From contig CAIXEA010000152.1 of the NCBI GenBank assembly GCA_903918315.1, positions 18,797-82,796 on the forward strand: 64,000 nt of DNA, in the 5' to 3' direction. The DNA is from an uncultured Acetobacteraceae bacterium. Its GTDB lineage: Bacteria; Pseudomonadota; Alphaproteobacteria; Acetobacterales; Acetobacteraceae. The notes beneath the pieces were generated by a model. The model was not told the origin of the DNA, did not search any database, and saw only the letters and a program-made list of their open reading frames with translations. Positions 1 through 64,000 of this stretch are shown here, one piece after another (within the stretch, counting starts at the first letter, position 1; every line of letters begins with the position of its first letter). A program made the translations under genes and the position numbers.

Positions 1-448
1 CGTAGGTATCGAAGCTCCAGACGATGGAGTTCGGGCTGCACTGCGCATCCGTCAACGCCGCCACGGTGGCGGAGGCGTTGAGCATCATCTTGTCCTTCTC
101 ACGCGCCACCTGGGCGACGGCCAGCGCCACTGAGGATGTGGGGACGTCGATCACCCCGTCCACGCCCTGATCGAACCACTGGCGCGCGATCGAAGCCGCG
201 ATGTCCGGCTTGTTCTGATGGTCCGCGCTGATGATTTCGACGTCGAAGCTGAGGTCGCTCTTCATTTCCTCCAGCGCCAACTGCGCGGCGGCGACCGAGG
301 TCGGGCCGGTGTTGTCGCGATAGGTGCCGGACAGATCGGTCAAAACCCCCAGCTTGATCGTCGGCCGACCCTGGGCGCGGGCGCCAATGAGCGGAACGGA
401 GGAGAGGGCGGCAGCGGTGCCAAGCAGGCCCCGGCGTGAAAGCGACAT
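1..448 (-). CDS. ABC transporter substrate-binding protein (branched-chain amino acid type), N-terminal part; continues beyond window
   Basis: Reverse-strand translation from ATG at 448: MSLSRRGLLGTAAALSSVPLIGARAQGRPTIKLGVLTDLSGTYRDNTGPTSVAAAQLA..., Tat-like signal plus typical LivK-like start. Confidence 0.8.
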   Translation of the reverse strand, partial: MSLSRRGLLGTAAALSSVPLIGARAQGRPTIKLGVLTDLSGTYRDNTGPTSVAAAQLALEEMKSDLSFDVEIISADHQNKPDIAASIARQWFDQGVDGVIDVPTSSVALAVAQVAREKDKMMLNASATVAALTDAQCSPNSIVWSFDTY

Positions 449-632
449 CGTTTGAGTCTCCCAGTTGGAGTATTTTGCTGATAACCGCGGGGATCGCGGG
501 TTTCAGGATCCGTGAAGCCGGCCTTCTACGCGGGAAAGCACGGGGGGCGTCAAGGGGTGGCACACGCGATCGATGAGGCCGGAACCCCCCTCCCAGGGGC
601 GGCAAAAGTTCGGCCGGCGGCGGGGGGATGTT

Positions 633-1499
633 TCACTTGTTCGCCGCCGCCGCCTTTTCCCGCCGCCGGTGCCAGCCCTCCATCAGTTGCAGCACCGTCG
701 CAGCCGTTTCCTCAATCGATCGGCGGGTCACGTCGATGACCGGCCAGCCGTGGCTGTTGCACATGCGGCGCGCCCAGAGCAGTTCCTGCTTCACCGCGTC
801 CTCATCGACATATTCCGTCCCGCCTTGCCGCGCGAAGCCGGCCTGGCCGCCCGCGCCGATCAGCCGGAGGCGATGGCGGCGGATTTCGATCAGGGCCTGG
901 TCGTCCAGGGTCAGGCCGATGACCGGACATTTCGCGGTGGCGAGGCCGGGGATTTCCGGCGTGCCAGGCACCAGCGGCACATTGGCCGCCTTGATCCCGC
1001 GATTGGCGAGGTAGAAACACGTCGGCGTCTTCGAACTGCGCGATACCCCGACGAGGATGACATCGGCCTCCGCCAGATTGGTGTGGGCCTGGCCATCGTC
1101 ATGCGCCAGCACGTAGTGCATGGCGTCGATGCGCTTGAAATAATCCACATTCAAAACGTATTGCCGTCCGGGGCGGGCGGCGGCGGTTTCACCGATATAT
1201 TCCTGCAACATGTTCATCACGGGATCGAGCACGTTCACGATCGGCAGGTTCAGTTGCTGGCAGGTTTTTTCCAGCTCCGAACGAAGCCCCTGATCGACGA
1301 TCGTCGATAGCACCGGGCCCGGCTCATGCTCGATGCCTTCAATCACGCGGTGCAACTGGAAGCGGGTGCGGATCAGGCTCCAGCGGTGATGCACGACATC
1401 GGCGTGCTCAAACTGCACCGTGGTGGCGCGGGCGAGCGAATTCAGCGTCTCCCCGGTCGCGTCGGAGACCAGATGCAGGTTGATTTTCTGAGTTTCCAT
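633..1499 (-). CDS. ppsR: Pyruvate, phosphate dikinase regulatory protein (PSRP/DUF299 kinase-phosphorylase)
   Basis: [25 protein letters not shown]..., [28 protein letters not shown] motifs. Confidence 0.9.
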
Positions 1500-1581
1500 G
1501 GATCGATGGTACTGGCGCGCCCCACCCTGTCAACGCATCTTTGCACGCGCTACGCTGGCACCAACCCAAGGAGAGGCCGCC

Positions 1582-3015
1582 ATGACATACGTCGCCCCCA
1601 ACTCCGTGCAGGCACGCGATATCGCCAGCATCGTACATCCGCAGACCAACCTCGCCACGCATATCACCCAGGGACCGGTGGTGATCGGCAGCGGCCAGGG
1701 TTGTTTCGTGACCGACGACAATGGGACCGAATTTCTCGACGCCGCGGCCGGGCTGTGGTGCGCCTCCCTCGGCTATGCATCCGAACGGCTGGCCCGCGTC
1801 GCCTATGAGCAAATGCGCAAGCTCGGCTATTACCACCTGTACCGCGGCACCACGAACGAGAACAGCGTCGATCTGGCGGAGAAGCTCCTGTCAATCGCGC
1901 CGGTGCCCATGAGCAAGGTGCTGTTCCAGTGCTCCGGCTCGGAAGCCAATGACACCGCCATCAAGCTGGTCTGGTACTACCATGCCGCCATCGGCAAACC
2001 GAACAAGCGCAAGATCATCGGCCGCCGGATGGGCTATCACGGCTCCACCACCGCCGCGATCAGCGCGTCCGGCAAAGCCGACATGCACGCCGATTTCGGC
2101 CTGCCCCTGCCGGGCTTCATCCATACCGAATACCCCCACTACTACCGCGACCATCAGGAAGGGGAGAGTGAGGAGCAATACGCCACCCGCCTGGCCGACG
2201 CCTTCGAGGCCCTGATCCTGCGCGAAGGCCCCGAGACCTGTGCCGCCTTCATCGGGGAGCCGGTGATGGGCGCCGGCGGCGGCCTGCCCCCGCCGCGCAC
2301 CTATTGGGACAAAATGCAGGCGGTGATCCGCAAATACGACCTGCTGTTCATCGCCGATGAGGTCATCTGCGGCTTCGGCCGCACCGGCAACATGTGGGGA
2401 TGCCAGACCTACGACCTGAAGCCGGACATGGTGTCCTGCGCCAAGGCCCTCTCGGCCGGGATGCAGCCGATCTCGGCGCTGATGATCAATCAGCGGGTGT
2501 TTGAGGCGATGCTGGATGAAAGCCGCAAACTCGGCAATTTCGCGCATGGTTTCACCTATGCGGGCCATCCCGTGACCACCGCCGTGGCGCTGGAAACGCT
2601 CCGCATCTACGACGAAATGGACATGATCGCGCATGTCCAGCGCGTCGGGCCCTATCTACAGGAAACCCTGGCGACGCTGATGGATCACCCTTTGGTGGGG
2701 GAAGTCCGGGGCATCGGCATGATCACGGGCATCGAACTGGTGGCCGACAAGGCCACCCGCGCCTTGTTCGACCCGGCCCGCAAAGTCGGCGCCAGAGTCG
2801 ACCATTTCGCCCGCAAGCATGGGCTGATCGCCCGCCTGATCGGGGATCGCGTCGCCTTCTCCCCGCCGCTCATCATCACCGAAGCCGAAATCGACGAAAT
2901 CGGCCGGCGGCTCCGGCTGGCGCTGGATGAGACCTGGGCGGAGCTACAGTCCGGCGCCTTACATCTCAGGCATCGTCGGCGTCGAAGCCCACAAGGCGCA
3001 GCGCGCGGCCCCTGA
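1582..3015 (+). CDS. Class III aminotransferase (aspartate aminotransferase family, omega-amino acid:pyruvate type)
   Basis: ORF 1498..3015; ATG 1582 after AAGGAGAGG; GEPVMGAGG, FIADEVICGFGRTG, CAKALSAGMQPISA PLP-lysine region. Confidence 0.88.
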   Translation: MTYVAPNSVQARDIASIVHPQTNLATHITQGPVVIGSGQGCFVTDDNGTEFLDAAAGLWCASLGYASERLARVAYEQMRKLGYYHLYRGTTNENSVDLAEKLLSIAPVPMSKVLFQCSGSEANDTAIKLVWYYHAAIGKPNKRKIIGRRMGYHGSTTAAISASGKADMHADFGLPLPGFIHTEYPHYYRDHQEGESEEQYATRLADAFEALILREGPETCAAFIGEPVMGAGGGLPPPRTYWDKMQAVIRKYDLLFIADEVICGFGRTGNMWGCQTYDLKPDMVSCAKALSAGMQPISALMINQRVFEAMLDESRKLGNFAHGFTYAGHPVTTAVALETLRIYDEMDMIAHVQRVGPYLQETLATLMDHPLVGEVRGIGMITGIELVADKATRALFDPARKVGARVDHFARKHGLIARLIGDRVAFSPPLIITEAEIDEIGRRLRLALDETWAELQSGALHLRHRRRRSPQGAARGP

Positions 3016-3964
3016 TCCCACGCAGCCCCGCCGCGTGGATCAGGGCGTCTTCCTGGCCGTGTGTGACCCAGACCTCTGACGCGCCGGTATCGTCCAGCGT
3101 CGCATTCAGCTCGGCCCAATCGGCATGGTCGGAGATGATCAGCGGCAGCTCCGCCCCACTGGCCCGGACGCGATGGCGCACGCGCATCCAGCCCGAGGCA
3201 TAGGCGATCACCGGATCAGTCAGATGATCGAGCGCCGAACCGGGCGGGGCCAGTACGATGGCACCGGCCAGTTCGTCCCGGGATGCGGCGCTGGCCAGCC
3301 GGGTGCGGCCGAGTTCAACCCCGAAGCCGCGATAGATCGTGCACATCGCCGCCAGCGCGCGATGCAGGAAAATCGGCTGATCCCAACCCGCGCCCCGCAG
3401 CAAGGCGATCAGGCGCTGGCACTTGCCCAGAGAATAGCAGCCGATGACATGGGTCCGGCGCGGGAACAGCGAAAGACTGTCCAGCACCCGTTGGATCTCC
3501 GCCGCCGCGGGCGGATGGAGGAAGACCGGCAGACCGAACGTGGCTTCCGTCACGAACACGTCGCAGGCGATGGGTTCGAAGGGCGCGCAGGTGGGATCCG
3601 CGGCGCGCTTGTAATCGCCGCTCACGACCGCGCGGCTGCCGCGATAGGCCATGGCGATCTGGGCGCTGCCCAGGATGTGGCCAGCCGGTTGCAGCCAGAC
3701 CTGGACCTCCCCGAGGGTGATGACCTCCCCATACGCCAGGGCTTGCTGGGTTCCGCCGGCCCGGCGTTCCCCCATGCGGGCCCGCATGACGGCCAGGGTT
3801 TCCTGCGTGGCCAGCACGGCGCGATGGCCCGGGCGGGCATGATCGGAATGGCCATGCGTGATGATCGCGCGATCCACCACCCGCACCGGGTCGATGAAGA
3901 ACCCGCCGGGCTCGCAATACAGGCCCTGTGGCAGCGGCTTCAGCCAGGTCTCGGGATGCGGCAT
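2966..3964 (-). CDS. Ligase-associated DNA exonuclease (metallo-beta-lactamase/beta-CASP fold)
   Basis: MPHPETWLKPLPQGLYCEPGGFFIDPVRVVDRAIITHGHSDHARPGH...; HGHSDH motif; divergent from the ligase-associated helicase. Confidence 0.85.
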   Translation of the reverse strand: MPHPETWLKPLPQGLYCEPGGFFIDPVRVVDRAIITHGHSDHARPGHRAVLATQETLAVMRARMGERRAGGTQQALAYGEVITLGEVQVWLQPAGHILGSAQIAMAYRGSRAVVSGDYKRAADPTCAPFEPIACDVFVTEATFGLPVFLHPPAAAEIQRVLDSLSLFPRRTHVIGCYSLGKCQRLIALLRGAGWDQPIFLHRALAAMCTIYRGFGVELGRTRLASAASRDELAGAIVLAPPGSALDHLTDPVIAYASGWMRVRHRVRASGAELPLIISDHADWAELNATLDDTGASEVWVTHGQEDALIHAAGLRGIRGRALRLVGFDADDA

Positions 3965-4022
3965 GGGTGGCATCATGGACCGCAATGGCAGGGTCTGTCG
4001 CGTTGTGCCTATGCTCCGCCGC

Positions 4023-6503
4023 ATGACGGAACCATTAACAGGGTCATTGCCGGAACCCTTCGCGGGTTGGTTCGCCGCCCAGGGCTGGACGCCAAGGGCG
4101 CATCAATGCGCCATGCTCGACGCCAGCCGGGCGGGCGACAGCGTGCTGCTGATCGCCCCCACCGGCGGCGGCAAGACTTTGGCCGGGTTCCTGCCCAGCC
4201 TGGTGGCGCTCACGGAAACGCCCGTCGAAACCCTGCACACGCTCTACATCAGCCCCCTGAAGGCGCTGGCCACCGATATCGCGCGCAACCTGATGCGGCC
4301 GGTGGACGATATGCGGCTGCCCATCCGCATCGAGACCCGCACCGGCGATACGCCGGCCAACCGCCGCGCCCGGCAAAAAGAGCGCCCGCCGCAGATCCTG
4401 CTGACCACGCCGGAAAGCCTGGCGGTGCTGCTGTCGCTGGCGGACGCGGAGGCATTCTTCCGGCATCTGTCCTGCGTGGTGATGGATGAGGTCCACGCCC
4501 TCGCCGGGACCAAGCGTGGCGACCAGCTGGCCCTGGGCGTGGCGCGGCTGCGGACACTGGCGCCGGGGATGCGTTGCGTCGGCCTGTCGGCGACCGTCGC
4601 GCATCCCGATGCGATCCAGGCCTTCGTGGGGGCGCGGCGGGTGATCGCCGTGGCCGACGGCGCGCCGCCGCACCTGTCCGTCATGATCCCACCGGGCGAA
4701 CTGTCCTGGGCCGGGCATATGGGCCTCGATTCCGCCCCGCAGGTCATGGCCCGCATCGCCAGCACGGCCATGACGATCGTGTTCGTCAATACCCGCGCCC
4801 AGGCCGAGCTGATGTTTCAGGCGCTCTGGAAGATCAATGACGCCACGCTGCCCATCGCCCTGCATCACGGATCGCTGGAAATCGAGCAGCGGCGCAAGGT
4901 GGAGGCGGCGATGGCGGCCGGGCGGCTGCGGGCGGTGGTGGCGACGTCCTCCCTGGACCTCGGCATCGACTGGGGCGGCGTCGATCAGGTCATCCAGGTC
5001 GGCGCCCCCAAGGGGGTGTCCCGCCTGTTGCAGCGGGTCGGGCGTTCGAACCACCGGATGGATGAGGCCTCCCGCGCCATCCTGGTCCCCGCCAACCGGT
5101 TCGAGGTTCTGGAGTGCGAAGCCGCCATCCTGGGTGTTGCAGCGCATGAGCTCGACGGCGATCCGCCGCGCCCCGGCGGGCTGGACGTTCTGGCGCAGCA
5201 TCTGCTGGGGCTCGCCTGCGCGGCCCCGTTCCTGCCGGACGATGTCTATCAGGAGGTCATTTCGGCCGCGCCCTACGCGAACTTGTCCCGCTCGGACTTC
5301 GACGACGTGCTGGCCTATGTCGAACATGGCGGCTACGCGCTGGCGGCGTACGAACAATGGCACAAATTGTTTCGCGACAGTGAGGGGCGGATGCACGTCC
5401 GCTCCGCCCGCATCGCCGCGCAGCACCGCATGAATATCGGCACCATCGTCGAGGCACCGCTGCTGAAAGTACGGCTGGTGTCAGGCCGATCGCGGATCGG
5501 ACCGACATTGGGGGAGATCGAGGAGTATTTCGTGGGCCTGCTGCGCCCCGGCGACACCTTCATGTTCGCGGGGCGCTTGTTACGCTTTCTACGGCTGCAT
5601 GAAATGGTCGTCGAATGCAGCGAAGGCGGCACCGGGGAGCCGATGGTGCCGGCCTATGAGGGCGGGCGCATGCCGCTGACCACGAACCTCGCGGATCGGG
5701 TCCGGGGATTGCTGCAGAACCCCGGCCGCTGGGATGTCTTCCCCGAACAGGTGCAAGACTGGTTGCGCATGCAGCGGGCCTTCTCCCGCATGCCCGGCCG
5801 CAACGATTTGCTGGTGGAAACCTTTCCGCGCGGGGATCGGTGGTACCTCGTCGCCTATTGTTTCGAGGGCCGCAACGCCCATCAGACCCTCGGCATGCTG
5901 ATCACCAAACGCATGGAGCGGTTCGGCTTCGCGCCGCTTGGCTTCGTGGCCACCGACTATGTCCTGGGGATCTGGTCGGTGCATCCGCCCCGCGACGTCG
6001 CCCGGTTGTTCGATGAGGACATGCTCGGTGACGACCTGGAAAGCTGGATGGCCGACAGCTCGATGCTGAAGCGCACCTTCCGCAACGTCGCCGTGATCGC
6101 CGGGCTGATCCAGCGCAACCATCCGGGGGCCGAGAAGACCCGCAAGGCGGTCACGGTGAACGCTGATCTGATCTACAACGTGCTGCGTCAGCATCAGCCG
6201 GATCACATTCTGCTGCGCGCAACCCGGGCCGACGCGGCGTCCGGCCTGATCGACGCCGGACGCATCGCGGCCATGCTGAAGCGGGTCAAAGGCCGCATCG
6301 TGCACATGGTTCTGTCGCGCGTGTCACCGCTGGCGGTGCCGGTGCTGCTGGAAATCGGGCGGGAGAGCGTGCGCACCGGCGATAACGAAGACGCGCTGCT
6401 GGCGGAGGCCGAGGCCATCATCGCCGAAGCGGCCGGCACGCGGGAACCACCCAGACCCAAGGCGGCCCGCCGCCGCGCGGCGCAGGGGGATTTGTTCGGG
6501 TAA
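4023..6503 (+). CDS. Ligase-associated DNA damage response DEXH box helicase (Lhr-like)
   Basis: APTGGGKTLAGFLPSL (Walker A), VVMDEVHALAG (DEVH), LQRVGRSNHR (motif VI). Confidence 0.88.
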   Translation: MTEPLTGSLPEPFAGWFAAQGWTPRAHQCAMLDASRAGDSVLLIAPTGGGKTLAGFLPSLVALTETPVETLHTLYISPLKALATDIARNLMRPVDDMRLPIRIETRTGDTPANRRARQKERPPQILLTTPESLAVLLSLADAEAFFRHLSCVVMDEVHALAGTKRGDQLALGVARLRTLAPGMRCVGLSATVAHPDAIQAFVGARRVIAVADGAPPHLSVMIPPGELSWAGHMGLDSAPQVMARIASTAMTIVFVNTRAQAELMFQALWKINDATLPIALHHGSLEIEQRRKVEAAMAAGRLRAVVATSSLDLGIDWGGVDQVIQVGAPKGVSRLLQRVGRSNHRMDEASRAILVPANRFEVLECEAAILGVAAHELDGDPPRPGGLDVLAQHLLGLACAAPFLPDDVYQEVISAAPYANLSRSDFDDVLAYVEHGGYALAAYEQWHKLFRDSEGRMHVRSARIAAQHRMNIGTIVEAPLLKVRLVSGRSRIGPTLGEIEEYFVGLLRPGDTFMFAGRLLRFLRLHEMVVECSEGGTGEPMVPAYEGGRMPLTTNLADRVRGLLQNPGRWDVFPEQVQDWLRMQRAFSRMPGRNDLLVETFPRGDRWYLVAYCFEGRNAHQTLGMLITKRMERFGFAPLGFVATDYVLGIWSVHPPRDVARLFDEDMLGDDLESWMADSSMLKRTFRNVAVIAGLIQRNHPGAEKTRKAVTVNADLIYNVLRQHQPDHILLRATRADAASGLIDAGRIAAMLKRVKGRIVHMVLSRVSPLAVPVLLEIGRESVRTGDNEDALLAEAEAIIAEAAGTREPPRPKAARRRAAQGDLFG

Positions 6504-6508
6504 GCCGG

Positions 6509-7714
6509 TCAGCCGAATCCGGCCAGCGCGAAGGGCCGCAAATCGTATTGTTGCTCCTTCGGGTCGCCTATCATTCCGGCGATGGCATCGCCGATGCCGG
6601 CGGAGTGTTTGAAGCCGTGACCGGAACAAGCGGACACGACCATGACCCGGCTCATGGCGGGATGCCAGTCGATCAGGAAGTTCACACCCGGTGCTTCGGT
6701 GTACAGGCAGGTTTTCACCGCCGTCAGCCGGGGGGACACGCCAGCGAACCGGCCTTCGACGAAGGCGCTGTGGAAGGCCGCGATCTCCCCGCCGGTGACG
6801 CCGGACTTCCTTGCGTCGGGATCGGTCCAGGCGGTGCGCCGCTCATCGGCGATCTTGACGCCGGTCGCGCCATGCGGCGTCGGGAATCCGTAGACATGCC
6901 CGCCGCCATGCGCGAAATGGCGGATATAGGTTGGGCATTTTTCGGGTTCGTACAACGACGGCTCATCGGCCTCAAACCAGTGCAAGACCTGACGGGTCGG
7001 GCGCAGCAGCCGATCGAAGGGGGCGCCGAGGAGTTTGGCGGTCCAGGCGCCGGCGGTGACGATGGCGAAATCGGCCTCGATCATACCGGCGGTGGTTTCG
7101 ATCCGGACCCACGGGGTGCCCTGCGTCACGTCCAACACGACCGTGTTCGGAAGGACCGTGGCGCCGGCCCGCCGGGCTTCTTGCAGTTGCACGCGGATGC
7201 AGGCCTCGGGGTAAACGAAGCCCGCGCCAGGTTCGTAATAGGCTTCGTCGCGGTCATCGAGCCCGGTGAATTGCGGGAAGCGGCCGGCCAGTGCCGCGCG
7301 ATCCAGGATTGCGTGCTCGATCCCATAGGTCTCCGCCACTTCGCGCGAGCGGCCGAAGAAGCGGGGCTTGTTGGGGTCGCCGGCGTCCTGCTCCTGCCCG
7401 ATCACGACGCAGCCGCAATTGACCATCAGGGTTTCGCTGGTTTTCGCTTCGAGCTGACGCCAGATCTCATGGGAGCGGATGGCGAAAGGGGCGAAGGCCG
7501 GCCCTTCCCCGACGCCGAGTCGGGTGATTCGGGTTTCGCCATGGGACGAGCCCTGATCATGCGGCGGATCGAAGCGATCGATCCCGATGGCGGCGATGCC
7601 GCGCTGCGCGAGTTGATAGAGCGTGGCGGCGCCCATCGCGCCGAGGCCGATGACCACGGCCCCGTATCGTCTCCCCGCGACTGGCATCGGCACCCTCCTT
7701 CGGTCGTTCGCCAT
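6509..7714 (-). CDS. solA: FAD-dependent oxidoreductase, N-methyl-L-tryptophan/sarcosine oxidase-like
   Basis: YGAVVIGLGAMGAATLYQLAQRG dinucleotide-binding motif; SSHGETRITR; CSGHGFKHSAGIGDAIAGMI. Confidence 0.8.
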   Translation of the reverse strand: MANDRRRVPMPVAGRRYGAVVIGLGAMGAATLYQLAQRGIAAIGIDRFDPPHDQGSSHGETRITRLGVGEGPAFAPFAIRSHEIWRQLEAKTSETLMVNCGCVVIGQEQDAGDPNKPRFFGRSREVAETYGIEHAILDRAALAGRFPQFTGLDDRDEAYYEPGAGFVYPEACIRVQLQEARRAGATVLPNTVVLDVTQGTPWVRIETTAGMIEADFAIVTAGAWTAKLLGAPFDRLLRPTRQVLHWFEADEPSLYEPEKCPTYIRHFAHGGGHVYGFPTPHGATGVKIADERRTAWTDPDARKSGVTGGEIAAFHSAFVEGRFAGVSPRLTAVKTCLYTEAPGVNFLIDWHPAMSRVMVVSACSGHGFKHSAGIGDAIAGMIGDPKEQQYDLRPFALAGFG

Positions 7715-7787
7715 GGCGGAAGCTTAACACCACCGCCAGTCCGCACGCCACGCGCCCAGGCCGAGGCCGGATCCGGCGGGGCCGCTT

Positions 7788-8267
7788 TCACCCGCGCCCC
7801 GCGGGGGCACTTTCACCCATCAGCACGTACACGGCGGCGACGCCCAGCACGCAGGCGATGGCGCGCCGGCGGGTGAAACGCTCCCCCAGGAAAGGGGCCG
7901 CACCGGCGGCGGTGACCACGGGAATCAGTCCGACGACCAGGCCCGCCGCACCGGCCGGCATCCCGGCCGCGAGGCCGGCGTAGATGCCCGCGTAGTGCCC
8001 GCCCTGTAACAGCAGCCCGATGATCGCGGCATGCACCAACGCCATGCCGCGGGGCCAGGGCGCGCGGAACAGCCAGGCGAGCGCTGTCAGAAGCCCCGTG
8101 GCAAGGGCGAAGCGCAACGCCGTCACGGCGAAAGGGGGACCATGCCGGAGCGCGAGGGACCCGATGACGACCGCCGAGCTCCAGAGCGGGACGAAGGCGG
8201 CGCTGACCCAGATCGTGGGACTCGCGGAAGGGGGATTGGTCATCCGTGCGCCTGTGTCCGTGGCCAT
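7788..8267 (-). CDS. EamA/DMT-family transporter, single-domain (half-size or truncated)
   Basis: PTIWVSAAFVPLWSSAVVIGSLALRHGPPFAVTALRFALA... typical EamA start; only about 159 aa, one EamA repeat. Confidence 0.65.
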   Translation of the reverse strand: MATDTGARMTNPPSASPTIWVSAAFVPLWSSAVVIGSLALRHGPPFAVTALRFALATGLLTALAWLFRAPWPRGMALVHAAIIGLLLQGGHYAGIYAGLAAGMPAGAAGLVVGLIPVVTAAGAAPFLGERFTRRRAIACVLGVAAVYVLMGESAPAGRG

Positions 8268-8507
8268 TCCGCTTGCGAATAATGATCACGGCGTCTGCCG
8301 GGCGCAGGGTAACCGCGGTGCCGGGCCCTGAGCAAGACCGACGGTCCGGTGCGCGCCGAAGCGGGGATTCCACCCGCGCCCCAGCGCGACGCATTCACCC
8401 GAAACCATTTGTCACGCCGCCTCCATGCTTGCACTGTGCACGACAGTTCGCTAACCCTGATGGTAGCGTTAACACACCGGCGAGAATGGCCGGAGACGGA
8501 GGAAACA

Positions 8508-9494
8508 ATGTTCAGCAGACGCCATGCGTTCGGCCTCGCCACGGCCGCCCTTCTGGCCGCCAGCCCCGCGCTGGCGCAGCAGAAAATGGTCTTCAAGGCC
8601 TCCGACGTGCACCCGGAGGGCTACCCGACCGTGACCGCGGTCGAAAGCCTCGGCACCAAGCTGGAAAAGGCCACCGCCGGGCGGCTATCCGTGCAGATGT
8701 ATGCCTCCATGCAGCTTGGCGGCGAGAAGGAAGCCATCGAACAGGCCCAGATCGGCGCCATCGCGATCGCCCGTGTCAGCGTCGGCGCGCTGGGCCCGGT
8801 GGTGAATGATCTGAACGTGCTCAACCTGCCGTTCCTGTTCCGCGACACCAAGCATGCCCAGACCGTGCTGGACGGCGCCATCGGGCAGGAACTGCTGGAC
8901 GCCGTGACCAACCATCCGACCGCCGGGATCATCGGCCTCGCCTGGATGGATGCGGGCTCGCGCAGCATGTACGACACCAAGCGCCCGATTAAGTCGATCG
9001 AGGACCTCAAGGGCCTGAAAGTCCGCGTCATGGGCAATCCCATGTTCGTGGAGATGATGAACGCGCTCGGCGGCAATGGCGTGGCCATGGGCTATGACCA
9101 GGTGTTCACCGCGCTGCAGACCGGCGTGGTCGATGGGGCGGAGAACAACCCCCCCAGCTTCGTCTTCGACAACCACTTCCAGGTCGCGAAATACTACACC
9201 CTGACCGAGCATCTGATCGTGCCGGAGATGGTGGTGTTCTCCAAGCGCGTCTGGAACACGCTGTCCAAGGAAGACCAGGCCCTGCTGCTGAAATTCGGCA
9301 AGGAAGCGCAGGCGGAAGAGCGCGGGCTGTGGAACATCTATCAGCAGACCGCGCTGGATAAGATGAAGGCCGCCGGGATCATCATCGAGCCGATCGCCGA
9401 CAAGAAGCCATTCCAGGACGCGGTGAAGCCGGTGTGGGACAAGTATGGCCCGAAATTCGCTGAGATGATCAAGCGGATCCAGGCGGTTCAGTAA
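8508..9494 (+). CDS. dctP: TRAP transporter substrate-binding protein DctP
   Basis: MFSRRHAFGLATAALLAASPALAQ signal; DLKGLKVRVMGNPMFVEMMNALGGNGVAMGYDQVFTALQTGVVDGAENNPPSF. Confidence 0.92.
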   Translation: MFSRRHAFGLATAALLAASPALAQQKMVFKASDVHPEGYPTVTAVESLGTKLEKATAGRLSVQMYASMQLGGEKEAIEQAQIGAIAIARVSVGALGPVVNDLNVLNLPFLFRDTKHAQTVLDGAIGQELLDAVTNHPTAGIIGLAWMDAGSRSMYDTKRPIKSIEDLKGLKVRVMGNPMFVEMMNALGGNGVAMGYDQVFTALQTGVVDGAENNPPSFVFDNHFQVAKYYTLTEHLIVPEMVVFSKRVWNTLSKEDQALLLKFGKEAQAEERGLWNIYQQTALDKMKAAGIIIEPIADKKPFQDAVKPVWDKYGPKFAEMIKRIQAVQ

Positions 9495-9514
9495 GGCGCA
9501 TCTGCCACATCCAT

Positions 9515-9587
9515 CATCCTCGGGCGTGACCCGGGGACCACCCCAAGCACGGTGCCGGAACGGGTCCTCGGGTCACGCCCGAGGATG
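9515..9587. repeat. REP-like intergenic palindrome between dctP and dctQ
   Basis: 19-bp perfect inverted arms CATCCTCGGGCGTGACCCG / CGGGTCACGCCCGAGGATG. Confidence 0.85.
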
Positions 9588-9609
9588 ACGAACCGGGGGA
9601 ACGAAACCG

Positions 9610-10122
9610 ATGACCAACCTCTACCGCCGCGCGATGGACGCGCTCTATCTGGGCTGCGTCCTGCTGGCCGGGATCGCGATGGTGCTGATCTCCGTTGTTG
9701 TCCCCTGGGGCGTGTTCACCCGCTACGGGCTGAACAGCGCCTCGTCCTGGCCGGAGGCGATGGCGATCCTGCTGTCGATCGTCCTGACCTTCTTCGGCGC
9801 CGCCGCCTGCTACCGCCTGGGCCTGCATATGCGGGTGTCCTTCGTGCGCGATCACCTGCCGGTGCCGCTCGCCAGAGTGTCAGACCTGCTGGCTGAACTC
9901 CTGATGCTGGCGGTCGGGATGTTCATGACCGTCAACGGCTTCGCCCTCTGCCAGACCACCTGGAACCAGTCGATCGCGGAGTTCCCGGCCCTGTCCGTCG
10001 GCCTGACCTATCTGCCGATCCCGCTGGGCGGCATCTGCCTGATGCTGTTCGTGATTGAGCATGTCTGGATCGGGCGGGCGCCGGATCCCTTCGCTTCCGA
10101 AACCGGACATGGGGGGCACTGA
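9610..10122 (+). CDS. dctQ: TRAP transporter small permease
   Basis: 170 aa, four hydrophobic segments, between DctP and DctM. Confidence 0.88.
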   Translation: MTNLYRRAMDALYLGCVLLAGIAMVLISVVVPWGVFTRYGLNSASSWPEAMAILLSIVLTFFGAAACYRLGLHMRVSFVRDHLPVPLARVSDLLAELLMLAVGMFMTVNGFALCQTTWNQSIAEFPALSVGLTYLPIPLGGICLMLFVIEHVWIGRAPDPFASETGHGGH

Positions 10123-10123
10123 G

Positions 10124-11401
10124 ATGAACGTTCTGATCGTTATCGGTGTTCTGTTCTTCTGCATCACCATCGGGATGCCGATCGCCTATTCCTTGGGGCT
10201 GGCGGCGCTGGCGGCGGCCTGGTGGACGGATATCCCGATCGAGGCGGTGATGCTCCAGGTGTCATCGGGGGTCAGCAAATTCGCGATGCTGACCATTCCC
10301 TTCTTCGTGCTGGCCGGGGCCTTGATGGCCGAAGGGGGTATCGCCCGACGGCTTGTCGGCTTTGCCAATGTGCTGGTGGGGTTCCTGCGCGTGCGCGGCG
10401 GGCTGGCGGTCGTCAACATCATCGCCACAACCTTCATGTCCGGCATTTCCGGTTCGGCCGTCGCCGACATCTCCGCCATCGGATCGGTGATGATCCCGCA
10501 GATGGAGAAGGTGGGGTATCCCCGCGTGTTCTCCACCAATGTCACCATCAGCGCCTCGGTCCAGGCGCTGCTGATCCCGCCCAGCCATAACGCGGTCATC
10601 TATTCGCTGGCCACGGGCGGGACGATTTCGATCCTGAGCCTGTTTCTGGCTGGCGTCGTCCCGGGGCTGCTGCTGGGCTTCTCGCTGATCGTGCTGTGCC
10701 TGGTGCTGGCCTATCGCAACGACTACCCGAAGGGGGAGCCGATCCCGCTGCGGCAGGCGGCGAAGCTGGCGGTGGATGCGTTCTGGGGGCTGATCACGCT
10801 GATCATCATCCTCGGCGGCATTCTGGGCGGGGTGTTCACGGCGGTGGAGGCCGGCGCGGTCGCCTGCGTCTGGGCGTTCTTCGTGACCATGTTCATCTAT
10901 CGGGAGTATCGCTGGCGCGACCTGCCGGGGCTGGTGCACCGGACGCTGCGCACGGTGGCGATGGTGATGACGCTGATCGCCTTCGCGTCGTCGGTTGGCT
11001 ACATGATGGCGCTGATGCGGGTGCCGGCGCAGATCACGGCGTTCTTCCTGACGATCTCGCACGACAAGAACGTCATCCTGCTGATGGTGAACGTGCTGCT
11101 GCTGGTGCTGGGCTGCCTGGTGGACATGGCCCCGGCCATCCTGATCTGCACGCCCATCCTGCTGCCGGTGATGATGAACTTCGGCGTCGATCCGGTGCAT
11201 TTCGGCATGATCATGCTCATGAACCTCGGCATCGGCTTGTGCCACCCGCCGGTCGGCGCGATCCTGTTCGTGGGCTGCGCGGTGGGCAAGGTACGGCTGG
11301 AAGACGTGATGAAGGAGATCTGGCCGTTCTATCTGGTCATGTTCTTCGTGCTGATGCTCGTGACCTATGTGCCGGGGATTTCGCTTTGGCTGGTGCGATG
11401 A
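10124..11401 (+). CDS. dctM: TRAP transporter large permease
   Basis: PFFVLAGALMAEGGIARRLVGFANVLVG; ATTFMSGISGSAVADISAIGSVMIPQM. Confidence 0.93.
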   Translation: MNVLIVIGVLFFCITIGMPIAYSLGLAALAAAWWTDIPIEAVMLQVSSGVSKFAMLTIPFFVLAGALMAEGGIARRLVGFANVLVGFLRVRGGLAVVNIIATTFMSGISGSAVADISAIGSVMIPQMEKVGYPRVFSTNVTISASVQALLIPPSHNAVIYSLATGGTISILSLFLAGVVPGLLLGFSLIVLCLVLAYRNDYPKGEPIPLRQAAKLAVDAFWGLITLIIILGGILGGVFTAVEAGAVACVWAFFVTMFIYREYRWRDLPGLVHRTLRTVAMVMTLIAFASSVGYMMALMRVPAQITAFFLTISHDKNVILLMVNVLLLVLGCLVDMAPAILICTPILLPVMMNFGVDPVHFGMIMLMNLGIGLCHPPVGAILFVGCAVGKVRLEDVMKEIWPFYLVMFFVLMLVTYVPGISLWLVR

Positions 11402-11414
11402 GGGGGGTGGTGCG

Positions 11415-12332
11415 ATGAAGGGCCTGTTTCTGGACGCGGTCGACGACCTGGCCTCGGTGTTCCAGCGCGTGTCCCGCGCGGGCGATCCGCCGGTCGATGT
11501 GAACGAGCAGGGCGATATCGACCCCGCCGCTTTGCCCGGCCTGATCGCCGGCTACGACTTCGTGCTGAACGACCACACCCAGATGCCGACGGAGGCCATG
11601 CGCGCCTGCACCGGGCTGAAGCACGTCATCTTCCTGGGCACCGGCGCGCGCAGCTACATGAACCCCGAGGAGCTGGCCGAACTCGGCATCACCGTCCACA
11701 TCATCAAGGGCTATGGCGACACCGCGGTGGCGGAGCATGCCATCGCGCTGATGTGGGCCGCCGCGCGCGGGCTGGCGGCGATGGACGGCGGCATGCGGGC
11801 GGGCAACTGGCTGCGGACCGAGGGCATGGAACTGACCGGCAAGACCATCGGCCTGCTGGGCTTCGGCGGCATCGCGCAGGAGGTGGCGCGGATCGCGGGC
11901 GGGTCGGGCATGACGGTGCTGGCCTGGAACCGCTCCCCCAAGAGCGCGCCCGGGGTGACCTTCGTCGATCTGGACACACTGCTGGCGGAGAGTCAGGTGC
12001 TGTCGATCCACCTGCTGCTGAACGACGAGACCCGCGGTTTCCTGACGGCGGAGCACATCGCCCGGATGCGCCCGGGGGCGATTCTGGTGAACACGGCGCG
12101 CGGCGCGGTGGTGGATGAGGCGGCGATGATCGCGGCCCTGCGGTCGGGGCATCTGCGGCATGCGGCGCTGGACGTGTTCACGACCGAGCCGCTGCCGGCG
12201 GGGCATGAACTGACCACCCTGCCGAATGTGACCCTGTCGGCGCATAGCGCGTTCCGCACGCCGGAGGCCAGCGACAAGCTGCTGCGGATGGCGATGGACA
12301 TTGCGTGCGGGTTGGCGTCCGGGGGGTCGTAA
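11415..12332 (+). CDS. D-isomer-specific 2-hydroxyacid dehydrogenase (NAD-binding)
   Basis: GKTIGLLGFGGIAQEVARIAGG; MRPGAILVNTARGAVVDE. Confidence 0.85.
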   Translation: MKGLFLDAVDDLASVFQRVSRAGDPPVDVNEQGDIDPAALPGLIAGYDFVLNDHTQMPTEAMRACTGLKHVIFLGTGARSYMNPEELAELGITVHIIKGYGDTAVAEHAIALMWAAARGLAAMDGGMRAGNWLRTEGMELTGKTIGLLGFGGIAQEVARIAGGSGMTVLAWNRSPKSAPGVTFVDLDTLLAESQVLSIHLLLNDETRGFLTAEHIARMRPGAILVNTARGAVVDEAAMIAALRSGHLRHAALDVFTTEPLPAGHELTTLPNVTLSAHSAFRTPEASDKLLRMAMDIACGLASGGS

Positions 12333-12380
12333 TTGCCCCCTCCCCGTCCCTGTTTGGGGATGGTATGAAGGGTGGTCAGT

Positions 12381-12463
12381 GCCCGCCTGGCGGAATGGTA
12401 GACGCAGCGGACTTAAAATCCGCAGCTGGAAACGGCGTGCCGGTTCGAGTCCGGCGGTGGGCA
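12381..12463 (+). tRNA. tRNA-Leu (anticodon UAA)
   Basis: GCCCGCCTGGCGGAATGGTAGACGCAGCGGACTTAAAATCCGC...GGTTCGAGTCCGGCGGTGGGCA; acceptor, anticodon (CTTAAAA) and T-arm stems pair. Confidence 0.93.
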
Positions 12464-12608
12464 TTCCCCAATACATCGATATAAACATACGACTTTAAAT
12501 CATATACCATTTTTGTTTTGAAATAATATTTGGATATGACGCCCGCCCTTGTGGCCCGGCACCCCGCTTCCTAAGCTCCCACCCACAAACCTTGTCCAAG
12601 GAGCCGCC

Positions 12609-13967
12609 ATGAGCGACGCACTCCCGACCGCCACCCGCGTGTCGGACCCCGGCATTCGCGCCCTCTATCAGTTGGAAAACCGCTGGCAGGCCTGGCTGGA
12701 TGTGGAGGCCGCGCTGGCCCGCGCCCAGGCCGAACTCGGCATCATCCCCGCCGCCGCGGCCGAGGCCATCGCCAAGGCCGCGCATCTGAACCTGATGGAC
12801 CGCGCCCGCATCGATGAGGGCTTTGCCCGCACCGGCCACACCATCGTACCGCTGGTCTGGGAACTCAGCCGCGTGACCGGCGAAGAGCATGGCGGCTGGG
12901 TCCATTGGGGCGCGACCACCCAGAACATCACCCAAACGGGTGATCTTCTGGTCCTGCGCCAGGCGCACCAGGTCTTCCTACGCCTGATCGGGGAAACCCT
13001 GGCAGCCATGGCGGACCTCGCCGAACGGGGGGCGGATATGCCGATTGCCGGGCGGACGCATGGGCAGCACGCGGTGCCGGCGACGTTTGGCTACAAGGTC
13101 GCGGTCTGGATCGACGAGCTCATCCGCCATACCGAGCGTTTCAAGCAGGCCGCGCCGCGCCTGTTCGTCGCCATGCTGGGCGGTGGTGCGGGCACCTATG
13201 CCTCCCTCGGCAAGATGGGTCCGCCGGTGCAGCAGGGGATCGGTCGTCTGCTGGGCTTCGGTTCGATGACCGTGCCGTCGCGCGCCATCGGCGATCACCT
13301 GGGGGAGAATATCTGCCTGCTGGGCATGCTGGCCGCCACCTGCGGCAAGATCGGGCGCGAAATCTACACACTGATGAAGACCGAATATGGGGAGGTCGAG
13401 GAGCCCGTGCCCCCCGGCACCGTCGGATCCTCCACCATGCCGCAGAAGCGGAACCCCAAGCTCTGCCAGGACATCATCGCCGCGGCGGCGGAGATCCGCT
13501 CCTGCGTGCCCCTGGCGCTGGAGGCGATGACCACCGAGCATGAAGCGGACCGCACCACCAGCGTGATGTTCGATGCCGCCGAGGCCCGTGCCTGCATCGC
13601 CACCGGCGACATGCTGGCCCGGCTGGGGGAGATCATGCGGGGCCTGAAGCTCGACCCGAAGCGGATGCGCAGCAATCTGGATCTTGGCGGCGGGCTGATC
13701 ATGGCGGAGGCGGTGATGCTCGACCTCGGCGCAGCTTTGGGCCGCCAGCACGCGCATGACGTGGTGTACGACTCCGCGATGGCGGCGGCGGAGCAGGGCG
13801 TGTCGTTCGGCGGCCTGCTGACGGCGGATCCACGGGTGACCGCGCATATGACGCCGGAGGCGATCCAGACGCTGTTGGACCCGACGGCCTATACCGGATT
13901 GTGCTCGGAGATGGCGCAGGAGGGCGCGGCGCGGGCCCGGGCAGCGGCGAAGGCGTTGGTGGGATGA
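12609..13967 (+). CDS. Lyase family protein (adenylosuccinate lyase / 3-carboxy-cis,cis-muconate cycloisomerase superfamily)
   Basis: GSSTMPQKRNPKLCQDI signature; THGQHAVPATFGYK. Confidence 0.85.
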   Translation: MSDALPTATRVSDPGIRALYQLENRWQAWLDVEAALARAQAELGIIPAAAAEAIAKAAHLNLMDRARIDEGFARTGHTIVPLVWELSRVTGEEHGGWVHWGATTQNITQTGDLLVLRQAHQVFLRLIGETLAAMADLAERGADMPIAGRTHGQHAVPATFGYKVAVWIDELIRHTERFKQAAPRLFVAMLGGGAGTYASLGKMGPPVQQGIGRLLGFGSMTVPSRAIGDHLGENICLLGMLAATCGKIGREIYTLMKTEYGEVEEPVPPGTVGSSTMPQKRNPKLCQDIIAAAAEIRSCVPLALEAMTTEHEADRTTSVMFDAAEARACIATGDMLARLGEIMRGLKLDPKRMRSNLDLGGGLIMAEAVMLDLGAALGRQHAHDVVYDSAMAAAEQGVSFGGLLTADPRVTAHMTPEAIQTLLDPTAYTGLCSEMAQEGAARARAAAKALVG

Positions 13968-14341
13968 TCGAACGTTTGATGGTGCCGGGGCAGCTGGAAC
14001 CGGTCAGCCACTACTGCCATGTGGTGCGGGCCGGCAATCTGATCTGGGTGTCGGGCGCGGTGGGGGTGAAGCCAGACGGCTCCATCCCCGACAGCGTCGC
14101 CGAACAGGCGGAGGTCGCCCTGGCCAATATCGACGCCTGCCTGAAAGCGGCCGGGGCGGCGGCGGAGCATGTGGTGAAGGTCAACGTCTACCTGACCGAC
14201 ATCGCCGATCGCGGGCTGATCAACCCGCCGCGGCAGCGGTATTTTGGGGAGCATCGGCCGGCCTCCACGCTGGTCGGCGTGGCGGCGCTGGTGCTGCCGG
14301 CGCTGAAGGTGGAGATCGAGGCGCAGGCGGTTATTCCGTGA
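13964..14341 (+). CDS. RidA family protein
   Basis: VSGAVGVKPDGSIPDSVAEQAEVALANIDACLKAAGAAAEHVVKVNVYLTDI; ATGA overlap with upstream lyase. Confidence 0.87.
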   Translation: MIERLMVPGQLEPVSHYCHVVRAGNLIWVSGAVGVKPDGSIPDSVAEQAEVALANIDACLKAAGAAAEHVVKVNVYLTDIADRGLINPPRQRYFGEHRPASTLVGVAALVLPALKVEIEAQAVIP

Positions 14342-14414
14342 TGCGTCACCCAAGGCTGTGAACACGCGGTCGATTTTCGCGATACATGACCATCTGGATA
14401 GTCAGGAAGTGCCC

Positions 14415-14657
14415 GTGACCCGTGTTACCCTCGCCGACGCAAAGGCCCATCTCAGCGCGTTGGTCGACCAGGCTGTGCGCGGCGAGACGATCCAGATCAC
14501 CCGCCGCGGCAAACCGGTAGCAGAAATCACTGCAATTGGCGCCGCGCGCGAGCCGATTGACCTGGGGTTGCTGCAAATCCTGACCGGGTCGATGCCACCG
14601 CAGGCAGTGCCAGCCCGGGCCTGGCTGCGGCGGCAACGGGATGAGGCGCGTTATTGA
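14415..14657 (+). CDS. Type II toxin-antitoxin antitoxin, Phd/YefM family
   Basis: VTRVTLADAKAHLSALVDQAVRGETIQITRRGKPVAEITAI; GTG start assumed. Confidence 0.8.
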   Translation: MTRVTLADAKAHLSALVDQAVRGETIQITRRGKPVAEITAIGAAREPIDLGLLQILTGSMPPQAVPARAWLRRQRDEARY

Positions 14658-14744
14658 CGGTCTACTTCGACACCTCGCTGCACGCTGGATCGACGGATGG
14701 CGGAAGCGGGTGCCACACTCGGCGTAGGGACGCACCTGCTCTGA
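14654..14744 (+). pseudogene. VapC/PIN toxin remnant with internal frame-disrupting deletion
   Basis: N-terminus LTVYFDTSL in frame from TTG 14654; C-terminus TLDRRMAEAGATLGVGTHLL* in another frame from 14682; PIN core absent. Confidence 0.65.
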
Positions 14745-14816
14745 TCGAGGCGCTACTGCTGGTCTCGGATGGCTCGGGGGCTGTTGGCATCATCCGGCTC
14801 CGGTGAGCGCGGATGA

Positions 14817-15218
14817 TCAGCCGCGCATGACCCGCAACGACAAAAAAGCCTCCATTGGATCGAAGTCCCTGTCATCGTGCAGCAGCGTATGGCCGTGCGT
14901 GAGGCAGAAAGCCCCGATGATGAGATCAGCGGTTTTACGCACCGTGATCCCGCGTGATCGCAACGCTCGATAAAACCGGGCGGCTGCCACGGCGAGTTCC
15001 GGCGAAAGCATGGGAGCGATCGGATACGCCCGGAGGCCCAGCTCGATCCTGGCAGCATGGATCTCGTCGCGCGCGCCTTGCAATAGCTCCAGCAGGATCA
15101 GATCGCCGATGAGTATCCGATCATCATCCCGATCGATCAGCAACGCGAGAGCGGCGACTGCCGGCGTATCCAGCCCGCGGAGATGCGAAATCCAGACCGA
15201 GCTATCGACAACGATCAT
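14817..15218 (-). CDS. vapC: PIN domain toxin VapC
   Basis: MIVVDSSVWISHLRG...ILIGDLILLELLQG...TADLIIGAFCLTHGHTLLHDDRDFDPM. Confidence 0.9.
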   Translation of the reverse strand: MIVVDSSVWISHLRGLDTPAVAALALLIDRDDDRILIGDLILLELLQGARDEIHAARIELGLRAYPIAPMLSPELAVAAARFYRALRSRGITVRKTADLIIGAFCLTHGHTLLHDDRDFDPMEAFLSLRVMRG

Positions 15219-15427
15219 GCGGGCGGATGATCCGCGCGGCCCTCCCGCATCGCATCAAGGTCGCCGTCCCATCCAAGTCCGACCAAATCGGCGAAGGCGG
15301 TCCGCCGCCGGTGCCGTTGGACGAGGCCACGCAAGGCTTCCTCAACCGTCGCCTTTTTGGTGGGTAGCCCGGCCGCCCGCATCGCATCGGCGAGAAGATC
15401 GTCGTCAATCTCGATATTCGTGCGCAT
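15215..15427 (-). CDS. vapB: Antitoxin VapB
   Basis: MRTNIEIDDDLLADAMRAAGLPTKKATVEEALRGLVQR; 4-bp overlap with vapC. Confidence 0.88.
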   Translation of the reverse strand: MRTNIEIDDDLLADAMRAAGLPTKKATVEEALRGLVQRHRRRTAFADLVGLGWDGDLDAMREGRADHPPA

Positions 15428-15563
15428 GGTGGCCCTGTGTGTGTAGTTTCACCACATATTGCACATCAGCCTCCGCGATATCCACCGTGTTCCATCGCCT
15501 CTTGCCTTCCTGCCCCCAACCATGGAAATCGGCACCCAACGCCACCCGACCCGGAGCACCCTC

Positions 15564-16412
15564 ATGACCCTAGACATCGACCACCTCCGCTCCTGGATCG
15601 GCAAGCAGGAAACCCTGACCGACCGCGCCACCCTGGTGCCGAACGCGGCGCTGTCGGCGACGCTGGACCGCGACGACCCGGCACCCCAGGCCGGCGATCC
15701 GCTGCCGCCGCTGTGGCATTGGCTGTATTTCCTGCCCCTCGCGCGACAGAGCCAGATCGGCCCCGACGGGCATCCGCAGCGCGGCGGCTTCCTGCCGCCC
15801 GTGCCGCTGCCGCGGCGCATGTGGGCCGGCGGGCGCTTCACCTTCCACAAGCCGATCCGGCTGGAGGAGAAGATGACGCGCGTTTCGACGGTGGCGGATG
15901 TGACGGTGAAGCAGGGCCGCGCCGGATCATTGTGCTTCGTGCTGGTGCGCCATGAGGTGCATGGCGAAGACGGGCTGGCTTTGATGGAAGAGCACGACAT
16001 CGTCTACCGGGACGCCCCGGCGCCGAATGAGCCCCCGCCGGCGCCGAAAGCCGCGCCGGCCGATGCCGTCTGGCACCGCGACATCGTGCCCGACGACGTG
16101 CTGCTGTTCCGCTACTCCGCACTGACCTTCAACGGCCACCGCATCCACTATGACCGGAAATACGTCACCGAGGTGGAGGGCTACCCAGGCCTGATCGTCC
16201 ACGGCCCGCTGATCGCGACGCTGTTGGTGGACCTGCTCCGCCGCAACACGAGCGCGCCCCTGGCATCGTTCAAATTCCGCGCCGTCAGCCCGCTGTTCGA
16301 CATCGCCCCCTTCGCCGTCTGCGGCCGCCCGGGGGAGAACGGGCAGGTGGCGCTGTGGGCGCGCAATGCGCAAGGCAATCTCGCGATGGAGGCGGAGGCC
16401 GTGGTGGGGTAA
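15564..16412 (+). CDS. FAS1-like dehydratase / MaoC-family acyl-CoA hydratase (HTD2 / mesaconyl-C4-CoA hydratase-like)
   Basis: PPLWHWLYFLPLARQSQIGPDGHPQRGGFLPPVPLPRRMWAGG; DVLLFRYSALTFNGHRIHYDRKYV. Confidence 0.82.
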   Translation: MTLDIDHLRSWIGKQETLTDRATLVPNAALSATLDRDDPAPQAGDPLPPLWHWLYFLPLARQSQIGPDGHPQRGGFLPPVPLPRRMWAGGRFTFHKPIRLEEKMTRVSTVADVTVKQGRAGSLCFVLVRHEVHGEDGLALMEEHDIVYRDAPAPNEPPPAPKAAPADAVWHRDIVPDDVLLFRYSALTFNGHRIHYDRKYVTEVEGYPGLIVHGPLIATLLVDLLRRNTSAPLASFKFRAVSPLFDIAPFAVCGRPGENGQVALWARNAQGNLAMEAEAVVG

Positions 16413-16444
16413 GCTGGGGACCCCACCCACGGAGAGAGGATGCC

Positions 16445-16762
16445 ATGCGTAACCTCGGGAAAGCGACGCTTGCGCTCATGCTGCTGGCCACACCGGCCCT
16501 GGCGGACAGGATCGACGGCCATTGGTGCGCCCCGGACGGGGCGCGCCGCGTGCAGATCGACGGTTCGGCCATCGTCATCCCCGGCGGCCGCCAGCTTCAG
16601 GGCCTCTATGATCGGCATCATTTCAGCTACGTGGTGCCACCGCCGGAGGCCGCGGCGGGCAAGACGGTGGTGATGGACCTGCTGGGCGAAACCGCGGTGC
16701 AGGTGCAGTTCGGCGATGCCGCGCCGGAAGTCTGGACGCGTTGCGCCCCGCCGCTGAGTTGA
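16445..16762 (+). CDS. Small secreted protein of unknown function
   Basis: MRNLGKATLALMLLATPALADRIDGHWCAPDGARRVQI... signal peptide, two Cys. Confidence 0.6.
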   Translation: MRNLGKATLALMLLATPALADRIDGHWCAPDGARRVQIDGSAIVIPGGRQLQGLYDRHHFSYVVPPPEAAAGKTVVMDLLGETAVQVQFGDAAPEVWTRCAPPLS

Positions 16763-16866
16763 CCCCGACAGGAGCGGACCAGCCCCGCGATTTGCCTCTG
16801 GCCGCGATCCTTCATACCGTCCGTCCCAGCCAAAGACGCAAGCCATCAGGCAAGGACGGGAAACGG

Positions 16867-18486
16867 ATGAGCGACACCACCACCACGCCGGGTGCCACCA
16901 AGGTGCCGCCGGCAAAAGCCAATCCTGATAGCTGGGAGGCTGAGCTCGCCGAACTGCGCCAGCGCCAGGCGCTCGCCCGCCAGATGGGTGGTCCCGACCG
17001 CGTCGAACGCCAGCACAAGGGCGGCCGCCTGACCGTGCGGGAGCGGATCGACAAAATGCTCGACCCCGGCACGTTCAAGGAAATCGGCAGCATCGCCGGC
17101 AAGGCGACCTACGACGCCAAGGGCAACATCACCGAATTCATGCCCGGCAACTGCGTCTTCGGGCGCGGCACCGTCGATGGCCGCCCGGTGGTGATCGCGG
17201 GCGACGACTTCACGCTGCGCGGCGGTTCGGCCGATGCCTCCATCAAGGGCAAGCCCAAGATGTCAGAGGAAATCGCCACCGAGTTCCGCATGCCGATCAT
17301 CCGCCTGATTGAGGGCTCGGGCGGTGGCGGCTCGGTCAAGACGATCGAAACCACCGGCCGGGCGAACCTGCCGGGCGGGCTGACCGAGACAACGTCCTTT
17401 GACCTGGTCGCCAATCAGATGGCGCAGGTGCCGGTGGTGGGCCTCGGCCTCGGTTCGGTCGCCGGTCTGGGCGCGGCGCGGCTGGTGGCCTCTCACTATT
17501 CCGTGATGGTCAAGGAAATGGCCGCGGTCTTCGTGGCCGGCCCGCCGGTGGTGGAGCGGCTGGGCGAACCCCGCACCAAGCAGGAGCTGGGCGGCTGGGA
17601 AATCCAGCTCGGCTGCGGCGCCGTCGATCACGCGGTGGATACCGAAGAGCAGGCCTTCGACGCCGCGCGCAAATTCCTGTCCTATCTGCCGAGTTCCATC
17701 CACGATGTGCCGCCGCGGGTTATCGGCTGGGATGATCCGAACCGGGCCGATGAGTCGCTGATCTCGGTCATCCCCAAGGTCAAGAAGCAGGCGTATCATA
17801 TGCGCCGGATCATCGAATCGGTGGTCGATCGCGGCAGCTTCTTTGAGATGGGGAAGATGTTCGGGCGATCGATCATCACCGGTTTCGCCCGCCTCGACGG
17901 CTGGCCGGTGGCGATCATGGCCGGCGACCCGCTGTTCGAGGGCGGTGCCTGGACGGCGGATACGTGCAGCAAGATCATCCGCTTCGTGGACATGGCGCAG
18001 ACCTTCCATCTGCCGGTCGTGCATCTCGTGGATTGCCCCGGCTTCCAGGTGGGGCTGCGGGCGGAAAGCTCGGCGGTTATTCGCTGGGGCGTGCGGGCGC
18101 TGTCGGCGATCAACCAGACGACCGTGCCCTGGTGCAGCATGGTGGTGCGCAACTGCTACGGCGTGGGCGGACTCGGGCATCAGCCCGTGGGGCGGCTGGC
18201 GCTGCGCTACGCCTGGCCCTCCGCGAGCTGGGGCTCACTGCCGCTGGAGGGGGGAATCGAGGCCGCGTATCGTGCGGATATCGATGCCTCCGACGATCCC
18301 GCGGCCAAACTGGCGGAGATTGAGGAGCGTTTGAACCGTCTCCGTTCCCCGTTCCGCACGGCGGAGGCTTTTTGGGTTGACGAAATCATCGACCCGCGCG
18401 ACACCCGCCGCCTTCTGTGCGATTTCGCGAACCTGGCCGGGCCTTTGCGGACCCCGGGACAGTCCAAATTCGGCATGCGGCCGTAG
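16867..18486 (+). CDS. Acyl-CoA carboxylase, carboxyltransferase subunit (PccB-like)
   Basis: KGGRLTVRERIDKMLDPGTFKEIGSIAG; GSGGGGSVKTIETTGR; LVDCPGFQVG. Confidence 0.9.
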   Translation: MSDTTTTPGATKVPPAKANPDSWEAELAELRQRQALARQMGGPDRVERQHKGGRLTVRERIDKMLDPGTFKEIGSIAGKATYDAKGNITEFMPGNCVFGRGTVDGRPVVIAGDDFTLRGGSADASIKGKPKMSEEIATEFRMPIIRLIEGSGGGGSVKTIETTGRANLPGGLTETTSFDLVANQMAQVPVVGLGLGSVAGLGAARLVASHYSVMVKEMAAVFVAGPPVVERLGEPRTKQELGGWEIQLGCGAVDHAVDTEEQAFDAARKFLSYLPSSIHDVPPRVIGWDDPNRADESLISVIPKVKKQAYHMRRIIESVVDRGSFFEMGKMFGRSIITGFARLDGWPVAIMAGDPLFEGGAWTADTCSKIIRFVDMAQTFHLPVVHLVDCPGFQVGLRAESSAVIRWGVRALSAINQTTVPWCSMVVRNCYGVGGLGHQPVGRLALRYAWPSASWGSLPLEGGIEAAYRADIDASDDPAAKLAEIEERLNRLRSPFRTAEAFWVDEIIDPRDTRRLLCDFANLAGPLRTPGQSKFGMRP

Positions 18487-18489
18487 GGG

Positions 18490-18506
18490 GCGGACCGCGT
18501 GTCCGC
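18490..18506. promoter_or_regulatory. Short dyad GCGGAC-CGCGT-GTCCGC upstream of the BrnT-like gene (operator or terminator candidate)
   Basis: Perfect 6-bp arms, 25 bp before the GTG start at 18531. Confidence 0.35.
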
Positions 18507-18530
18507 ATCCGTTAATGGCGTTGGGAACGC

Positions 18531-18818
18531 GTGAACCGCTTCGAGTGGGATCCGAACAAGGCGAGGACAAATCTCGCCAAGCATGGCGTTGCGTTCGAGG
18601 ATGCGTGTATGGTGTGGGACGACCCACGGTACATACTGCGGCAGGATCGCCACGAGGATGGCGAAGAACGATGGCAGATCATCGGCTATGCGCACGGCGT
18701 CGTCATTCTCGTCGTATGGCACACCTACCCCGACCCGAATGACGAAGAGAGGGTCCGAATCATTGGCGCGCGCAAGGCGGAGCGAAGGGAACGGAGCGCC
18801 TATGAGCAAGGCATCTGA
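18531..18818 (+). CDS. brnT: BrnT family toxin (type II TA ribonuclease)
   Basis: VNRFEWDPNKARTNLAKHGVAFEDACMVWDDPRYILRQDRHEDGEERWQIIGYAHGVVILVVWHTYPD...RVRIIGARKAERRERSAYEQ. Confidence 0.88.
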   Translation: MNRFEWDPNKARTNLAKHGVAFEDACMVWDDPRYILRQDRHEDGEERWQIIGYAHGVVILVVWHTYPDPNDEERVRIIGARKAERRERSAYEQGI

Positions 18819-21800
18819 CGCCGCGCAACGCGAACGCCTGCTGCGGCTCTCGTCGCTGCCTGATGAACTTATTGACACCGATGACCTTCCGGTGATCGCG
18901 GACTGGTCCACCGGCGTCCGTGGTGGTACGCCGGGCGAAATGCGGGCGCGGGCAGCGGCCCGACCGGCGCCGCCCTCTCCGATTGAGGCCTTTATCGCGC
19001 GCTGGCAGGGCGGGGAAGGTGGGCAAGAGCGCGCGAATTACGCGTTGTTCCTATCCGAACTGTGCGATGTCCTCGGCGTGCCGCGCCCCGACCCAGCTTC
19101 CGCCAATCACGAAACGAATGACTACGTTTTCGAGCGTTCGGTGCGGGAAAAATCCATCGACGGCAGCCTCTCGCTCGGCCGGATCGACCTCTACAAGCGT
19201 GGCAGCTTCGTCCTGGAGGCCAAGCAATCCCGCCAGATCGGCGGCAGCAAGGAAATCACCGGCCAGACGGACCTGTTCGGCCGCTCCGAACCGGCCCGAC
19301 GCGGCACCCGCGGGGCGAATCGTGCCTGGGACGTGCTGATGCTCAACGCCCGCCGCCAGGCCGAGGATTACGCCCGCGCCTTGCCCGTGGACCATGGCTG
19401 GCCGCCCTTCATCCTGGTCTGCGACGTCGGCCATGTGCTGGAGGTCTACGCCGACTTCTCCGGCCAGGGAAAGAACTACGCCCAGTTCCCCGACCGCCAG
19501 TCGTTCCGCATCTATCTGGAGGATCTGCGCCAGCCCGAAACCCGGGAAAGGCTGGTCCGCATCTGGACCGACCCGTTATCGCTCGATCCCGCGCGCAAAT
19601 CTGCCCGGGTTACGCGCGAAATCGCCGATCGGCTGGCATCGGTGTCAAAGGCGCTGGAAGCGGACCATCATCGGCCCGAAGACGTGGCGATGTTCCTGAT
19701 GCGCTGCCTGTTCACCATGTTCGCCGAAGATGTCGGTCTGCTGCCCAAGGCGTCGTTCCGCAACCTGCTGGAACGTTGCGAACAGGACCCGGATCGGCTG
19801 CAACCGATGGTGGGGCAGCTCTGGGAGGCGATGGATCGCGGCGATTTCGCGATTGCCATTGAGGCGCGGGTCAGGCGCTTCAACGGCGAGTTCTTCAAGA
19901 ACCGCACCGTGCTGCCGTTACGGCGCGAGGAGATCGGAGAACTGCGGCAAGCCGCATCGTATGATTGGCGGGAGGTCGACCCCTCGATCTTCGGCACGTT
20001 GCTGGAACAGGCGCTGGACACCGGGGAACGGAAACGCCTGGGCGCGCACTACACGCCGCGCGCCTACGTCGAGCGGCTGGTCGTCGCAACCGTCATCGAA
20101 CCGCTGCGCGCCGACTGGGACCGCGCGCTGTCCACGGCCGAACGGCAGAAGGCGGAAGGCCGCATGAACGACGCGGTGGCGACGATCACCGCCTTCCATG
20201 AAGCGTTGTGCCGGACCCGGGTTCTCGATCCCGCCTGCGGCACCGGCAATTTTCTGTATGTCTCGCTGGAGTTGCTGAAACGGCTGGAAGGCGAGGTGCT
20301 GGAGGCGCTGGCCGACCTCGGCGGGCAGGAGGCGTTGAGCGGGCTGCAGGGCCATACCGTCGATCCGCACCAGTTCCTGGGGCTGGAGATCAATCCGCGT
20401 GCCGCCGCCATCGCCGAGTTGGTGCTGTGGATCGGCTATCTGCAATGGCATTTGCGCACCCAGAACGGGTTCCCGGGCGATCCGATTCTGAAGGCGTTCC
20501 GCAATATCGCGGTGAAAGACGCGGTGCTGGAAGGCGATCGCTCCGTCGTCATGCGCGGCGGTGTGGCGGTGGAGCAGGAATACGGCGCCCCCCGCCAACC
20601 CGCCTGGCCAGAGGCGGAATTCATCGTAGGCAATCCGCCGTTCATCGGCGGAAAGGATATTCGTGCCCGGTTGGGCGACGACCGAACCGAGGCGTTGTGG
20701 GCGGCGCACCCGGCGATGAACGAATCCGCCGATTTCGTCATGTATTGGTGGGACCACGCAGCCGGCTTGCTGACTCGCAAGGCGTCCGTGTTGCGCCGGT
20801 TCGGGCTGGTGACGACTAACTCCATCAGTCAGGTGTTCCAGCGCCGCGTGATGGAGCGGTATCTGACCGCGAAGGTGCCCATTTCCCTGGTGATGGCGGT
20901 GCCGGACCACCCCTGGACCAAGGCCGGCAAGGATGCGGCGGCAGTGCGCATCGCGATGACCGTGGCCGAAGCCGGCACCAGGGAAGGGCGCCTGCTGGAA
21001 GTCGTGCGCGAGGATGCGTTGGACACCGACGCGCCGCTGATCGAATTTTCAGAAACGGAAGGGTCGATCCATTCCGATCTGACGGTGGGCGTGGATGTGA
21101 CCAAGGCGGTGCCACTGCGGGCCAACGAAGGGCTCTCATCACCCGGCGTGAAATTGCATGGTGCGGGGTTTATTGTGACGCCAGCGGAGGCCGGGTATCT
21201 TGGGCTCGGACGCCGGGCGGGGTTGGAGAAGCATATCCGGGAATACCGGAATGGGCGCGATCTGACGGCGCGGGCGCGCGGGGCGATGGTGATCGATTTG
21301 GATGGGCTTGGAATCGAAGAGATTCGCGATAGATTTCCGGAAGTGTATCAGCATGTCTATCTACGGGTCAAATCGGAACGAGATACCAACAACGAAGAAT
21401 ATGGCAGATTGAACTGGTGGTTGTTCGGTCGGAAAAACACGTTGATGCGTGGCTTCACGCATGGTTTGCGGCGCTACATCGCGACGGTGGAGACGCCCAA
21501 GCATCGCGTCTTCCAGTTCCTCGACGCATCGATCCTGCCGGATAATATGATCGTCGCCATTGGATCGGACGACGGGTTTATCCTGGGAGTACTGTCCGCC
21601 CGCATCCATGGAGTCTGGACCGCGATGCAAGGCGGGACATTGGAGGATCGGCCCCGTTACACAAAGTCGCTGTGCTTTGATCCGTTCCCGTTCCCGACTG
21701 CCGACGACCTCCAAAAACACCGCGTCCGCACTATCGCCGAAGACCTGGATGCCCACCGCAAGCGCGTCCTCGCCGACCACCCGCACCTCACCCTCACTGG

Positions 21801-22368
21801 CCTCTACAACGTGCTGGAGAAGCTTCGCGCCGGCACCCCGCCCGATGCCCTGGACAGGGCCGAGCGCCGCATCTTTGACGACGGCCTCGTGCTGATCCTC
21901 AAGGAGTACCACGACCGCCTGGATGCCGAGGTCGCCGCCGCCTACGGCTGGCCCGCCGACCTCGGCGACACCGAAATCCTCGCCCGTCTCGTCGCCCTCA
22001 ACCGCGAGCGGGTGCGGGAGGAAGCGACCGGCCTCGTTCGCTGGCTGCGCCCCGAGTATCAGATCCCCCGCTTCGGCACCGCGCAGCAGAAAGCCCAGCT
22101 CGACCTCGCTGGCGGCGCGATGCGTGCGCCCCAGGCCGCGAAGACCAAGGCGACGTTCCCCACCGACGACTCGGCCCAGACCGCCGCCGTCATGGTCGCG
22201 CTCGCCTCCGCCACCGCGCCACTCGATACCGACGCGCTCGCGCTGCAATTCCGCCAGGGCCGCAGAATCGCCCCCAAAGTCGCCGCCGTGCTCGGGGCGT
22301 TGCAGCGTATGGGCTACGTCACCGCCACCAATGCCGGCCGCGCCTGGTCGCTGCGCCGCGCCGCCTGA
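18802..22368 (+). CDS. MmeI-like/type IIG-IIL restriction-modification enzyme (class I SAM-dependent DNA methyltransferase) with BrnA-like N-terminal extension
   Basis: ATG 18802 overlaps brnT by 17 bp; N-term LPDELIDTDDLPVIADWSTGVRG (BrnA-like); RIDLYKRGSFVLEAKQ (PD-ExK-like); VLDPACGTGNFLYVSLEL (motif I); IVGNPPFIGGKDIRARLGDD (motif IV, NPPF). Confidence 0.87.
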   Translation: MSKASDAAQRERLLRLSSLPDELIDTDDLPVIADWSTGVRGGTPGEMRARAAARPAPPSPIEAFIARWQGGEGGQERANYALFLSELCDVLGVPRPDPASANHETNDYVFERSVREKSIDGSLSLGRIDLYKRGSFVLEAKQSRQIGGSKEITGQTDLFGRSEPARRGTRGANRAWDVLMLNARRQAEDYARALPVDHGWPPFILVCDVGHVLEVYADFSGQGKNYAQFPDRQSFRIYLEDLRQPETRERLVRIWTDPLSLDPARKSARVTREIADRLASVSKALEADHHRPEDVAMFLMRCLFTMFAEDVGLLPKASFRNLLERCEQDPDRLQPMVGQLWEAMDRGDFAIAIEARVRRFNGEFFKNRTVLPLRREEIGELRQAASYDWREVDPSIFGTLLEQALDTGERKRLGAHYTPRAYVERLVVATVIEPLRADWDRALSTAERQKAEGRMNDAVATITAFHEALCRTRVLDPACGTGNFLYVSLELLKRLEGEVLEALADLGGQEALSGLQGHTVDPHQFLGLEINPRAAAIAELVLWIGYLQWHLRTQNGFPGDPILKAFRNIAVKDAVLEGDRSVVMRGGVAVEQEYGAPRQPAWPEAEFIVGNPPFIGGKDIRARLGDDRTEALWAAHPAMNESADFVMYWWDHAAGLLTRKASVLRRFGLVTTNSISQVFQRRVMERYLTAKVPISLVMAVPDHPWTKAGKDAAAVRIAMTVAEAGTREGRLLEVVREDALDTDAPLIEFSETEGSIHSDLTVGVDVTKAVPLRANEGLSSPGVKLHGAGFIVTPAEAGYLGLGRRAGLEKHIREYRNGRDLTARARGAMVIDLDGLGIEEIRDRFPEVYQHVYLRVKSERDTNNEEYGRLNWWLFGRKNTLMRGFTHGLRRYIATVETPKHRVFQFLDASILPDNMIVAIGSDDGFILGVLSARIHGVWTAMQGGTLEDRPRYTKSLCFDPFPFPTADDLQKHRVRTIAEDLDAHRKRVLADHPHLTLTGLYNVLEKLRAGTPPDALDRAERRIFDDGLVLILKEYHDRLDAEVAAAYGWPADLGDTEILARLVALNRERVREEATGLVRWLRPEYQIPRFGTAQQKAQLDLAGGAMRAPQAAKTKATFPTDDSAQTAAVMVALASATAPLDTDALALQFRQGRRIAPKVAAVLGALQRMGYVTATNAGRAWSLRRAA

Positions 22369-22633
22369 TCGCGCCGGCCTCACCGGCACCGTTCCATGTT
22401 ATAAAGCGCTGCTGCTTCATCGCGCTGATTCGCGGTGAAAGACCGCTTGGATTCCGCCGCGAAGCTAGGCACGGCGCGAATGATTGCCCTCAGCCGTGAC
22501 CCCGCAACCCGGCCCCCCGTTGCCGACAGGCTGGCCTGCGAATAGAGTAGTTGACTGCGCGACCGAGGAGCCTCAGAAGCCCCCGCGCGCGGGGCCAAGG
22601 GGGCGACCCCGGCCGGAGGAAAAGGAGTCCGAC

Positions 22634-24439
22634 TTGCAGCCGACAGACATTCACGACCCCGACTACTTTCATAAGGTGGTCGACTGCCAGTGGGCCTGTC
22701 CGGCACACACGCCGGTACCGGAATACATCCGCCTGATCGCGGACGGCCGCTATGCGGACGCGTTCATGATCAACTGGAAGTCCAATGTGTTCCCGGGCAT
22801 CCTGGGCCGCACCTGCGACCGCCCGTGTGAGCCCGCCTGCCGCCGTGGCCGGGTGGAGGACGAACCCGTCGCCATCTGCCGCCTCAAGCGCGTCGCCGCC
22901 GATTTCAAGGGCGATGTGTCCGGCCTGATGCCGCCGCCGCCCACGACTCGCAACGGCAAAAAGATCGCGCTGATTGGCGCCGGTCCGGCGTCGTTGACGG
23001 TTGCGCGCGATCTGGCGCCGCTGGGCTATCATATCGTCGTCTATGACGGTGATACCCGCGCCGGCGGCATGATCCGCAGCCAGATCCCCAAATTCCGCCT
23101 GCCGGAAGAGGTGATCGACGAGGAAGTCGGTTATATCACCGCGCTCGGCCCGGAAATGCGGCTGGGCCAGCGGGTCGATAGCCTCAAGGGCATTCTCGAA
23201 GAAGACTACGACGCGATCTTCGTCGGCACCGGCGCGCCGCGTGGCCGCGATCTCCCGATCCCCGGCCGCCAGGAAGCGGCGGCCAATATCCATATCGGGA
23301 TCGACTGGCTGTCGTCCGTCTCCTTCGGTCACATCTCCAAAATCGGCAAGCGCGTGATCGTGCTCGGCGGTGGCAACACCGCCATGGATTGCTGCCGGTC
23401 GGCCCGCCGCCTCGGCGGCGACGACGTGAAGGTCATTGTCCGCTCCGGCTTCGACGAAATGAAGGCCTCCCCGTGGGAGAAGGAAGACGCGATCGGGGAA
23501 GACATCCCCATCCTGAACATGCTCGTGCCCATCGCCTTCATTCATGAAGACGGCAAGCTCGTCGGCATGACCTTCGACAAGGTGAAGGCTGAATACGACG
23601 CCCGCGGCCGCCGCAATCTGGTGTCCACCGGCGAAGAGCCGGTGTTCCATGGCTGCGACGACGTTCTGGTCGCCGTCGGCCAGGAGAATGCGTTCCCCTG
23701 GATCGAGCGTGATATCGGCCTGACCTTCGACGACCGCTGGGACATGCCGGTGGTGAACGAGACGACCTTCCAGTCCACCCACCCGAAGGTCTTCTTCGGC
23801 GGTGACGCGGCGTTCGGCCCGAAGAACATCATCTGGGCCGTGGCGCAGGGCCATCAGGCGGCGATTTCGCTCCACAAGTTCTGCCAGGGGGAGGACGTGT
23901 CCGTGCGCCCGCCGCCGGGCGTGACCGTGGTCAGCCAGAAGATGGGCATCCATGAGTGGAGCTACGACAACAACGTCTCCCTCGATCTGCGCTTCAAGGT
24001 GCCGCATCGCGATAAATTCGCGGCCCTGAGCGACATCAAGGCCGAGGTTGAGCTGGGCTTCGACATCAAGCTGGCCTTCGCGGAAGCGCAGCGCTGCCTG
24101 AACTGCGACGTGCAGACGGTGTTCGACGACAAGCTGTGCATCGAATGCGATGCCTGCGTCGATATCTGCCCGGTGGACAGCATCAGCTTCACCAAGAACG
24201 GTGATGAAGCCGATCTGCGGACACGGCTGAGCGCCCCGGCGACGGATCTGACGCAGGCGATCTATGTGTCGAAAGACCTGAAGACCGGCCGCGTGATGGC
24301 GAAGGACGAAGACGTCTGCCTCCATTGCGGACTGTGCGCGGAGCGCTGCCCGACGGGCGCGTGGGATATGCAACGGTTCCTGATCGACGTAGCCCAGGCA
24401 GGAAAAATGGGGGCGGAGAGCGCATGCTGCAGCAAGTAG
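22634..24439 (+). CDS. GltD-like FAD/NAD(P)-binding oxidoreductase fused to 4Fe-4S ferredoxin domain
   Basis: TTG start after AAAGGAG; GKKIALIGAGPASLTVARDLAPLGY; CIECDACVDICPVDSI and CLHCGLCAERCPTGAWD clusters. Confidence 0.85.
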   Translation: MQPTDIHDPDYFHKVVDCQWACPAHTPVPEYIRLIADGRYADAFMINWKSNVFPGILGRTCDRPCEPACRRGRVEDEPVAICRLKRVAADFKGDVSGLMPPPPTTRNGKKIALIGAGPASLTVARDLAPLGYHIVVYDGDTRAGGMIRSQIPKFRLPEEVIDEEVGYITALGPEMRLGQRVDSLKGILEEDYDAIFVGTGAPRGRDLPIPGRQEAAANIHIGIDWLSSVSFGHISKIGKRVIVLGGGNTAMDCCRSARRLGGDDVKVIVRSGFDEMKASPWEKEDAIGEDIPILNMLVPIAFIHEDGKLVGMTFDKVKAEYDARGRRNLVSTGEEPVFHGCDDVLVAVGQENAFPWIERDIGLTFDDRWDMPVVNETTFQSTHPKVFFGGDAAFGPKNIIWAVAQGHQAAISLHKFCQGEDVSVRPPPGVTVVSQKMGIHEWSYDNNVSLDLRFKVPHRDKFAALSDIKAEVELGFDIKLAFAEAQRCLNCDVQTVFDDKLCIECDACVDICPVDSISFTKNGDEADLRTRLSAPATDLTQAIYVSKDLKTGRVMAKDEDVCLHCGLCAERCPTGAWDMQRFLIDVAQAGKMGAESACCSK

Positions 24440-26286
24440 ACCGTCTGGAAGCCCTCCAGCGGGTTAACGATTTCGTCGTCAAGTTCGCCAATGTGAACGG
24501 GTCCGGTTCGGCCAGCGCCAATGCGCTGTTCGCCAAATCGGTCCTGCGCATGGGCGTCACCGCGACCCCTCGCAACATCTTCCCCTCCAACATCCAGGGC
24601 CTGCCGACATGGTATGAGGTCCGGATTTCGGAAGCCGGATACATGGGCGCGCGCGGCGGCGGTCCCGACCTGATGGTCGCGATGAACCCGCAGACCTGGG
24701 ACGGGGACGTCGCCAGCATCGAGCCGGGCGGCTACCTGTTCTACGACAACACCAAGCCGATGCCGGAATCGAAGTTCCGCCGCGACATCGTGGTTGTCGG
24801 CGTGCCGCTGACCCGCATGACGAATGAGGCGTACAGCAACCCGCGCGAGCGCCAGCTGTTCAAGAACATCGTCGGCCTCGGCGCGCTGTCGGCGCTGCTG
24901 GACATCGATCCGGCGGTGATCGAGCAATTGCTGGCCGAGCAGTTCAAGAACCGTGAGAAGCTGATCACCGCCAATGTGCGGGCGCTCCACATGGGTCGCG
25001 ACTGGGTCAAAGCCAATCTCGGCGATCCCGTCGGCCTGAAGCTCCGCAAAGCGGATTCCGTCGGCGACCGCATCCTGATCGACGGCAATGCCGCCGCCGC
25101 GCTGGGCGCGGTCTATGGCGGCGCGACGGTCTGCGCCTGGTATCCGATCACGCCGTCGTCCTCGGTGGCGGAGGCTTTCACCAGCTATTGCGCCCGCATG
25201 CGGGTGGATAAAGCGACCGGCAAGAAGAACTACGCCATCGTGCAGGCCGAAGACGAGCTGGCCTCCATCGGCATGGTCATCGGCGCGGCCTGGAACGGGG
25301 CGCGGTCCTTCACCGCCACCTCCGGCCCCGGCATCTCGCTGATGCAGGAATTCATCGGCCTGGCTTATTTCGCCGAGATTCCGGCCGTCATCATGGACGT
25401 GCAGCGCTCCGGCCCGTCCACGGGCATGCCGACGCGCACGCAGCAGACCGATATCACGGCCTGCGCCTATGCCAGCCATGGCGACACCAAGCATGTGCTG
25501 CTGATCCCCGAAGACGGGTTTGAGTGCTTCGAGTTCGGCGCTTTGGCCTTCGACCTCGCCGATCGCCTGCAAACCCCGATCTTCGTCATGCTCGATCTTG
25601 AGATCGGTATGAACGATCGCCTGACCAAGCCCTTCGTCTGGGATGACAGCCGCAAGATGGATCGCGGCAAGGTCATGACGGCGGAAGAGCTGCAGGCCGG
25701 CAAGAAGTTCGGCCGCTATCTGGATGTGGACAACGATGGGATTACCTATCGCACCTATCCGGGCACGCATCCGACCAAGGGCGCCTTCTTCACCCGCGGC
25801 ACGTCGAAGGACTCGATGGCCCGCTACTCCGAAGAAGGCCACGACTATCACGAGAATATGGAGCGGTTGCTGAAGAAGCATAACACCGCCCGTTCCATGG
25901 TCCCCGCCGCGATCGAACGCAAAGCGAAACAGCCGACCCGTTACGGGGCGATTTATTATGGCTCGACGAGTCCGGCGATGACGGAAGCGGATGAGCAGCT
26001 GAACGCTTTGGGCGTCTCACTCGATCTGCTGCGCGTGCGTGGGTTCCCGTTCGGGGACGAAGTCGCGGCCTTCATCGAAGCCCACGACAAGGTCTTCGTG
26101 ATCGAGCAGAATCGCGACGGTCAGATGCGCTCGCTCCTGATCAACGAGCTGGAAATCAACCCGAAACAGCTCGTCAAGATCCTTCACTACGATGGCACGC
26201 CCATCAATGCGCGCTTCATCTCCGGCGCGATTGCCCAGGCGTTGCAGATCGCCCAACCCGCCAAAGTGACTGAGGTGGTGTCATGA
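24424..26286 (+). CDS. korA: 2-oxoacid:acceptor oxidoreductase, fused gamma/alpha subunit
   Basis: NVNGSGSASANALFAKSVLRMG; WYPITPSSSVAEAF; SGPGISLMQEFIGLAYFAEIPAVIMDVQRSGPSTGMPT. Confidence 0.88.
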   Translation: MLQQVDRLEALQRVNDFVVKFANVNGSGSASANALFAKSVLRMGVTATPRNIFPSNIQGLPTWYEVRISEAGYMGARGGGPDLMVAMNPQTWDGDVASIEPGGYLFYDNTKPMPESKFRRDIVVVGVPLTRMTNEAYSNPRERQLFKNIVGLGALSALLDIDPAVIEQLLAEQFKNREKLITANVRALHMGRDWVKANLGDPVGLKLRKADSVGDRILIDGNAAAALGAVYGGATVCAWYPITPSSSVAEAFTSYCARMRVDKATGKKNYAIVQAEDELASIGMVIGAAWNGARSFTATSGPGISLMQEFIGLAYFAEIPAVIMDVQRSGPSTGMPTRTQQTDITACAYASHGDTKHVLLIPEDGFECFEFGALAFDLADRLQTPIFVMLDLEIGMNDRLTKPFVWDDSRKMDRGKVMTAEELQAGKKFGRYLDVDNDGITYRTYPGTHPTKGAFFTRGTSKDSMARYSEEGHDYHENMERLLKKHNTARSMVPAAIERKAKQPTRYGAIYYGSTSPAMTEADEQLNALGVSLDLLRVRGFPFGDEVAAFIEAHDKVFVIEQNRDGQMRSLLINELEINPKQLVKILHYDGTPINARFISGAIAQALQIAQPAKVTEVVS

Positions 26287-27338
26287 CCTTCATTCCGAAG
26301 CCCAAACTCCATCATCCCGACCTGCAGAAGAACGCGCTGGGCTATACCCGCCGCGACTACGAAGGTCCGGTGTCCACGCTCTGCGCCGGCTGCGGCCATG
26401 ACAGCATCAGCGCCGCCATCGTGAAGGCGTGCTTTGAGCTGGATATCGAGCCGCATCGCGTCGCCAAGATGTCGGGTATCGGCTGCTCGTCGAAAACGCC
26501 GACATACTTCCTGGGCGCCTCGCACGGGTTCAACTCGGTGCATGGGCGTATGCCCTCGGTCGCGACGGGTGCGAACCTGGCGAATAAGGACCTGATCTAT
26601 CTCGGCGTGTCCGGTGACGGCGACAGCGCCTCCATCGGTCTCGGCCAGTTCGCCCATGCCATGCGGCGCGGCGTGAACATGGTCTATATCGTCGAAAACA
26701 ACGGCGTGTACGGCCTGACCAAGGGCCAGTTCTCGGCCACCTCCGACAAGGGCGCCAAGTCCAAGCGCGGCGTGATCAACAGCGATGAGGCGATCGACCT
26801 CGTTGGTCTGGCCCTGCAGCTGGGTGCGACCTTCGTGGCGCGCAGCTTCTCCGGCGACAAGGCCCAGCTGGTGCCGTTGATCGAGGCGGCTTTGCAGCAC
26901 AAGGGCATCGCATTCATCGACTGCATCTCCCCCTGCGTGGCGTTCAACAACCACGAAGGCTCGACCAAGAGCTTCGACTATGTCCGCGAACACAATGAGG
27001 CGCTGAACAGCCTCGATGTGATCTCGGGCCGTGACGAGATCACCGTCGATTACGAGCCGGGCACCATGGAAATGGTCACCCAGCACGATGGCTCGGTGCT
27101 GGCGCTGCGCAAGCTGCACACCAGCTACGACGTCAACGACCGCGTTGCCGCCCTGAGCTATATGCAGGAACGCGCCGCGGCGGGTGAGATCGTGACGGGA
27201 CTGCTCTATGTCGATCCGAACCCGCGCGATCTGCATGCGCATATGGATACGGTGGAAACGCCCCTGAACGCGTTGGGCGACGACGTTCTGGTTCCGGGCG
27301 CCCGCGCGCTGGAACGGATCAACGCCGGGCTGCGGTAA
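26283..27338 (+). CDS. korB: 2-oxoacid:acceptor oxidoreductase, beta subunit (TPP-dependent)
   Basis: CAGCGHDSISAAIVKA; GVSGDGDSASIGLGQFAHAMRRGVNMVYIVENNGVYGLTKGQ; ATGA-type overlap with korA. Confidence 0.9.
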   Translation: MTFIPKPKLHHPDLQKNALGYTRRDYEGPVSTLCAGCGHDSISAAIVKACFELDIEPHRVAKMSGIGCSSKTPTYFLGASHGFNSVHGRMPSVATGANLANKDLIYLGVSGDGDSASIGLGQFAHAMRRGVNMVYIVENNGVYGLTKGQFSATSDKGAKSKRGVINSDEAIDLVGLALQLGATFVARSFSGDKAQLVPLIEAALQHKGIAFIDCISPCVAFNNHEGSTKSFDYVREHNEALNSLDVISGRDEITVDYEPGTMEMVTQHDGSVLALRKLHTSYDVNDRVAALSYMQERAAAGEIVTGLLYVDPNPRDLHAHMDTVETPLNALGDDVLVPGARALERINAGLR

Positions 27339-27344
27339 CCCCCG

Positions 27345-28034
27345 ATGGAGGGGATCAAGGTCTGCATGTTCGACCAGTACGGTACGCTGGTCGACATGCA
27401 GGGCGGCCTGATCGAGGTTGCCCGCCCGTACCTGGCCTCCAAAGGCTGGGCGGGCAGCGCCAATTCCTTCGTCACCTGGTGGCGGCGGACGCATTACGAA
27501 AACTCGATGATCGACGCGCTGCTGGGCAAGCAGCACATCCCGTATCGCTCGATCGGGCATTTGTCGGTGACCCAGGTGCTGCGCCGCGCCGGGATCGAGC
27601 ATACGCGGGCGGAAGTGGAAGCGCTGGTCGAAAGCATCGTCCGCCTGAAGCCCTTCCCGGAAATCCCGGCGGCGCTGGACAAGCTGCGGTCGAAATACCA
27701 GATCGCGGTGCTGTCGAACGGCGATCCGGACATGCTGGAAGATGCCAAGGCCTATCACGGCCTAGCGTATGACTTCACGATCTCGGTCGCGGAGGCAAAT
27801 GCCTTCAAGCCGCATGTCGCGACCTATACCAAAGCGGCCGAAATCCTGGGGCTGCGGATGGACGAGATCCTGTTCGTGGCCAACCACGAATTCGACTGTG
27901 TTGGCGCCAAGGCCGCCGGCATGCGCGCCGCCTTCATCGATCGCCGGCAGCGCCCCTTCGCGGAATGGCCCTATCAGCCGGATGTCATCGTGCCCAATAT
28001 GACGGCGCTGGCGGATATGCTAATCGGCGGTTAA
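27345..28034 (+). CDS. HAD superfamily, haloacid dehalogenase type II
   Basis: MEGIKVCMFDQYGTLVDMQGGL; AVLSNGDPDML; LFVANHEFDCVGAKAAGM. Confidence 0.85.
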   Translation: MEGIKVCMFDQYGTLVDMQGGLIEVARPYLASKGWAGSANSFVTWWRRTHYENSMIDALLGKQHIPYRSIGHLSVTQVLRRAGIEHTRAEVEALVESIVRLKPFPEIPAALDKLRSKYQIAVLSNGDPDMLEDAKAYHGLAYDFTISVAEANAFKPHVATYTKAAEILGLRMDEILFVANHEFDCVGAKAAGMRAAFIDRRQRPFAEWPYQPDVIVPNMTALADMLIGG

Positions 28035-28058
28035 CCCCAGTTCAGGGAAGCCACGCCC

Positions 28059-29072
28059 ATGACCGTCACCGTCCTGTATTCTGAAAAAATGTATGCCGAC
28101 GATAGCGTGGAAACCCGCATCTTCGGTCCGCTCGTCCGCGTGATCTTCCCTGCCGAACCGACCACCAGCCTCGCTGATATCCCCGATGAGATCTGCGCGG
28201 AAGCGCAGGGGCTGATGATCCTGCGGTTCAAGGTGACGGCCAAGGATCTGGAGCGGTTTCCGCGCCTGCAGGCCATCTGCCGGATGGGCGTGGGCTATGA
28301 CGCGCTCGACCGCGTGGCGGCCGCCGAACGCCAGATCAAGATCCTGAACGTGCCGGATTACGGGACGACCGAGGTCGCGGACCATGCCATCGCTTTGGCC
28401 CTCTCGCTCCGCCGCGGGCTGCTGCTGCATCACGATCGCCAGCGCGAGACCCCACCGGCGGCCTGGCGCTATATCGATGATCCACTGGTGCGCCGCGCCA
28501 ATGTGCAGACCTTTGGAATCATCGGTGTCGGCCGTATCGGCTCCGCGGTCGCGACCCGGGCCAAGGCGTTCGGCTTCAAGGTCGTGTTCTTCGACCCCAA
28601 CGTGCCGGCGGGTTATGAGCAGACGTTGGGGGTCGAGCGGGTTGGATCGCTCGAAGACCTGCTGAAGCAATCCGACGTGCTGTCGGTGCATTGCCCGCTG
28701 ACCCGGGACACCCGCAACATGCTGAGCACCGCGCAACTGTCACTGCTGCCCAAAGGCGCCATCCTGGTCAACGACGCGCGCGGCCCGATCGTCGATATCG
28801 ACGCCGCGGGCGCGCTGCTCAAAAGCGGGCACCTGGCCGGCGTCGGCCTGGACGTCGTGCCGGTGGAACCCCCGGTCGAGCCGGTGCCGGAGCTGATCCG
28901 CGCCTACCGCGCCAAAGAGGACTGGACCATCGGCCGCCTGATCATCACCCCGCACGCGGCGTTCTACAGCCCGCAGGCCTGGGAGGATATTCGCACCAAG
29001 TCGGCCGAGACGATGAACGCCGCGCTTCTGGGCCCGGTCGCGCAGAATGTGATCTCACCGGACATGTACTGA
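28059..29072 (+). CDS. 2-hydroxyacid dehydrogenase, CtBP-like subfamily
   Basis: FGIIGVGRIGSAVATRAKAFGFKVVFFDPNVP; LLPKGAILVNDARGPIVD. Confidence 0.85.
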   Translation: MTVTVLYSEKMYADDSVETRIFGPLVRVIFPAEPTTSLADIPDEICAEAQGLMILRFKVTAKDLERFPRLQAICRMGVGYDALDRVAAAERQIKILNVPDYGTTEVADHAIALALSLRRGLLLHHDRQRETPPAAWRYIDDPLVRRANVQTFGIIGVGRIGSAVATRAKAFGFKVVFFDPNVPAGYEQTLGVERVGSLEDLLKQSDVLSVHCPLTRDTRNMLSTAQLSLLPKGAILVNDARGPIVDIDAAGALLKSGHLAGVGLDVVPVEPPVEPVPELIRAYRAKEDWTIGRLIITPHAAFYSPQAWEDIRTKSAETMNAALLGPVAQNVISPDMY

Positions 29073-29100
29073 AGACGAGGGGGGAGGAGACCGCCTCCCC

Positions 29101-29898
29101 TCAGCCATTCCATTTCACCGGGCCGCGGAAGGGCCGCATGTCCGGATAGCCGCTGACCGCCCAGGCGCCATCGACCAAAAGGCTGGCGCCGGAGATATAG
29201 CTCGCGTCATCGCTCGCCAGATAAAGCGCCGGGGCGGCGATTTCCTCCGGTTGCGCCGGGCGTCCCATGGGAATTCGGGCGGTAAAGGCCGCCAAGGCGT
29301 CGGGGTTGTCGAAATGGCGGCGGGTCAGCGGGGTCTGGACCAGGCCCGGCAGAATGGCATTCACCCGGATGCCATATTCGGCGAATTCCAGCGCGCCGTT
29401 TTTGCTCAGCGCCTCAACGCCCGCCTTGGCCGACACATAGGCGGATCCGGCATGCATCGGCACATGCGCGTTCAACGACGCGATGTTGACGATGGTGCCA
29501 CCGGTTTTCTGCCGCATCATCTGCCGCGCCTGATGCTTCATGCCCAGAAACACGCCTTTCAGGCAGAGGTCGACGGTGAAATCCCACTCCGCTTCGGACA
29601 GATCGACGATGTAGCCGGGGCGGGAGGCGCCGGCGACGTTGAAGGCCGTGTCGAGCGCACCGAAGCGATCGACCGCGGTGGCGATGGCGGCCTCGACATG
29701 CGCCTCCCGCGTGACATCGGCATCGACGCCGATGAAGCGCGGGCCGAGTTCGGTTTCGACGTCGCGCAGCGCGTCCTGGTTCACATCGGCCGCGATCACG
29801 GTCGCGCCCTCGGCATGCAGGCGGCGGGCGATGGCCAGGCCGATGCCCGATGCCCCGCCCATCACCACCGCGATCTTCTGTTTGAATCGCCCTGGCAT
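29101..29898 (-). CDS. SDR family oxidoreductase
   Basis: MPGRFKQKIAVVMGGASGIGLAIARRLHAEG; NVAGAS; SAYVSAKAGVEALSK. Confidence 0.9.
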   Translation of the reverse strand: MPGRFKQKIAVVMGGASGIGLAIARRLHAEGATVIAADVNQDALRDVETELGPRFIGVDADVTREAHVEAAIATAVDRFGALDTAFNVAGASRPGYIVDLSEAEWDFTVDLCLKGVFLGMKHQARQMMRQKTGGTIVNIASLNAHVPMHAGSAYVSAKAGVEALSKNGALEFAEYGIRVNAILPGLVQTPLTRRHFDNPDALAAFTARIPMGRPAQPEEIAAPALYLASDDASYISGASLLVDGAWAVSGYPDMRPFRGPVKWNG

Positions 29899-29984
29899 CG
29901 CGTCCTCCTGTTTTTCGGTCTGCGTTAACTGATCCTTAACCTCAGCATGATCTCCTGGCGTCACGCACGCAAAGGTAGGATCGC

Positions 29985-32900
29985 ATGCTCGTTACGACTG
30001 GCACACGGGTTTCTGTCCGCGGCCTGCTGTGGGATGTCGTCGAACGCCAGCCGTTGGGCGCCCAGGACCGCTTGCGGTTGCGTTGCGCCTCGGACGACCT
30101 GTCGGGGCTGGAGTGGGATTTTCTGCATCCGCGCGAAGCCGTGCAGCCGGTGCGGGCGGCCCTTGACCCGGAACAACCGGCGCCGCTGGCATCCTGGCGG
30201 CTTTTCCATGAGGCTTGCCTGCTGGAGCAGGTTCCCGGCGCGCGGGCGATCATGCTCGCCCAGCCGGGCCGTCTGACGATCGAACCCTATCAGCTCGTTC
30301 CGCTGATGCGGGCGCTGGAACTGCCCCGCCCCCGCCTGTTGCTGGCCGATGGCGTGGGGCTGGGCAAAACGATCGAGGCCGGGCTGATCGCCGCGGAATG
30401 GATCGCCCGGCGGCGCGCCCACCGCATCCTGATCGTCGCCCCGGCCGGCCCCTTGCTGCGGCAATGGGCGCAGGAGATGCGCTACCGATTCGGCCTGGAT
30501 TTCACCGTGCTGGCCGATGCGGCCGCCTTGCGCGACGAACGCCGGGCAATGGCGCTTGGCGGCAACCCGTTCGGCAACCGGGCCTTCATCCTGACCGCGA
30601 TCGACTTCGCCAAGCAAGAGACGGTGCTGGAAGAGCTGGAGCGGGTGTCGTGGGACCTCGTGATCATCGATGAGGCGCATCATTGCGTGGCCTCGACCGC
30701 GACGACCAATCGGGAGGCCACGCTGCGGCGCCGGCTGGCCGAAGTGCTGGCGCGTCAGACGGACGGCCTGCTGCTGCTGACCGCCACGCCGCATGACGGC
30801 TACGATCCGCATTTCGCCTCATTGATCGCCTTGCTGGACCCGGGTCTGGTCGATGGCGCCGGCGGCCTCGATGGCCTGGCCTACCGCAGGCACGTGATCA
30901 GGCGGTTGAAATCCCACATCGCCGACACCGCGACTCACCGGCCGCTGTTCCATGACCGGGTTATCATTCCTGTCCCAATCCGATCAGACGATGCCGCGGT
31001 GGGGCGCTTTCATCGGGCTCTGGCGGCGTTGGTGGAACCCCGGATCAGCAAGGGTGCGGGCACCAGGACATTCGCGGATGCGCTGGCTTTCGTGAGCCTG
31101 CTGAAGCGATCGGTCTCGACCATCGCCGCCTGCGTGCAGACCTTGCGCGTGGTCGCGGATCGCTATGCGGGGCTGGCGGACCAGGCCGAGACCGCGGCCA
31201 TCCGCCGCGATCGCCAGCGGACGCTGCGGGCCTACCGGCGGCAGGCGCTGCGCTTTGGCGTGCTGGACTCCCAGGCTGAAACCGACATGGACCGATTAGA
31301 GGCGGAGGACATCGCGGCGGACCTGCACGCCACCGGCGCGGTCGTCGATACATTACGACACCTGATCGAACTCGGCGAGGCCGCCCGGTCGGCCGACCCA
31401 AAACTGGCGGCGCTGGTGACCGAACTGCGCCTGATCCGCGCCACCGAACCGAATGCCAACGTACTGATCTACACGGAATATGCCGACAGCCAGGCCGAAG
31501 CGGTGCGGGTGCTGCGCGCCACGAGCGGGATCCATGGGGCCATTCTGACCATTGGCGGCCAGGACAGCGAGGAAGCCCGTACGCTGGCCGCGGAACGCTG
31601 CGCCACCGAAGACGGCCTGATCCTGGTCAGCACCGACTCGCTGGCCGAAGGGCTCAATCTCCAGCAGCGCTGCCATCATCTGATCCATCTCGATCTGCCG
31701 TACAATCCGAACCGCCTTGAACAGCGCAATGGCCGCATCGACCGCTACGGCCAGGCTTTGCCCCCGGAAATCCGCTATCTTTGCCTGGCGGGCACGTTCG
31801 AGGAGCGGCTGCTCCTGCGGTTGATCGCCAAATATGAAAAGGCCCGCGCCCATCTGACCTTCATGCCGGACACGCTGGGCCTGACGGCGCCCGAGGATCA
31901 GCTGGGCCGCGGATTGCTGATGGGGCTGGCGGAAGAGCAGATCAGCCTGTTCCCGGACAAACCCGCCCCGCTGCGCACCCTGGATCTGGCCGCCGGCGCG
32001 GATCAGACCGAGGCCTATCGCGACCTTCTGCACGAGATCGACCGCGCCTATGAGGGGTTCGACCGCCTGGCGGCCCGCCATGGCTGGTTTGCCGGGCAAG
32101 GGTTGAACGCCGGCGCCGCGCAGATGGCGATGGCGACAAAGGCCGGGCAGACCGCCGCGCGCGACGCGGCCCGCGTGGATCTGCCCGATTTCCTGTCCCG
32201 CGCGACCAACGGGCCGCTAGAACCTGCCCGGTGCACAAAGGTGCACCGCACAGGCTCTAATCGATTGTTTAATCCCGTGATTCACGGCTCCGGTGATTCC
32301 ACCTCCGCCGATCACGCTCTAACCGACGGGGCACTGGCCGGTCGCGTGCATCCGGCCGTGCGCCAGACCATCAGCATGATCCGCCGGGTCGGCGACAACC
32401 GGGTCAGTGTCACCCGGGGGGATCAACTGGCCCTGCTGCTCACCTACTCCATCGACATCAGCGGCCCCCGGCACCTGGCGTTGCGGCGGGTGATCGCGGT
32501 GCTGCTGACGGAGCATGGCGCAGCGGTCACGCTCGACACACCGGATCAGTGGCTGCCATTCGGGGACCCGGATCGGACGCTGCACCGGCCCGATGCCTGG
32601 CGCCTGTTTTCGACCTGGGCGCCGGCACGGATGCACGAGGCCGAGGCGGCCGCGGCGGCGGCGATGGGCGTCATTGATGCGGCGTTCATCGCCGAACAGC
32701 AGGCGACGCAACAGGCTGAGCGCACCCGTCTCGACGAATGGCTGGAGCGGCGAGCCGATCGGCTGTGCGGTCCGCGCCGGATCATTGTGCCCGATTTGTT
32801 TGGTGATACGCCTTCGGGCCCCGCCTGGCCCCATGCCAGCACCGCCGCCGCCCGGCTCGCGGGGTTCGCGGGCGACGCCTCGGTCACGGGGGAGGCGCGG

Positions 32901-33017
32901 CTGGAAGCAGAGGCGCTCGTGTCGCTGTATCGCCAGCGGTGCCAGGACATCGACCCGCCCTACCAGTCCAGCGTGTACCCGCTCGGGCTGCTGATGCTGG
33001 TGCCGGCATGCGCCTAG
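29985..33017 (+). CDS. SNF2-like helicase, DISARM DrmD-like
   Basis: RLLLADGVGLGKTIEAGLIAAEW (Walker A); LVIIDEAHHC (DEAH); LLTATPHDGYD; EGLNLQQRCHHLIHLDLPYNPNRLEQRNGRIDRYGQ. Confidence 0.85.
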   Translation: MLVTTGTRVSVRGLLWDVVERQPLGAQDRLRLRCASDDLSGLEWDFLHPREAVQPVRAALDPEQPAPLASWRLFHEACLLEQVPGARAIMLAQPGRLTIEPYQLVPLMRALELPRPRLLLADGVGLGKTIEAGLIAAEWIARRRAHRILIVAPAGPLLRQWAQEMRYRFGLDFTVLADAAALRDERRAMALGGNPFGNRAFILTAIDFAKQETVLEELERVSWDLVIIDEAHHCVASTATTNREATLRRRLAEVLARQTDGLLLLTATPHDGYDPHFASLIALLDPGLVDGAGGLDGLAYRRHVIRRLKSHIADTATHRPLFHDRVIIPVPIRSDDAAVGRFHRALAALVEPRISKGAGTRTFADALAFVSLLKRSVSTIAACVQTLRVVADRYAGLADQAETAAIRRDRQRTLRAYRRQALRFGVLDSQAETDMDRLEAEDIAADLHATGAVVDTLRHLIELGEAARSADPKLAALVTELRLIRATEPNANVLIYTEYADSQAEAVRVLRATSGIHGAILTIGGQDSEEARTLAAERCATEDGLILVSTDSLAEGLNLQQRCHHLIHLDLPYNPNRLEQRNGRIDRYGQALPPEIRYLCLAGTFEERLLLRLIAKYEKARAHLTFMPDTLGLTAPEDQLGRGLLMGLAEEQISLFPDKPAPLRTLDLAAGADQTEAYRDLLHEIDRAYEGFDRLAARHGWFAGQGLNAGAAQMAMATKAGQTAARDAARVDLPDFLSRATNGPLEPARCTKVHRTGSNRLFNPVIHGSGDSTSADHALTDGALAGRVHPAVRQTISMIRRVGDNRVSVTRGDQLALLLTYSIDISGPRHLALRRVIAVLLTEHGAAVTLDTPDQWLPFGDPDRTLHRPDAWRLFSTWAPARMHEAEAAAAAAMGVIDAAFIAEQQATQQAERTRLDEWLERRADRLCGPRRIIVPDLFGDTPSGPAWPHASTAAARLAGFAGDASVTGEARLEAEALVSLYRQRCQDIDPPYQSSVYPLGLLMLVPACA
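32218..32321 (+). mobile_element. 104-bp palindromic MITE-like element, copy A (inside helicase ORF)
   Basis: TA-bounded TAGAAC...GCTCTA; ungapped match to reverse complement of 62073..62176 with 7 differences by eye. Confidence 0.8.
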
Positions 33018-36000
33018 ATACGGGTGATTGCTCGGTCGCCGGCCCCGGTCTGCCGGAGCCGTTCCTGCGCTTCGAACTGGCGCCCACGCTGACGCGGCTG
33101 GGCTTGTTGACGGAGCCCGACCCGGCGGGTTGGCTGGCCCTGCGGGCCGGCGTCCGAAGCCTCGGCCGGATCGCCGGGCCGCAACGGGTGCATCAACATG
33201 TGATTGTCCCACTGGCCCGTCTGCTGGGATACGAACCGCCGAACCGGGGCGCGCCGGTGACGACGCGGGATGGGCCCGAGGATGGCGGATGGCTGCTGAG
33301 CGGGCCGGACAGTACCAGCCTGCGGGTCTGGCCGGTGGGGTCTGACACCGTGCTGGATGCGCCCCGGCGCAGTGGCCGCGCCTACCGGTTCAGCCCGTCC
33401 CGGTCCGCATCCCGGGTTCTGCGGGCCCGGGGCGAATGGGCCGGCGTGATGACCGATGGCCAAACGCTGCGCCTGCTGCTGTGTGAACCTGGGGAGCCCG
33501 ACACCCATCTGAGCATTCCCCTCAGTTGCTTTGCCGATGCCCGGCCACCGGATGCGGCCCGACTGTTCACCGCCCTCTCCGCGCCGCCGGGCGTCGCGGC
33601 CTTGCCGGCGGTGCTGGCGGCGGCGCGACTGCACCAGACCCGGGTCACGAACGAACTGCGCCGCCAGGCGCGCGGGGCGATCGAGGGCTTTCTGCAAGCC
33701 GTGCTGGACCGCAATCCGGCGCACGGCGCGACGGCCGCCGCCATCTGGGCAGAAGGGCTGGTGCTGGTCTACCGCCTGCTGTTCATTCTGAAGTTGGAGA
33801 GCGCGCCCGCGGATGGCGGCGCCTTCAGCTTTGCCGCGACACAACTCTGGCGGGGGGCCTTGTCCCCCAATCAGGCGCTGGGGCCGCTGGTGCGCCGGCA
33901 TTTGGACCTGGGGCATGACACCGGCCGCATGCTGGAGGACGGGCTGCGCACCCTGTTCCAGGTGTTCCGCGACGGCCTGTCCTGCGGCGGTCTGTCGATT
34001 GCTCCCCTGGCCGGCTCCCTGTTTGGCCCGGATGCCGCCCCGACCCTGGATGCGATGCCCTGGGGTGAGCGGGCCGTGGCGCTGCTGTTGGATCAGCTCC
34101 TCTGGACGACGCCCAAGGGCCGCCCACGGGAACGCGTGCATTATGGTGCGCTGGATGTGGAAGATCTGGGCCATGTCTATGAGGCGCTGCTGGAGCTGGA
34201 GCCAGGCATCGCCATCGGACCCATGGTCCGGATCCGGCGGGCGAAATTGGAAATCACCGTGCCCGGGACCATCGGGGAGGAGCCGATCCCCGCCGGCCGG
34301 TTCTTTCTGCGCAGCGGCGATGGCCGCAAAACAACGGGGTCCTATTACACGCCGCGGGCCTTCGTCCGCTTCCTGGTGCACGAAACCCTGGCACCGAAGC
34401 TCGCCGCGGTCAGCCCCGACGACGACCCCGACCCCTGCGCGATCCTGGCGCTGAGCGTGGTCGATCCGGCGATGGGCAGCGGTCATTTCCTGATCGAGGC
34501 CTGCCGCGTGCTGGGCGAAGCCCTGTACGCCAGTTGCCGCCTATGCGACGAAGCGGCCCGAGCGACGCCATCGGAAAGCCGATCGGCTTTGCTCCAGGAG
34601 CGTTTGCGGGCCCTGCACCGGCTTGACCCGGCTTTGCCCGGTTTTCTCCCCAGCCACGCCGCGGAGGGGGTCGCGCGGTCACGAGCCTTGGCGATCTGCC
34701 GGCGGCTGGTCGCGGTCCATTGCCTCTATGGCGTGGATCGCAACCCCTTGGCGGTCGAACTGGCGAAGCTCGCGCTTTGGCTGGAGTGTCACGCCGAGGG
34801 GCTGCCGCTCACCTTCCTCGATCACCGGCTGGTCGCGGGGGATGCCATCACCGGTCCCTTCCTGGCGGATATGACCCGCCTTCCCGTCGGTGGCCACATC
34901 CTCGACCCCCTGCTCGCGCGCGGCGTCGCCGATCGGCTGAGCGCTTCGGTGGATGAGGCGCTGGAGGCGGTGCGGGTGCTGAACGCCGGCATCGGCCGTG
35001 ACCTTGCGGCGCTCGACGCGAAAAGCGCGGCGAAGGCGCGATTGGACGCGGCGCTGGCGGGGATGCGGCGGCTGGCCATCGCGTGGTCGGGCGCGGTGGC
35101 CCTGGGAAGCCGGGATGGTGACGACGAATGGCAGGCGCTGGCCCGAACCGTCGCTGACACCGGTGCCTGGCCCGCCCGCCTTTCCACCCGGCAAAGCCAG
35201 ATGCTGGAGGCCGGGCAATCCGCCCTGCCCTGGGACCTGACGTTTCCCGAGGTCTTTCAACGCGGCGGGTTCAGCGCGGTGCTGAGCAACCCACCCTGGG
35301 ATGTCATTCAGTACCGCACGGAAGACTTCGTGGCCCGCTATGACCTGTCCGTGCTCGACGCCCCCACGAAGCGGGAACGGCGATCGACTGAAGTGCGGGT
35401 TCTGTCCGATCCGGCGGTTCAGGCGGCGTTCGACGCCTATAAGGCGGGCTACGATCGTCAGAAGCGCCTCGCCAACCGCTTGTTCCGCCATCAGTCGGCG
35501 CAGGCCGGGGGCGCCCGAACCGCCAGCAATCCCGACGCGTTTCGCCTGTTCGCTGAACGCAATATCCGCCTGGCCGGTCCGGATGGCGGGCTGGGCGTGC
35601 TCTATCCGTCCGCGTTTCATGGCAACGAGGGCACGACCGGCCTGCGGCGCCTGTATTTCGCGCAGACACGGATCGATGCCTGCCTGTCGTTCGAGAACCG
35701 CCGGAAGTTCTTCGATATCGACAGCCGGTTCAAATTCGCCCTGGTGGTCGCCCACAAGCCCGGCCCGACCCAGTCACTGCGCTGCGGCTTTTATCTGGAA
35801 TCCATGACGGATCTGGAGCATCCGGGCCGGGTGATGGACTACGATGCCGATTTTCTGGCGGCCTCCGGCGGGCCCAATGGTACGCCGCTGGAATTGCGGG
35901 GTTCGGCCGAATTGAGCATCGCCCGGCGGCTGTTCGACGGCCATCCCACGCTATCGGCGTGGTGCGCCCGGCACGGGATCCAACTCGGCCGCGACCTGCA

Positions 36001-36697
36001 TATGACCGATGACGCGGCCCATTTCGTGCCGGCGGAAGCGGGCGGGTTCATGCTGCACGAAGGCAAGACGTTCCACCAATTTACCGATGTCTGGAAAACC
36101 CGTCCGCGCTACGCAGTGGCCGAGGCCGCCTTGCATGCCAGGCCATCGATCCTCTCGGCGGCGGGGCATTTCCGGCTCGCCTTCCGCGACATCGCGAGCG
36201 CCACGAATGAGCGCACCATGATCGCCTGCATCGCCCCGCCCGGCACGGTGTTCGGCCATACCGCGCATGTGGAAAAACATCCCCACGGTCGGCCGGTTGC
36301 CCATGCCCTGACCCTGTGCGCGCTGCTGAACAGCTTCCCCTTCGACTGGCTGGTGCGGCAAAAGGCAACAGCGCATCTGAGCCAGTTCATCGTCGGCAGC
36401 CTGCCCGTTCCGGATCTGACGGACGCGCTGAGCCAGCAACTGGCCGAGAGCGCCCGCCGCCTGTGTTCCAATCATGCCGGCTATGCCGACCTGTGGTCAG
36501 CGGAGGCGCAGCCGGCGGGCTGGCCGATCATGCCGGAGGAAAGGGTGCGTTGGCGGCACCGCGCCGCGATCGATGCGACGATCGCCCATGCCTACGGCCT
36601 TGATCGGCGGCAATACGCGCATGTGCTGGCCAGTTTCAGTCACCGAAGCTTTCCGGATGCGGTGGGATTATGCCTCACCGCGTTTGATCACCGATAA
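33008..36697 (+). CDS. Eco57I-type N6-adenine DNA methylase, DISARM DrmMI-like
   Basis: VVDPAMGSGHFLIEACRVLGEAL (motif I); VLSNPPWDVIQY (NPPW); start overlaps helicase stop by 10 bp. Confidence 0.85.
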   Translation: MRLDTGDCSVAGPGLPEPFLRFELAPTLTRLGLLTEPDPAGWLALRAGVRSLGRIAGPQRVHQHVIVPLARLLGYEPPNRGAPVTTRDGPEDGGWLLSGPDSTSLRVWPVGSDTVLDAPRRSGRAYRFSPSRSASRVLRARGEWAGVMTDGQTLRLLLCEPGEPDTHLSIPLSCFADARPPDAARLFTALSAPPGVAALPAVLAAARLHQTRVTNELRRQARGAIEGFLQAVLDRNPAHGATAAAIWAEGLVLVYRLLFILKLESAPADGGAFSFAATQLWRGALSPNQALGPLVRRHLDLGHDTGRMLEDGLRTLFQVFRDGLSCGGLSIAPLAGSLFGPDAAPTLDAMPWGERAVALLLDQLLWTTPKGRPRERVHYGALDVEDLGHVYEALLELEPGIAIGPMVRIRRAKLEITVPGTIGEEPIPAGRFFLRSGDGRKTTGSYYTPRAFVRFLVHETLAPKLAAVSPDDDPDPCAILALSVVDPAMGSGHFLIEACRVLGEALYASCRLCDEAARATPSESRSALLQERLRALHRLDPALPGFLPSHAAEGVARSRALAICRRLVAVHCLYGVDRNPLAVELAKLALWLECHAEGLPLTFLDHRLVAGDAITGPFLADMTRLPVGGHILDPLLARGVADRLSASVDEALEAVRVLNAGIGRDLAALDAKSAAKARLDAALAGMRRLAIAWSGAVALGSRDGDDEWQALARTVADTGAWPARLSTRQSQMLEAGQSALPWDLTFPEVFQRGGFSAVLSNPPWDVIQYRTEDFVARYDLSVLDAPTKRERRSTEVRVLSDPAVQAAFDAYKAGYDRQKRLANRLFRHQSAQAGGARTASNPDAFRLFAERNIRLAGPDGGLGVLYPSAFHGNEGTTGLRRLYFAQTRIDACLSFENRRKFFDIDSRFKFALVVAHKPGPTQSLRCGFYLESMTDLEHPGRVMDYDADFLAASGGPNGTPLELRGSAELSIARRLFDGHPTLSAWCARHGIQLGRDLHMTDDAAHFVPAEAGGFMLHEGKTFHQFTDVWKTRPRYAVAEAALHARPSILSAAGHFRLAFRDIASATNERTMIACIAPPGTVFGHTAHVEKHPHGRPVAHALTLCALLNSFPFDWLVRQKATAHLSQFIVGSLPVPDLTDALSQQLAESARRLCSNHAGYADLWSAEAQPAGWPIMPEERVRWRHRAAIDATIAHAYGLDRRQYAHVLASFSHRSFPDAVGLCLTAFDHR

Positions 36698-36987
36698 CGG
36701 CACCGTTCGAGATAGTGGTGCCTGATCGAGCGTTCGCGTTCGACGGCTTCATAGGGCGCGCCGCGGCACCATTCATAATGGGCCCGCCAATCCGAGTTCC
36801 ACCGCGCTCCGCCCATTCCCTCGGCGCAAAAGCGCTGCGAATAACCGAAACGGGCCTGATCGACGGCGGAACGTGCGTAATCGCGGCAGAAATCGGGAGG
36901 CGCCGCCTGAACCGAGGTTGCCAGCAGGGCCCCCAGCATGGCGCCAGCCAATGATGTTATAATCGCTTTACGCAACGTCCCCTCCAT
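36688..36987 (-). CDS. Small secreted Cys-containing protein of unknown function
   Basis: MEGTLRKAIITSLAGAMLGALLATSVQAAPPDFCRDYARSAVDQARFGYSQRFCAEG... Confidence 0.6.
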   Translation of the reverse strand: MEGTLRKAIITSLAGAMLGALLATSVQAAPPDFCRDYARSAVDQARFGYSQRFCAEGMGGARWNSDWRAHYEWCRGAPYEAVERERSIRHHYLERCRYR

Positions 36988-37050
36988 GCTTCGGCAGACC
37001 AGCATAGTCGCAGACCCGGGCGCGCCGATGCAAGGAGGTTGCCGCATGTT

Positions 37051-37842
37051 TTACCGCCAGGTGAAACAAGCCTTCTCCACCCATCCGATCATCCAGGCGA
37101 TGGTGAGGCCGAGACCGGATAAAACGACAATACCAGCCAGGAGATTATCCGTATCGTACAGATTGCCCGCCGACAGAACGAAGGCGCCGATGCCTCGTTC
37201 CGCACCAATCATTTCGGCCGCAACCAGTAACACGATGGCGATCGAGGTCGTCACCCGGAAGCCGCTGAGAATGGCGGGCAACGCGCCGGGCAGCACGATG
37301 GATCGCACGATGGCGGCGGTGGACAGGCCGAAGCTTTGCCCCATGCGGATCAATCCGCGGGGCACATTATCCACGCCGCCAGCGGTCGCGATCACGGTTG
37401 GGAAAAAGACTCCGAAGGCGAGGGTGGCGATTTTCGACCCCTCCCCGATCCCGAACCAGATGATGAACAAGGGCACGAGCGCGATTTTGGGAATGGGAAA
37501 CAACGCTGCCACCACCGCCATGCCAGAGGACCGCACGGCAGACCAGAGACCCACGGCCAATCCCATTCCGACCCCAAAGAGCGTGCCGGTGATCCAGCCG
37601 ATGGCGAGCCGCGCCAGCGACGCCGAAAGATGCCGCCAGAGCTCCCCGCTGAGGGTGAGGTGCCAAAGGGCGCGGATGATCGCCACCGGCGGCGGCAGAA
37701 AAAGCGATTTGATCCACCCGGCCGAAGCGCCGGCCTGCCACAACGCCAGCAGGCCCAGCAGCGTCGCGGCCCCGGCCCAGGCGCGGTCCCGCGGCGCGAA
37801 CCCGCCGGCGCGAAAGCGGACGGGCCCATCAAGCCGGGGCAT
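37051..37842 (-). CDS. ABC transporter permease (SsuC/TauC type)
   Basis: GWITGTLFGVGMGLAVGLWSAVRSSGMAVVAALFPIPKIALVPLFIIWFGIGEGSKI. Confidence 0.88.
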   Translation of the reverse strand: MPRLDGPVRFRAGGFAPRDRAWAGAATLLGLLALWQAGASAGWIKSLFLPPPVAIIRALWHLTLSGELWRHLSASLARLAIGWITGTLFGVGMGLAVGLWSAVRSSGMAVVAALFPIPKIALVPLFIIWFGIGEGSKIATLAFGVFFPTVIATAGGVDNVPRGLIRMGQSFGLSTAAIVRSIVLPGALPAILSGFRVTTSIAIVLLVAAEMIGAERGIGAFVLSAGNLYDTDNLLAGIVVLSGLGLTIAWMIGWVEKACFTWR

Positions 37843-38608
37843 TGAGCCGCTCCCGCTCCGCCGCGGCCGCATCCGCGCGGATCATGGTCCAGAGGTCTTG
37901 TTCGATCGCCCGCAGGTCCGGGTCCCGCGCCGACCGCTCCGCCAGCGGCCGTTGGATGCGAATGATCGCCGCCACCCGCCCCGGTCGGCGGGAAAGCACG
38001 ACGATTTGCTGCCCCAGGCGAACGGCTTCGGCCAGGTTATGGGTGACATAGATGGTGGTCGTGCTGGCGCGGGCGATGATGGATGCGAACTCATCGAGCA
38101 GCAGGTCGCGGGTCTGGGCATCGAGGGCGGATAAGGGCTCATCCAACAGCAGGCAGGCCGGCCGCACCGCGAGGGCGCGCGCGATTCCCACCCGCTGGCG
38201 CATCCCGCCCGAGAGCTGGCGCGGCCAGGCATTGGCGAATTCGGTCAGGCCGGTGACCGCGAGGACTTCGGCGATGCGTTCCGCGCGTTGAGGCCGGGAG
38301 AGTCGCGCTGCCAGCACCAGGTCGATGTTGCCGGCGACGCTGCGCCAGGGAAGGAGGGAAAAATCCTGGAACACATAGGTTAGCGGATTGAGGCAGTCCT
38401 CGGCCACCTCACCCTCGATCACCACCGTCCCGGCCGTGGGTGCCAGCATGCCGCCGATGATGCCGAGCAGGGTCGATTTGCCACAGCCGGAGGGGCCGAC
38501 CAGTACCAGCACCTCCCCGGGTTCGGCGGTCAGGGAGAGCGCATTGAGGACCGTCATACCCCCGTAGGCATGACCGACGCTGTCCAGGATCAGGCGCAGA
38601 CCGGTCAT
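37829..38608 (-). CDS. ABC transporter ATP-binding protein (SsuB/TauB type)
   Basis: LVGPSGCGKSTLLGIIGG; LSGGMRQRVGIARALAVRPACLLLDEPLSALD. Confidence 0.93.
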   Translation of the reverse strand: MTGLRLILDSVGHAYGGMTVLNALSLTAEPGEVLVLVGPSGCGKSTLLGIIGGMLAPTAGTVVIEGEVAEDCLNPLTYVFQDFSLLPWRSVAGNIDLVLAARLSRPQRAERIAEVLAVTGLTEFANAWPRQLSGGMRQRVGIARALAVRPACLLLDEPLSALDAQTRDLLLDEFASIIARASTTTIYVTHNLAEAVRLGQQIVVLSRRPGRVAAIIRIQRPLAERSARDPDLRAIEQDLWTMIRADAAAAERERLNAPA

Positions 38609-39618
38609 CGTACCGGCAGGAACCGGGTGTCGAGCATGGATTTCGGATCCCCCTCGCCTTTGACGAGCCCCTGCTCCTTGAACCAGCGCACCTGATCGAG
38701 GACATCGGCCACGTCGAGCGCGCCGCCCTCGTCGTAATAGCCGACACCGTTGAGGATCTTATTCCGCGCGTCCGGGTCGCCGGTGAAGACGTATTTCGTG
38801 ATCAGGCTGATGGCCGCGTCGGTGCTGGCGTCCACAATGGGCTTGCCTTGCGCGTCCAGACGCAGGAAGGCGGCGCGGTAATCGGCCACGCCGCGCTGGT
38901 AGGCCTTGGCGAAACGCCGGAGCAGATCGGGTTTGGTGCCGATCATCGCTGGGGTCGTGAAGACGGCGGTGATCTGGTAGGGCACCACGTCCCCGGCCCA
39001 GCCCAGAATATGGGCCTGCCCGGAGGCCGCCAGCGGCTTGGCCTGGGACGCGATGGCGATCGTCGCATCCACCTGCCCGGTGCTGACGGCGGCGGCCATG
39101 TTGGAGATCTGCTGCAATGGCCGCAGCGTCAGGGATTTGACGTCGAAGCCTTTGGCTTCGGCGATGCGGCCCGCCATGTAGTGGAAGGATGACCCGTACT
39201 GCGTGATGGCGAAGCTGTGCCCGCCGAGCTTGGCGATATCGGTCATGCCGGCGTCATAGGCGGCGTTGGACGCGAGGATGGCCGAACCCTCGTAGCCTTT
39301 CTGCTCATGCAGGGCGCCGCCGATAACCTTCAGCGTACCCTTTTCGGCGAGGTTGAAGAACCCGCCGGTCAGCGCGGTGACCCCGACATCGACATCCCCC
39401 GACACCGCCGCCGCGGCGATGGGCTGAGCGGCTTCGAAGAACCGGAAGGTGAGATCGATGCCTTCGTCGCGGAAATAGCCGCTTTCCTGCGCCATGTAGA
39501 ATGGCGCGGGGGAGAGCGTGTGGAGCAGGCCGAGGCGCAGTGGCTCCGCGGCCTCGGCGGTGAGGGGCAGGCAGAGCAGGCCGGGCAGCAGCCAACGGCG
39601 GGCGAACCAGTCAGGCAT
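38605..39618 (-). CDS. ABC transporter substrate-binding protein (SsuA/NMT1-like)
   Basis: MPDWFARRWLLPGLLCLPLTAEAAEPLRLGLLHTLSPAPFYMAQESGYFRDEGIDLTFRFFEA. Confidence 0.85.
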   Translation of the reverse strand: MPDWFARRWLLPGLLCLPLTAEAAEPLRLGLLHTLSPAPFYMAQESGYFRDEGIDLTFRFFEAAQPIAAAAVSGDVDVGVTALTGGFFNLAEKGTLKVIGGALHEQKGYEGSAILASNAAYDAGMTDIAKLGGHSFAITQYGSSFHYMAGRIAEAKGFDVKSLTLRPLQQISNMAAAVSTGQVDATIAIASQAKPLAASGQAHILGWAGDVVPYQITAVFTTPAMIGTKPDLLRRFAKAYQRGVADYRAAFLRLDAQGKPIVDASTDAAISLITKYVFTGDPDARNKILNGVGYYDEGGALDVADVLDQVRWFKEQGLVKGEGDPKSMLDTRFLPVR

Positions 39619-39816
39619 CAATGGCTTCCAATCCCAGGATCGATCGTCGAACATGGGACAGGTCGCCGCGGCGCGGGTCAAGCGGGTGTACCGCCGGGCA
39701 AGCGATCGGATCCAACAGATGATCGTTTACCGGCCCCGGCAACGCAGCGGCCCGCGCGGCCATCCGCTGACCGAGGTCAAGGGATGCAACCGCGACGGGC
39801 CACCGGTCAGGCCTGG

Positions 39817-40038
39817 TTACTTTTGTGAGGCGCTGTGAGCGTCGACGGTCTTCTTCTGGGCGATGTCGCTGTGCTCATGCGCCTTCGTGGCGCTCTTTTT
39901 GGCGTCCTCGGCCTTGCCAGTGACATGGGCATGCGCGGCTTCGTGATGGAGATTCGCCGCGGCAACGTGGGAAGCAGCGGCCGCGTGATGCGTGGCAACG
40001 GCCGGATGCGTCATCGTGTTGGTACTGGACATGGACAT
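39817..40038 (-). CDS. Small Ala/His-rich low-complexity protein
   Basis: MSMSSTNTMTHPAVATHHAAAASHVAAANLHHEAAHAHVTGKAEDAKKSATKAHEHSDIAQKKTVDAHSASQK. Confidence 0.5.
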   Translation of the reverse strand: MSMSSTNTMTHPAVATHHAAAASHVAAANLHHEAAHAHVTGKAEDAKKSATKAHEHSDIAQKKTVDAHSASQK

Positions 40039-40197
40039 GGTCCTTCTGTGCGAAGCCCGTGACCTGGGCGGACCTCCATCCCGCCGCCACCCGACGCAGC
40101 GTCGACGTGGTGACCGGACGGAGCCCACCAGCTGGGACTCTGCGACCGGACCTTAGGGGCGATGAGGACGGCGGCGGCAGCGGCGGAATATACGCAG

Positions 40198-40240
40198 CCG
40201 CGATCCTAGCAGCGCACCGAAGGCGCTGCTAGGATCGCGG
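40198..40240 (-). terminator. Strong hairpin overlapping the 3' end of the AvcD-like deaminase gene
   Basis: CCGCGATCCTAGCAGCG-CACCGAAGG-CGCTGCTAGGATCGCGG, 17-bp perfect stem; deaminase stop codon (40229..40231) lies within it; no U-tract seen. Confidence 0.6.
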
Positions 40241-41746
40241 GGTCAGATGCCCGGCCAGGGGCCGCAGGGCGAGCTCTTCCATCGTGAGATAGGCGGGATA
40301 GATTACATCGACCATCGGCCGCGCCTCATTCGATGGGTCGAACCAGTCGCGGGCCCGGCCGCCCGCGTCCTTGCGCCGCCCCTTTTGAAAAATATCCTGA
40401 TAGCGTGCGGGGGAAATACCCAGGAACGGCTTGAATTCGACCCGATTGGTGCTGTCGCCTTCCACTTCGATTTCGTTGGCATGCAGGCGTTTGGCCATGC
40501 TTTTGGGGTAGGGCTCGATATAGACGACCCGCCGGATCCCAGCCGCCAGAATATGTTTGGTGCAGTTATGACAGGGGAAGGTGGTGGAATAGAGCACGCC
40601 ATCCTTGATGCTGCGCCCGAGCCGCGCGGCATCGCAAATCGCGTGCATCTCGGCATGCACGACGCGGCCATATTCGGTCAGGTCGAGGATGGATGCGTTG
40701 GCCAGGACGCTTTTCTTCTCGGTCAGATTTTGTACTATATCCGACACGGACCCATGCGCCAGCGCCTTGTCGGACAGCATGCCGTCGTCGCTCAGCCGCT
40801 GGAACAGGTCACGCAGGACCTCCCTTATTTCGGCGGTGTTCGGATCGTGGCCCAGTTTGACATCGCGAAAATCGGGCTCCTCCGAATCCCAGTAGGCGCC
40901 ACCGAATGCTTTCGGAACTTCGTTGCACCCCTGGACGATCAGTTCGCCACCCGGGGAAAAAACCGCCGCGCCGACCTGCCGGGACAGGTCGGTTGACCGC
41001 AACGCGGCCGAAGCCGCTGCATACATGCCCAGTTCGTCGCGGGAGGGTCCGATATCCACGCGGCCAAAAAATGCCTGGATGAAGCGCCCGAGCTGCGCCT
41101 GCATCGCGGTGCGGTTCAACCCATCGATGAAGACGTCGCCGAGATGGAACGTGTCACGCAGCTGCTGGCCGAACTCCCGATCGACTTCGCTGGCATCGGT
41201 TTCGATCAGGTCCTCCGCCTTCTCGGCCAGGGCAATGGTCCGCGTCGTGGGGGACATGGTGCGGCGAAGCTGTTCCTGCAACAAAGCCCGGCGTTCCTCA
41301 CGCGGGCCGTAGGCGGACACCAGGATGAACTGCTTGCCGTAAATCTGGCGCAGAAACGCGACTTCCTCCGGCCGTTTGAGCTGACGGATAACATAGGCAA
41401 TGTTTTCGGCCGGCGTTCCCACATCGCCCGACTCACCCTGGCGCCGCGATCGAATGGCCTTCACCGCCACACGGGCCAGCGCGGCGGCGTCGCCGGTCTG
41501 ACGCCGGATCGCATTGCCATATTTCATTTTCGAATCGGCCTCGGCGAAAAAATCGCCCTCCAGGATCGGAAGACCAGTCGAAATCGCAACCATTTCCTCG
41601 GTCAGCCGAATGGAGACCGGCCGATACCCCACGCGCGCCAAAGCGTCATTCAGCGCCTGCGTCATCGCGTCCATATCGACGCCGATGGGACCGGCAATGC
41701 CAATGAAGAGCTCCGGCCGGGCAATCGGCGATAAGATTTCGGGCAT
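40229..41746 (-). CDS. Anti-phage dCTP/dCMP deaminase, AvcD-like (P-loop N-terminal domain plus zinc deaminase)
   Basis: LFIGIAGPIGVDMDAMTQAL; VVHAEMHAICDAARLG (HAE) and TTFPCHNCTKHILAAGIRRVVYIEPYPKS (PCxxC). Confidence 0.82.
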   Translation of the reverse strand: MPEILSPIARPELFIGIAGPIGVDMDAMTQALNDALARVGYRPVSIRLTEEMVAISTGLPILEGDFFAEADSKMKYGNAIRRQTGDAAALARVAVKAIRSRRQGESGDVGTPAENIAYVIRQLKRPEEVAFLRQIYGKQFILVSAYGPREERRALLQEQLRRTMSPTTRTIALAEKAEDLIETDASEVDREFGQQLRDTFHLGDVFIDGLNRTAMQAQLGRFIQAFFGRVDIGPSRDELGMYAAASAALRSTDLSRQVGAAVFSPGGELIVQGCNEVPKAFGGAYWDSEEPDFRDVKLGHDPNTAEIREVLRDLFQRLSDDGMLSDKALAHGSVSDIVQNLTEKKSVLANASILDLTEYGRVVHAEMHAICDAARLGRSIKDGVLYSTTFPCHNCTKHILAAGIRRVVYIEPYPKSMAKRLHANEIEVEGDSTNRVEFKPFLGISPARYQDIFQKGRRKDAGGRARDWFDPSNEARPMVDVIYPAYLTMEELALRPLAGHLTPRS

Positions 41747-41871
41747 TCGAGGATGACTGCTTCCATGATGGTGCACACAGTTCACCGTACCGTCGCGGAG
41801 TCGCCAAAGCGAGGGCAAAGAGTCACGCCACGGGCTGACCTTTCCCCGCGGGACGTGCTAACCCCCCGCGC

Positions 41872-43683
<1,812 letters not shown>

Positions 43684-43712
43684 GGTTCGAGCGGCGGCTT
43701 TGCACGGACGCG

Positions 43713-44534
43713 TCAGCCGCCGGCGATCCGTCCAACGCCCTCCAAAATCCGCTCCAGGTCATCCACTTCACGGTCATTCGGTTCCACCAGCACGTGCCCG
43801 ACGCCCAGGGCCGCGTAATCCGCCAGTCGCGTCTTCAATTCCGCCGTGTCCAGCCCATCCCAGCGGATGCGCATGGAGATGGCGAAGTCCGGCTCGGGCC
43901 GGGCCTTGCGGAGGCGTTCGACAATCGGGGCGATCTCAGCCGGTGACTGGCGGCTGCCGTGCCAGCCTTGCAGGCCCAGCGCGCGCTTGATCTGGCGCTC
44001 CGCCGTGCCGCCGATCCAAATGGGGATCGGGTGGGATGGCCGGGGCAGCATGCGCATGTTTTCGATTTTCGCGTCGATGAAATTTGATTCGAACGTGACA
44101 GGATCATTGTTCCACACCGCCTGCATCATCGCGATGCCTTCATCCATGCGCCGGCCGCGTTCCCGGAACGGGACCCCGAGGGCGGCGAATTCCGGCTCCA
44201 GCCAGCCCACCCCGGCCCCCAGAATGAGGCGCCCGGCTGAGAGCTCCTGCAAAGTGCCGAGCTCTTTCGCCAAAGGCAGCGGGTGGCGCATGGGCAATAC
44301 GAGGACGGAGGTCCCGAGCCGCACCCGGCGGGTGACGGCGGCGACCCAGCTGAGCACGACCACGGGATCATAAAAGACCGGTGTCGGCGGATAGGGCGCG
44401 TCCTTGGGAACGATGATGTGCTCGCTGACCCAGACATCCGCGAGGCCCAGGGCCTCCGCCCGCATGGCATGACGCAGGATGCGGTCGGGGGACGATTGCT
44501 GACCGGCCTGCGGCAGATGAATACCGAGTTGCAT
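43713..44534 (-). CDS. LLM class F420-dependent oxidoreductase family protein
   Basis: MQLGIHLPQAGQQSSPDRILRHAMRAEALGLADVWVSEHIIVP; GAGVGWLEPEFAALGVPFRERGRRMDE. Confidence 0.87.
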   Translation of the reverse strand: MQLGIHLPQAGQQSSPDRILRHAMRAEALGLADVWVSEHIIVPKDAPYPPTPVFYDPVVVLSWVAAVTRRVRLGTSVLVLPMRHPLPLAKELGTLQELSAGRLILGAGVGWLEPEFAALGVPFRERGRRMDEGIAMMQAVWNNDPVTFESNFIDAKIENMRMLPRPSHPIPIWIGGTAERQIKRALGLQGWHGSRQSPAEIAPIVERLRKARPEPDFAISMRIRWDGLDTAELKTRLADYAALGVGHVLVEPNDREVDDLERILEGVGRIAGG

Positions 44535-44702
44535 GAAGCTGTCTCCAATGAAAATAGAAGGGTATTACCCCAGCAATTGCCTGCTGACGCAATCTATTGT
44601 GTTGCGCCCTCTTGAATGAACGCTACGCGGAGCCCAATGATGTTGTGCAACGTCACATGATTGCCACGTTTTCTTTCGCTACGTTCAAAAAGGACTGTTC
44701 CC

Positions 44703-46349
44703 TTGCCAGAAGCACCCATCCGTACGGCGTTGTTCGTCGATTTCGACCAGGTTTATGGTGGACTGTACCGCATTCGACCGGAAGCGGCGGAACGCTTCGC
44801 CACCCAGCCCGACAAATGGCTGCGCTTCTTCGAAGAAGGCCGCCATGTCGGCGGCTTCGACGACAATGAGGACCCGACTCAGCGGGTGATTCTGGTGCGG
44901 AAATGCTACCTCAATCCCGTGGGTTCGGTGCGCAACTCCACCCCGGGCCCCTTCCGCAACGGCGTGCCGGGCCGCGACACGGCCGAAAGCTTCAGCAAAT
45001 ACCGGGCCTATTTCACCCGCGCCGCATTTTCGGTGGTGGACTGCCCGCCGCTGACCAGCCGCGGCAAGAACTCCGCCGATATCGTGATGGCGATGGATAT
45101 CATCGACGCGCTGGGGCACAAAACGCATTTCGAGGAATTCATCATCCTCTCCGGCGACGCCGATTTCACGCCGGTGCTGCTGCGGCTGCGGGAGCATGAC
45201 CGCGCAACGACCATCCTGGGCGATACGCTGGTCGCGGCGGCCTATCGCGCGGCCTGCGACAACCAGGTGCGCCAGCAGGACTTCATCGAGCAGGCGATGG
45301 GCCTGACCGCCCCGCCACCGGGGGCGCGCGACGAAGAAGACCGGATCAACGGCGCCCGCCCATCCGTGATCACCAACGTCACGCAGGCCGTCACCCTGTA
45401 TCTGCGCCAGGGCGGCCCCCGCCCGATCAACCACCTGATCCCGGTGTTCAATGGGTTCCCCGAATTCGTCTACCCCGCGGACGGGCTGAAATGGTTCGGC
45501 TACGGTTCCCTCACCCGGCTGGTGGAGGAAATGGCGCATCGCGAGCCCGCGTTGCAGATCGACAAGAGCGACCCCAGTTTCTGGGTCCTGTCCTGCCTGC
45601 CGGCCTCGGAAGACGGAGATCAATCGCCCGACGACACCGAACTGACAGCCCGCATCATCAGCTGCGTGCGGGAGATTCTGGCGCAGGAACCCGAGCCGGT
45701 CCCGCTTGCGCGGCTCGGTCAGTTGGTGCGTCATGACCTGCCGGAGCTGGGCGATGCCGATTGGCCCGGCGGCGCCCGGTTCGCCGATTTGCTGCGTGAC
45801 GCGCGCGATCCGCATATCGTGGTACTGCCGGAACCGCCCGGCTACGCCCATGACCCGATCGCCCATCCGGCGAATGACGTGCGCCAGCCGGCCGACACCG
45901 AGCCGGGCACGGCGATGCGCGGGCTGGTGGCCAAGATCACCCAGGTGTCCGGTTGCCCGGCGCTGCGGCCCGACGAATTCCGGCTGCTGTTCGAACAGAT
46001 TGCCGCCGAGTTGCAGCAGTTGAACGGCGCCCCGGCCGTGCCCTGGACGCAATGGTATCTGGCCTCGGCCGTCTATGAACGCTGCGCCGAACATGGCGCC
46101 CGGATCACCCGCGACGCCGTGTCGTATATCCTGACCAGCCTGGAAAATGCCGGCTACAACTGGCATGCCGGCGTGGACTATCACACCCGCGACAACCTGA
46201 CGGAGACGTTCCTCGACAACGTGGAAGCGCTTTGCGAGGGCGCGCGGCTGGAGTTGTCGGATGATGAGCTGACGCTGCTGGAAGATTGGATCTGCGATAC
46301 GCAGATCGAACCCCCCGCTTCGATCAACCCGTCACCGGTGGAGCCGTAA
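44703..46349 (+). CDS. NYN domain (LabA/PIN-like) protein with LOTUS/OST-HTH-like C-terminal regions
   Basis: IRTALFVDFDQVYGGLYR...KNSADIVMAMDIIDALGHKTHFEEFIILSGDADFTPVLLRLREHDRATTILG; PLARLGQLVRHDLPELGDADWPGGARFADLLRDARDPHIVVL. Confidence 0.75.
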   Translation: MPEAPIRTALFVDFDQVYGGLYRIRPEAAERFATQPDKWLRFFEEGRHVGGFDDNEDPTQRVILVRKCYLNPVGSVRNSTPGPFRNGVPGRDTAESFSKYRAYFTRAAFSVVDCPPLTSRGKNSADIVMAMDIIDALGHKTHFEEFIILSGDADFTPVLLRLREHDRATTILGDTLVAAAYRAACDNQVRQQDFIEQAMGLTAPPPGARDEEDRINGARPSVITNVTQAVTLYLRQGGPRPINHLIPVFNGFPEFVYPADGLKWFGYGSLTRLVEEMAHREPALQIDKSDPSFWVLSCLPASEDGDQSPDDTELTARIISCVREILAQEPEPVPLARLGQLVRHDLPELGDADWPGGARFADLLRDARDPHIVVLPEPPGYAHDPIAHPANDVRQPADTEPGTAMRGLVAKITQVSGCPALRPDEFRLLFEQIAAELQQLNGAPAVPWTQWYLASAVYERCAEHGARITRDAVSYILTSLENAGYNWHAGVDYHTRDNLTETFLDNVEALCEGARLELSDDELTLLEDWICDTQIEPPASINPSPVEP

Positions 46350-46377
46350 CCGCTACCGCTTGACCGGGCCCGCCGCT

Positions 46378-46893
46378 TTACCGCGCGCCCGGGCCGAAGC
46401 CGGGCATCTGCATCTTCATGCCGTTGATCATCATGTCGCCCGGCTTCATGTCAGCCGGACAGGGGCCCAGCCATTTCGCGGATTGGGTCATGGTCTGATC
46501 CGCCCCAGCCCCCTGCATCGGCGGGTCGAAATGCGATTTCATGACCGTGGTATAGGCTGAATCGCCCGTGATCGTGGTGACCGAATGGGATGTCACCTGC
46601 CGTGATCCAACCTGGCACACCGAATCGCTGGTGATGGTGGCGCCATCGCGCCGCGTGCTGTGCTGGCTGCACACGTTCCCCATGGTGCCGGCCCCCATCT
46701 CCCGCGCTTTCGCTTCCACCACCGCGTCGACACACAGGCTCATGAGCTGCGCATCGCTGCGCCCCGTATCCATCGATGTTTCCCACAAGCCGGGCTTGCG
46801 CGCCGGCATGTCCTGCGCGCAAGCCACGGGCGCGTAAGCCAGGGGGGCGAAGCCGCACAATGCGGCGGTGATCAGCGATGACAGACGAATCAT
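46378..46893 (-). CDS. DUF3617 family secreted protein
   Basis: MIRLSSLITAALCGFAPLAYA...RKPGLWETSMDTG...SLCVDAVVEAKA; disulfide-type Cys pattern. Confidence 0.75.
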   Translation of the reverse strand: MIRLSSLITAALCGFAPLAYAPVACAQDMPARKPGLWETSMDTGRSDAQLMSLCVDAVVEAKAREMGAGTMGNVCSQHSTRRDGATITSDSVCQVGSRQVTSHSVTTITGDSAYTTVMKSHFDPPMQGAGADQTMTQSAKWLGPCPADMKPGDMMINGMKMQMPGFGPGAR

Positions 46894-46904
46894 GGCGAAA
46901 CCCC

Positions 46905-48023
46905 TTACATCCAATGTTTCAAACGTTCCGAAGCCTCAATCATATCGGCCTCCGGGCCGCAATAGCTGAAGCGCAGGAAGCGGTGGCCGCGGGTGCGATC
47001 GAAATCGACGCCGGGTGTGACCGCGACGCCGGTTTCCGCCAGCATCCGCGCGCAAAACGCCATGCTGTCATTCGAGCGCCCCGCCAGATCGGCGTAGATA
47101 TAAAACGCGCCCTCCGCGGGGCTGAGCCGATCGAATCCGGCCTCGGGCAGAGCGCGCAGCAGATGGTCGCGGGATCGGCGGTAGCGGACAATATTGGCCT
47201 GTAGCTCAGCATGGCAGTCGAACGCCGCCTCCGCCACGACCTGGGAAATATAGGGCGCGCTGATGAACATATTCTGCGCCAGGCACTCGACCGGGCGAAC
47301 GAGGTCCTCGGGCAGGATCAGCCAGCCGATGCGCCATCCGGTCATTGAGAAGTATTTGGAGAAGCTGTTGACCACCACGGCGTTCGCACTGAACCCGGCG
47401 GCGGAGGCGATAGCGCTGTCGTAATGCAGCCCGTGATAGATCTCGTCGCTGATCAACCGCACCCCATTGGCGTCGCACCAGCGCGCGATGGCGGCCAGTT
47501 CATCCGGATGCAGCATGGTGCCGACGGGATTGCAGGGGCTGGCGACGATCAGACCGTCCGGCTTGGGGTCGAGCGCCTCCAGCATGGCCACGCTGGGTTG
47601 GAACCGGGTTTCCGGCCCCGCCTCCATGATCACCGGGGTCATGCCGAGCGCGGTGATGATATTGACATAAGGCGGGTAGAACGGCGCCGCCATCGCCACG
47701 CGGTCACCGGGATCGAAGGCCGCCAGGAACGCCAGCGGAAATGCGCCGGAGGCCCCAACCGTCACCGCCACACGCTCGATCGGCAGCTCGATCCCATACC
47801 AGTCCCGGTAATGCGCCACGATCCGTTCGCGCAGCGAGCGGCGGCCGAAGGCCTCCGTATACCCCAGGGGATCGCCGGAGCGGAGCGCGGCTTGTGCCGC
47901 CGCCACCGCGCCAGCGGGGGCACCGGTGCCGGGCTGGCCCACTTCCATGCGGATCGTACGGACCCCACCCGGCGGCAAGGCCGCCTGACGCGCATTCGCG
48001 GCCGAGATGACGTCCATCACCAT
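46905..48023 (-). CDS. PLP-dependent aminotransferase (class I/II)
   Basis: VTVGASGAFPLAFLAAF; SPCNPVGTMLHPDELAAIA; VVNSFSKYFSMTGWRIGWLILP. Confidence 0.9.
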   Translation of the reverse strand: MVMDVISAANARQAALPPGGVRTIRMEVGQPGTGAPAGAVAAAQAALRSGDPLGYTEAFGRRSLRERIVAHYRDWYGIELPIERVAVTVGASGAFPLAFLAAFDPGDRVAMAAPFYPPYVNIITALGMTPVIMEAGPETRFQPSVAMLEALDPKPDGLIVASPCNPVGTMLHPDELAAIARWCDANGVRLISDEIYHGLHYDSAIASAAGFSANAVVVNSFSKYFSMTGWRIGWLILPEDLVRPVECLAQNMFISAPYISQVVAEAAFDCHAELQANIVRYRRSRDHLLRALPEAGFDRLSPAEGAFYIYADLAGRSNDSMAFCARMLAETGVAVTPGVDFDRTRGHRFLRFSYCGPEADMIEASERLKHWM

Positions 48024-48067
48024 GAACGGCGGTGCGAAAGCCCCCCGCCCGACCTTGAGGGCCACCG

Positions 48068-49504
48068 CTAGCCCCCGGTCGCGGCGAGGCCGGCGTCCCG
48101 CGGATCGGTCGCGAAGCCGCAACTTTCAGCGCGGCCAGGCAGATAGCGGGAGCAGGCGATCACATTGGCGCGCCCGGGCTCGGGCACGCTGGCCGCCATC
48201 GGCTGGCCGGTGCGCAGGGCGTTAAGCAGCGCGGCCGCCACGGCGGTGGGCGCGCCCGCCTGACCGGACCCGGCGGCCCCGGCGCGGAAGGCATACTCCG
48301 ACGGGTTCCAGACGATCCCCGCCGACAGCAGCGGCAGCGTCGCCGTGTGGGGCGAGGCGGCCAACAAGAAGCCAAGCCCTGGCACCATGCGGCCAGTGCC
48401 GAACAGGTTGTCCATCGTCATGGCGCACATGACCGCGTTGCCCGCCTGATCGACGGCGCCGAAGCTGGTCGAGGCCGGCAACGGTGGCAGCCCGGCTGGC
48501 GGCAGATCAGCCGTTTGCAGCACTTGCTCGGCGCTGATGCCGCCGGCACGCCAGCGGGCGGCCGCGGCCAGCCCGCGCGCGGTGGCGGCGCCAAGGTCAT
48601 TCGGATTCCGGCTCAGGACCCCGAAGGCCGCGGCGGAAGCGAGGCCGCCATCGGCCGGCGGCGGCAAAAAGGCGATCTTGTCCTGCTGGTATGAAGCGAT
48701 CAGCGCGCCAACCGCCTTGGGTAGCGCGCCGCGCAGATCCGCGACGGTCATCGGCCCGCCGGCCTGACGGGATCCGTCCTCGATCCGGCGCGCGAGCACG
48801 CCCTGATACAGGTCGCCAACCCCGGAAACACGCAGCTGCGACAGGGTGCCGGCCAGTTCCGGCTGAATCATGGTCTGACCTTCGACCAGCGGCGCCCCGC
48901 CCCGGCTGAACACGGCCCGGGCACCGGGATCCGCCATCAGCGGGCCGGAAACGAGCGCGAGGTCACGGACGAAGGCGCGCGACGCCGGGGTGCCCTGGCG
49001 CGCCAGTTGCTCGGCCTGACCGACGAGGCTTTCGAAGGGCAGCTTGCCGTAGTGATTGTGCAGCAGGAACAGGCCACGCGCCGTCATCGGCAAGGCGGCC
49101 GGACGATCGCCGCCCCCGGATGCCGGCGCGGCCGGCACGAAGACAATCGCCTCCGGGATACCACCGTTCAAAGACCGCTTATCCGCCGCGTAAGCCAGAC
49201 AGGCACCACCGCCGCCCAGCCCGGCGCGGGACGGGAGCGTGACCGACAGGGCGAATCCCATCGCCACGGCCGCATCGGCCGCGGAGCCACCGCCTGAGAG
49301 AACCTCCCGCCCGACCAACGCCGCGCGGGGTTCATCGGCCACCGCGCCACCGAGAAACCCGCCGACATAGCCTTGCTGGCCGGGCTGCGGGCCGCCGCCG
49401 CCGAACAGTGAGTCGCTCACTTTGTCGATGGTGCCGCATGCCGCGAGGGACAGGCTGATCAGCAATGAGACAGCAGCGCGAGGCCGCGCTAAACTCGCCC
49501 TCAT
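48068..49504 (-). CDS. Gamma-glutamyltransferase family lipoprotein
   Basis: Lipobox LSLAAC; REVLSGGGSAADAAVAMGFALSVTLPSRAGLGGGGACL; STSFGAVDQAGNAVMCAMTMDNLFGTGRMVPGLGFLL (small-subunit start with Thr). Confidence 0.8.
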   Translation of the reverse strand: MRASLARPRAAVSLLISLSLAACGTIDKVSDSLFGGGGPQPGQQGYVGGFLGGAVADEPRAALVGREVLSGGGSAADAAVAMGFALSVTLPSRAGLGGGGACLAYAADKRSLNGGIPEAIVFVPAAPASGGGDRPAALPMTARGLFLLHNHYGKLPFESLVGQAEQLARQGTPASRAFVRDLALVSGPLMADPGARAVFSRGGAPLVEGQTMIQPELAGTLSQLRVSGVGDLYQGVLARRIEDGSRQAGGPMTVADLRGALPKAVGALIASYQQDKIAFLPPPADGGLASAAAFGVLSRNPNDLGAATARGLAAAARWRAGGISAEQVLQTADLPPAGLPPLPASTSFGAVDQAGNAVMCAMTMDNLFGTGRMVPGLGFLLAASPHTATLPLLSAGIVWNPSEYAFRAGAAGSGQAGAPTAVAAALLNALRTGQPMAASVPEPGRANVIACSRYLPGRAESCGFATDPRDAGLAATGG

Positions 49505-50876
49505 GCCGCCCTGTATCCGATCCGTCCTGCTCGCGCTGTCGTTGGCCATAAGCGCCTTATCCCTTCCGCCGTTGTCGTCGTCCGCCTTGTCGCAGGAACG
49601 GGAACCGAAGGCCCGCCTGTTCCTGATCCGGGATGCCGAAACCGAAACGCTGCTGCGTGGCTTCGCCACCGCGATCTACCGCGCCGCGGGGCTGGACCCG
49701 CGCACGATCCGCATCGTCCTGGTTCGGGATCGTGCCATAAACGCCTTCGTCACCACCGGCAACCGGATGTTCATCCACACCGGCCTCCTGCTCCAGACCG
49801 ATTCGGCGCTGGAGGTCGTTGGCACCATGGCGCACGAAACCGGGCATGTCGTCCATAACGACATCAGCAAAGCGCACGACAACACGCGCGAAACCATGCT
49901 CAAGACGCTCGGTAGCCTGCTGATCGCCGGCGCCGCCGGGATCGCATCACATGACGGGGGCGTGGGCGCGGGGGCGATGATGGGCGGCCTCTCGATGGCG
50001 CAGCGCGGGTTCATGTCGTTCTCACGCACGCAGGAAGAAAGCGCCGATGATGCCGCGCTGCGGTTTCTCGATCGTCTGGGCTGGTCCGCCCGCGGTCTGG
50101 CGCGCCTGTTTGAGCGGTTGCAACTGGAAGACGCGCTGGTCTCCGACCGCACCGACCCCTATCTGCTGACCCATCCGCTCAGCCGCGATCGCGTCAGCTT
50201 CGTGCGGGATCATATCGCCGCGACACAAGGGATGGGCGACCTCCCCCCCAGGCTGGAGGCCGATTACCGCCTGGTTCGCGCCAAGCTGGATGGCTTCCTG
50301 AGTATTCCCAGAACCGTGCTGCGCGCCTATCCGGCCACGAACACGTCCCCGGAAGCCCGCTATGCCCGCGCCGCGGCGGAGCATCAGTTCAGCCACCGGG
50401 CGGAGGCACTGGCCCTGATGGACGGCCTGATCGCGGAGCAACCCAATAATCCCTGGTTCCACGAACTCCGCGGCCAGATCCTGTATGAAAACGGCCAGGC
50501 GGTCCCGGCCGTCGCCGCCTACCGGCAAGCGGTCCGGCTGGCATCCGACCAGCCCTTGCTGCGCCAGGGCCTGGCGCAGGCGATGCTGGAGACGGGCGCC
50601 CCCGCCATGATCCGCGAAGCGGTCGAGGTGCTGGACATCGCCACCCGCCAGGACCCCGAGGACGACACCAGTTGGCATCTCCTCGGCATCGCCTGGGGCC
50701 GCGCGGGCAATATCGGCCAGGCGAATCTGGCCTTGGCGGAGGAAGCGATGCTGACCCGCGACGTCACATCCGCCCGACGCTTCGCTCGCGTCGCGGGCGA
50801 TTCCCTGCCACAAGGTCCCGCCAAGCTACGTGCCCTCGATATCGCCAATGCGATGAAGAAAGAGAACCGAGAATGA
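49503..50876 (+). CDS. M48 family metalloprotease with TPR-like C-terminus (BepA-like)
   Basis: VVGTMAHETGHVVHNDI (HExxH); GLSMAQRGFMSFSRTQEESADDAALRFL. Confidence 0.88.
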   Translation: MPPCIRSVLLALSLAISALSLPPLSSSALSQEREPKARLFLIRDAETETLLRGFATAIYRAAGLDPRTIRIVLVRDRAINAFVTTGNRMFIHTGLLLQTDSALEVVGTMAHETGHVVHNDISKAHDNTRETMLKTLGSLLIAGAAGIASHDGGVGAGAMMGGLSMAQRGFMSFSRTQEESADDAALRFLDRLGWSARGLARLFERLQLEDALVSDRTDPYLLTHPLSRDRVSFVRDHIAATQGMGDLPPRLEADYRLVRAKLDGFLSIPRTVLRAYPATNTSPEARYARAAAEHQFSHRAEALALMDGLIAEQPNNPWFHELRGQILYENGQAVPAVAAYRQAVRLASDQPLLRQGLAQAMLETGAPAMIREAVEVLDIATRQDPEDDTSWHLLGIAWGRAGNIGQANLALAEEAMLTRDVTSARRFARVAGDSLPQGPAKLRALDIANAMKKENRE

Positions 50877-51610
50877 AGCGCCTCTCGCGGATCGTTGCCA
50901 CGATCCTGACAGTTATGACCGCGGGGCCGCTGCTCGCGGCTGATTTCAGCCCGGATCAACGGGCCGAAATCGTGACCATCATCCGGGAGGCGTTGAGGCA
51001 GGATCCCTCGATCCTGCGTGACGCCATCACCGCCCTGCAGGCTGATGAAAGCGACCGGGAGAAGGTGCAGGCGCGGCAGGCGCTGGCGTCGGTGCGCAAC
51101 CGGCTGGTCACGGCGGGTGATCCGATCGCGGGGAATCCGGACGGGGATGTGACGATCGTCGAATTTTTCGACGTCCGCTGCCCCTATTGCAAACGCATCG
51201 AGCCCACCATGGCGCAGTTCCTGGCCGGGGATAAGAAGGTGCGGCTGGTTTATAAGGATCTCCCGATCCTGGGACCGGCCAGCACGATGGGGTCGAAGGC
51301 GCTGCTGGCGGCGCACCGGCAGCATGGATACGACGCCTTCCGCACCGCGGTGATGAAGCTGCCATCGGATGTCAGCATGACCGCGCTGGAAGGCCTCGCC
51401 AAAAAGCAAGGCCTGGACTGGCCCCGCCTGTCGAAGGACATGGAAAGCGCGGAGGTCAGGGAACAGATCGAAGCCAACCTGACCCTGGCCCATGTGCTGA
51501 GCATCCAGGGCACCCCGGCGCTGATCATCGGCGAGGAAATGGTGCCCGGCGCGATTGAACTCGACGACCTGACCCGGCTGGTCGCCGCGGCCCGGCGCGC
51601 CAGACCCTGA
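50873..51610 (+). CDS. DsbA family thiol:disulfide protein
   Basis: GDVTIVEFFDVRCPYCKRIEPTMAQFL (CPYC); LSIQGTPALIIGEEMVPGAI. Confidence 0.87.
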   Translation: MKRLSRIVATILTVMTAGPLLAADFSPDQRAEIVTIIREALRQDPSILRDAITALQADESDREKVQARQALASVRNRLVTAGDPIAGNPDGDVTIVEFFDVRCPYCKRIEPTMAQFLAGDKKVRLVYKDLPILGPASTMGSKALLAAHRQHGYDAFRTAVMKLPSDVSMTALEGLAKKQGLDWPRLSKDMESAEVREQIEANLTLAHVLSIQGTPALIIGEEMVPGAIELDDLTRLVAAARRARP

Positions 51611-51628
51611 TCCCAGCCGATCAAAATT

Positions 51629-51659
51629 CGTCATGGCCCGGCTCGTCCGGGCCATGACG
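51629..51659. repeat. REP-like palindrome, copy 1
   Basis: CGTCATGGCCCGG-CTCGT-CCGGGCCATGACG, 13-bp perfect arms. Confidence 0.85.
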
Positions 51660-51738
51660 AACTGGGCATGGGTCAATGGTCTCGTCGGTTGGTATCATAC
51701 GAGCCGTCTTACCCTTTGACCGACCTCCCTGCTCCCAC

Positions 51739-51852
51739 CGTCATGGCCCGGCTCGTCCGGGCCAACGACACCCGCATTGTGCCGCGAGAGGTGGCCCGGA
51801 CGAGCCGGGCCATGACGAATGGGCATGGGTGAATGGTCTCGTCGGTTGGTAT
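51739..51852. repeat. REP/BIME-like cluster, inverted copy pair plus flanking direct repeat
   Basis: 26-bp arms 51739..51764 and 51792..51817; 32-bp direct repeat GGGCATGGGT(C/G)AATGGTCTCGTCGGTTGGTAT at 51664..51695 and 51821..51852. Confidence 0.85.
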
Positions 51853-51949
51853 AGGGGCCGATCGGCGTCAGGCATGTTAGATCGAGCCATTTCACCGGTT
51901 TGCCGATCGCTGCGGGATTCATCCTCAACCGGTCTTGTTCCTGACCGGT

Positions 51950-54900
51950 CTACTCCGCCGCCATCGCAACCCGGGCGGACGGCGCGGCAAGCTCCGACAG
52001 CAGCACCAATCGGCGGCTTTCGGCCTTCGCCCGGTTGGCATCCTTGACCGGCCCGAAACCACGGATCGTGTCGGGGAGTGACGCCAGACTCACCGCGACA
52101 TCCCGCCTATCGGGCCGCAGCGCCGCCGAGGCGGTGCGCAGGTCGCCGATATACTGCTCGATCAGCGCCCGTTCGGCCTGACGCTCCGCCTGACGGCCGA
52201 ACAGGTCCAGCGACGAGCCACGGAGTTTACGGCCGTGACGCAGCAGCCGGAACAGCGGCAGCGCGACCCAGCCGGGCACGGCGATCTTGCGCCGGCGCCC
52301 GGTCAGCGGATCGATGCGCGCGATCACGGGTGGCGACATGTGAAACACCGGCTTGTCGCCGTAATCCGTCAGCGCGTGCAGGCGGGCGACCTCGTACTCG
52401 TCCTTATAGGCCATGACGCGATACAGGCCCTCCGCGGCGGCGCGGGCGAAGCGGCCGGGCTGGCCGAACGCAGCGGTTTCGCTGTCCAGCACGGACTGGA
52501 TCACCGCCCGGTAGCGGTCCGCATAGGCCGCGTCCTGATAATCCACCAGCCGCCGCGCCCGATCCGCGATCAGCGCATCCAGCGCCAGGGGCGCCGGTTC
52601 CGGCTCCCCGGCCAGAACCCTGGTCATCAGATCCGGCTGATCCGCCAGGATACGGCCCCAGAGGAAGGCGCGCTTGTTCACACCCACCGCCGCGCCATTG
52701 AGTTCGATCGCGCGCAGGATCGACGCCTCCGCCACCGGGACCAGACCGCGCTGCCAGGCGAGGCCCAGCAACAGCGTGTTCATCGCCTGAGCATTGCCGA
52801 ACAGCTTCTCCGCCAGCCGCACCCCGTGCAACCAAACCGATCGGCTGGCGTCGGTCACGGTTTCGATGGTCTTGCGATGCATCAGCGCGTCGATCGACAG
52901 CAGCGCGTCGCGCTTGAAATCCGCCGTCGCGGCCAGATCGAGGTTGCCGATGACGACCGCGGATTTGGCATTGCGCTCCAGCACCCCGGCCTGACATCCG
53001 ACCGCCAGATCGGCTGCCAGCATCACATCAGCCATGCCAATGGGAATGCGCACCACATCCAGCGCCGCTTCGTCAGCGGCGATCTGCACATGGGCCACGA
53101 CCGCGCCGTTCTTCTGTGCCATGCCGGTGAAATCGAGGGTTTTGACCGCCCGCCCCTCCAGATGCGCGGCCATCGCGAGAATGGCGCCGGAGGTGACGAT
53201 GCCGCCACCGCCGATACCGGCGAACAGGCCGCGCCAGATGCCAAGGGCGGGCAACACCGGCGCGGTCAGGCGGGCGGCGAATGTGCTTTCCTGCGCTTGC
53301 CAGGTCGTGTCGGCCGCGGGCGCGCTGGGGGCACCGGGGAGGGTGACGAAGCTGGGGCAGAAACCCTTGAGGCAGGACAGATCGACGTTGCAGCTGGTCG
53401 GATTGATGCGGCGCTTGCGGCCGAGATCGGTTTCCACCGGCTCGATCGCGATGCAGGCGGACTGGACCGAGCAATCGCCGCAATTCTCACAGACGGATTC
53501 GTTGATCACCACATGCTGCGTGGCATTGGCCATGAAACCGCGCTTGCGCCGGCGGCGCTTTTCGGTGGCGCAGACCTGATCGTAGATCAACACCGAGGTG
53601 CCATCGTATTCGCGCAGTTCCCGCTGCACGGCGTCGAGCTGGTCGCGGGTATGGCGCGTCGTGCCGGGTGGCAGCAGGCCAATCCCGGGCATGCGGTCTT
53701 CGTCGTCGACGACGACGGCGATGCGCTGGATCCCCTCCGCCGCCACCTGCGCCGCCAGCATCGGCACGGTCGGCCCGCCCTCCGCCGGCTGGCCGCCGGT
53801 CATGGCGACGGCGTCGTTGAACAGCAGCTTGTAGGTCATGCGGGTCTTGGCCGCCGCCGCCTGGCGGATCGCGAGCAGGCCGGAGTGCTGGTACGTCCCG
53901 TCGCCGATATTGGCGAACATGTGCTTCATCGTGGTGAAACTGGACATGCCGACGAACGGCGCGCCCTCCGCCCCCATCTGGGTGAAGGTCCGTGTCTGAT
54001 CGCCGTCATCGAGCGCCATGAAATGGCAGCCGATACCGGCACTGGCAAAACTGCCGTCGGGGAGTTTGGTGGAGGTGGCGTGCGGGCAGCCGGCGCAGAA
54101 GGCCGGCACGCGGCGCAGCAGCCCATCGGGGCGCTGCACCGCTTGCGGCGGCGACAGCGACGGCGCGTTCAGGCCCTGCCCGCCGAGGAAGGTACCCAGC
54201 CCGCCCGCGATGGATTCCGGCGACAGTTCCATCAGCGACGTCAGCAGCGGCTCCCCGTTCGGCAGCGTCTTGCCGCTGATCTCCGGGCGTTCATCCGCCG
54301 GAAGGTGATAGAGCGCATCGCGGATCTGGGTTTCGACGAAGCCGCGCTTTTCCTCGATCACCAGGATGGCGCGCTTGCCGCGGGCGAAGGCGCGCATGCC
54401 TTCGGTCTCCAGCGGCCAGGTCATGGCGACCTTGTAGAGGGCGAGCTGGGGATGCGTGTCGAGGCCGAGGCGCTTGAGCGCGTGCAGCGTGTCCTCATGC
54501 GTCTTGCCGATAGTGACCAAGCCGATGGGAGCGTCCGGTGCCCCGAAAATCTGCTTGTCGAGCTGGTTGGCGCGCGCCCAGGCCATCAGCGCCGGCATGC
54601 GTTCGTCGACCAGCCGCCGCTCCAGCTCCGCCCGTTCGGCGGGGAAGCGCAGGCGATGATCGAAATGCAGCCCGTGCGGCGGCAGCGGATGATCAGGCGT
54701 GACGAAGGTGCGGCCGGAATGGACGATGGCGGTGGCCGCCTGTTCCATGGTTTCGGCGGTGGTTTTCATCGCGACCCACAGGCCCGTGTAGCGCGACATC
54801 GCCCAACCGGCGAGGCCGAGATCGATCACATCCTGCACCGAGGCCGGGTTGAGCACCGGCATATGGCAGTTCTGGAACACGTATTCGGTCTGGTGCGGAT

Positions 54901-55372
54901 AGGTGGACGAATGCGCCCCGTGGTCGTCGCCCGATACCGCCAGCATGCCGCCGTATTTATGCGTCCCGGCCATATTGGCGCAGTGGAAGGCATCGCCGGA
55001 GCGGTCCACGCCGGGCCCCTTGCCGTACCACATGCCATAGACCCCCTCGACCCGGGCGCCGGGGAAGGCGTCGATCTGCTGCGTGCCTTGCAGCATGGTG
55101 GCGGCCAGGTCCTCATTCACCCCCGGCTCGAACCGGATGTCATGCGCCGCCATCAGCTTCTTCTGCAGCCACAGCTCCCGGTCCAGCGCCCCCAGCGGCG
55201 AGCCGCGATAGCCCGACACCAAAGCAGCGGTATTGAGGCCCGCCGCCTGATCCAGCACCCGCTGTTCAAGCAGCAGCCGCAGCAGCGCCTGGATACCCGT
55301 CAGCAACACCGGCTGGTCATGATCGCTGAAGCGCGAGTCCAGCGTGATCGGGCGGCCGATTCCGATATCCAT
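51950..55372 (-). CDS. Indolepyruvate ferredoxin oxidoreductase family protein (IorA/IorB fusion)
   Basis: LNTAALVSGYRGSPLGALDRELW; NCGDCSVQSACIAIEPVETDLGRKRRINPTSCNVDLSCLKGFCPSFVT; GIGGGGIVTSGAILAMAAHLEGRAVKTLDFTGMAQKNGAVVAHVQIA. Confidence 0.92.
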   Translation of the reverse strand: MDIGIGRPITLDSRFSDHDQPVLLTGIQALLRLLLEQRVLDQAAGLNTAALVSGYRGSPLGALDRELWLQKKLMAAHDIRFEPGVNEDLAATMLQGTQQIDAFPGARVEGVYGMWYGKGPGVDRSGDAFHCANMAGTHKYGGMLAVSGDDHGAHSSTYPHQTEYVFQNCHMPVLNPASVQDVIDLGLAGWAMSRYTGLWVAMKTTAETMEQAATAIVHSGRTFVTPDHPLPPHGLHFDHRLRFPAERAELERRLVDERMPALMAWARANQLDKQIFGAPDAPIGLVTIGKTHEDTLHALKRLGLDTHPQLALYKVAMTWPLETEGMRAFARGKRAILVIEEKRGFVETQIRDALYHLPADERPEISGKTLPNGEPLLTSLMELSPESIAGGLGTFLGGQGLNAPSLSPPQAVQRPDGLLRRVPAFCAGCPHATSTKLPDGSFASAGIGCHFMALDDGDQTRTFTQMGAEGAPFVGMSSFTTMKHMFANIGDGTYQHSGLLAIRQAAAAKTRMTYKLLFNDAVAMTGGQPAEGGPTVPMLAAQVAAEGIQRIAVVVDDEDRMPGIGLLPPGTTRHTRDQLDAVQRELREYDGTSVLIYDQVCATEKRRRRKRGFMANATQHVVINESVCENCGDCSVQSACIAIEPVETDLGRKRRINPTSCNVDLSCLKGFCPSFVTLPGAPSAPAADTTWQAQESTFAARLTAPVLPALGIWRGLFAGIGGGGIVTSGAILAMAAHLEGRAVKTLDFTGMAQKNGAVVAHVQIAADEAALDVVRIPIGMADVMLAADLAVGCQAGVLERNAKSAVVIGNLDLAATADFKRDALLSIDALMHRKTIETVTDASRSVWLHGVRLAEKLFGNAQAMNTLLLGLAWQRGLVPVAEASILRAIELNGAAVGVNKRAFLWGRILADQPDLMTRVLAGEPEPAPLALDALIADRARRLVDYQDAAYADRYRAVIQSVLDSETAAFGQPGRFARAAAEGLYRVMAYKDEYEVARLHALTDYGDKPVFHMSPPVIARIDPLTGRRRKIAVPGWVALPLFRLLRHGRKLRGSSLDLFGRQAERQAERALIEQYIGDLRTASAALRPDRRDVAVSLASLPDTIRGFGPVKDANRAKAESRRLVLLSELAAPSARVAMAAE

Positions 55373-55510
55373 TCTGCGTGTCCTTATCCGAGAGCGTCCG
55401 GTGATATCTCATATAGCAGCATGGCCGGGCGTATGACGCTATCTGGTTGCCGCCGGGGGTGAAAATCCGATATGAATATCATAATAATAGTCACTTTATA
55501 GGAGTGCCGG

Positions 55511-55909
55511 ATGCGCCACCCCATCACCATCACCGCGCTCTATGCCGCCGGCCTCGCGATGATGCTGGTATGGCTCAGTTTCAACGTCATACGGCTCCGC
55601 CGCCAGCAGCGCATCTCGTTGTTGGACGGCGGCAACGCGGCGCTGACCCAGGCGATGCGGGCGCATGGCAATTTCACGGAATATGTGCCGCTGGTGCTGA
55701 TCCTGATGGCGATTCTGGAACTCGATCAGGCGCCTGGCGCGCTGGTGCATGGTATCGGGCTGACCCTGCTCGCGGGGCGGGTGTCCCACGCTTGTGGGTT
55801 GATCGATGGACGTTCCCTGCGGCCGCGCGTCGCCGGCATGATGCTGACCTTCGCCAGCCTCGGCCTGGCGGCGGCGGCGGTGCTGCTGATAACCACCGGC
55901 ATTCTGTAG
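55511..55909 (+). CDS. MAPEG family membrane protein
   Basis: ITALYAAGLAMMLVWLSFNVIRLRRQQRISLLDGGNAALTQAMRAHGNFTEYVPLVLILMAILEL. Confidence 0.88.
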   Translation: MRHPITITALYAAGLAMMLVWLSFNVIRLRRQQRISLLDGGNAALTQAMRAHGNFTEYVPLVLILMAILELDQAPGALVHGIGLTLLAGRVSHACGLIDGRSLRPRVAGMMLTFASLGLAAAAVLLITTGIL

Positions 55910-56004
55910 CACCGGCCCGATCAACGGGACCCATCCGGCGGAGGGGTGTTGGTGCAGACGCCACGAAATACTGTAATCTGAACAGAACCGAGGGGGGCTT
56001 TCCA

Positions 56005-56790
56005 ATGACCGACGACATCCGCATCGAGCCGCGGGACGGCTGGCGCAAGATCACACTGAACGCACCAGCGCGGCTGAACGCGGTCAACGCCCCGATGTTA
56101 ACCCGGCTGCTGGCCGCGCTCGATGACGCCGAAGCCGACCCAACCTGCCGTGCGCTGCTATTGACCGGGGAGGGCCGGGGCTTCTGCGCCGGGCAGGAAC
56201 TCGGCGCCGATGTCACCCCCGGCCCCAACGGCCCGCCCGATCTGGAAGCCCTCGCCGGCACCTATCACCATGAGGTCGTGCGCCGCATCCGCGCCTCCCG
56301 CCTACCCGTCGTCTGCGCCGTCAATGGCGTCGCGGCCGGCGCCGGGGCGAGTTTCGCGCTGGCCTGCGACATCGTCCTCGCCGCCAAAACCGCCCGCTTC
56401 GTCCAGGCCTTCGTCAAGATCGGCCTGGTCCCCGACTCCGGTGCCAGCTTCTTCCTGACCCGCACGGTCGGGGAAGCGCGGGCCCGCGCGCTGGCCATGC
56501 TGGGCGATGCGATCGATGGCGAGACCGCCGCCGCCTGGGGCATGATCTGGAAGGCCGTCGATGCCGCCACGCTGATGCCCGAGGCCGAGGCATTAACCGC
56601 GCAACTCGCCGTTGGCCCAACCGCCGCGCTGGGCGCGATGAAGCAGATGTTCCAGGCCGCGCCGGTGAACGATCTGAACGCGCAGCTGGATCTGGAAGCG
56701 CGGCTGCAAGGCGTGGCCGGGCGCGGGCCCGAATTCGCGGAAGGCGTGCGCGCCTTCCAGGAAAAGCGTCCCCCGGTGTTCCCGGCATGA
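56005..56790 (+). CDS. paaG: 2-(1,2-epoxy-1,2-dihydrophenyl)acetyl-CoA isomerase / enoyl-CoA hydratase
   Basis: GEGRGFCAGQELGADV; FVQAFVKIGLVPDSGASFFLTRTVG; next to paaI and paaK. Confidence 0.87.
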   Translation: MTDDIRIEPRDGWRKITLNAPARLNAVNAPMLTRLLAALDDAEADPTCRALLLTGEGRGFCAGQELGADVTPGPNGPPDLEALAGTYHHEVVRRIRASRLPVVCAVNGVAAGAGASFALACDIVLAAKTARFVQAFVKIGLVPDSGASFFLTRTVGEARARALAMLGDAIDGETAAAWGMIWKAVDAATLMPEAEALTAQLAVGPTAALGAMKQMFQAAPVNDLNAQLDLEARLQGVAGRGPEFAEGVRAFQEKRPPVFPA

Positions 56791-57221
56791 CCCCGGATGA
56801 GCTTGCCCGCGCCTGCGCCGATGCCATGTGGGCCGAAGACCATGCCAGCCGCGGCCTTGGCATGGTGCTGGAAGCCGTCACCGCCGGAACCTCCCGGCTG
56901 TCGATGGTGGTGCGGCCGGACATGGTGAACGGGCTCGGCATGTGCCACGGCGGCTTCATCCTGACGCTCGCGGATTCCGGCATGGCCTTCGCCAGCAATG
57001 TCTATAACGAGCGCGCTTTGGCGCAGCACATCACCATCACCTACATCCGCCCGGCCCGGCTGGGCGAAACCCTGGTGGCGGTCGCGGAGGAACGCAACCG
57101 GACCGGACGATCAGGGATCTACGATGTGCGCGTCACCGGGAGCGATGGGACAACGGTGGCGGAGATGCGCGGCCATACGCGCATGGCCGGCGGCAAGTTC
57201 TTCCCCGATCTGCCCGCATAA
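56787..57221 (+). CDS. paaI: Hydroxyphenylacetyl-CoA thioesterase
   Basis: MVNGLGMCHGGFILTLADSGMAFASNVYNERALAQHITITYIRPARLGETLVA. Confidence 0.9.
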   Translation: MTPDELARACADAMWAEDHASRGLGMVLEAVTAGTSRLSMVVRPDMVNGLGMCHGGFILTLADSGMAFASNVYNERALAQHITITYIRPARLGETLVAVAEERNRTGRSGIYDVRVTGSDGTTVAEMRGHTRMAGGKFFPDLPA

Positions 57222-57238
57222 AAGACGAAAAGGGAATA

Positions 57239-58537
57239 ATGGCCATGCAAGGCTTCGACCGCATCGAAACCGCGTCACGCGATGAGATTGCCGCGCTGCA
57301 AGTGGAACGGCTGCGCGCCACACTGCATCACGCTTATGCCAACGTACCGCACTACACAGCCGCCTTCGATGCCGCGGGCGTGCATCCCGACGATTTCAAG
57401 CGTCTGGAAGACCTGGCGAAATTTCCCTTCACCACCAAGCACGACCTGCGCGCCAATTACCCCTTCGGCATGTTCGCCGTCCCGCGGGAGAAGATCGTGC
57501 GCGTGCATGCCTCCTCCGGCACCACCGGTAAACCCACCGTCGTCGGCTACACCGCCAAGGACATCGATACCTGGTCGCATGTCGCCGCACGGTCCATCTA
57601 CGCCGCCGGCGGTCGGCCGGGGATGATGGTGCATGTCGCCTATGGGTATGGATTATTCACCGGCGGCCTCGGCGCGCATTATGGGGCAGAGCGCCTCGGC
57701 TGCACCGTCGTTCCGGTGTCCGGCGGGATGACGGAACGGCAGGTTCAGCTGATCACCGACTTCCAACCCGACATCATCATGGTCACGCCCAGCTACATGC
57801 TGGCGATCCTCGATGAATTCCGCCGCCAGGGCCTCGACCCCCGCGCCTGCTCGTTAAAGATCGGTATCTTCGGCGCCGAACCCTGGACCAACGCCATGCG
57901 CGCGGAAATCGAAACCGGCTTCGCGATGGATGCCGTGGATATCTACGGCCTGTCGGAGGTCATCGGCCCCGGCGTGGCCAATGAGTGCATCGAAACCAAA
58001 GATGGGCCGCATATCTGGGAGGACCATTTTTATCCCGAGATCATCGACCCCGAAACCGGCGCGGTGCTGCCCGACGGCACCCCGGGCGAACTGGTGTTCA
58101 CGTCCCTGACCAAAGAGGGCATGCCGGTCATCCGCTACCGCACCCGCGACCTGACCCGCCTGCTACCGGGCACAGCACGCACCATGCGCCGGATGGACAA
58201 GGTCACCGGGCGCAGCGACGACATGGTGATCGTGCGCGGGGTCAACATGTTCCCGACTCAGATCGAGGAACAGTTGCTGAAAAGTGAGGCCTTGACCGGA
58301 CATTACCACATCGTCCTGACCCGCGAAGGCCGCATGGATGAGGTCACCGTGCATGTCGAAGCCCGGCCGGACTTCTATATCCCTGACATCATGGTCAGTG
58401 AGGCCTCCGCCGCCGTGGCCCGCATCAAGGACACCATTGGCCTTTCCACCCGGGTCGTTATCGAGGCGCCGGGCGCCGTCGAACGCTCCGTCGGCAAGGC
58501 CCGCCGATTGGTGGACCGCCGCGGTCTTTTGGGGTGA
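57239..58537 (+). CDS. paaK: Phenylacetate-CoA ligase
   Basis: VHASSGTTGKPTVVGYTAKDIDTWSHVAARSIYAAGG; DIYGLSEVIGPGVANEC; GRSDDMVIVRGVNMFPTQIEEQLL. Confidence 0.93.
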   Translation: MAMQGFDRIETASRDEIAALQVERLRATLHHAYANVPHYTAAFDAAGVHPDDFKRLEDLAKFPFTTKHDLRANYPFGMFAVPREKIVRVHASSGTTGKPTVVGYTAKDIDTWSHVAARSIYAAGGRPGMMVHVAYGYGLFTGGLGAHYGAERLGCTVVPVSGGMTERQVQLITDFQPDIIMVTPSYMLAILDEFRRQGLDPRACSLKIGIFGAEPWTNAMRAEIETGFAMDAVDIYGLSEVIGPGVANECIETKDGPHIWEDHFYPEIIDPETGAVLPDGTPGELVFTSLTKEGMPVIRYRTRDLTRLLPGTARTMRRMDKVTGRSDDMVIVRGVNMFPTQIEEQLLKSEALTGHYHIVLTREGRMDEVTVHVEARPDFYIPDIMVSEASAAVARIKDTIGLSTRVVIEAPGAVERSVGKARRLVDRRGLLG

Positions 58538-58539
58538 GA

Positions 58540-60576
58540 TTACAACCGTAACGTCGTGACCGCGTCCACCAGGGCGCGGTGCGCCTTATCGACCTCCGCC
58601 GCGGCGTCCGCCATCGCCTTCGTCACCTGTTCGATCCGGGTTTCGTCGGCGTCCAAGGCCTTGGTCAGACGGGTCCGCAGCGCGTCGCCGGCACTGACAG
58701 CGGCGAGGTTCTTGCGGATGCGGTCCTCATCGGCCTGCACCTCGTCCATCTGGCGGCGGAGTTGGGCCAATTCCGCCTGCTTGCGGGCTTCGTCGCGCCG
58801 CAGATCCAGAACCCGGCGCAGCGCGGTCTGACCGGCGGCGTTCAGACGGTCGCCGATGATCAGGACTTGCAAGGTCGCATCGTCGCCGTCCAGCAGCCGG
58901 ACACTCCGCCGCACGGGTTGATCCAGAAACACCGTCGCCGTCTCGGTCGCGCCGGCGCCCAGGGACAGGCCCAGGCGCCAGGCGGTGGCGGTCATTTCGC
59001 TCACCTTGGCCTTGCCTTCGTCGACACTGAGCGTTTGTTCGGCAGAGGCCTTGGGCAATTCCAGCAGCAGGTCCCGCGCTTCGCGCGCCGGGGCAATGGC
59101 CTTGATGCGGATCGCCTGGCGGGCACGCACGGTATAAATAAGCACACCATCGGCGACACTGAACGATGTCACCTGCTCCGGCTGGCCGGCGGTGCTGGTT
59201 TCGATGGTGGTCCGCAGATCCCGGGCAAAGGACAGCAGCCGGGATTCCCCCGCTGGCAGCCCGCCCAGGCGCGCATCGCCGGCAAATCCGACGGAGCCGC
59301 GCGCGTCATAAAGCGTCAGCACCCCCGCCGGCAGCGACGGACCAGCTTCGTTGCGAATTCGGATGGCGGACAGCGGATGCGGATGCGCCATCTGCACCAG
59401 GCCGATGCGGCTGGCCGGGATCTCCCGGTCGATGATGGGGATGTTCGCGGAGTGACCGGCGGCGAGGTCCACGGGCTGGGAGAGTGTGAAAACCGTCTCC
59501 TCCGCCGTTTCTTCGGCCATCACCGGTTCGGCCCGCTGCGCCAGGACCAGGGCACCGGCCGGGGCACTGGCCGGGGCACTGGCCGGGGCTGGGGCCATCG
59601 GCATGGATTTGGCCAGCGCCATGCTTTGCATGGGCGGGGCCGCGGCCCGACTGGCCCCGCCGCCATCCATGGCCTGGGCGCGCGTGTCGATATCGGGCAG
59701 GACCCGGCCGAGGATTTCAACGGGCACCTCGGGGCGTTGCACGAAATAGGACCGATACAACGCCTGCCGGAACGCGACGGGATTGCCATATTGCAGCGTC
59801 AGGGCGACGCCTTTCCAATCGGTACCGGATTGGTTTTCCAGCGTGGCCCATCCCTGCAAATGCGCGTTCGGAACACCGGTTTCGGGCAGCATCAGGCGAT
59901 AGGTGGTCTTCCAGAGCGGCGCGCCGGCGACATAGCCGACGGTGACGGTGCGCGCACCCTCCCCTTTCAGGCGAATGGACAGATGGCGGATGGACTGGGC
60001 CGCATCCTGGCGCATGGACTCCAGGGCACGGTCGATGCGGGCGCGCAGGCCGGGATCGGTGACCTGCACGGTTTCGGCGTCTTCCAAAACGAACTGGCGC
60101 AGCCCCTCCGCGCTCAGGAGCGTGACGCGGGTGCGCTGGGTGGTGGATTTTTCGGTTCCCTCCGGGAAAGGTTCGGCGCGCAGAATGCGCCCGGTCATGG
60201 GCTTCGTGCCCTGGATCGTCACTTCGGTGCCTTGCAGGGCATTGAGGTAATCGACCGGGGACTGCAGCGCCTCCCGCCCGAAGGGGACGTCACCGAAGGC
60301 GGCGTCGCTGTTGTCGCGGCCGGGCAGTTCAACACTGGCAACGCCGCCGGCGCGGTCGAACACGACGAGGGATTTGAGGACGTCATCGACCTGCGCCAGC
60401 GGGACATCGAGGCCGATGGTTGCGTTGCCGCTCACGTCGGCGGCGAATTCGAAATAACCCACACCGCCCGAGGACAGCATCACCCGCTTCAAGGTCAGAT
60501 CGGATGCCATGGCCGCCTGCGCGGACACGAGCAGCAGCAACGCATATCCGATCCGGCGAACCATGGTTGCATCCAT
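58540..60576 (-). CDS. DUF4139 domain-containing secreted protein
   Basis: Signal peptide MVRRIGYALLLLVSAQAAMASDLTLKRVMLSSGGVGYFEF; C-terminal coiled coil LRRDEARKQAELAQLRRQMDEVQADEDRIRKNL. Confidence 0.72.
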   Translation of the reverse strand: MDATMVRRIGYALLLLVSAQAAMASDLTLKRVMLSSGGVGYFEFAADVSGNATIGLDVPLAQVDDVLKSLVVFDRAGGVASVELPGRDNSDAAFGDVPFGREALQSPVDYLNALQGTEVTIQGTKPMTGRILRAEPFPEGTEKSTTQRTRVTLLSAEGLRQFVLEDAETVQVTDPGLRARIDRALESMRQDAAQSIRHLSIRLKGEGARTVTVGYVAGAPLWKTTYRLMLPETGVPNAHLQGWATLENQSGTDWKGVALTLQYGNPVAFRQALYRSYFVQRPEVPVEILGRVLPDIDTRAQAMDGGGASRAAAPPMQSMALAKSMPMAPAPASAPASAPAGALVLAQRAEPVMAEETAEETVFTLSQPVDLAAGHSANIPIIDREIPASRIGLVQMAHPHPLSAIRIRNEAGPSLPAGVLTLYDARGSVGFAGDARLGGLPAGESRLLSFARDLRTTIETSTAGQPEQVTSFSVADGVLIYTVRARQAIRIKAIAPAREARDLLLELPKASAEQTLSVDEGKAKVSEMTATAWRLGLSLGAGATETATVFLDQPVRRSVRLLDGDDATLQVLIIGDRLNAAGQTALRRVLDLRRDEARKQAELAQLRRQMDEVQADEDRIRKNLAAVSAGDALRTRLTKALDADETRIEQVTKAMADAAAEVDKAHRALVDAVTTLRL

Positions 60577-60622
60577 CGAAAGAGGTACTCTCCCCGCCCG
60601 CTGGCGGGGAGAGAAGGCCCGC

Positions 60623-61714
60623 TTACCCAACGCCGAAATTGATCAGATTACGCACCGGTGCGCCGGTCTTCAGCATGGCGAAGCCTTCGTTGATCTGATC
60701 CAGCCGGATATGCCCGGAGACCAGGTGATCGAGTTTGAGCCGACCCTGCTTCCACAGCTCAAGCAGGCGCGGCATATCGACGCGGAAGCGGTTGCCGCCC
60801 ATCGAGGTGCCCTGGATCTTGCGATCGCGCAGGAAGTCGGCGCCATGCAGCTCGATCTTGGTGCCGAAGGGGATCATGCCGATGATGGTGGCGACCCCGC
60901 CCGGGCGCAGCATCGCGAAACATTGTTCGGCCGTGACCTTCATGCCGATGGCTTCGAACGAATAGGGCACGCCCTGCCCGTCCGTCAGATCTTTCACCGC
61001 CGCGACCGGATCGACGTTGGACGCGTTGATCACGTCCGTCGCACCCATGGCGATGGCCTTTTCCAGCTTCGACGAATTGGTATCGATGGCAATGATCCGG
61101 GCCGCGCCGGCCAGCGCCGCGCCATTCACCGCCGACAGACCGATACCGCCGCAGCCGACGACGGCGACGGTCGATCCCGGCTCCACCTTCGCGGCGTTGA
61201 ACACCGCGCCGACACCGGTCATGACGCCGCAGCCGACGAGGGCGGCGATGTCGAGGGGGAATTCCTCGCGGATTTTCACCACCGCGTGCTCATGCACGAC
61301 CATATTCTCAGCGAAGACCGAGAGGTTGAAGGCCTGGTGCAGCGTCTGGCCTTTCCAGCGCAGGCGGCGCGCGGCACCGGGGAGCAGTTTGACCTCGGTA
61401 TTGTCGCAGAGATTGGTGTGGCCGGTGGTGCATTGGGCGCATTCGCCGCAGAACACCGACAGGCAGGTGATGACGTGATCGCCGGGTTTCACATAGGTGA
61501 CGTCTTCGCCCACGGCTTCGACAACGGCGGAGCCTTCATGGCCGAGGATGGCCGGCACCGGATAGGGGTACAGCCCTTCCATGAAATGCAGGTCGGAATG
61601 ACAGAGGCCGGCGAACGCGGTGCGCAGCAGAACCTCACGGCGCTTCGGTTTTTCGATCTCGACATCTTCAATGGTCAGCGGCTGGTGGGCGGCGTGAAAT
61701 ACGGCGGCTTTCAT
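60623..61714 (-). CDS. Zn-dependent alcohol dehydrogenase (MDR superfamily)
   Basis: GHEGSAVVEAVGEDVTYVKPGDHVI; CGECAQCTTGHTNLC structural zinc site; VAVVGCGGIGLSAVNGAALAGA. Confidence 0.92.
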   Translation of the reverse strand: MKAAVFHAAHQPLTIEDVEIEKPKRREVLLRTAFAGLCHSDLHFMEGLYPYPVPAILGHEGSAVVEAVGEDVTYVKPGDHVITCLSVFCGECAQCTTGHTNLCDNTEVKLLPGAARRLRWKGQTLHQAFNLSVFAENMVVHEHAVVKIREEFPLDIAALVGCGVMTGVGAVFNAAKVEPGSTVAVVGCGGIGLSAVNGAALAGAARIIAIDTNSSKLEKAIAMGATDVINASNVDPVAAVKDLTDGQGVPYSFEAIGMKVTAEQCFAMLRPGGVATIIGMIPFGTKIELHGADFLRDRKIQGTSMGGNRFRVDMPRLLELWKQGRLKLDHLVSGHIRLDQINEGFAMLKTGAPVRNLINFGVG

Positions 61715-61792
61715 GGAACGCTCCTTTGTTTCCCTGGGCCGAGCCTAACGGCACAGCGGGCGGGTTGGAAGCCCGGCACAGGTGATTGCAAA

Positions 61793-61815
61793 ATTGTGGC
61801 GGGCATCGCCACAAT
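61793..61815. promoter_or_regulatory. Dyad ATTGTGGCG-GGCAT-CGCCACAAT in the divergent region between adh and a small ORF
   Basis: 9-bp perfect arms, further flanked by TTGCAA (61786..61791) and TTGCAA (61820..61825). Confidence 0.5.
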
Positions 61816-61880
61816 TATGTTGCAACGCGGCATAACGGGGGCATAGGCTTCCGTTCTGAGTTACGAAGGGGATCAGCACC

Positions 61881-62048
61881 ATGCCCACACCAGAACTCGA
61901 CCATGACCGGTTTGGCCGCGAGACGGTCTATGCCGGCGGCATACAGGATCAGCGTGAATCCGCGATGGATGACGAGGAGAAGATCCTCGCCGGGCGCACG
62001 GACGTGAATATGCCGGCGCTGCTGACGCGGGATGCCCTTGGCGGTTAA
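61881..62048 (+). CDS. Putative 55-aa small protein, function unknown
   Basis: MPTPELDHDRFGRETVYAGGIQDQRESAMDDEEKILAGRTDVNMPALLTRDALGG*; upstream GAAGGGG; below the length cut of the supplied ORF track. Confidence 0.4.
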   Translation: MPTPELDHDRFGRETVYAGGIQDQRESAMDDEEKILAGRTDVNMPALLTRDALGG

Positions 62049-62072
62049 ACAGCTGATCGGATCAGGCAGTCT

Positions 62073-62176
62073 TAGAGCGTGATCGGCGGAGGTGGAATCA
62101 CCGGAGCCGTGAATCACGCGGTTAAACAATCGTTTAGAGCCTGTCCGGTGCACCTTCGTGCACCGGACAGGCTCTA
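62073..62176 (-). mobile_element. 104-bp palindromic MITE-like element, copy B (intergenic)
   Basis: TA-bounded TAGAGC...GCTCTA; perfect hairpin CCTGTCCGGTGCAC-GAAG-GTGCACCGGACAGG (minus strand); near-identical to 32218..32321. Confidence 0.8.
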
Positions 62177-62220
62177 GAAACCACCCCGGGACCCAGCAGG
62201 CCCCGGGGCAACAGTCTCCG

Positions 62221-63378
62221 TCAGCCCAAACGTTCGATAATCGTTACGTTGGCGGTGCCGCCGCCCTCGCACATCGTTTGTAGGCCGTAGCGTCCTCCGG
62301 TCCGCTCCAGTTCATGCAGCATCGTCGTCATGATGCGCGCGCCCGTCGCGCCGATGGGATGGCCAAGCGAAATCCCCCCGCCATTCGGGTTCATGCGCGC
62401 ATGCGGGATGGGCGTCTCCGCCAGCAGGGCCATGGGAACCGAGGCAAAGGCCTCATTGCATTCGACGATATCCAGATCATCCCAACCCAGCCCGCTGCGC
62501 GCGATCGCCCGCTTCGTCGCCGGAATGGGCGCGGTCAGCATCATGATCGGATCATCGCCCATCACGCTCATGTGGTGGATGCGCGCCCGCGGCGTCAAAC
62601 CGTAGCGCTTCAACGCCGTTTCCGACACGATCAACACGGCGGCGGAGGCATCGCAGGTCTGGCTCGACACCGCCGCGGTCAGGCGCGGAAAGCCGGGCAA
62701 GGGCTGCAGCGCCGCCATTTTTTCCAGCGATGACGCGCGTGGGGTTTCGTCCTTCGTCACCCCGTTCAGCGGCACGATTTCCCGATCGAAACGGCCTTCG
62801 GCCTGCGCCTGCAAAGCGCGATTGTTGCTTTCCAGCGCGAAAACTTCCATCGCCTCCCGCGTGAAACCCCATTTTTCAGCGATCATGGAGGCGCCGCGGA
62901 ACTGTGACACCTCCTGCGTGCCGAACCGGGCCACCCAGCCCTCACTGGTGGAGAACGGGTCGCCGAGACCCAGCGGTTCGGCCGCGCCGAAGGCGAAGCC
63001 GATGGGGATCTGTGACATCGTCTGCACGCCGCCGGCGATCACCACGTCCTGCGTGCCGCTCATGACGCCCTGGGCGGCGAAATGGATCGCCTGCTGCGAG
63101 GATCCGCACATGCGATCGATCGTCACCCCCGGCACCGTCAGCGGCAGCCCGGCGGCGAGCCAGCAGGTGCGCGCGATGTTGAACGACAGCGGCCCGACGG
63201 CGTCGATGGCACCGAAGACGACATCGTCATAATCCTCCGCCGGGATGGCGTTGCGCTCAACCAGCGCGCGCAGCACATGCCCGCCCAAGTCGGCGGGATG
63301 CACCTGCGCCAGTCCGGCGCGGCGGCGCCCGGTGGGGGTGCGGATGGCGTCGACGATATAGGCCTGCGCTGTGCTCAT
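62221..63378 (-). CDS. Acetyl-CoA acetyltransferase (thiolase)
   Basis: VTIDRMCGSSQQAIHFAAQGV; NPNGGGISLGHPIGATGARIMTTMLHELERTGGRYGLQTMCEGGG. Confidence 0.93.
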   Translation of the reverse strand: MSTAQAYIVDAIRTPTGRRRAGLAQVHPADLGGHVLRALVERNAIPAEDYDDVVFGAIDAVGPLSFNIARTCWLAAGLPLTVPGVTIDRMCGSSQQAIHFAAQGVMSGTQDVVIAGGVQTMSQIPIGFAFGAAEPLGLGDPFSTSEGWVARFGTQEVSQFRGASMIAEKWGFTREAMEVFALESNNRALQAQAEGRFDREIVPLNGVTKDETPRASSLEKMAALQPLPGFPRLTAAVSSQTCDASAAVLIVSETALKRYGLTPRARIHHMSVMGDDPIMMLTAPIPATKRAIARSGLGWDDLDIVECNEAFASVPMALLAETPIPHARMNPNGGGISLGHPIGATGARIMTTMLHELERTGGRYGLQTMCEGGGTANVTIIERLG

Positions 63379-63791
63379 GGGGTGGCTCCTTGGGGCTTTT
63401 CCAGGACGATCTGGGTTTGGGTGACCTTGGCGGCCAGCTTGCCGTTTTCATGCAACAGCCGGGTTTCCCATACCTGGGTGCGGCGGCCGCGGTGCAGCGG
63501 CACGGTTTCAGCGATCAGCTTGGCGCCGGCCGGGGTGGCGGCGAAGAAGTTGGTCTTGCTTTCGATCGTGGTGGTGATCTGGCCGTCGCGCAGGTTCACG
63601 ATGGTGCCCATCGCGCCCATGGTATCGGCATAGGCCATGATGGCGCCGCCATGGATGGTATTGTGTTCGGTGCAATGCTCTTCGCGCACGGTGATCTCGG
63701 CCACGATGCGGTCCTTGTCCACATGCGTGAAGACCATGCCCAGAAACCGGGGCAGGCCCGGCAGGTTGTTCTGTAACGTCTCGATATCCAT
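63375..63791 (-). CDS. PaaI-type hotdog thioesterase
   Basis: EHNTIHGGAIMAYADTMGAMGTIVNLRDGQITTTIESKTNFFA. Confidence 0.88.
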   Translation of the reverse strand: MDIETLQNNLPGLPRFLGMVFTHVDKDRIVAEITVREEHCTEHNTIHGGAIMAYADTMGAMGTIVNLRDGQITTTIESKTNFFAATPAGAKLIAETVPLHRGRRTQVWETRLLHENGKLAAKVTQTQIVLEKPQGATP

Positions 63792-63863
63792 GCGCGTGCT
63801 CTCCTGTGCCGGGCAGTTTGCCCGGTCAGGAGGCGGCGACCAAGAGGGCGGTCAGCCGTTGTG

Positions 63864-64000
63864 GCTAGCTCGTGACGTGTCCGGTGTTTGTAGCTCGTGA
63901 CGTGTCCGGTCATCTGCCCTGTGAGGAACGGGGGCACAGATGGACCGGGCACGCATTCACGAAGGGATCCGTCGGATGCGTTTTTCCGATGTGTTGGAGC
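63864..64000 (+). mobile_element. Left end of a probable insertion sequence, truncated by window edge
   Basis: Tandem subterminal repeat TAGCTCGTGACGTGTCCGGT x2 (63864..63883, 63891..63910) followed by a transposase-like start. Confidence 0.6.
63940..64000 (+). CDS. Putative ISNCY-type transposase, N-terminal fragment
   Basis: MDRARIHEGIRRMRFSDVLE..., resembles N-termini of ISNCY-like transposases from memory; only 20 aa visible. Confidence 0.5.
   Translation, partial: MDRARIHEGIRRMRFSDVLE

Follow-up and report, generated by a model that had tools for sequence, protein, structure and literature searches.

Comparison of the window, i.e. the whole 64,000-nucleotide stretch of DNA under analysis, with related genomes reveals the deletion of a small gene that, in the relatives, is encoded divergently upstream of a putative anti-phage dCTP/dCMP deaminase. 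The deaminase gene itself has been retained, and our best guess is that the window locus is that of an orphan deaminase. The reading favoured here, with somewhat better than even confidence, is that an AvcD-type deaminase is controlled in its clade by a labile inhibitor protein, and that this deaminase has been orphaned in the window. The features on which the analysis is based are listed in Table 1.

Table 1. Window coordinates of the deaminase gene, its motifs and the surrounding features
Feature	Position	Strand	Basis or remark
NMT1-like substrate-binding protein, conserved flank of the deaminase islet	38605..39681	-	Adjoins ABC-F directly in the G310 empty site
Perfect 18-bp inverted repeat, 7-nt loop	40198..40240		Arms 40198-40215 and 40223-40240; spans the deaminase stop codon
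Putative anti-phage dCTP/dCMP deaminase (AvcD/NF041025 family)	40229..41746	-	ATG at 41746; 505 aa
PCHNC zinc motif (residues 391-395)	40562..40576	-	P391, C392, H393 and C395 invariant in alignment A2
HAE zinc/catalytic motif (residues 364-366)	40649..40657	-	Invariant in alignment A2
Degenerate P-loop FIGIAGPIGVD (residues 14-24)	41675..41707	-	Alignment A2; AlphaFold2/Foldseek analysis of the N-terminal domain
Divergent intergenic region, deletion scar of the small protein gene	41747..41871	.	Gaps of 305-316 bp in relatives
Leader of the deleted small gene, still present	41781..41815	+	Comparison with G319; promoter scoring
Remnant of the deleted small gene: its final codons and stop (AGTCACGCCACGGGCTGA)	41821..41838	+	Alignment with G319
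ABC-F ATPase, other conserved flank	41872..43683	+	

The window deaminase was compared with several profile collections. Its score against NF041025 ('anti-phage dCTP deaminase'), an NCBIfam equivalog profile with a curated cut-off of 400 bits, was 450.5 bits, over residues 12-457. Matches were also obtained to PADLOC dCTPase (E value 9.8e-155), to phrog_9198 (300 bits) and to the Pfam domain dCMP_cyt_deam_1 (61.5 bits). The score against ComEB (TIGR02571) was 48.9 bits, far below the cut-off of 219.45 for that profile. Only a single copy of the deaminase is present in the window genome.

All three of the motifs named in the original prediction were confirmed in the ORF, at the residues listed in Table 1. 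HAE and PCHxC are kept across 11 of 11 aligned sequences (alignment A2), and the Walker-A lysine is absent from the P-loop, GIAGPIGVD, as it is from those of all 11 of the homologues in the same alignment. The AlphaFold2 model of the protein has a pLDDT of 78.8, with values mostly above 85 in the N-terminal domain. Foldseek searches with this model returned dCMP deaminases (human 2w4l and the chlorovirus dCMP/dCTP deaminase 7fh4) and adenylate-kinase-related structures (3h0k and 3lw7); we read the former as matches to the C-terminal domain, and the latter as matches to the N-terminal domain, of the predicted structure.

The original prediction was to be checked against the possibility that the protein would group with the housekeeping dCMP deaminases. 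In the phylogenetic tree, it is situated instead deep within the anti-phage dCTP deaminase family. The AvcD-family membership that had been proposed is thus borne out by the NF041025 score, by the predicted kinase-like and dCMP-deaminase folds and by the tree, and these sequence data support the identification of the protein as a probable anti-phage dCTP deaminase, not a housekeeping dCMP deaminase. It is family membership and a predicted fold that these results establish; the deamination of dCTP and dCMP in this organism, and its trigger, would follow by analogy.

The window deaminase resembles the NF041025/PADLOC dCTPase (AvcD) proteins in its whole-length profile match, in the combination of a degenerate kinase-like domain with a zinc deaminase domain, and in its intact catalytic motifs. 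It is approximately 31-38% identical to homologues on plasmids of E. coli, Zymomonas and Pararhizobium, and it belongs to a clade in which a divergent small protein gene is situated upstream, a gene that is deleted in the window. The deaminase fold and zinc motifs are held in common with the housekeeping enzyme ComEB, from which the window protein is distinguished by its additional N-terminal kinase-like domain, its sub-cut-off TIGR02571 score and its patchy, accessory distribution.

The divergent small gene and its deletion from the window

The gap between the divergent deaminase and ABC-F genes measures 125 bp in the window, as originally noted. The corresponding gaps in G319, G321, G235 and G156 are of the longer size indicated in Table 1, and that of G266 is short, like that of the window. 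The longer gaps contain an ORF of 63-69 codons, oriented divergently from the deaminase gene. In all, 11 relatives, with deaminases that are 49-79% identical to that of the window, carry in this gap a divergent gene for a protein of 61-70 aa.

The conserved small ORF was identified by profile search in only six genomes of the genus (G319, G321, G235, G156, G291 and G316), and all six of these, among the 33 genomes of the genus, possess a close relative of the window deaminase. In G316, the small gene is present though the deaminase is found on a different contig from ABC-F. Divergent small ORFs of weaker sequence similarity occupy this position in G014, Devosia sp. Root436, an Afipia MAG, Bradyrhizobium sp. 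Leo170 and the prophage-like contig L131; the link of small-protein family F1 to the Devosia and L131 sequences is weak (E values of 0.001 and 0.03, respectively), and the profile probability for F1 versus F1b is 84.5. It is apparent that the small gene occurs in every relative examined with a deaminase identity of at least approximately 49%, except for the window and G266, and the data show its linkage to the deaminase within the genus.

The small gene is protein-coding. The first and second positions of its codons are more conserved than the third in most pairs, and its summed BLOSUM score was 1171 in frame, as compared with 492 or less in any other frame, in a protein-guided alignment, which favours the true frame. 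The pN/pS values for six homologous pairs ranged from 0.21 to 0.62 in frame and were higher in every other frame. In a nucleotide-only alignment of the L140 and L144 sequences, the identities at codon positions 1, 2 and 3 were 0.77, 0.93 and 0.44, respectively. A promoter-like sequence, [GC]TGACG-N17-TA[CT][AT][AG][CT], is situated approximately 28-40 nt ahead of the small-gene start in G319, G321, G235 and G156, and a clear Shine-Dalgarno-like sequence (GCGAGGA) precedes the gene in G319 and G321.

The small protein is predicted to form a two-helix hairpin (pLDDT 88.7). No convincing family was found for it in Pfam or NCBIfam, and comparison with the PDB produced weak matches alone, the best of them to a designed helical protein. 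The gene that occupies the corresponding position on the Pararhizobium plasmid is listed in its record as encoding a hypothetical protein.

When the window was aligned with G319, approximately 181 bp were found to be missing: of the small gene, only the last six or so codons remain, and the start codon is part of the deleted sequence. The leader that remains has kept a Shine-Dalgarno-like sequence, GCGAGGG (41809-41815), and its -10 element has decayed (TACCGT in the window vs TACAAT in G319); the match to the -35/-10 elements is 9/12 in G319 and 6/12 at the aligned place in the window. No copy of the small gene was found elsewhere in the window genome by profile search (best E value 0.3). The deaminase tree indicates that the small gene has been lost independently on two occasions, in the window and in G266.

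Small-protein families across the deaminase tree

A scan of viral contigs yielded 31 further deaminases. At least five more divergent small-protein families were observed, viz. F2 (8 loci), F5 (3 loci, one of them on a Pararhizobium plasmid) and F3, F4 and F6 (2 loci each); small families may be undercounted in this survey, in which the upstream sequence was short or masked at some loci. Each of families F2, F3, F4, F5 and F6 corresponds to one clade of the deaminase tree, and F1-F6 are all situated within a single clade of 37 rows, with 99% SH-aLRT support. In the other main clade, which comprises 22 rows and includes the E. coli plasmid homologues, no such divergent small family was found. 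The distribution of the small families tracks the deaminase tree: 7 label changes were required, as compared with a mean of 16.8 after shuffling, and 0 of 200 shuffles gave a value as low. Five contigs were obtained in an independent scan with the F2 small protein, and each of them had already been identified as a deaminase contig; no relative was found in the viral contigs when they were scanned with the F1 small protein alone.

The six families cannot be treated as one, as hhalign revealed no link beyond F1/F1b. Because the families have no detectable mutual homology, a common role for all six is one that we infer from position, orientation and size. The mere presence of a divergent ORF was also rejected as evidence for a small gene: such ORFs were observed upstream of the deaminase in 44 of 55 cases, but a mean of 30.5 of 55 is expected from shuffles of the same regions. 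Since ORF presence alone is not much above chance, it is the homology, the codon pattern and the linkage that carry the case for the small gene.

In the E. coli plasmid homologues, a same-strand ORF of approximately 60 aa, annotated as a hypothetical protein, is situated just upstream of the deaminase gene (L111:705-887 and L112:2688-2873).

Proposed control of the deaminase

AvcD deaminates both dCTP and dCMP, and is held by the labile AvcI RNA until it is freed upon the shut-off of host transcription by phage (PMC10511110, PMC12409362). By analogy with the tested members of the family, the deaminase of the present clade would be kept silent in healthy cells. When a phage stops host transcription the deaminase would be released, and the resulting conversion of dCTP and dCMP to dUTP and dUMP would starve phage DNA synthesis. 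The regulator in this clade would be the divergent, fast-diverging helical protein of 55-75 aa, not a recognisable AvcI-like RNA. The most probable role of that protein is that of a protein antitoxin, a labile inhibitor whose lability would answer the same trigger. In the window, the loss of the small gene and the decay of its promoter would have produced an orphan deaminase.

A more far-reaching proposal is advanced tentatively, with rather less than even confidence. A large clade of deaminases would be under the control of hypervariable, divergently encoded protein antitoxins of 55-75 aa, specific to subclades, instead of AvcI RNA, and the window would represent a natural antitoxin-deletion orphan, the deaminase of which has been forced to evolve tolerance or self-control.

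The locus may be compared with known systems. As in the AvcID type III toxin-antitoxin system of Vibrio, an AvcD-type enzyme is encoded, beside whose gene a control element is expected; in contrast to that system, an RNA antitoxin was not found, and what the relatives have instead is a gene on the opposite strand that codes for a protein. A full AvcID system at the window locus is not supported. The relatives are similar to type II toxin-antitoxin modules in that a small, variable protein gene is located next to the gene for a potentially harmful enzyme. They differ from such modules in that the small gene is divergent, and not co-transcribed, and in that inhibition is a property that we infer; in the window, moreover, the small gene is deleted.

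One finding counts against the antitoxin view. The small gene has been lost at least twice, in the window and in G266, and the deaminase has remained intact. If the enzyme were constitutively toxic and the small protein its essential antitoxin, such losses would be difficult to accommodate. These losses are also the best argument for the main rival to an inhibitory role, namely that the small protein is an activator, a phage sensor or an assembly factor, in which case the window orphan would be inactive against phage and drifting to loss. The rapid diversification of the small proteins would also fit a phage-facing sensor.

The evolutionary rate of the window deaminase bears on this alternative. 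With G321 as the outgroup, 52 private changes were counted in the window deaminase and 21 in its partnered counterpart from G319 (CAIUPC010000264.1), a difference of approximately 2.5-fold (chi-square 13.2, p ~0.0003); the corresponding values for the flank genes (window/G319) were 6/9 and 11/10. The deaminase has diverged far more rapidly than its neighbours: the dS between the window and G319 was 1.15 for the deaminase, as compared with 0.41 for ABC-F and 0.59 for NMT1. Since the deaminase value is above those of the flanks, part of the rate difference may be due to allele exchange. The acceleration is consistent with an activator or sensor role for the lost protein; it is also as expected if the deaminase adapts to, or relaxes after, the loss of its partner. 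The dN/dS of the window deaminase is, however, 0.12, and it has no substitution at any position that is invariant among the other members of the clade. These results suggest a deaminase that is intact and under purifying selection, although it evolves more rapidly than the sister that has kept its partner. The enzyme thus seems to be functional, though released from, or compensating for, something. An orphan that is apparently still selected is not what an activator or sensor role would lead one to expect, and that role is considered unlikely.

Control as in Vibrio, with an AvcI-like RNA from the 125-bp gap or the 3' flank silencing the deaminase, was envisaged in the original prediction. An adjacent RNA does control the tested members of the family (PMC10511110), and the small same-strand region upstream of the deaminase in the E. 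coli plasmid homologues is compatible with this arrangement. In the window, however, Rfam gave no match of note, RNA from the deaminase strand of the gap was predicted to fold like its shuffles (z -0.17), and the longer gaps of five relatives provided no covariation support (covariation term +0.56). The gap, moreover, is what is left of a protein gene that was divergent from the deaminase. The 3' flank had been described as hairpin-rich; it does contain one perfect 18-bp inverted repeat, but the 129 nt just 3' of the deaminase fold no better than shuffles (z -0.32). Although the lack of a signal by Rfam, folding or covariation is no proof that an inhibitory RNA is absent from the gap or the 3' flank, this mode of control is judged improbable. 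The inverted repeat has no T run, and it does not belong to a genomic repeat family, as the genome contains no other exact match to its arm.

The small gene might, alternatively, be an unrelated passenger, and the deaminase might work alone by means of a built-in control. The persistence of both orphans (the window and G266) would be in keeping with this idea, as would the lack of a divergent family in the main clade that contains the E. coli homologues. The strict linkage within the genus, the restriction of the F2 hits to deaminase contigs and the agreement of the small families with the deaminase tree argue against it, and render it highly improbable.

In the literature that could be reached, the coverage of which is incomplete, AvcD-type silencing is known for RNA-controlled examples only, and no report of a protein partner of an AvcD-type deaminase was found. 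If the favoured reading, a labile inhibitor protein, is true of a large clade, then a single effector would be subject to two modes of control that differ in their chemical nature. Defined deaminase/small-protein pairs, together with two natural orphans, would also become available for probing how the enzyme is kept silent. The small proteins turn over rapidly, which suggests that they are in conflict with phage counter-defence. Where defence catalogues list this system as one gene only, a component may be overlooked.

Genomic setting of the deaminase

The window very probably derives from the Acetobacteraceae, as the relatives that bear a name in public records are uncultured members of that family. 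A match to the deaminase was obtained in 10 of the 33 genomes of the genus, a patchy distribution. In G319, G321, G235, G156, G266 and G291, as in the window, the gene is located between the NMT1/ABC transporter operon and ABC-F, the G291 locus being spread over two contigs. In G310, the NMT1 and ABC-F flanks are adjacent and the deaminase is missing, i.e. the site is empty. The shared flanks and the empty site of G310 indicate, therefore, that the deaminase constitutes a small accessory islet within a region whose gene order is otherwise conserved. Although the dCMP_cyt_deam_1 domain is held in common, this patchy presence and empty site, the two-domain architecture, the NF041025 score above its cut-off and the ComEB score far below its own make it hardly credible that the protein is a housekeeping dCMP deaminase serving thymidylate synthesis.

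The deaminase had been placed among metabolic genes. This description holds for the immediate neighbours (the NMT1/ABC transporter operon, ABC-F and a luciferase-like monooxygenase), but not for the wider surroundings, as restriction-type genes are present 3.5-23 kb away. One of these (18583-22368, + strand) encodes a strong match to a Type IIG restriction enzyme-methyltransferase (PADLOC PDLC03627, 1542 bits). At 29985-36697 (+ strand), a DrmD-like helicase gene is followed by one for a DrmMI/Eco57I-like methylase, with no space between them for drmA/B/C. The methylase is found beside the same operon in G319, G321, G235, G156 and G310, which suggests that this is a core locus in the genus.

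Other genes were noted closer to the deaminase. A short Ala/His-rich ORF just downstream (39817-40128, - strand) is 83% identical in G319, and was not found adjacent to the deaminase in the remaining relatives of the comparison. On the ABC-F side, the third gene from the deaminase (44661-46349, + strand) encodes an NYN-domain (PIN-like RNase) protein. In another genome of the family, a related deaminase (L087; G013:C1:600312-601641) is present in three neighbouring pieces and is apparently decaying.
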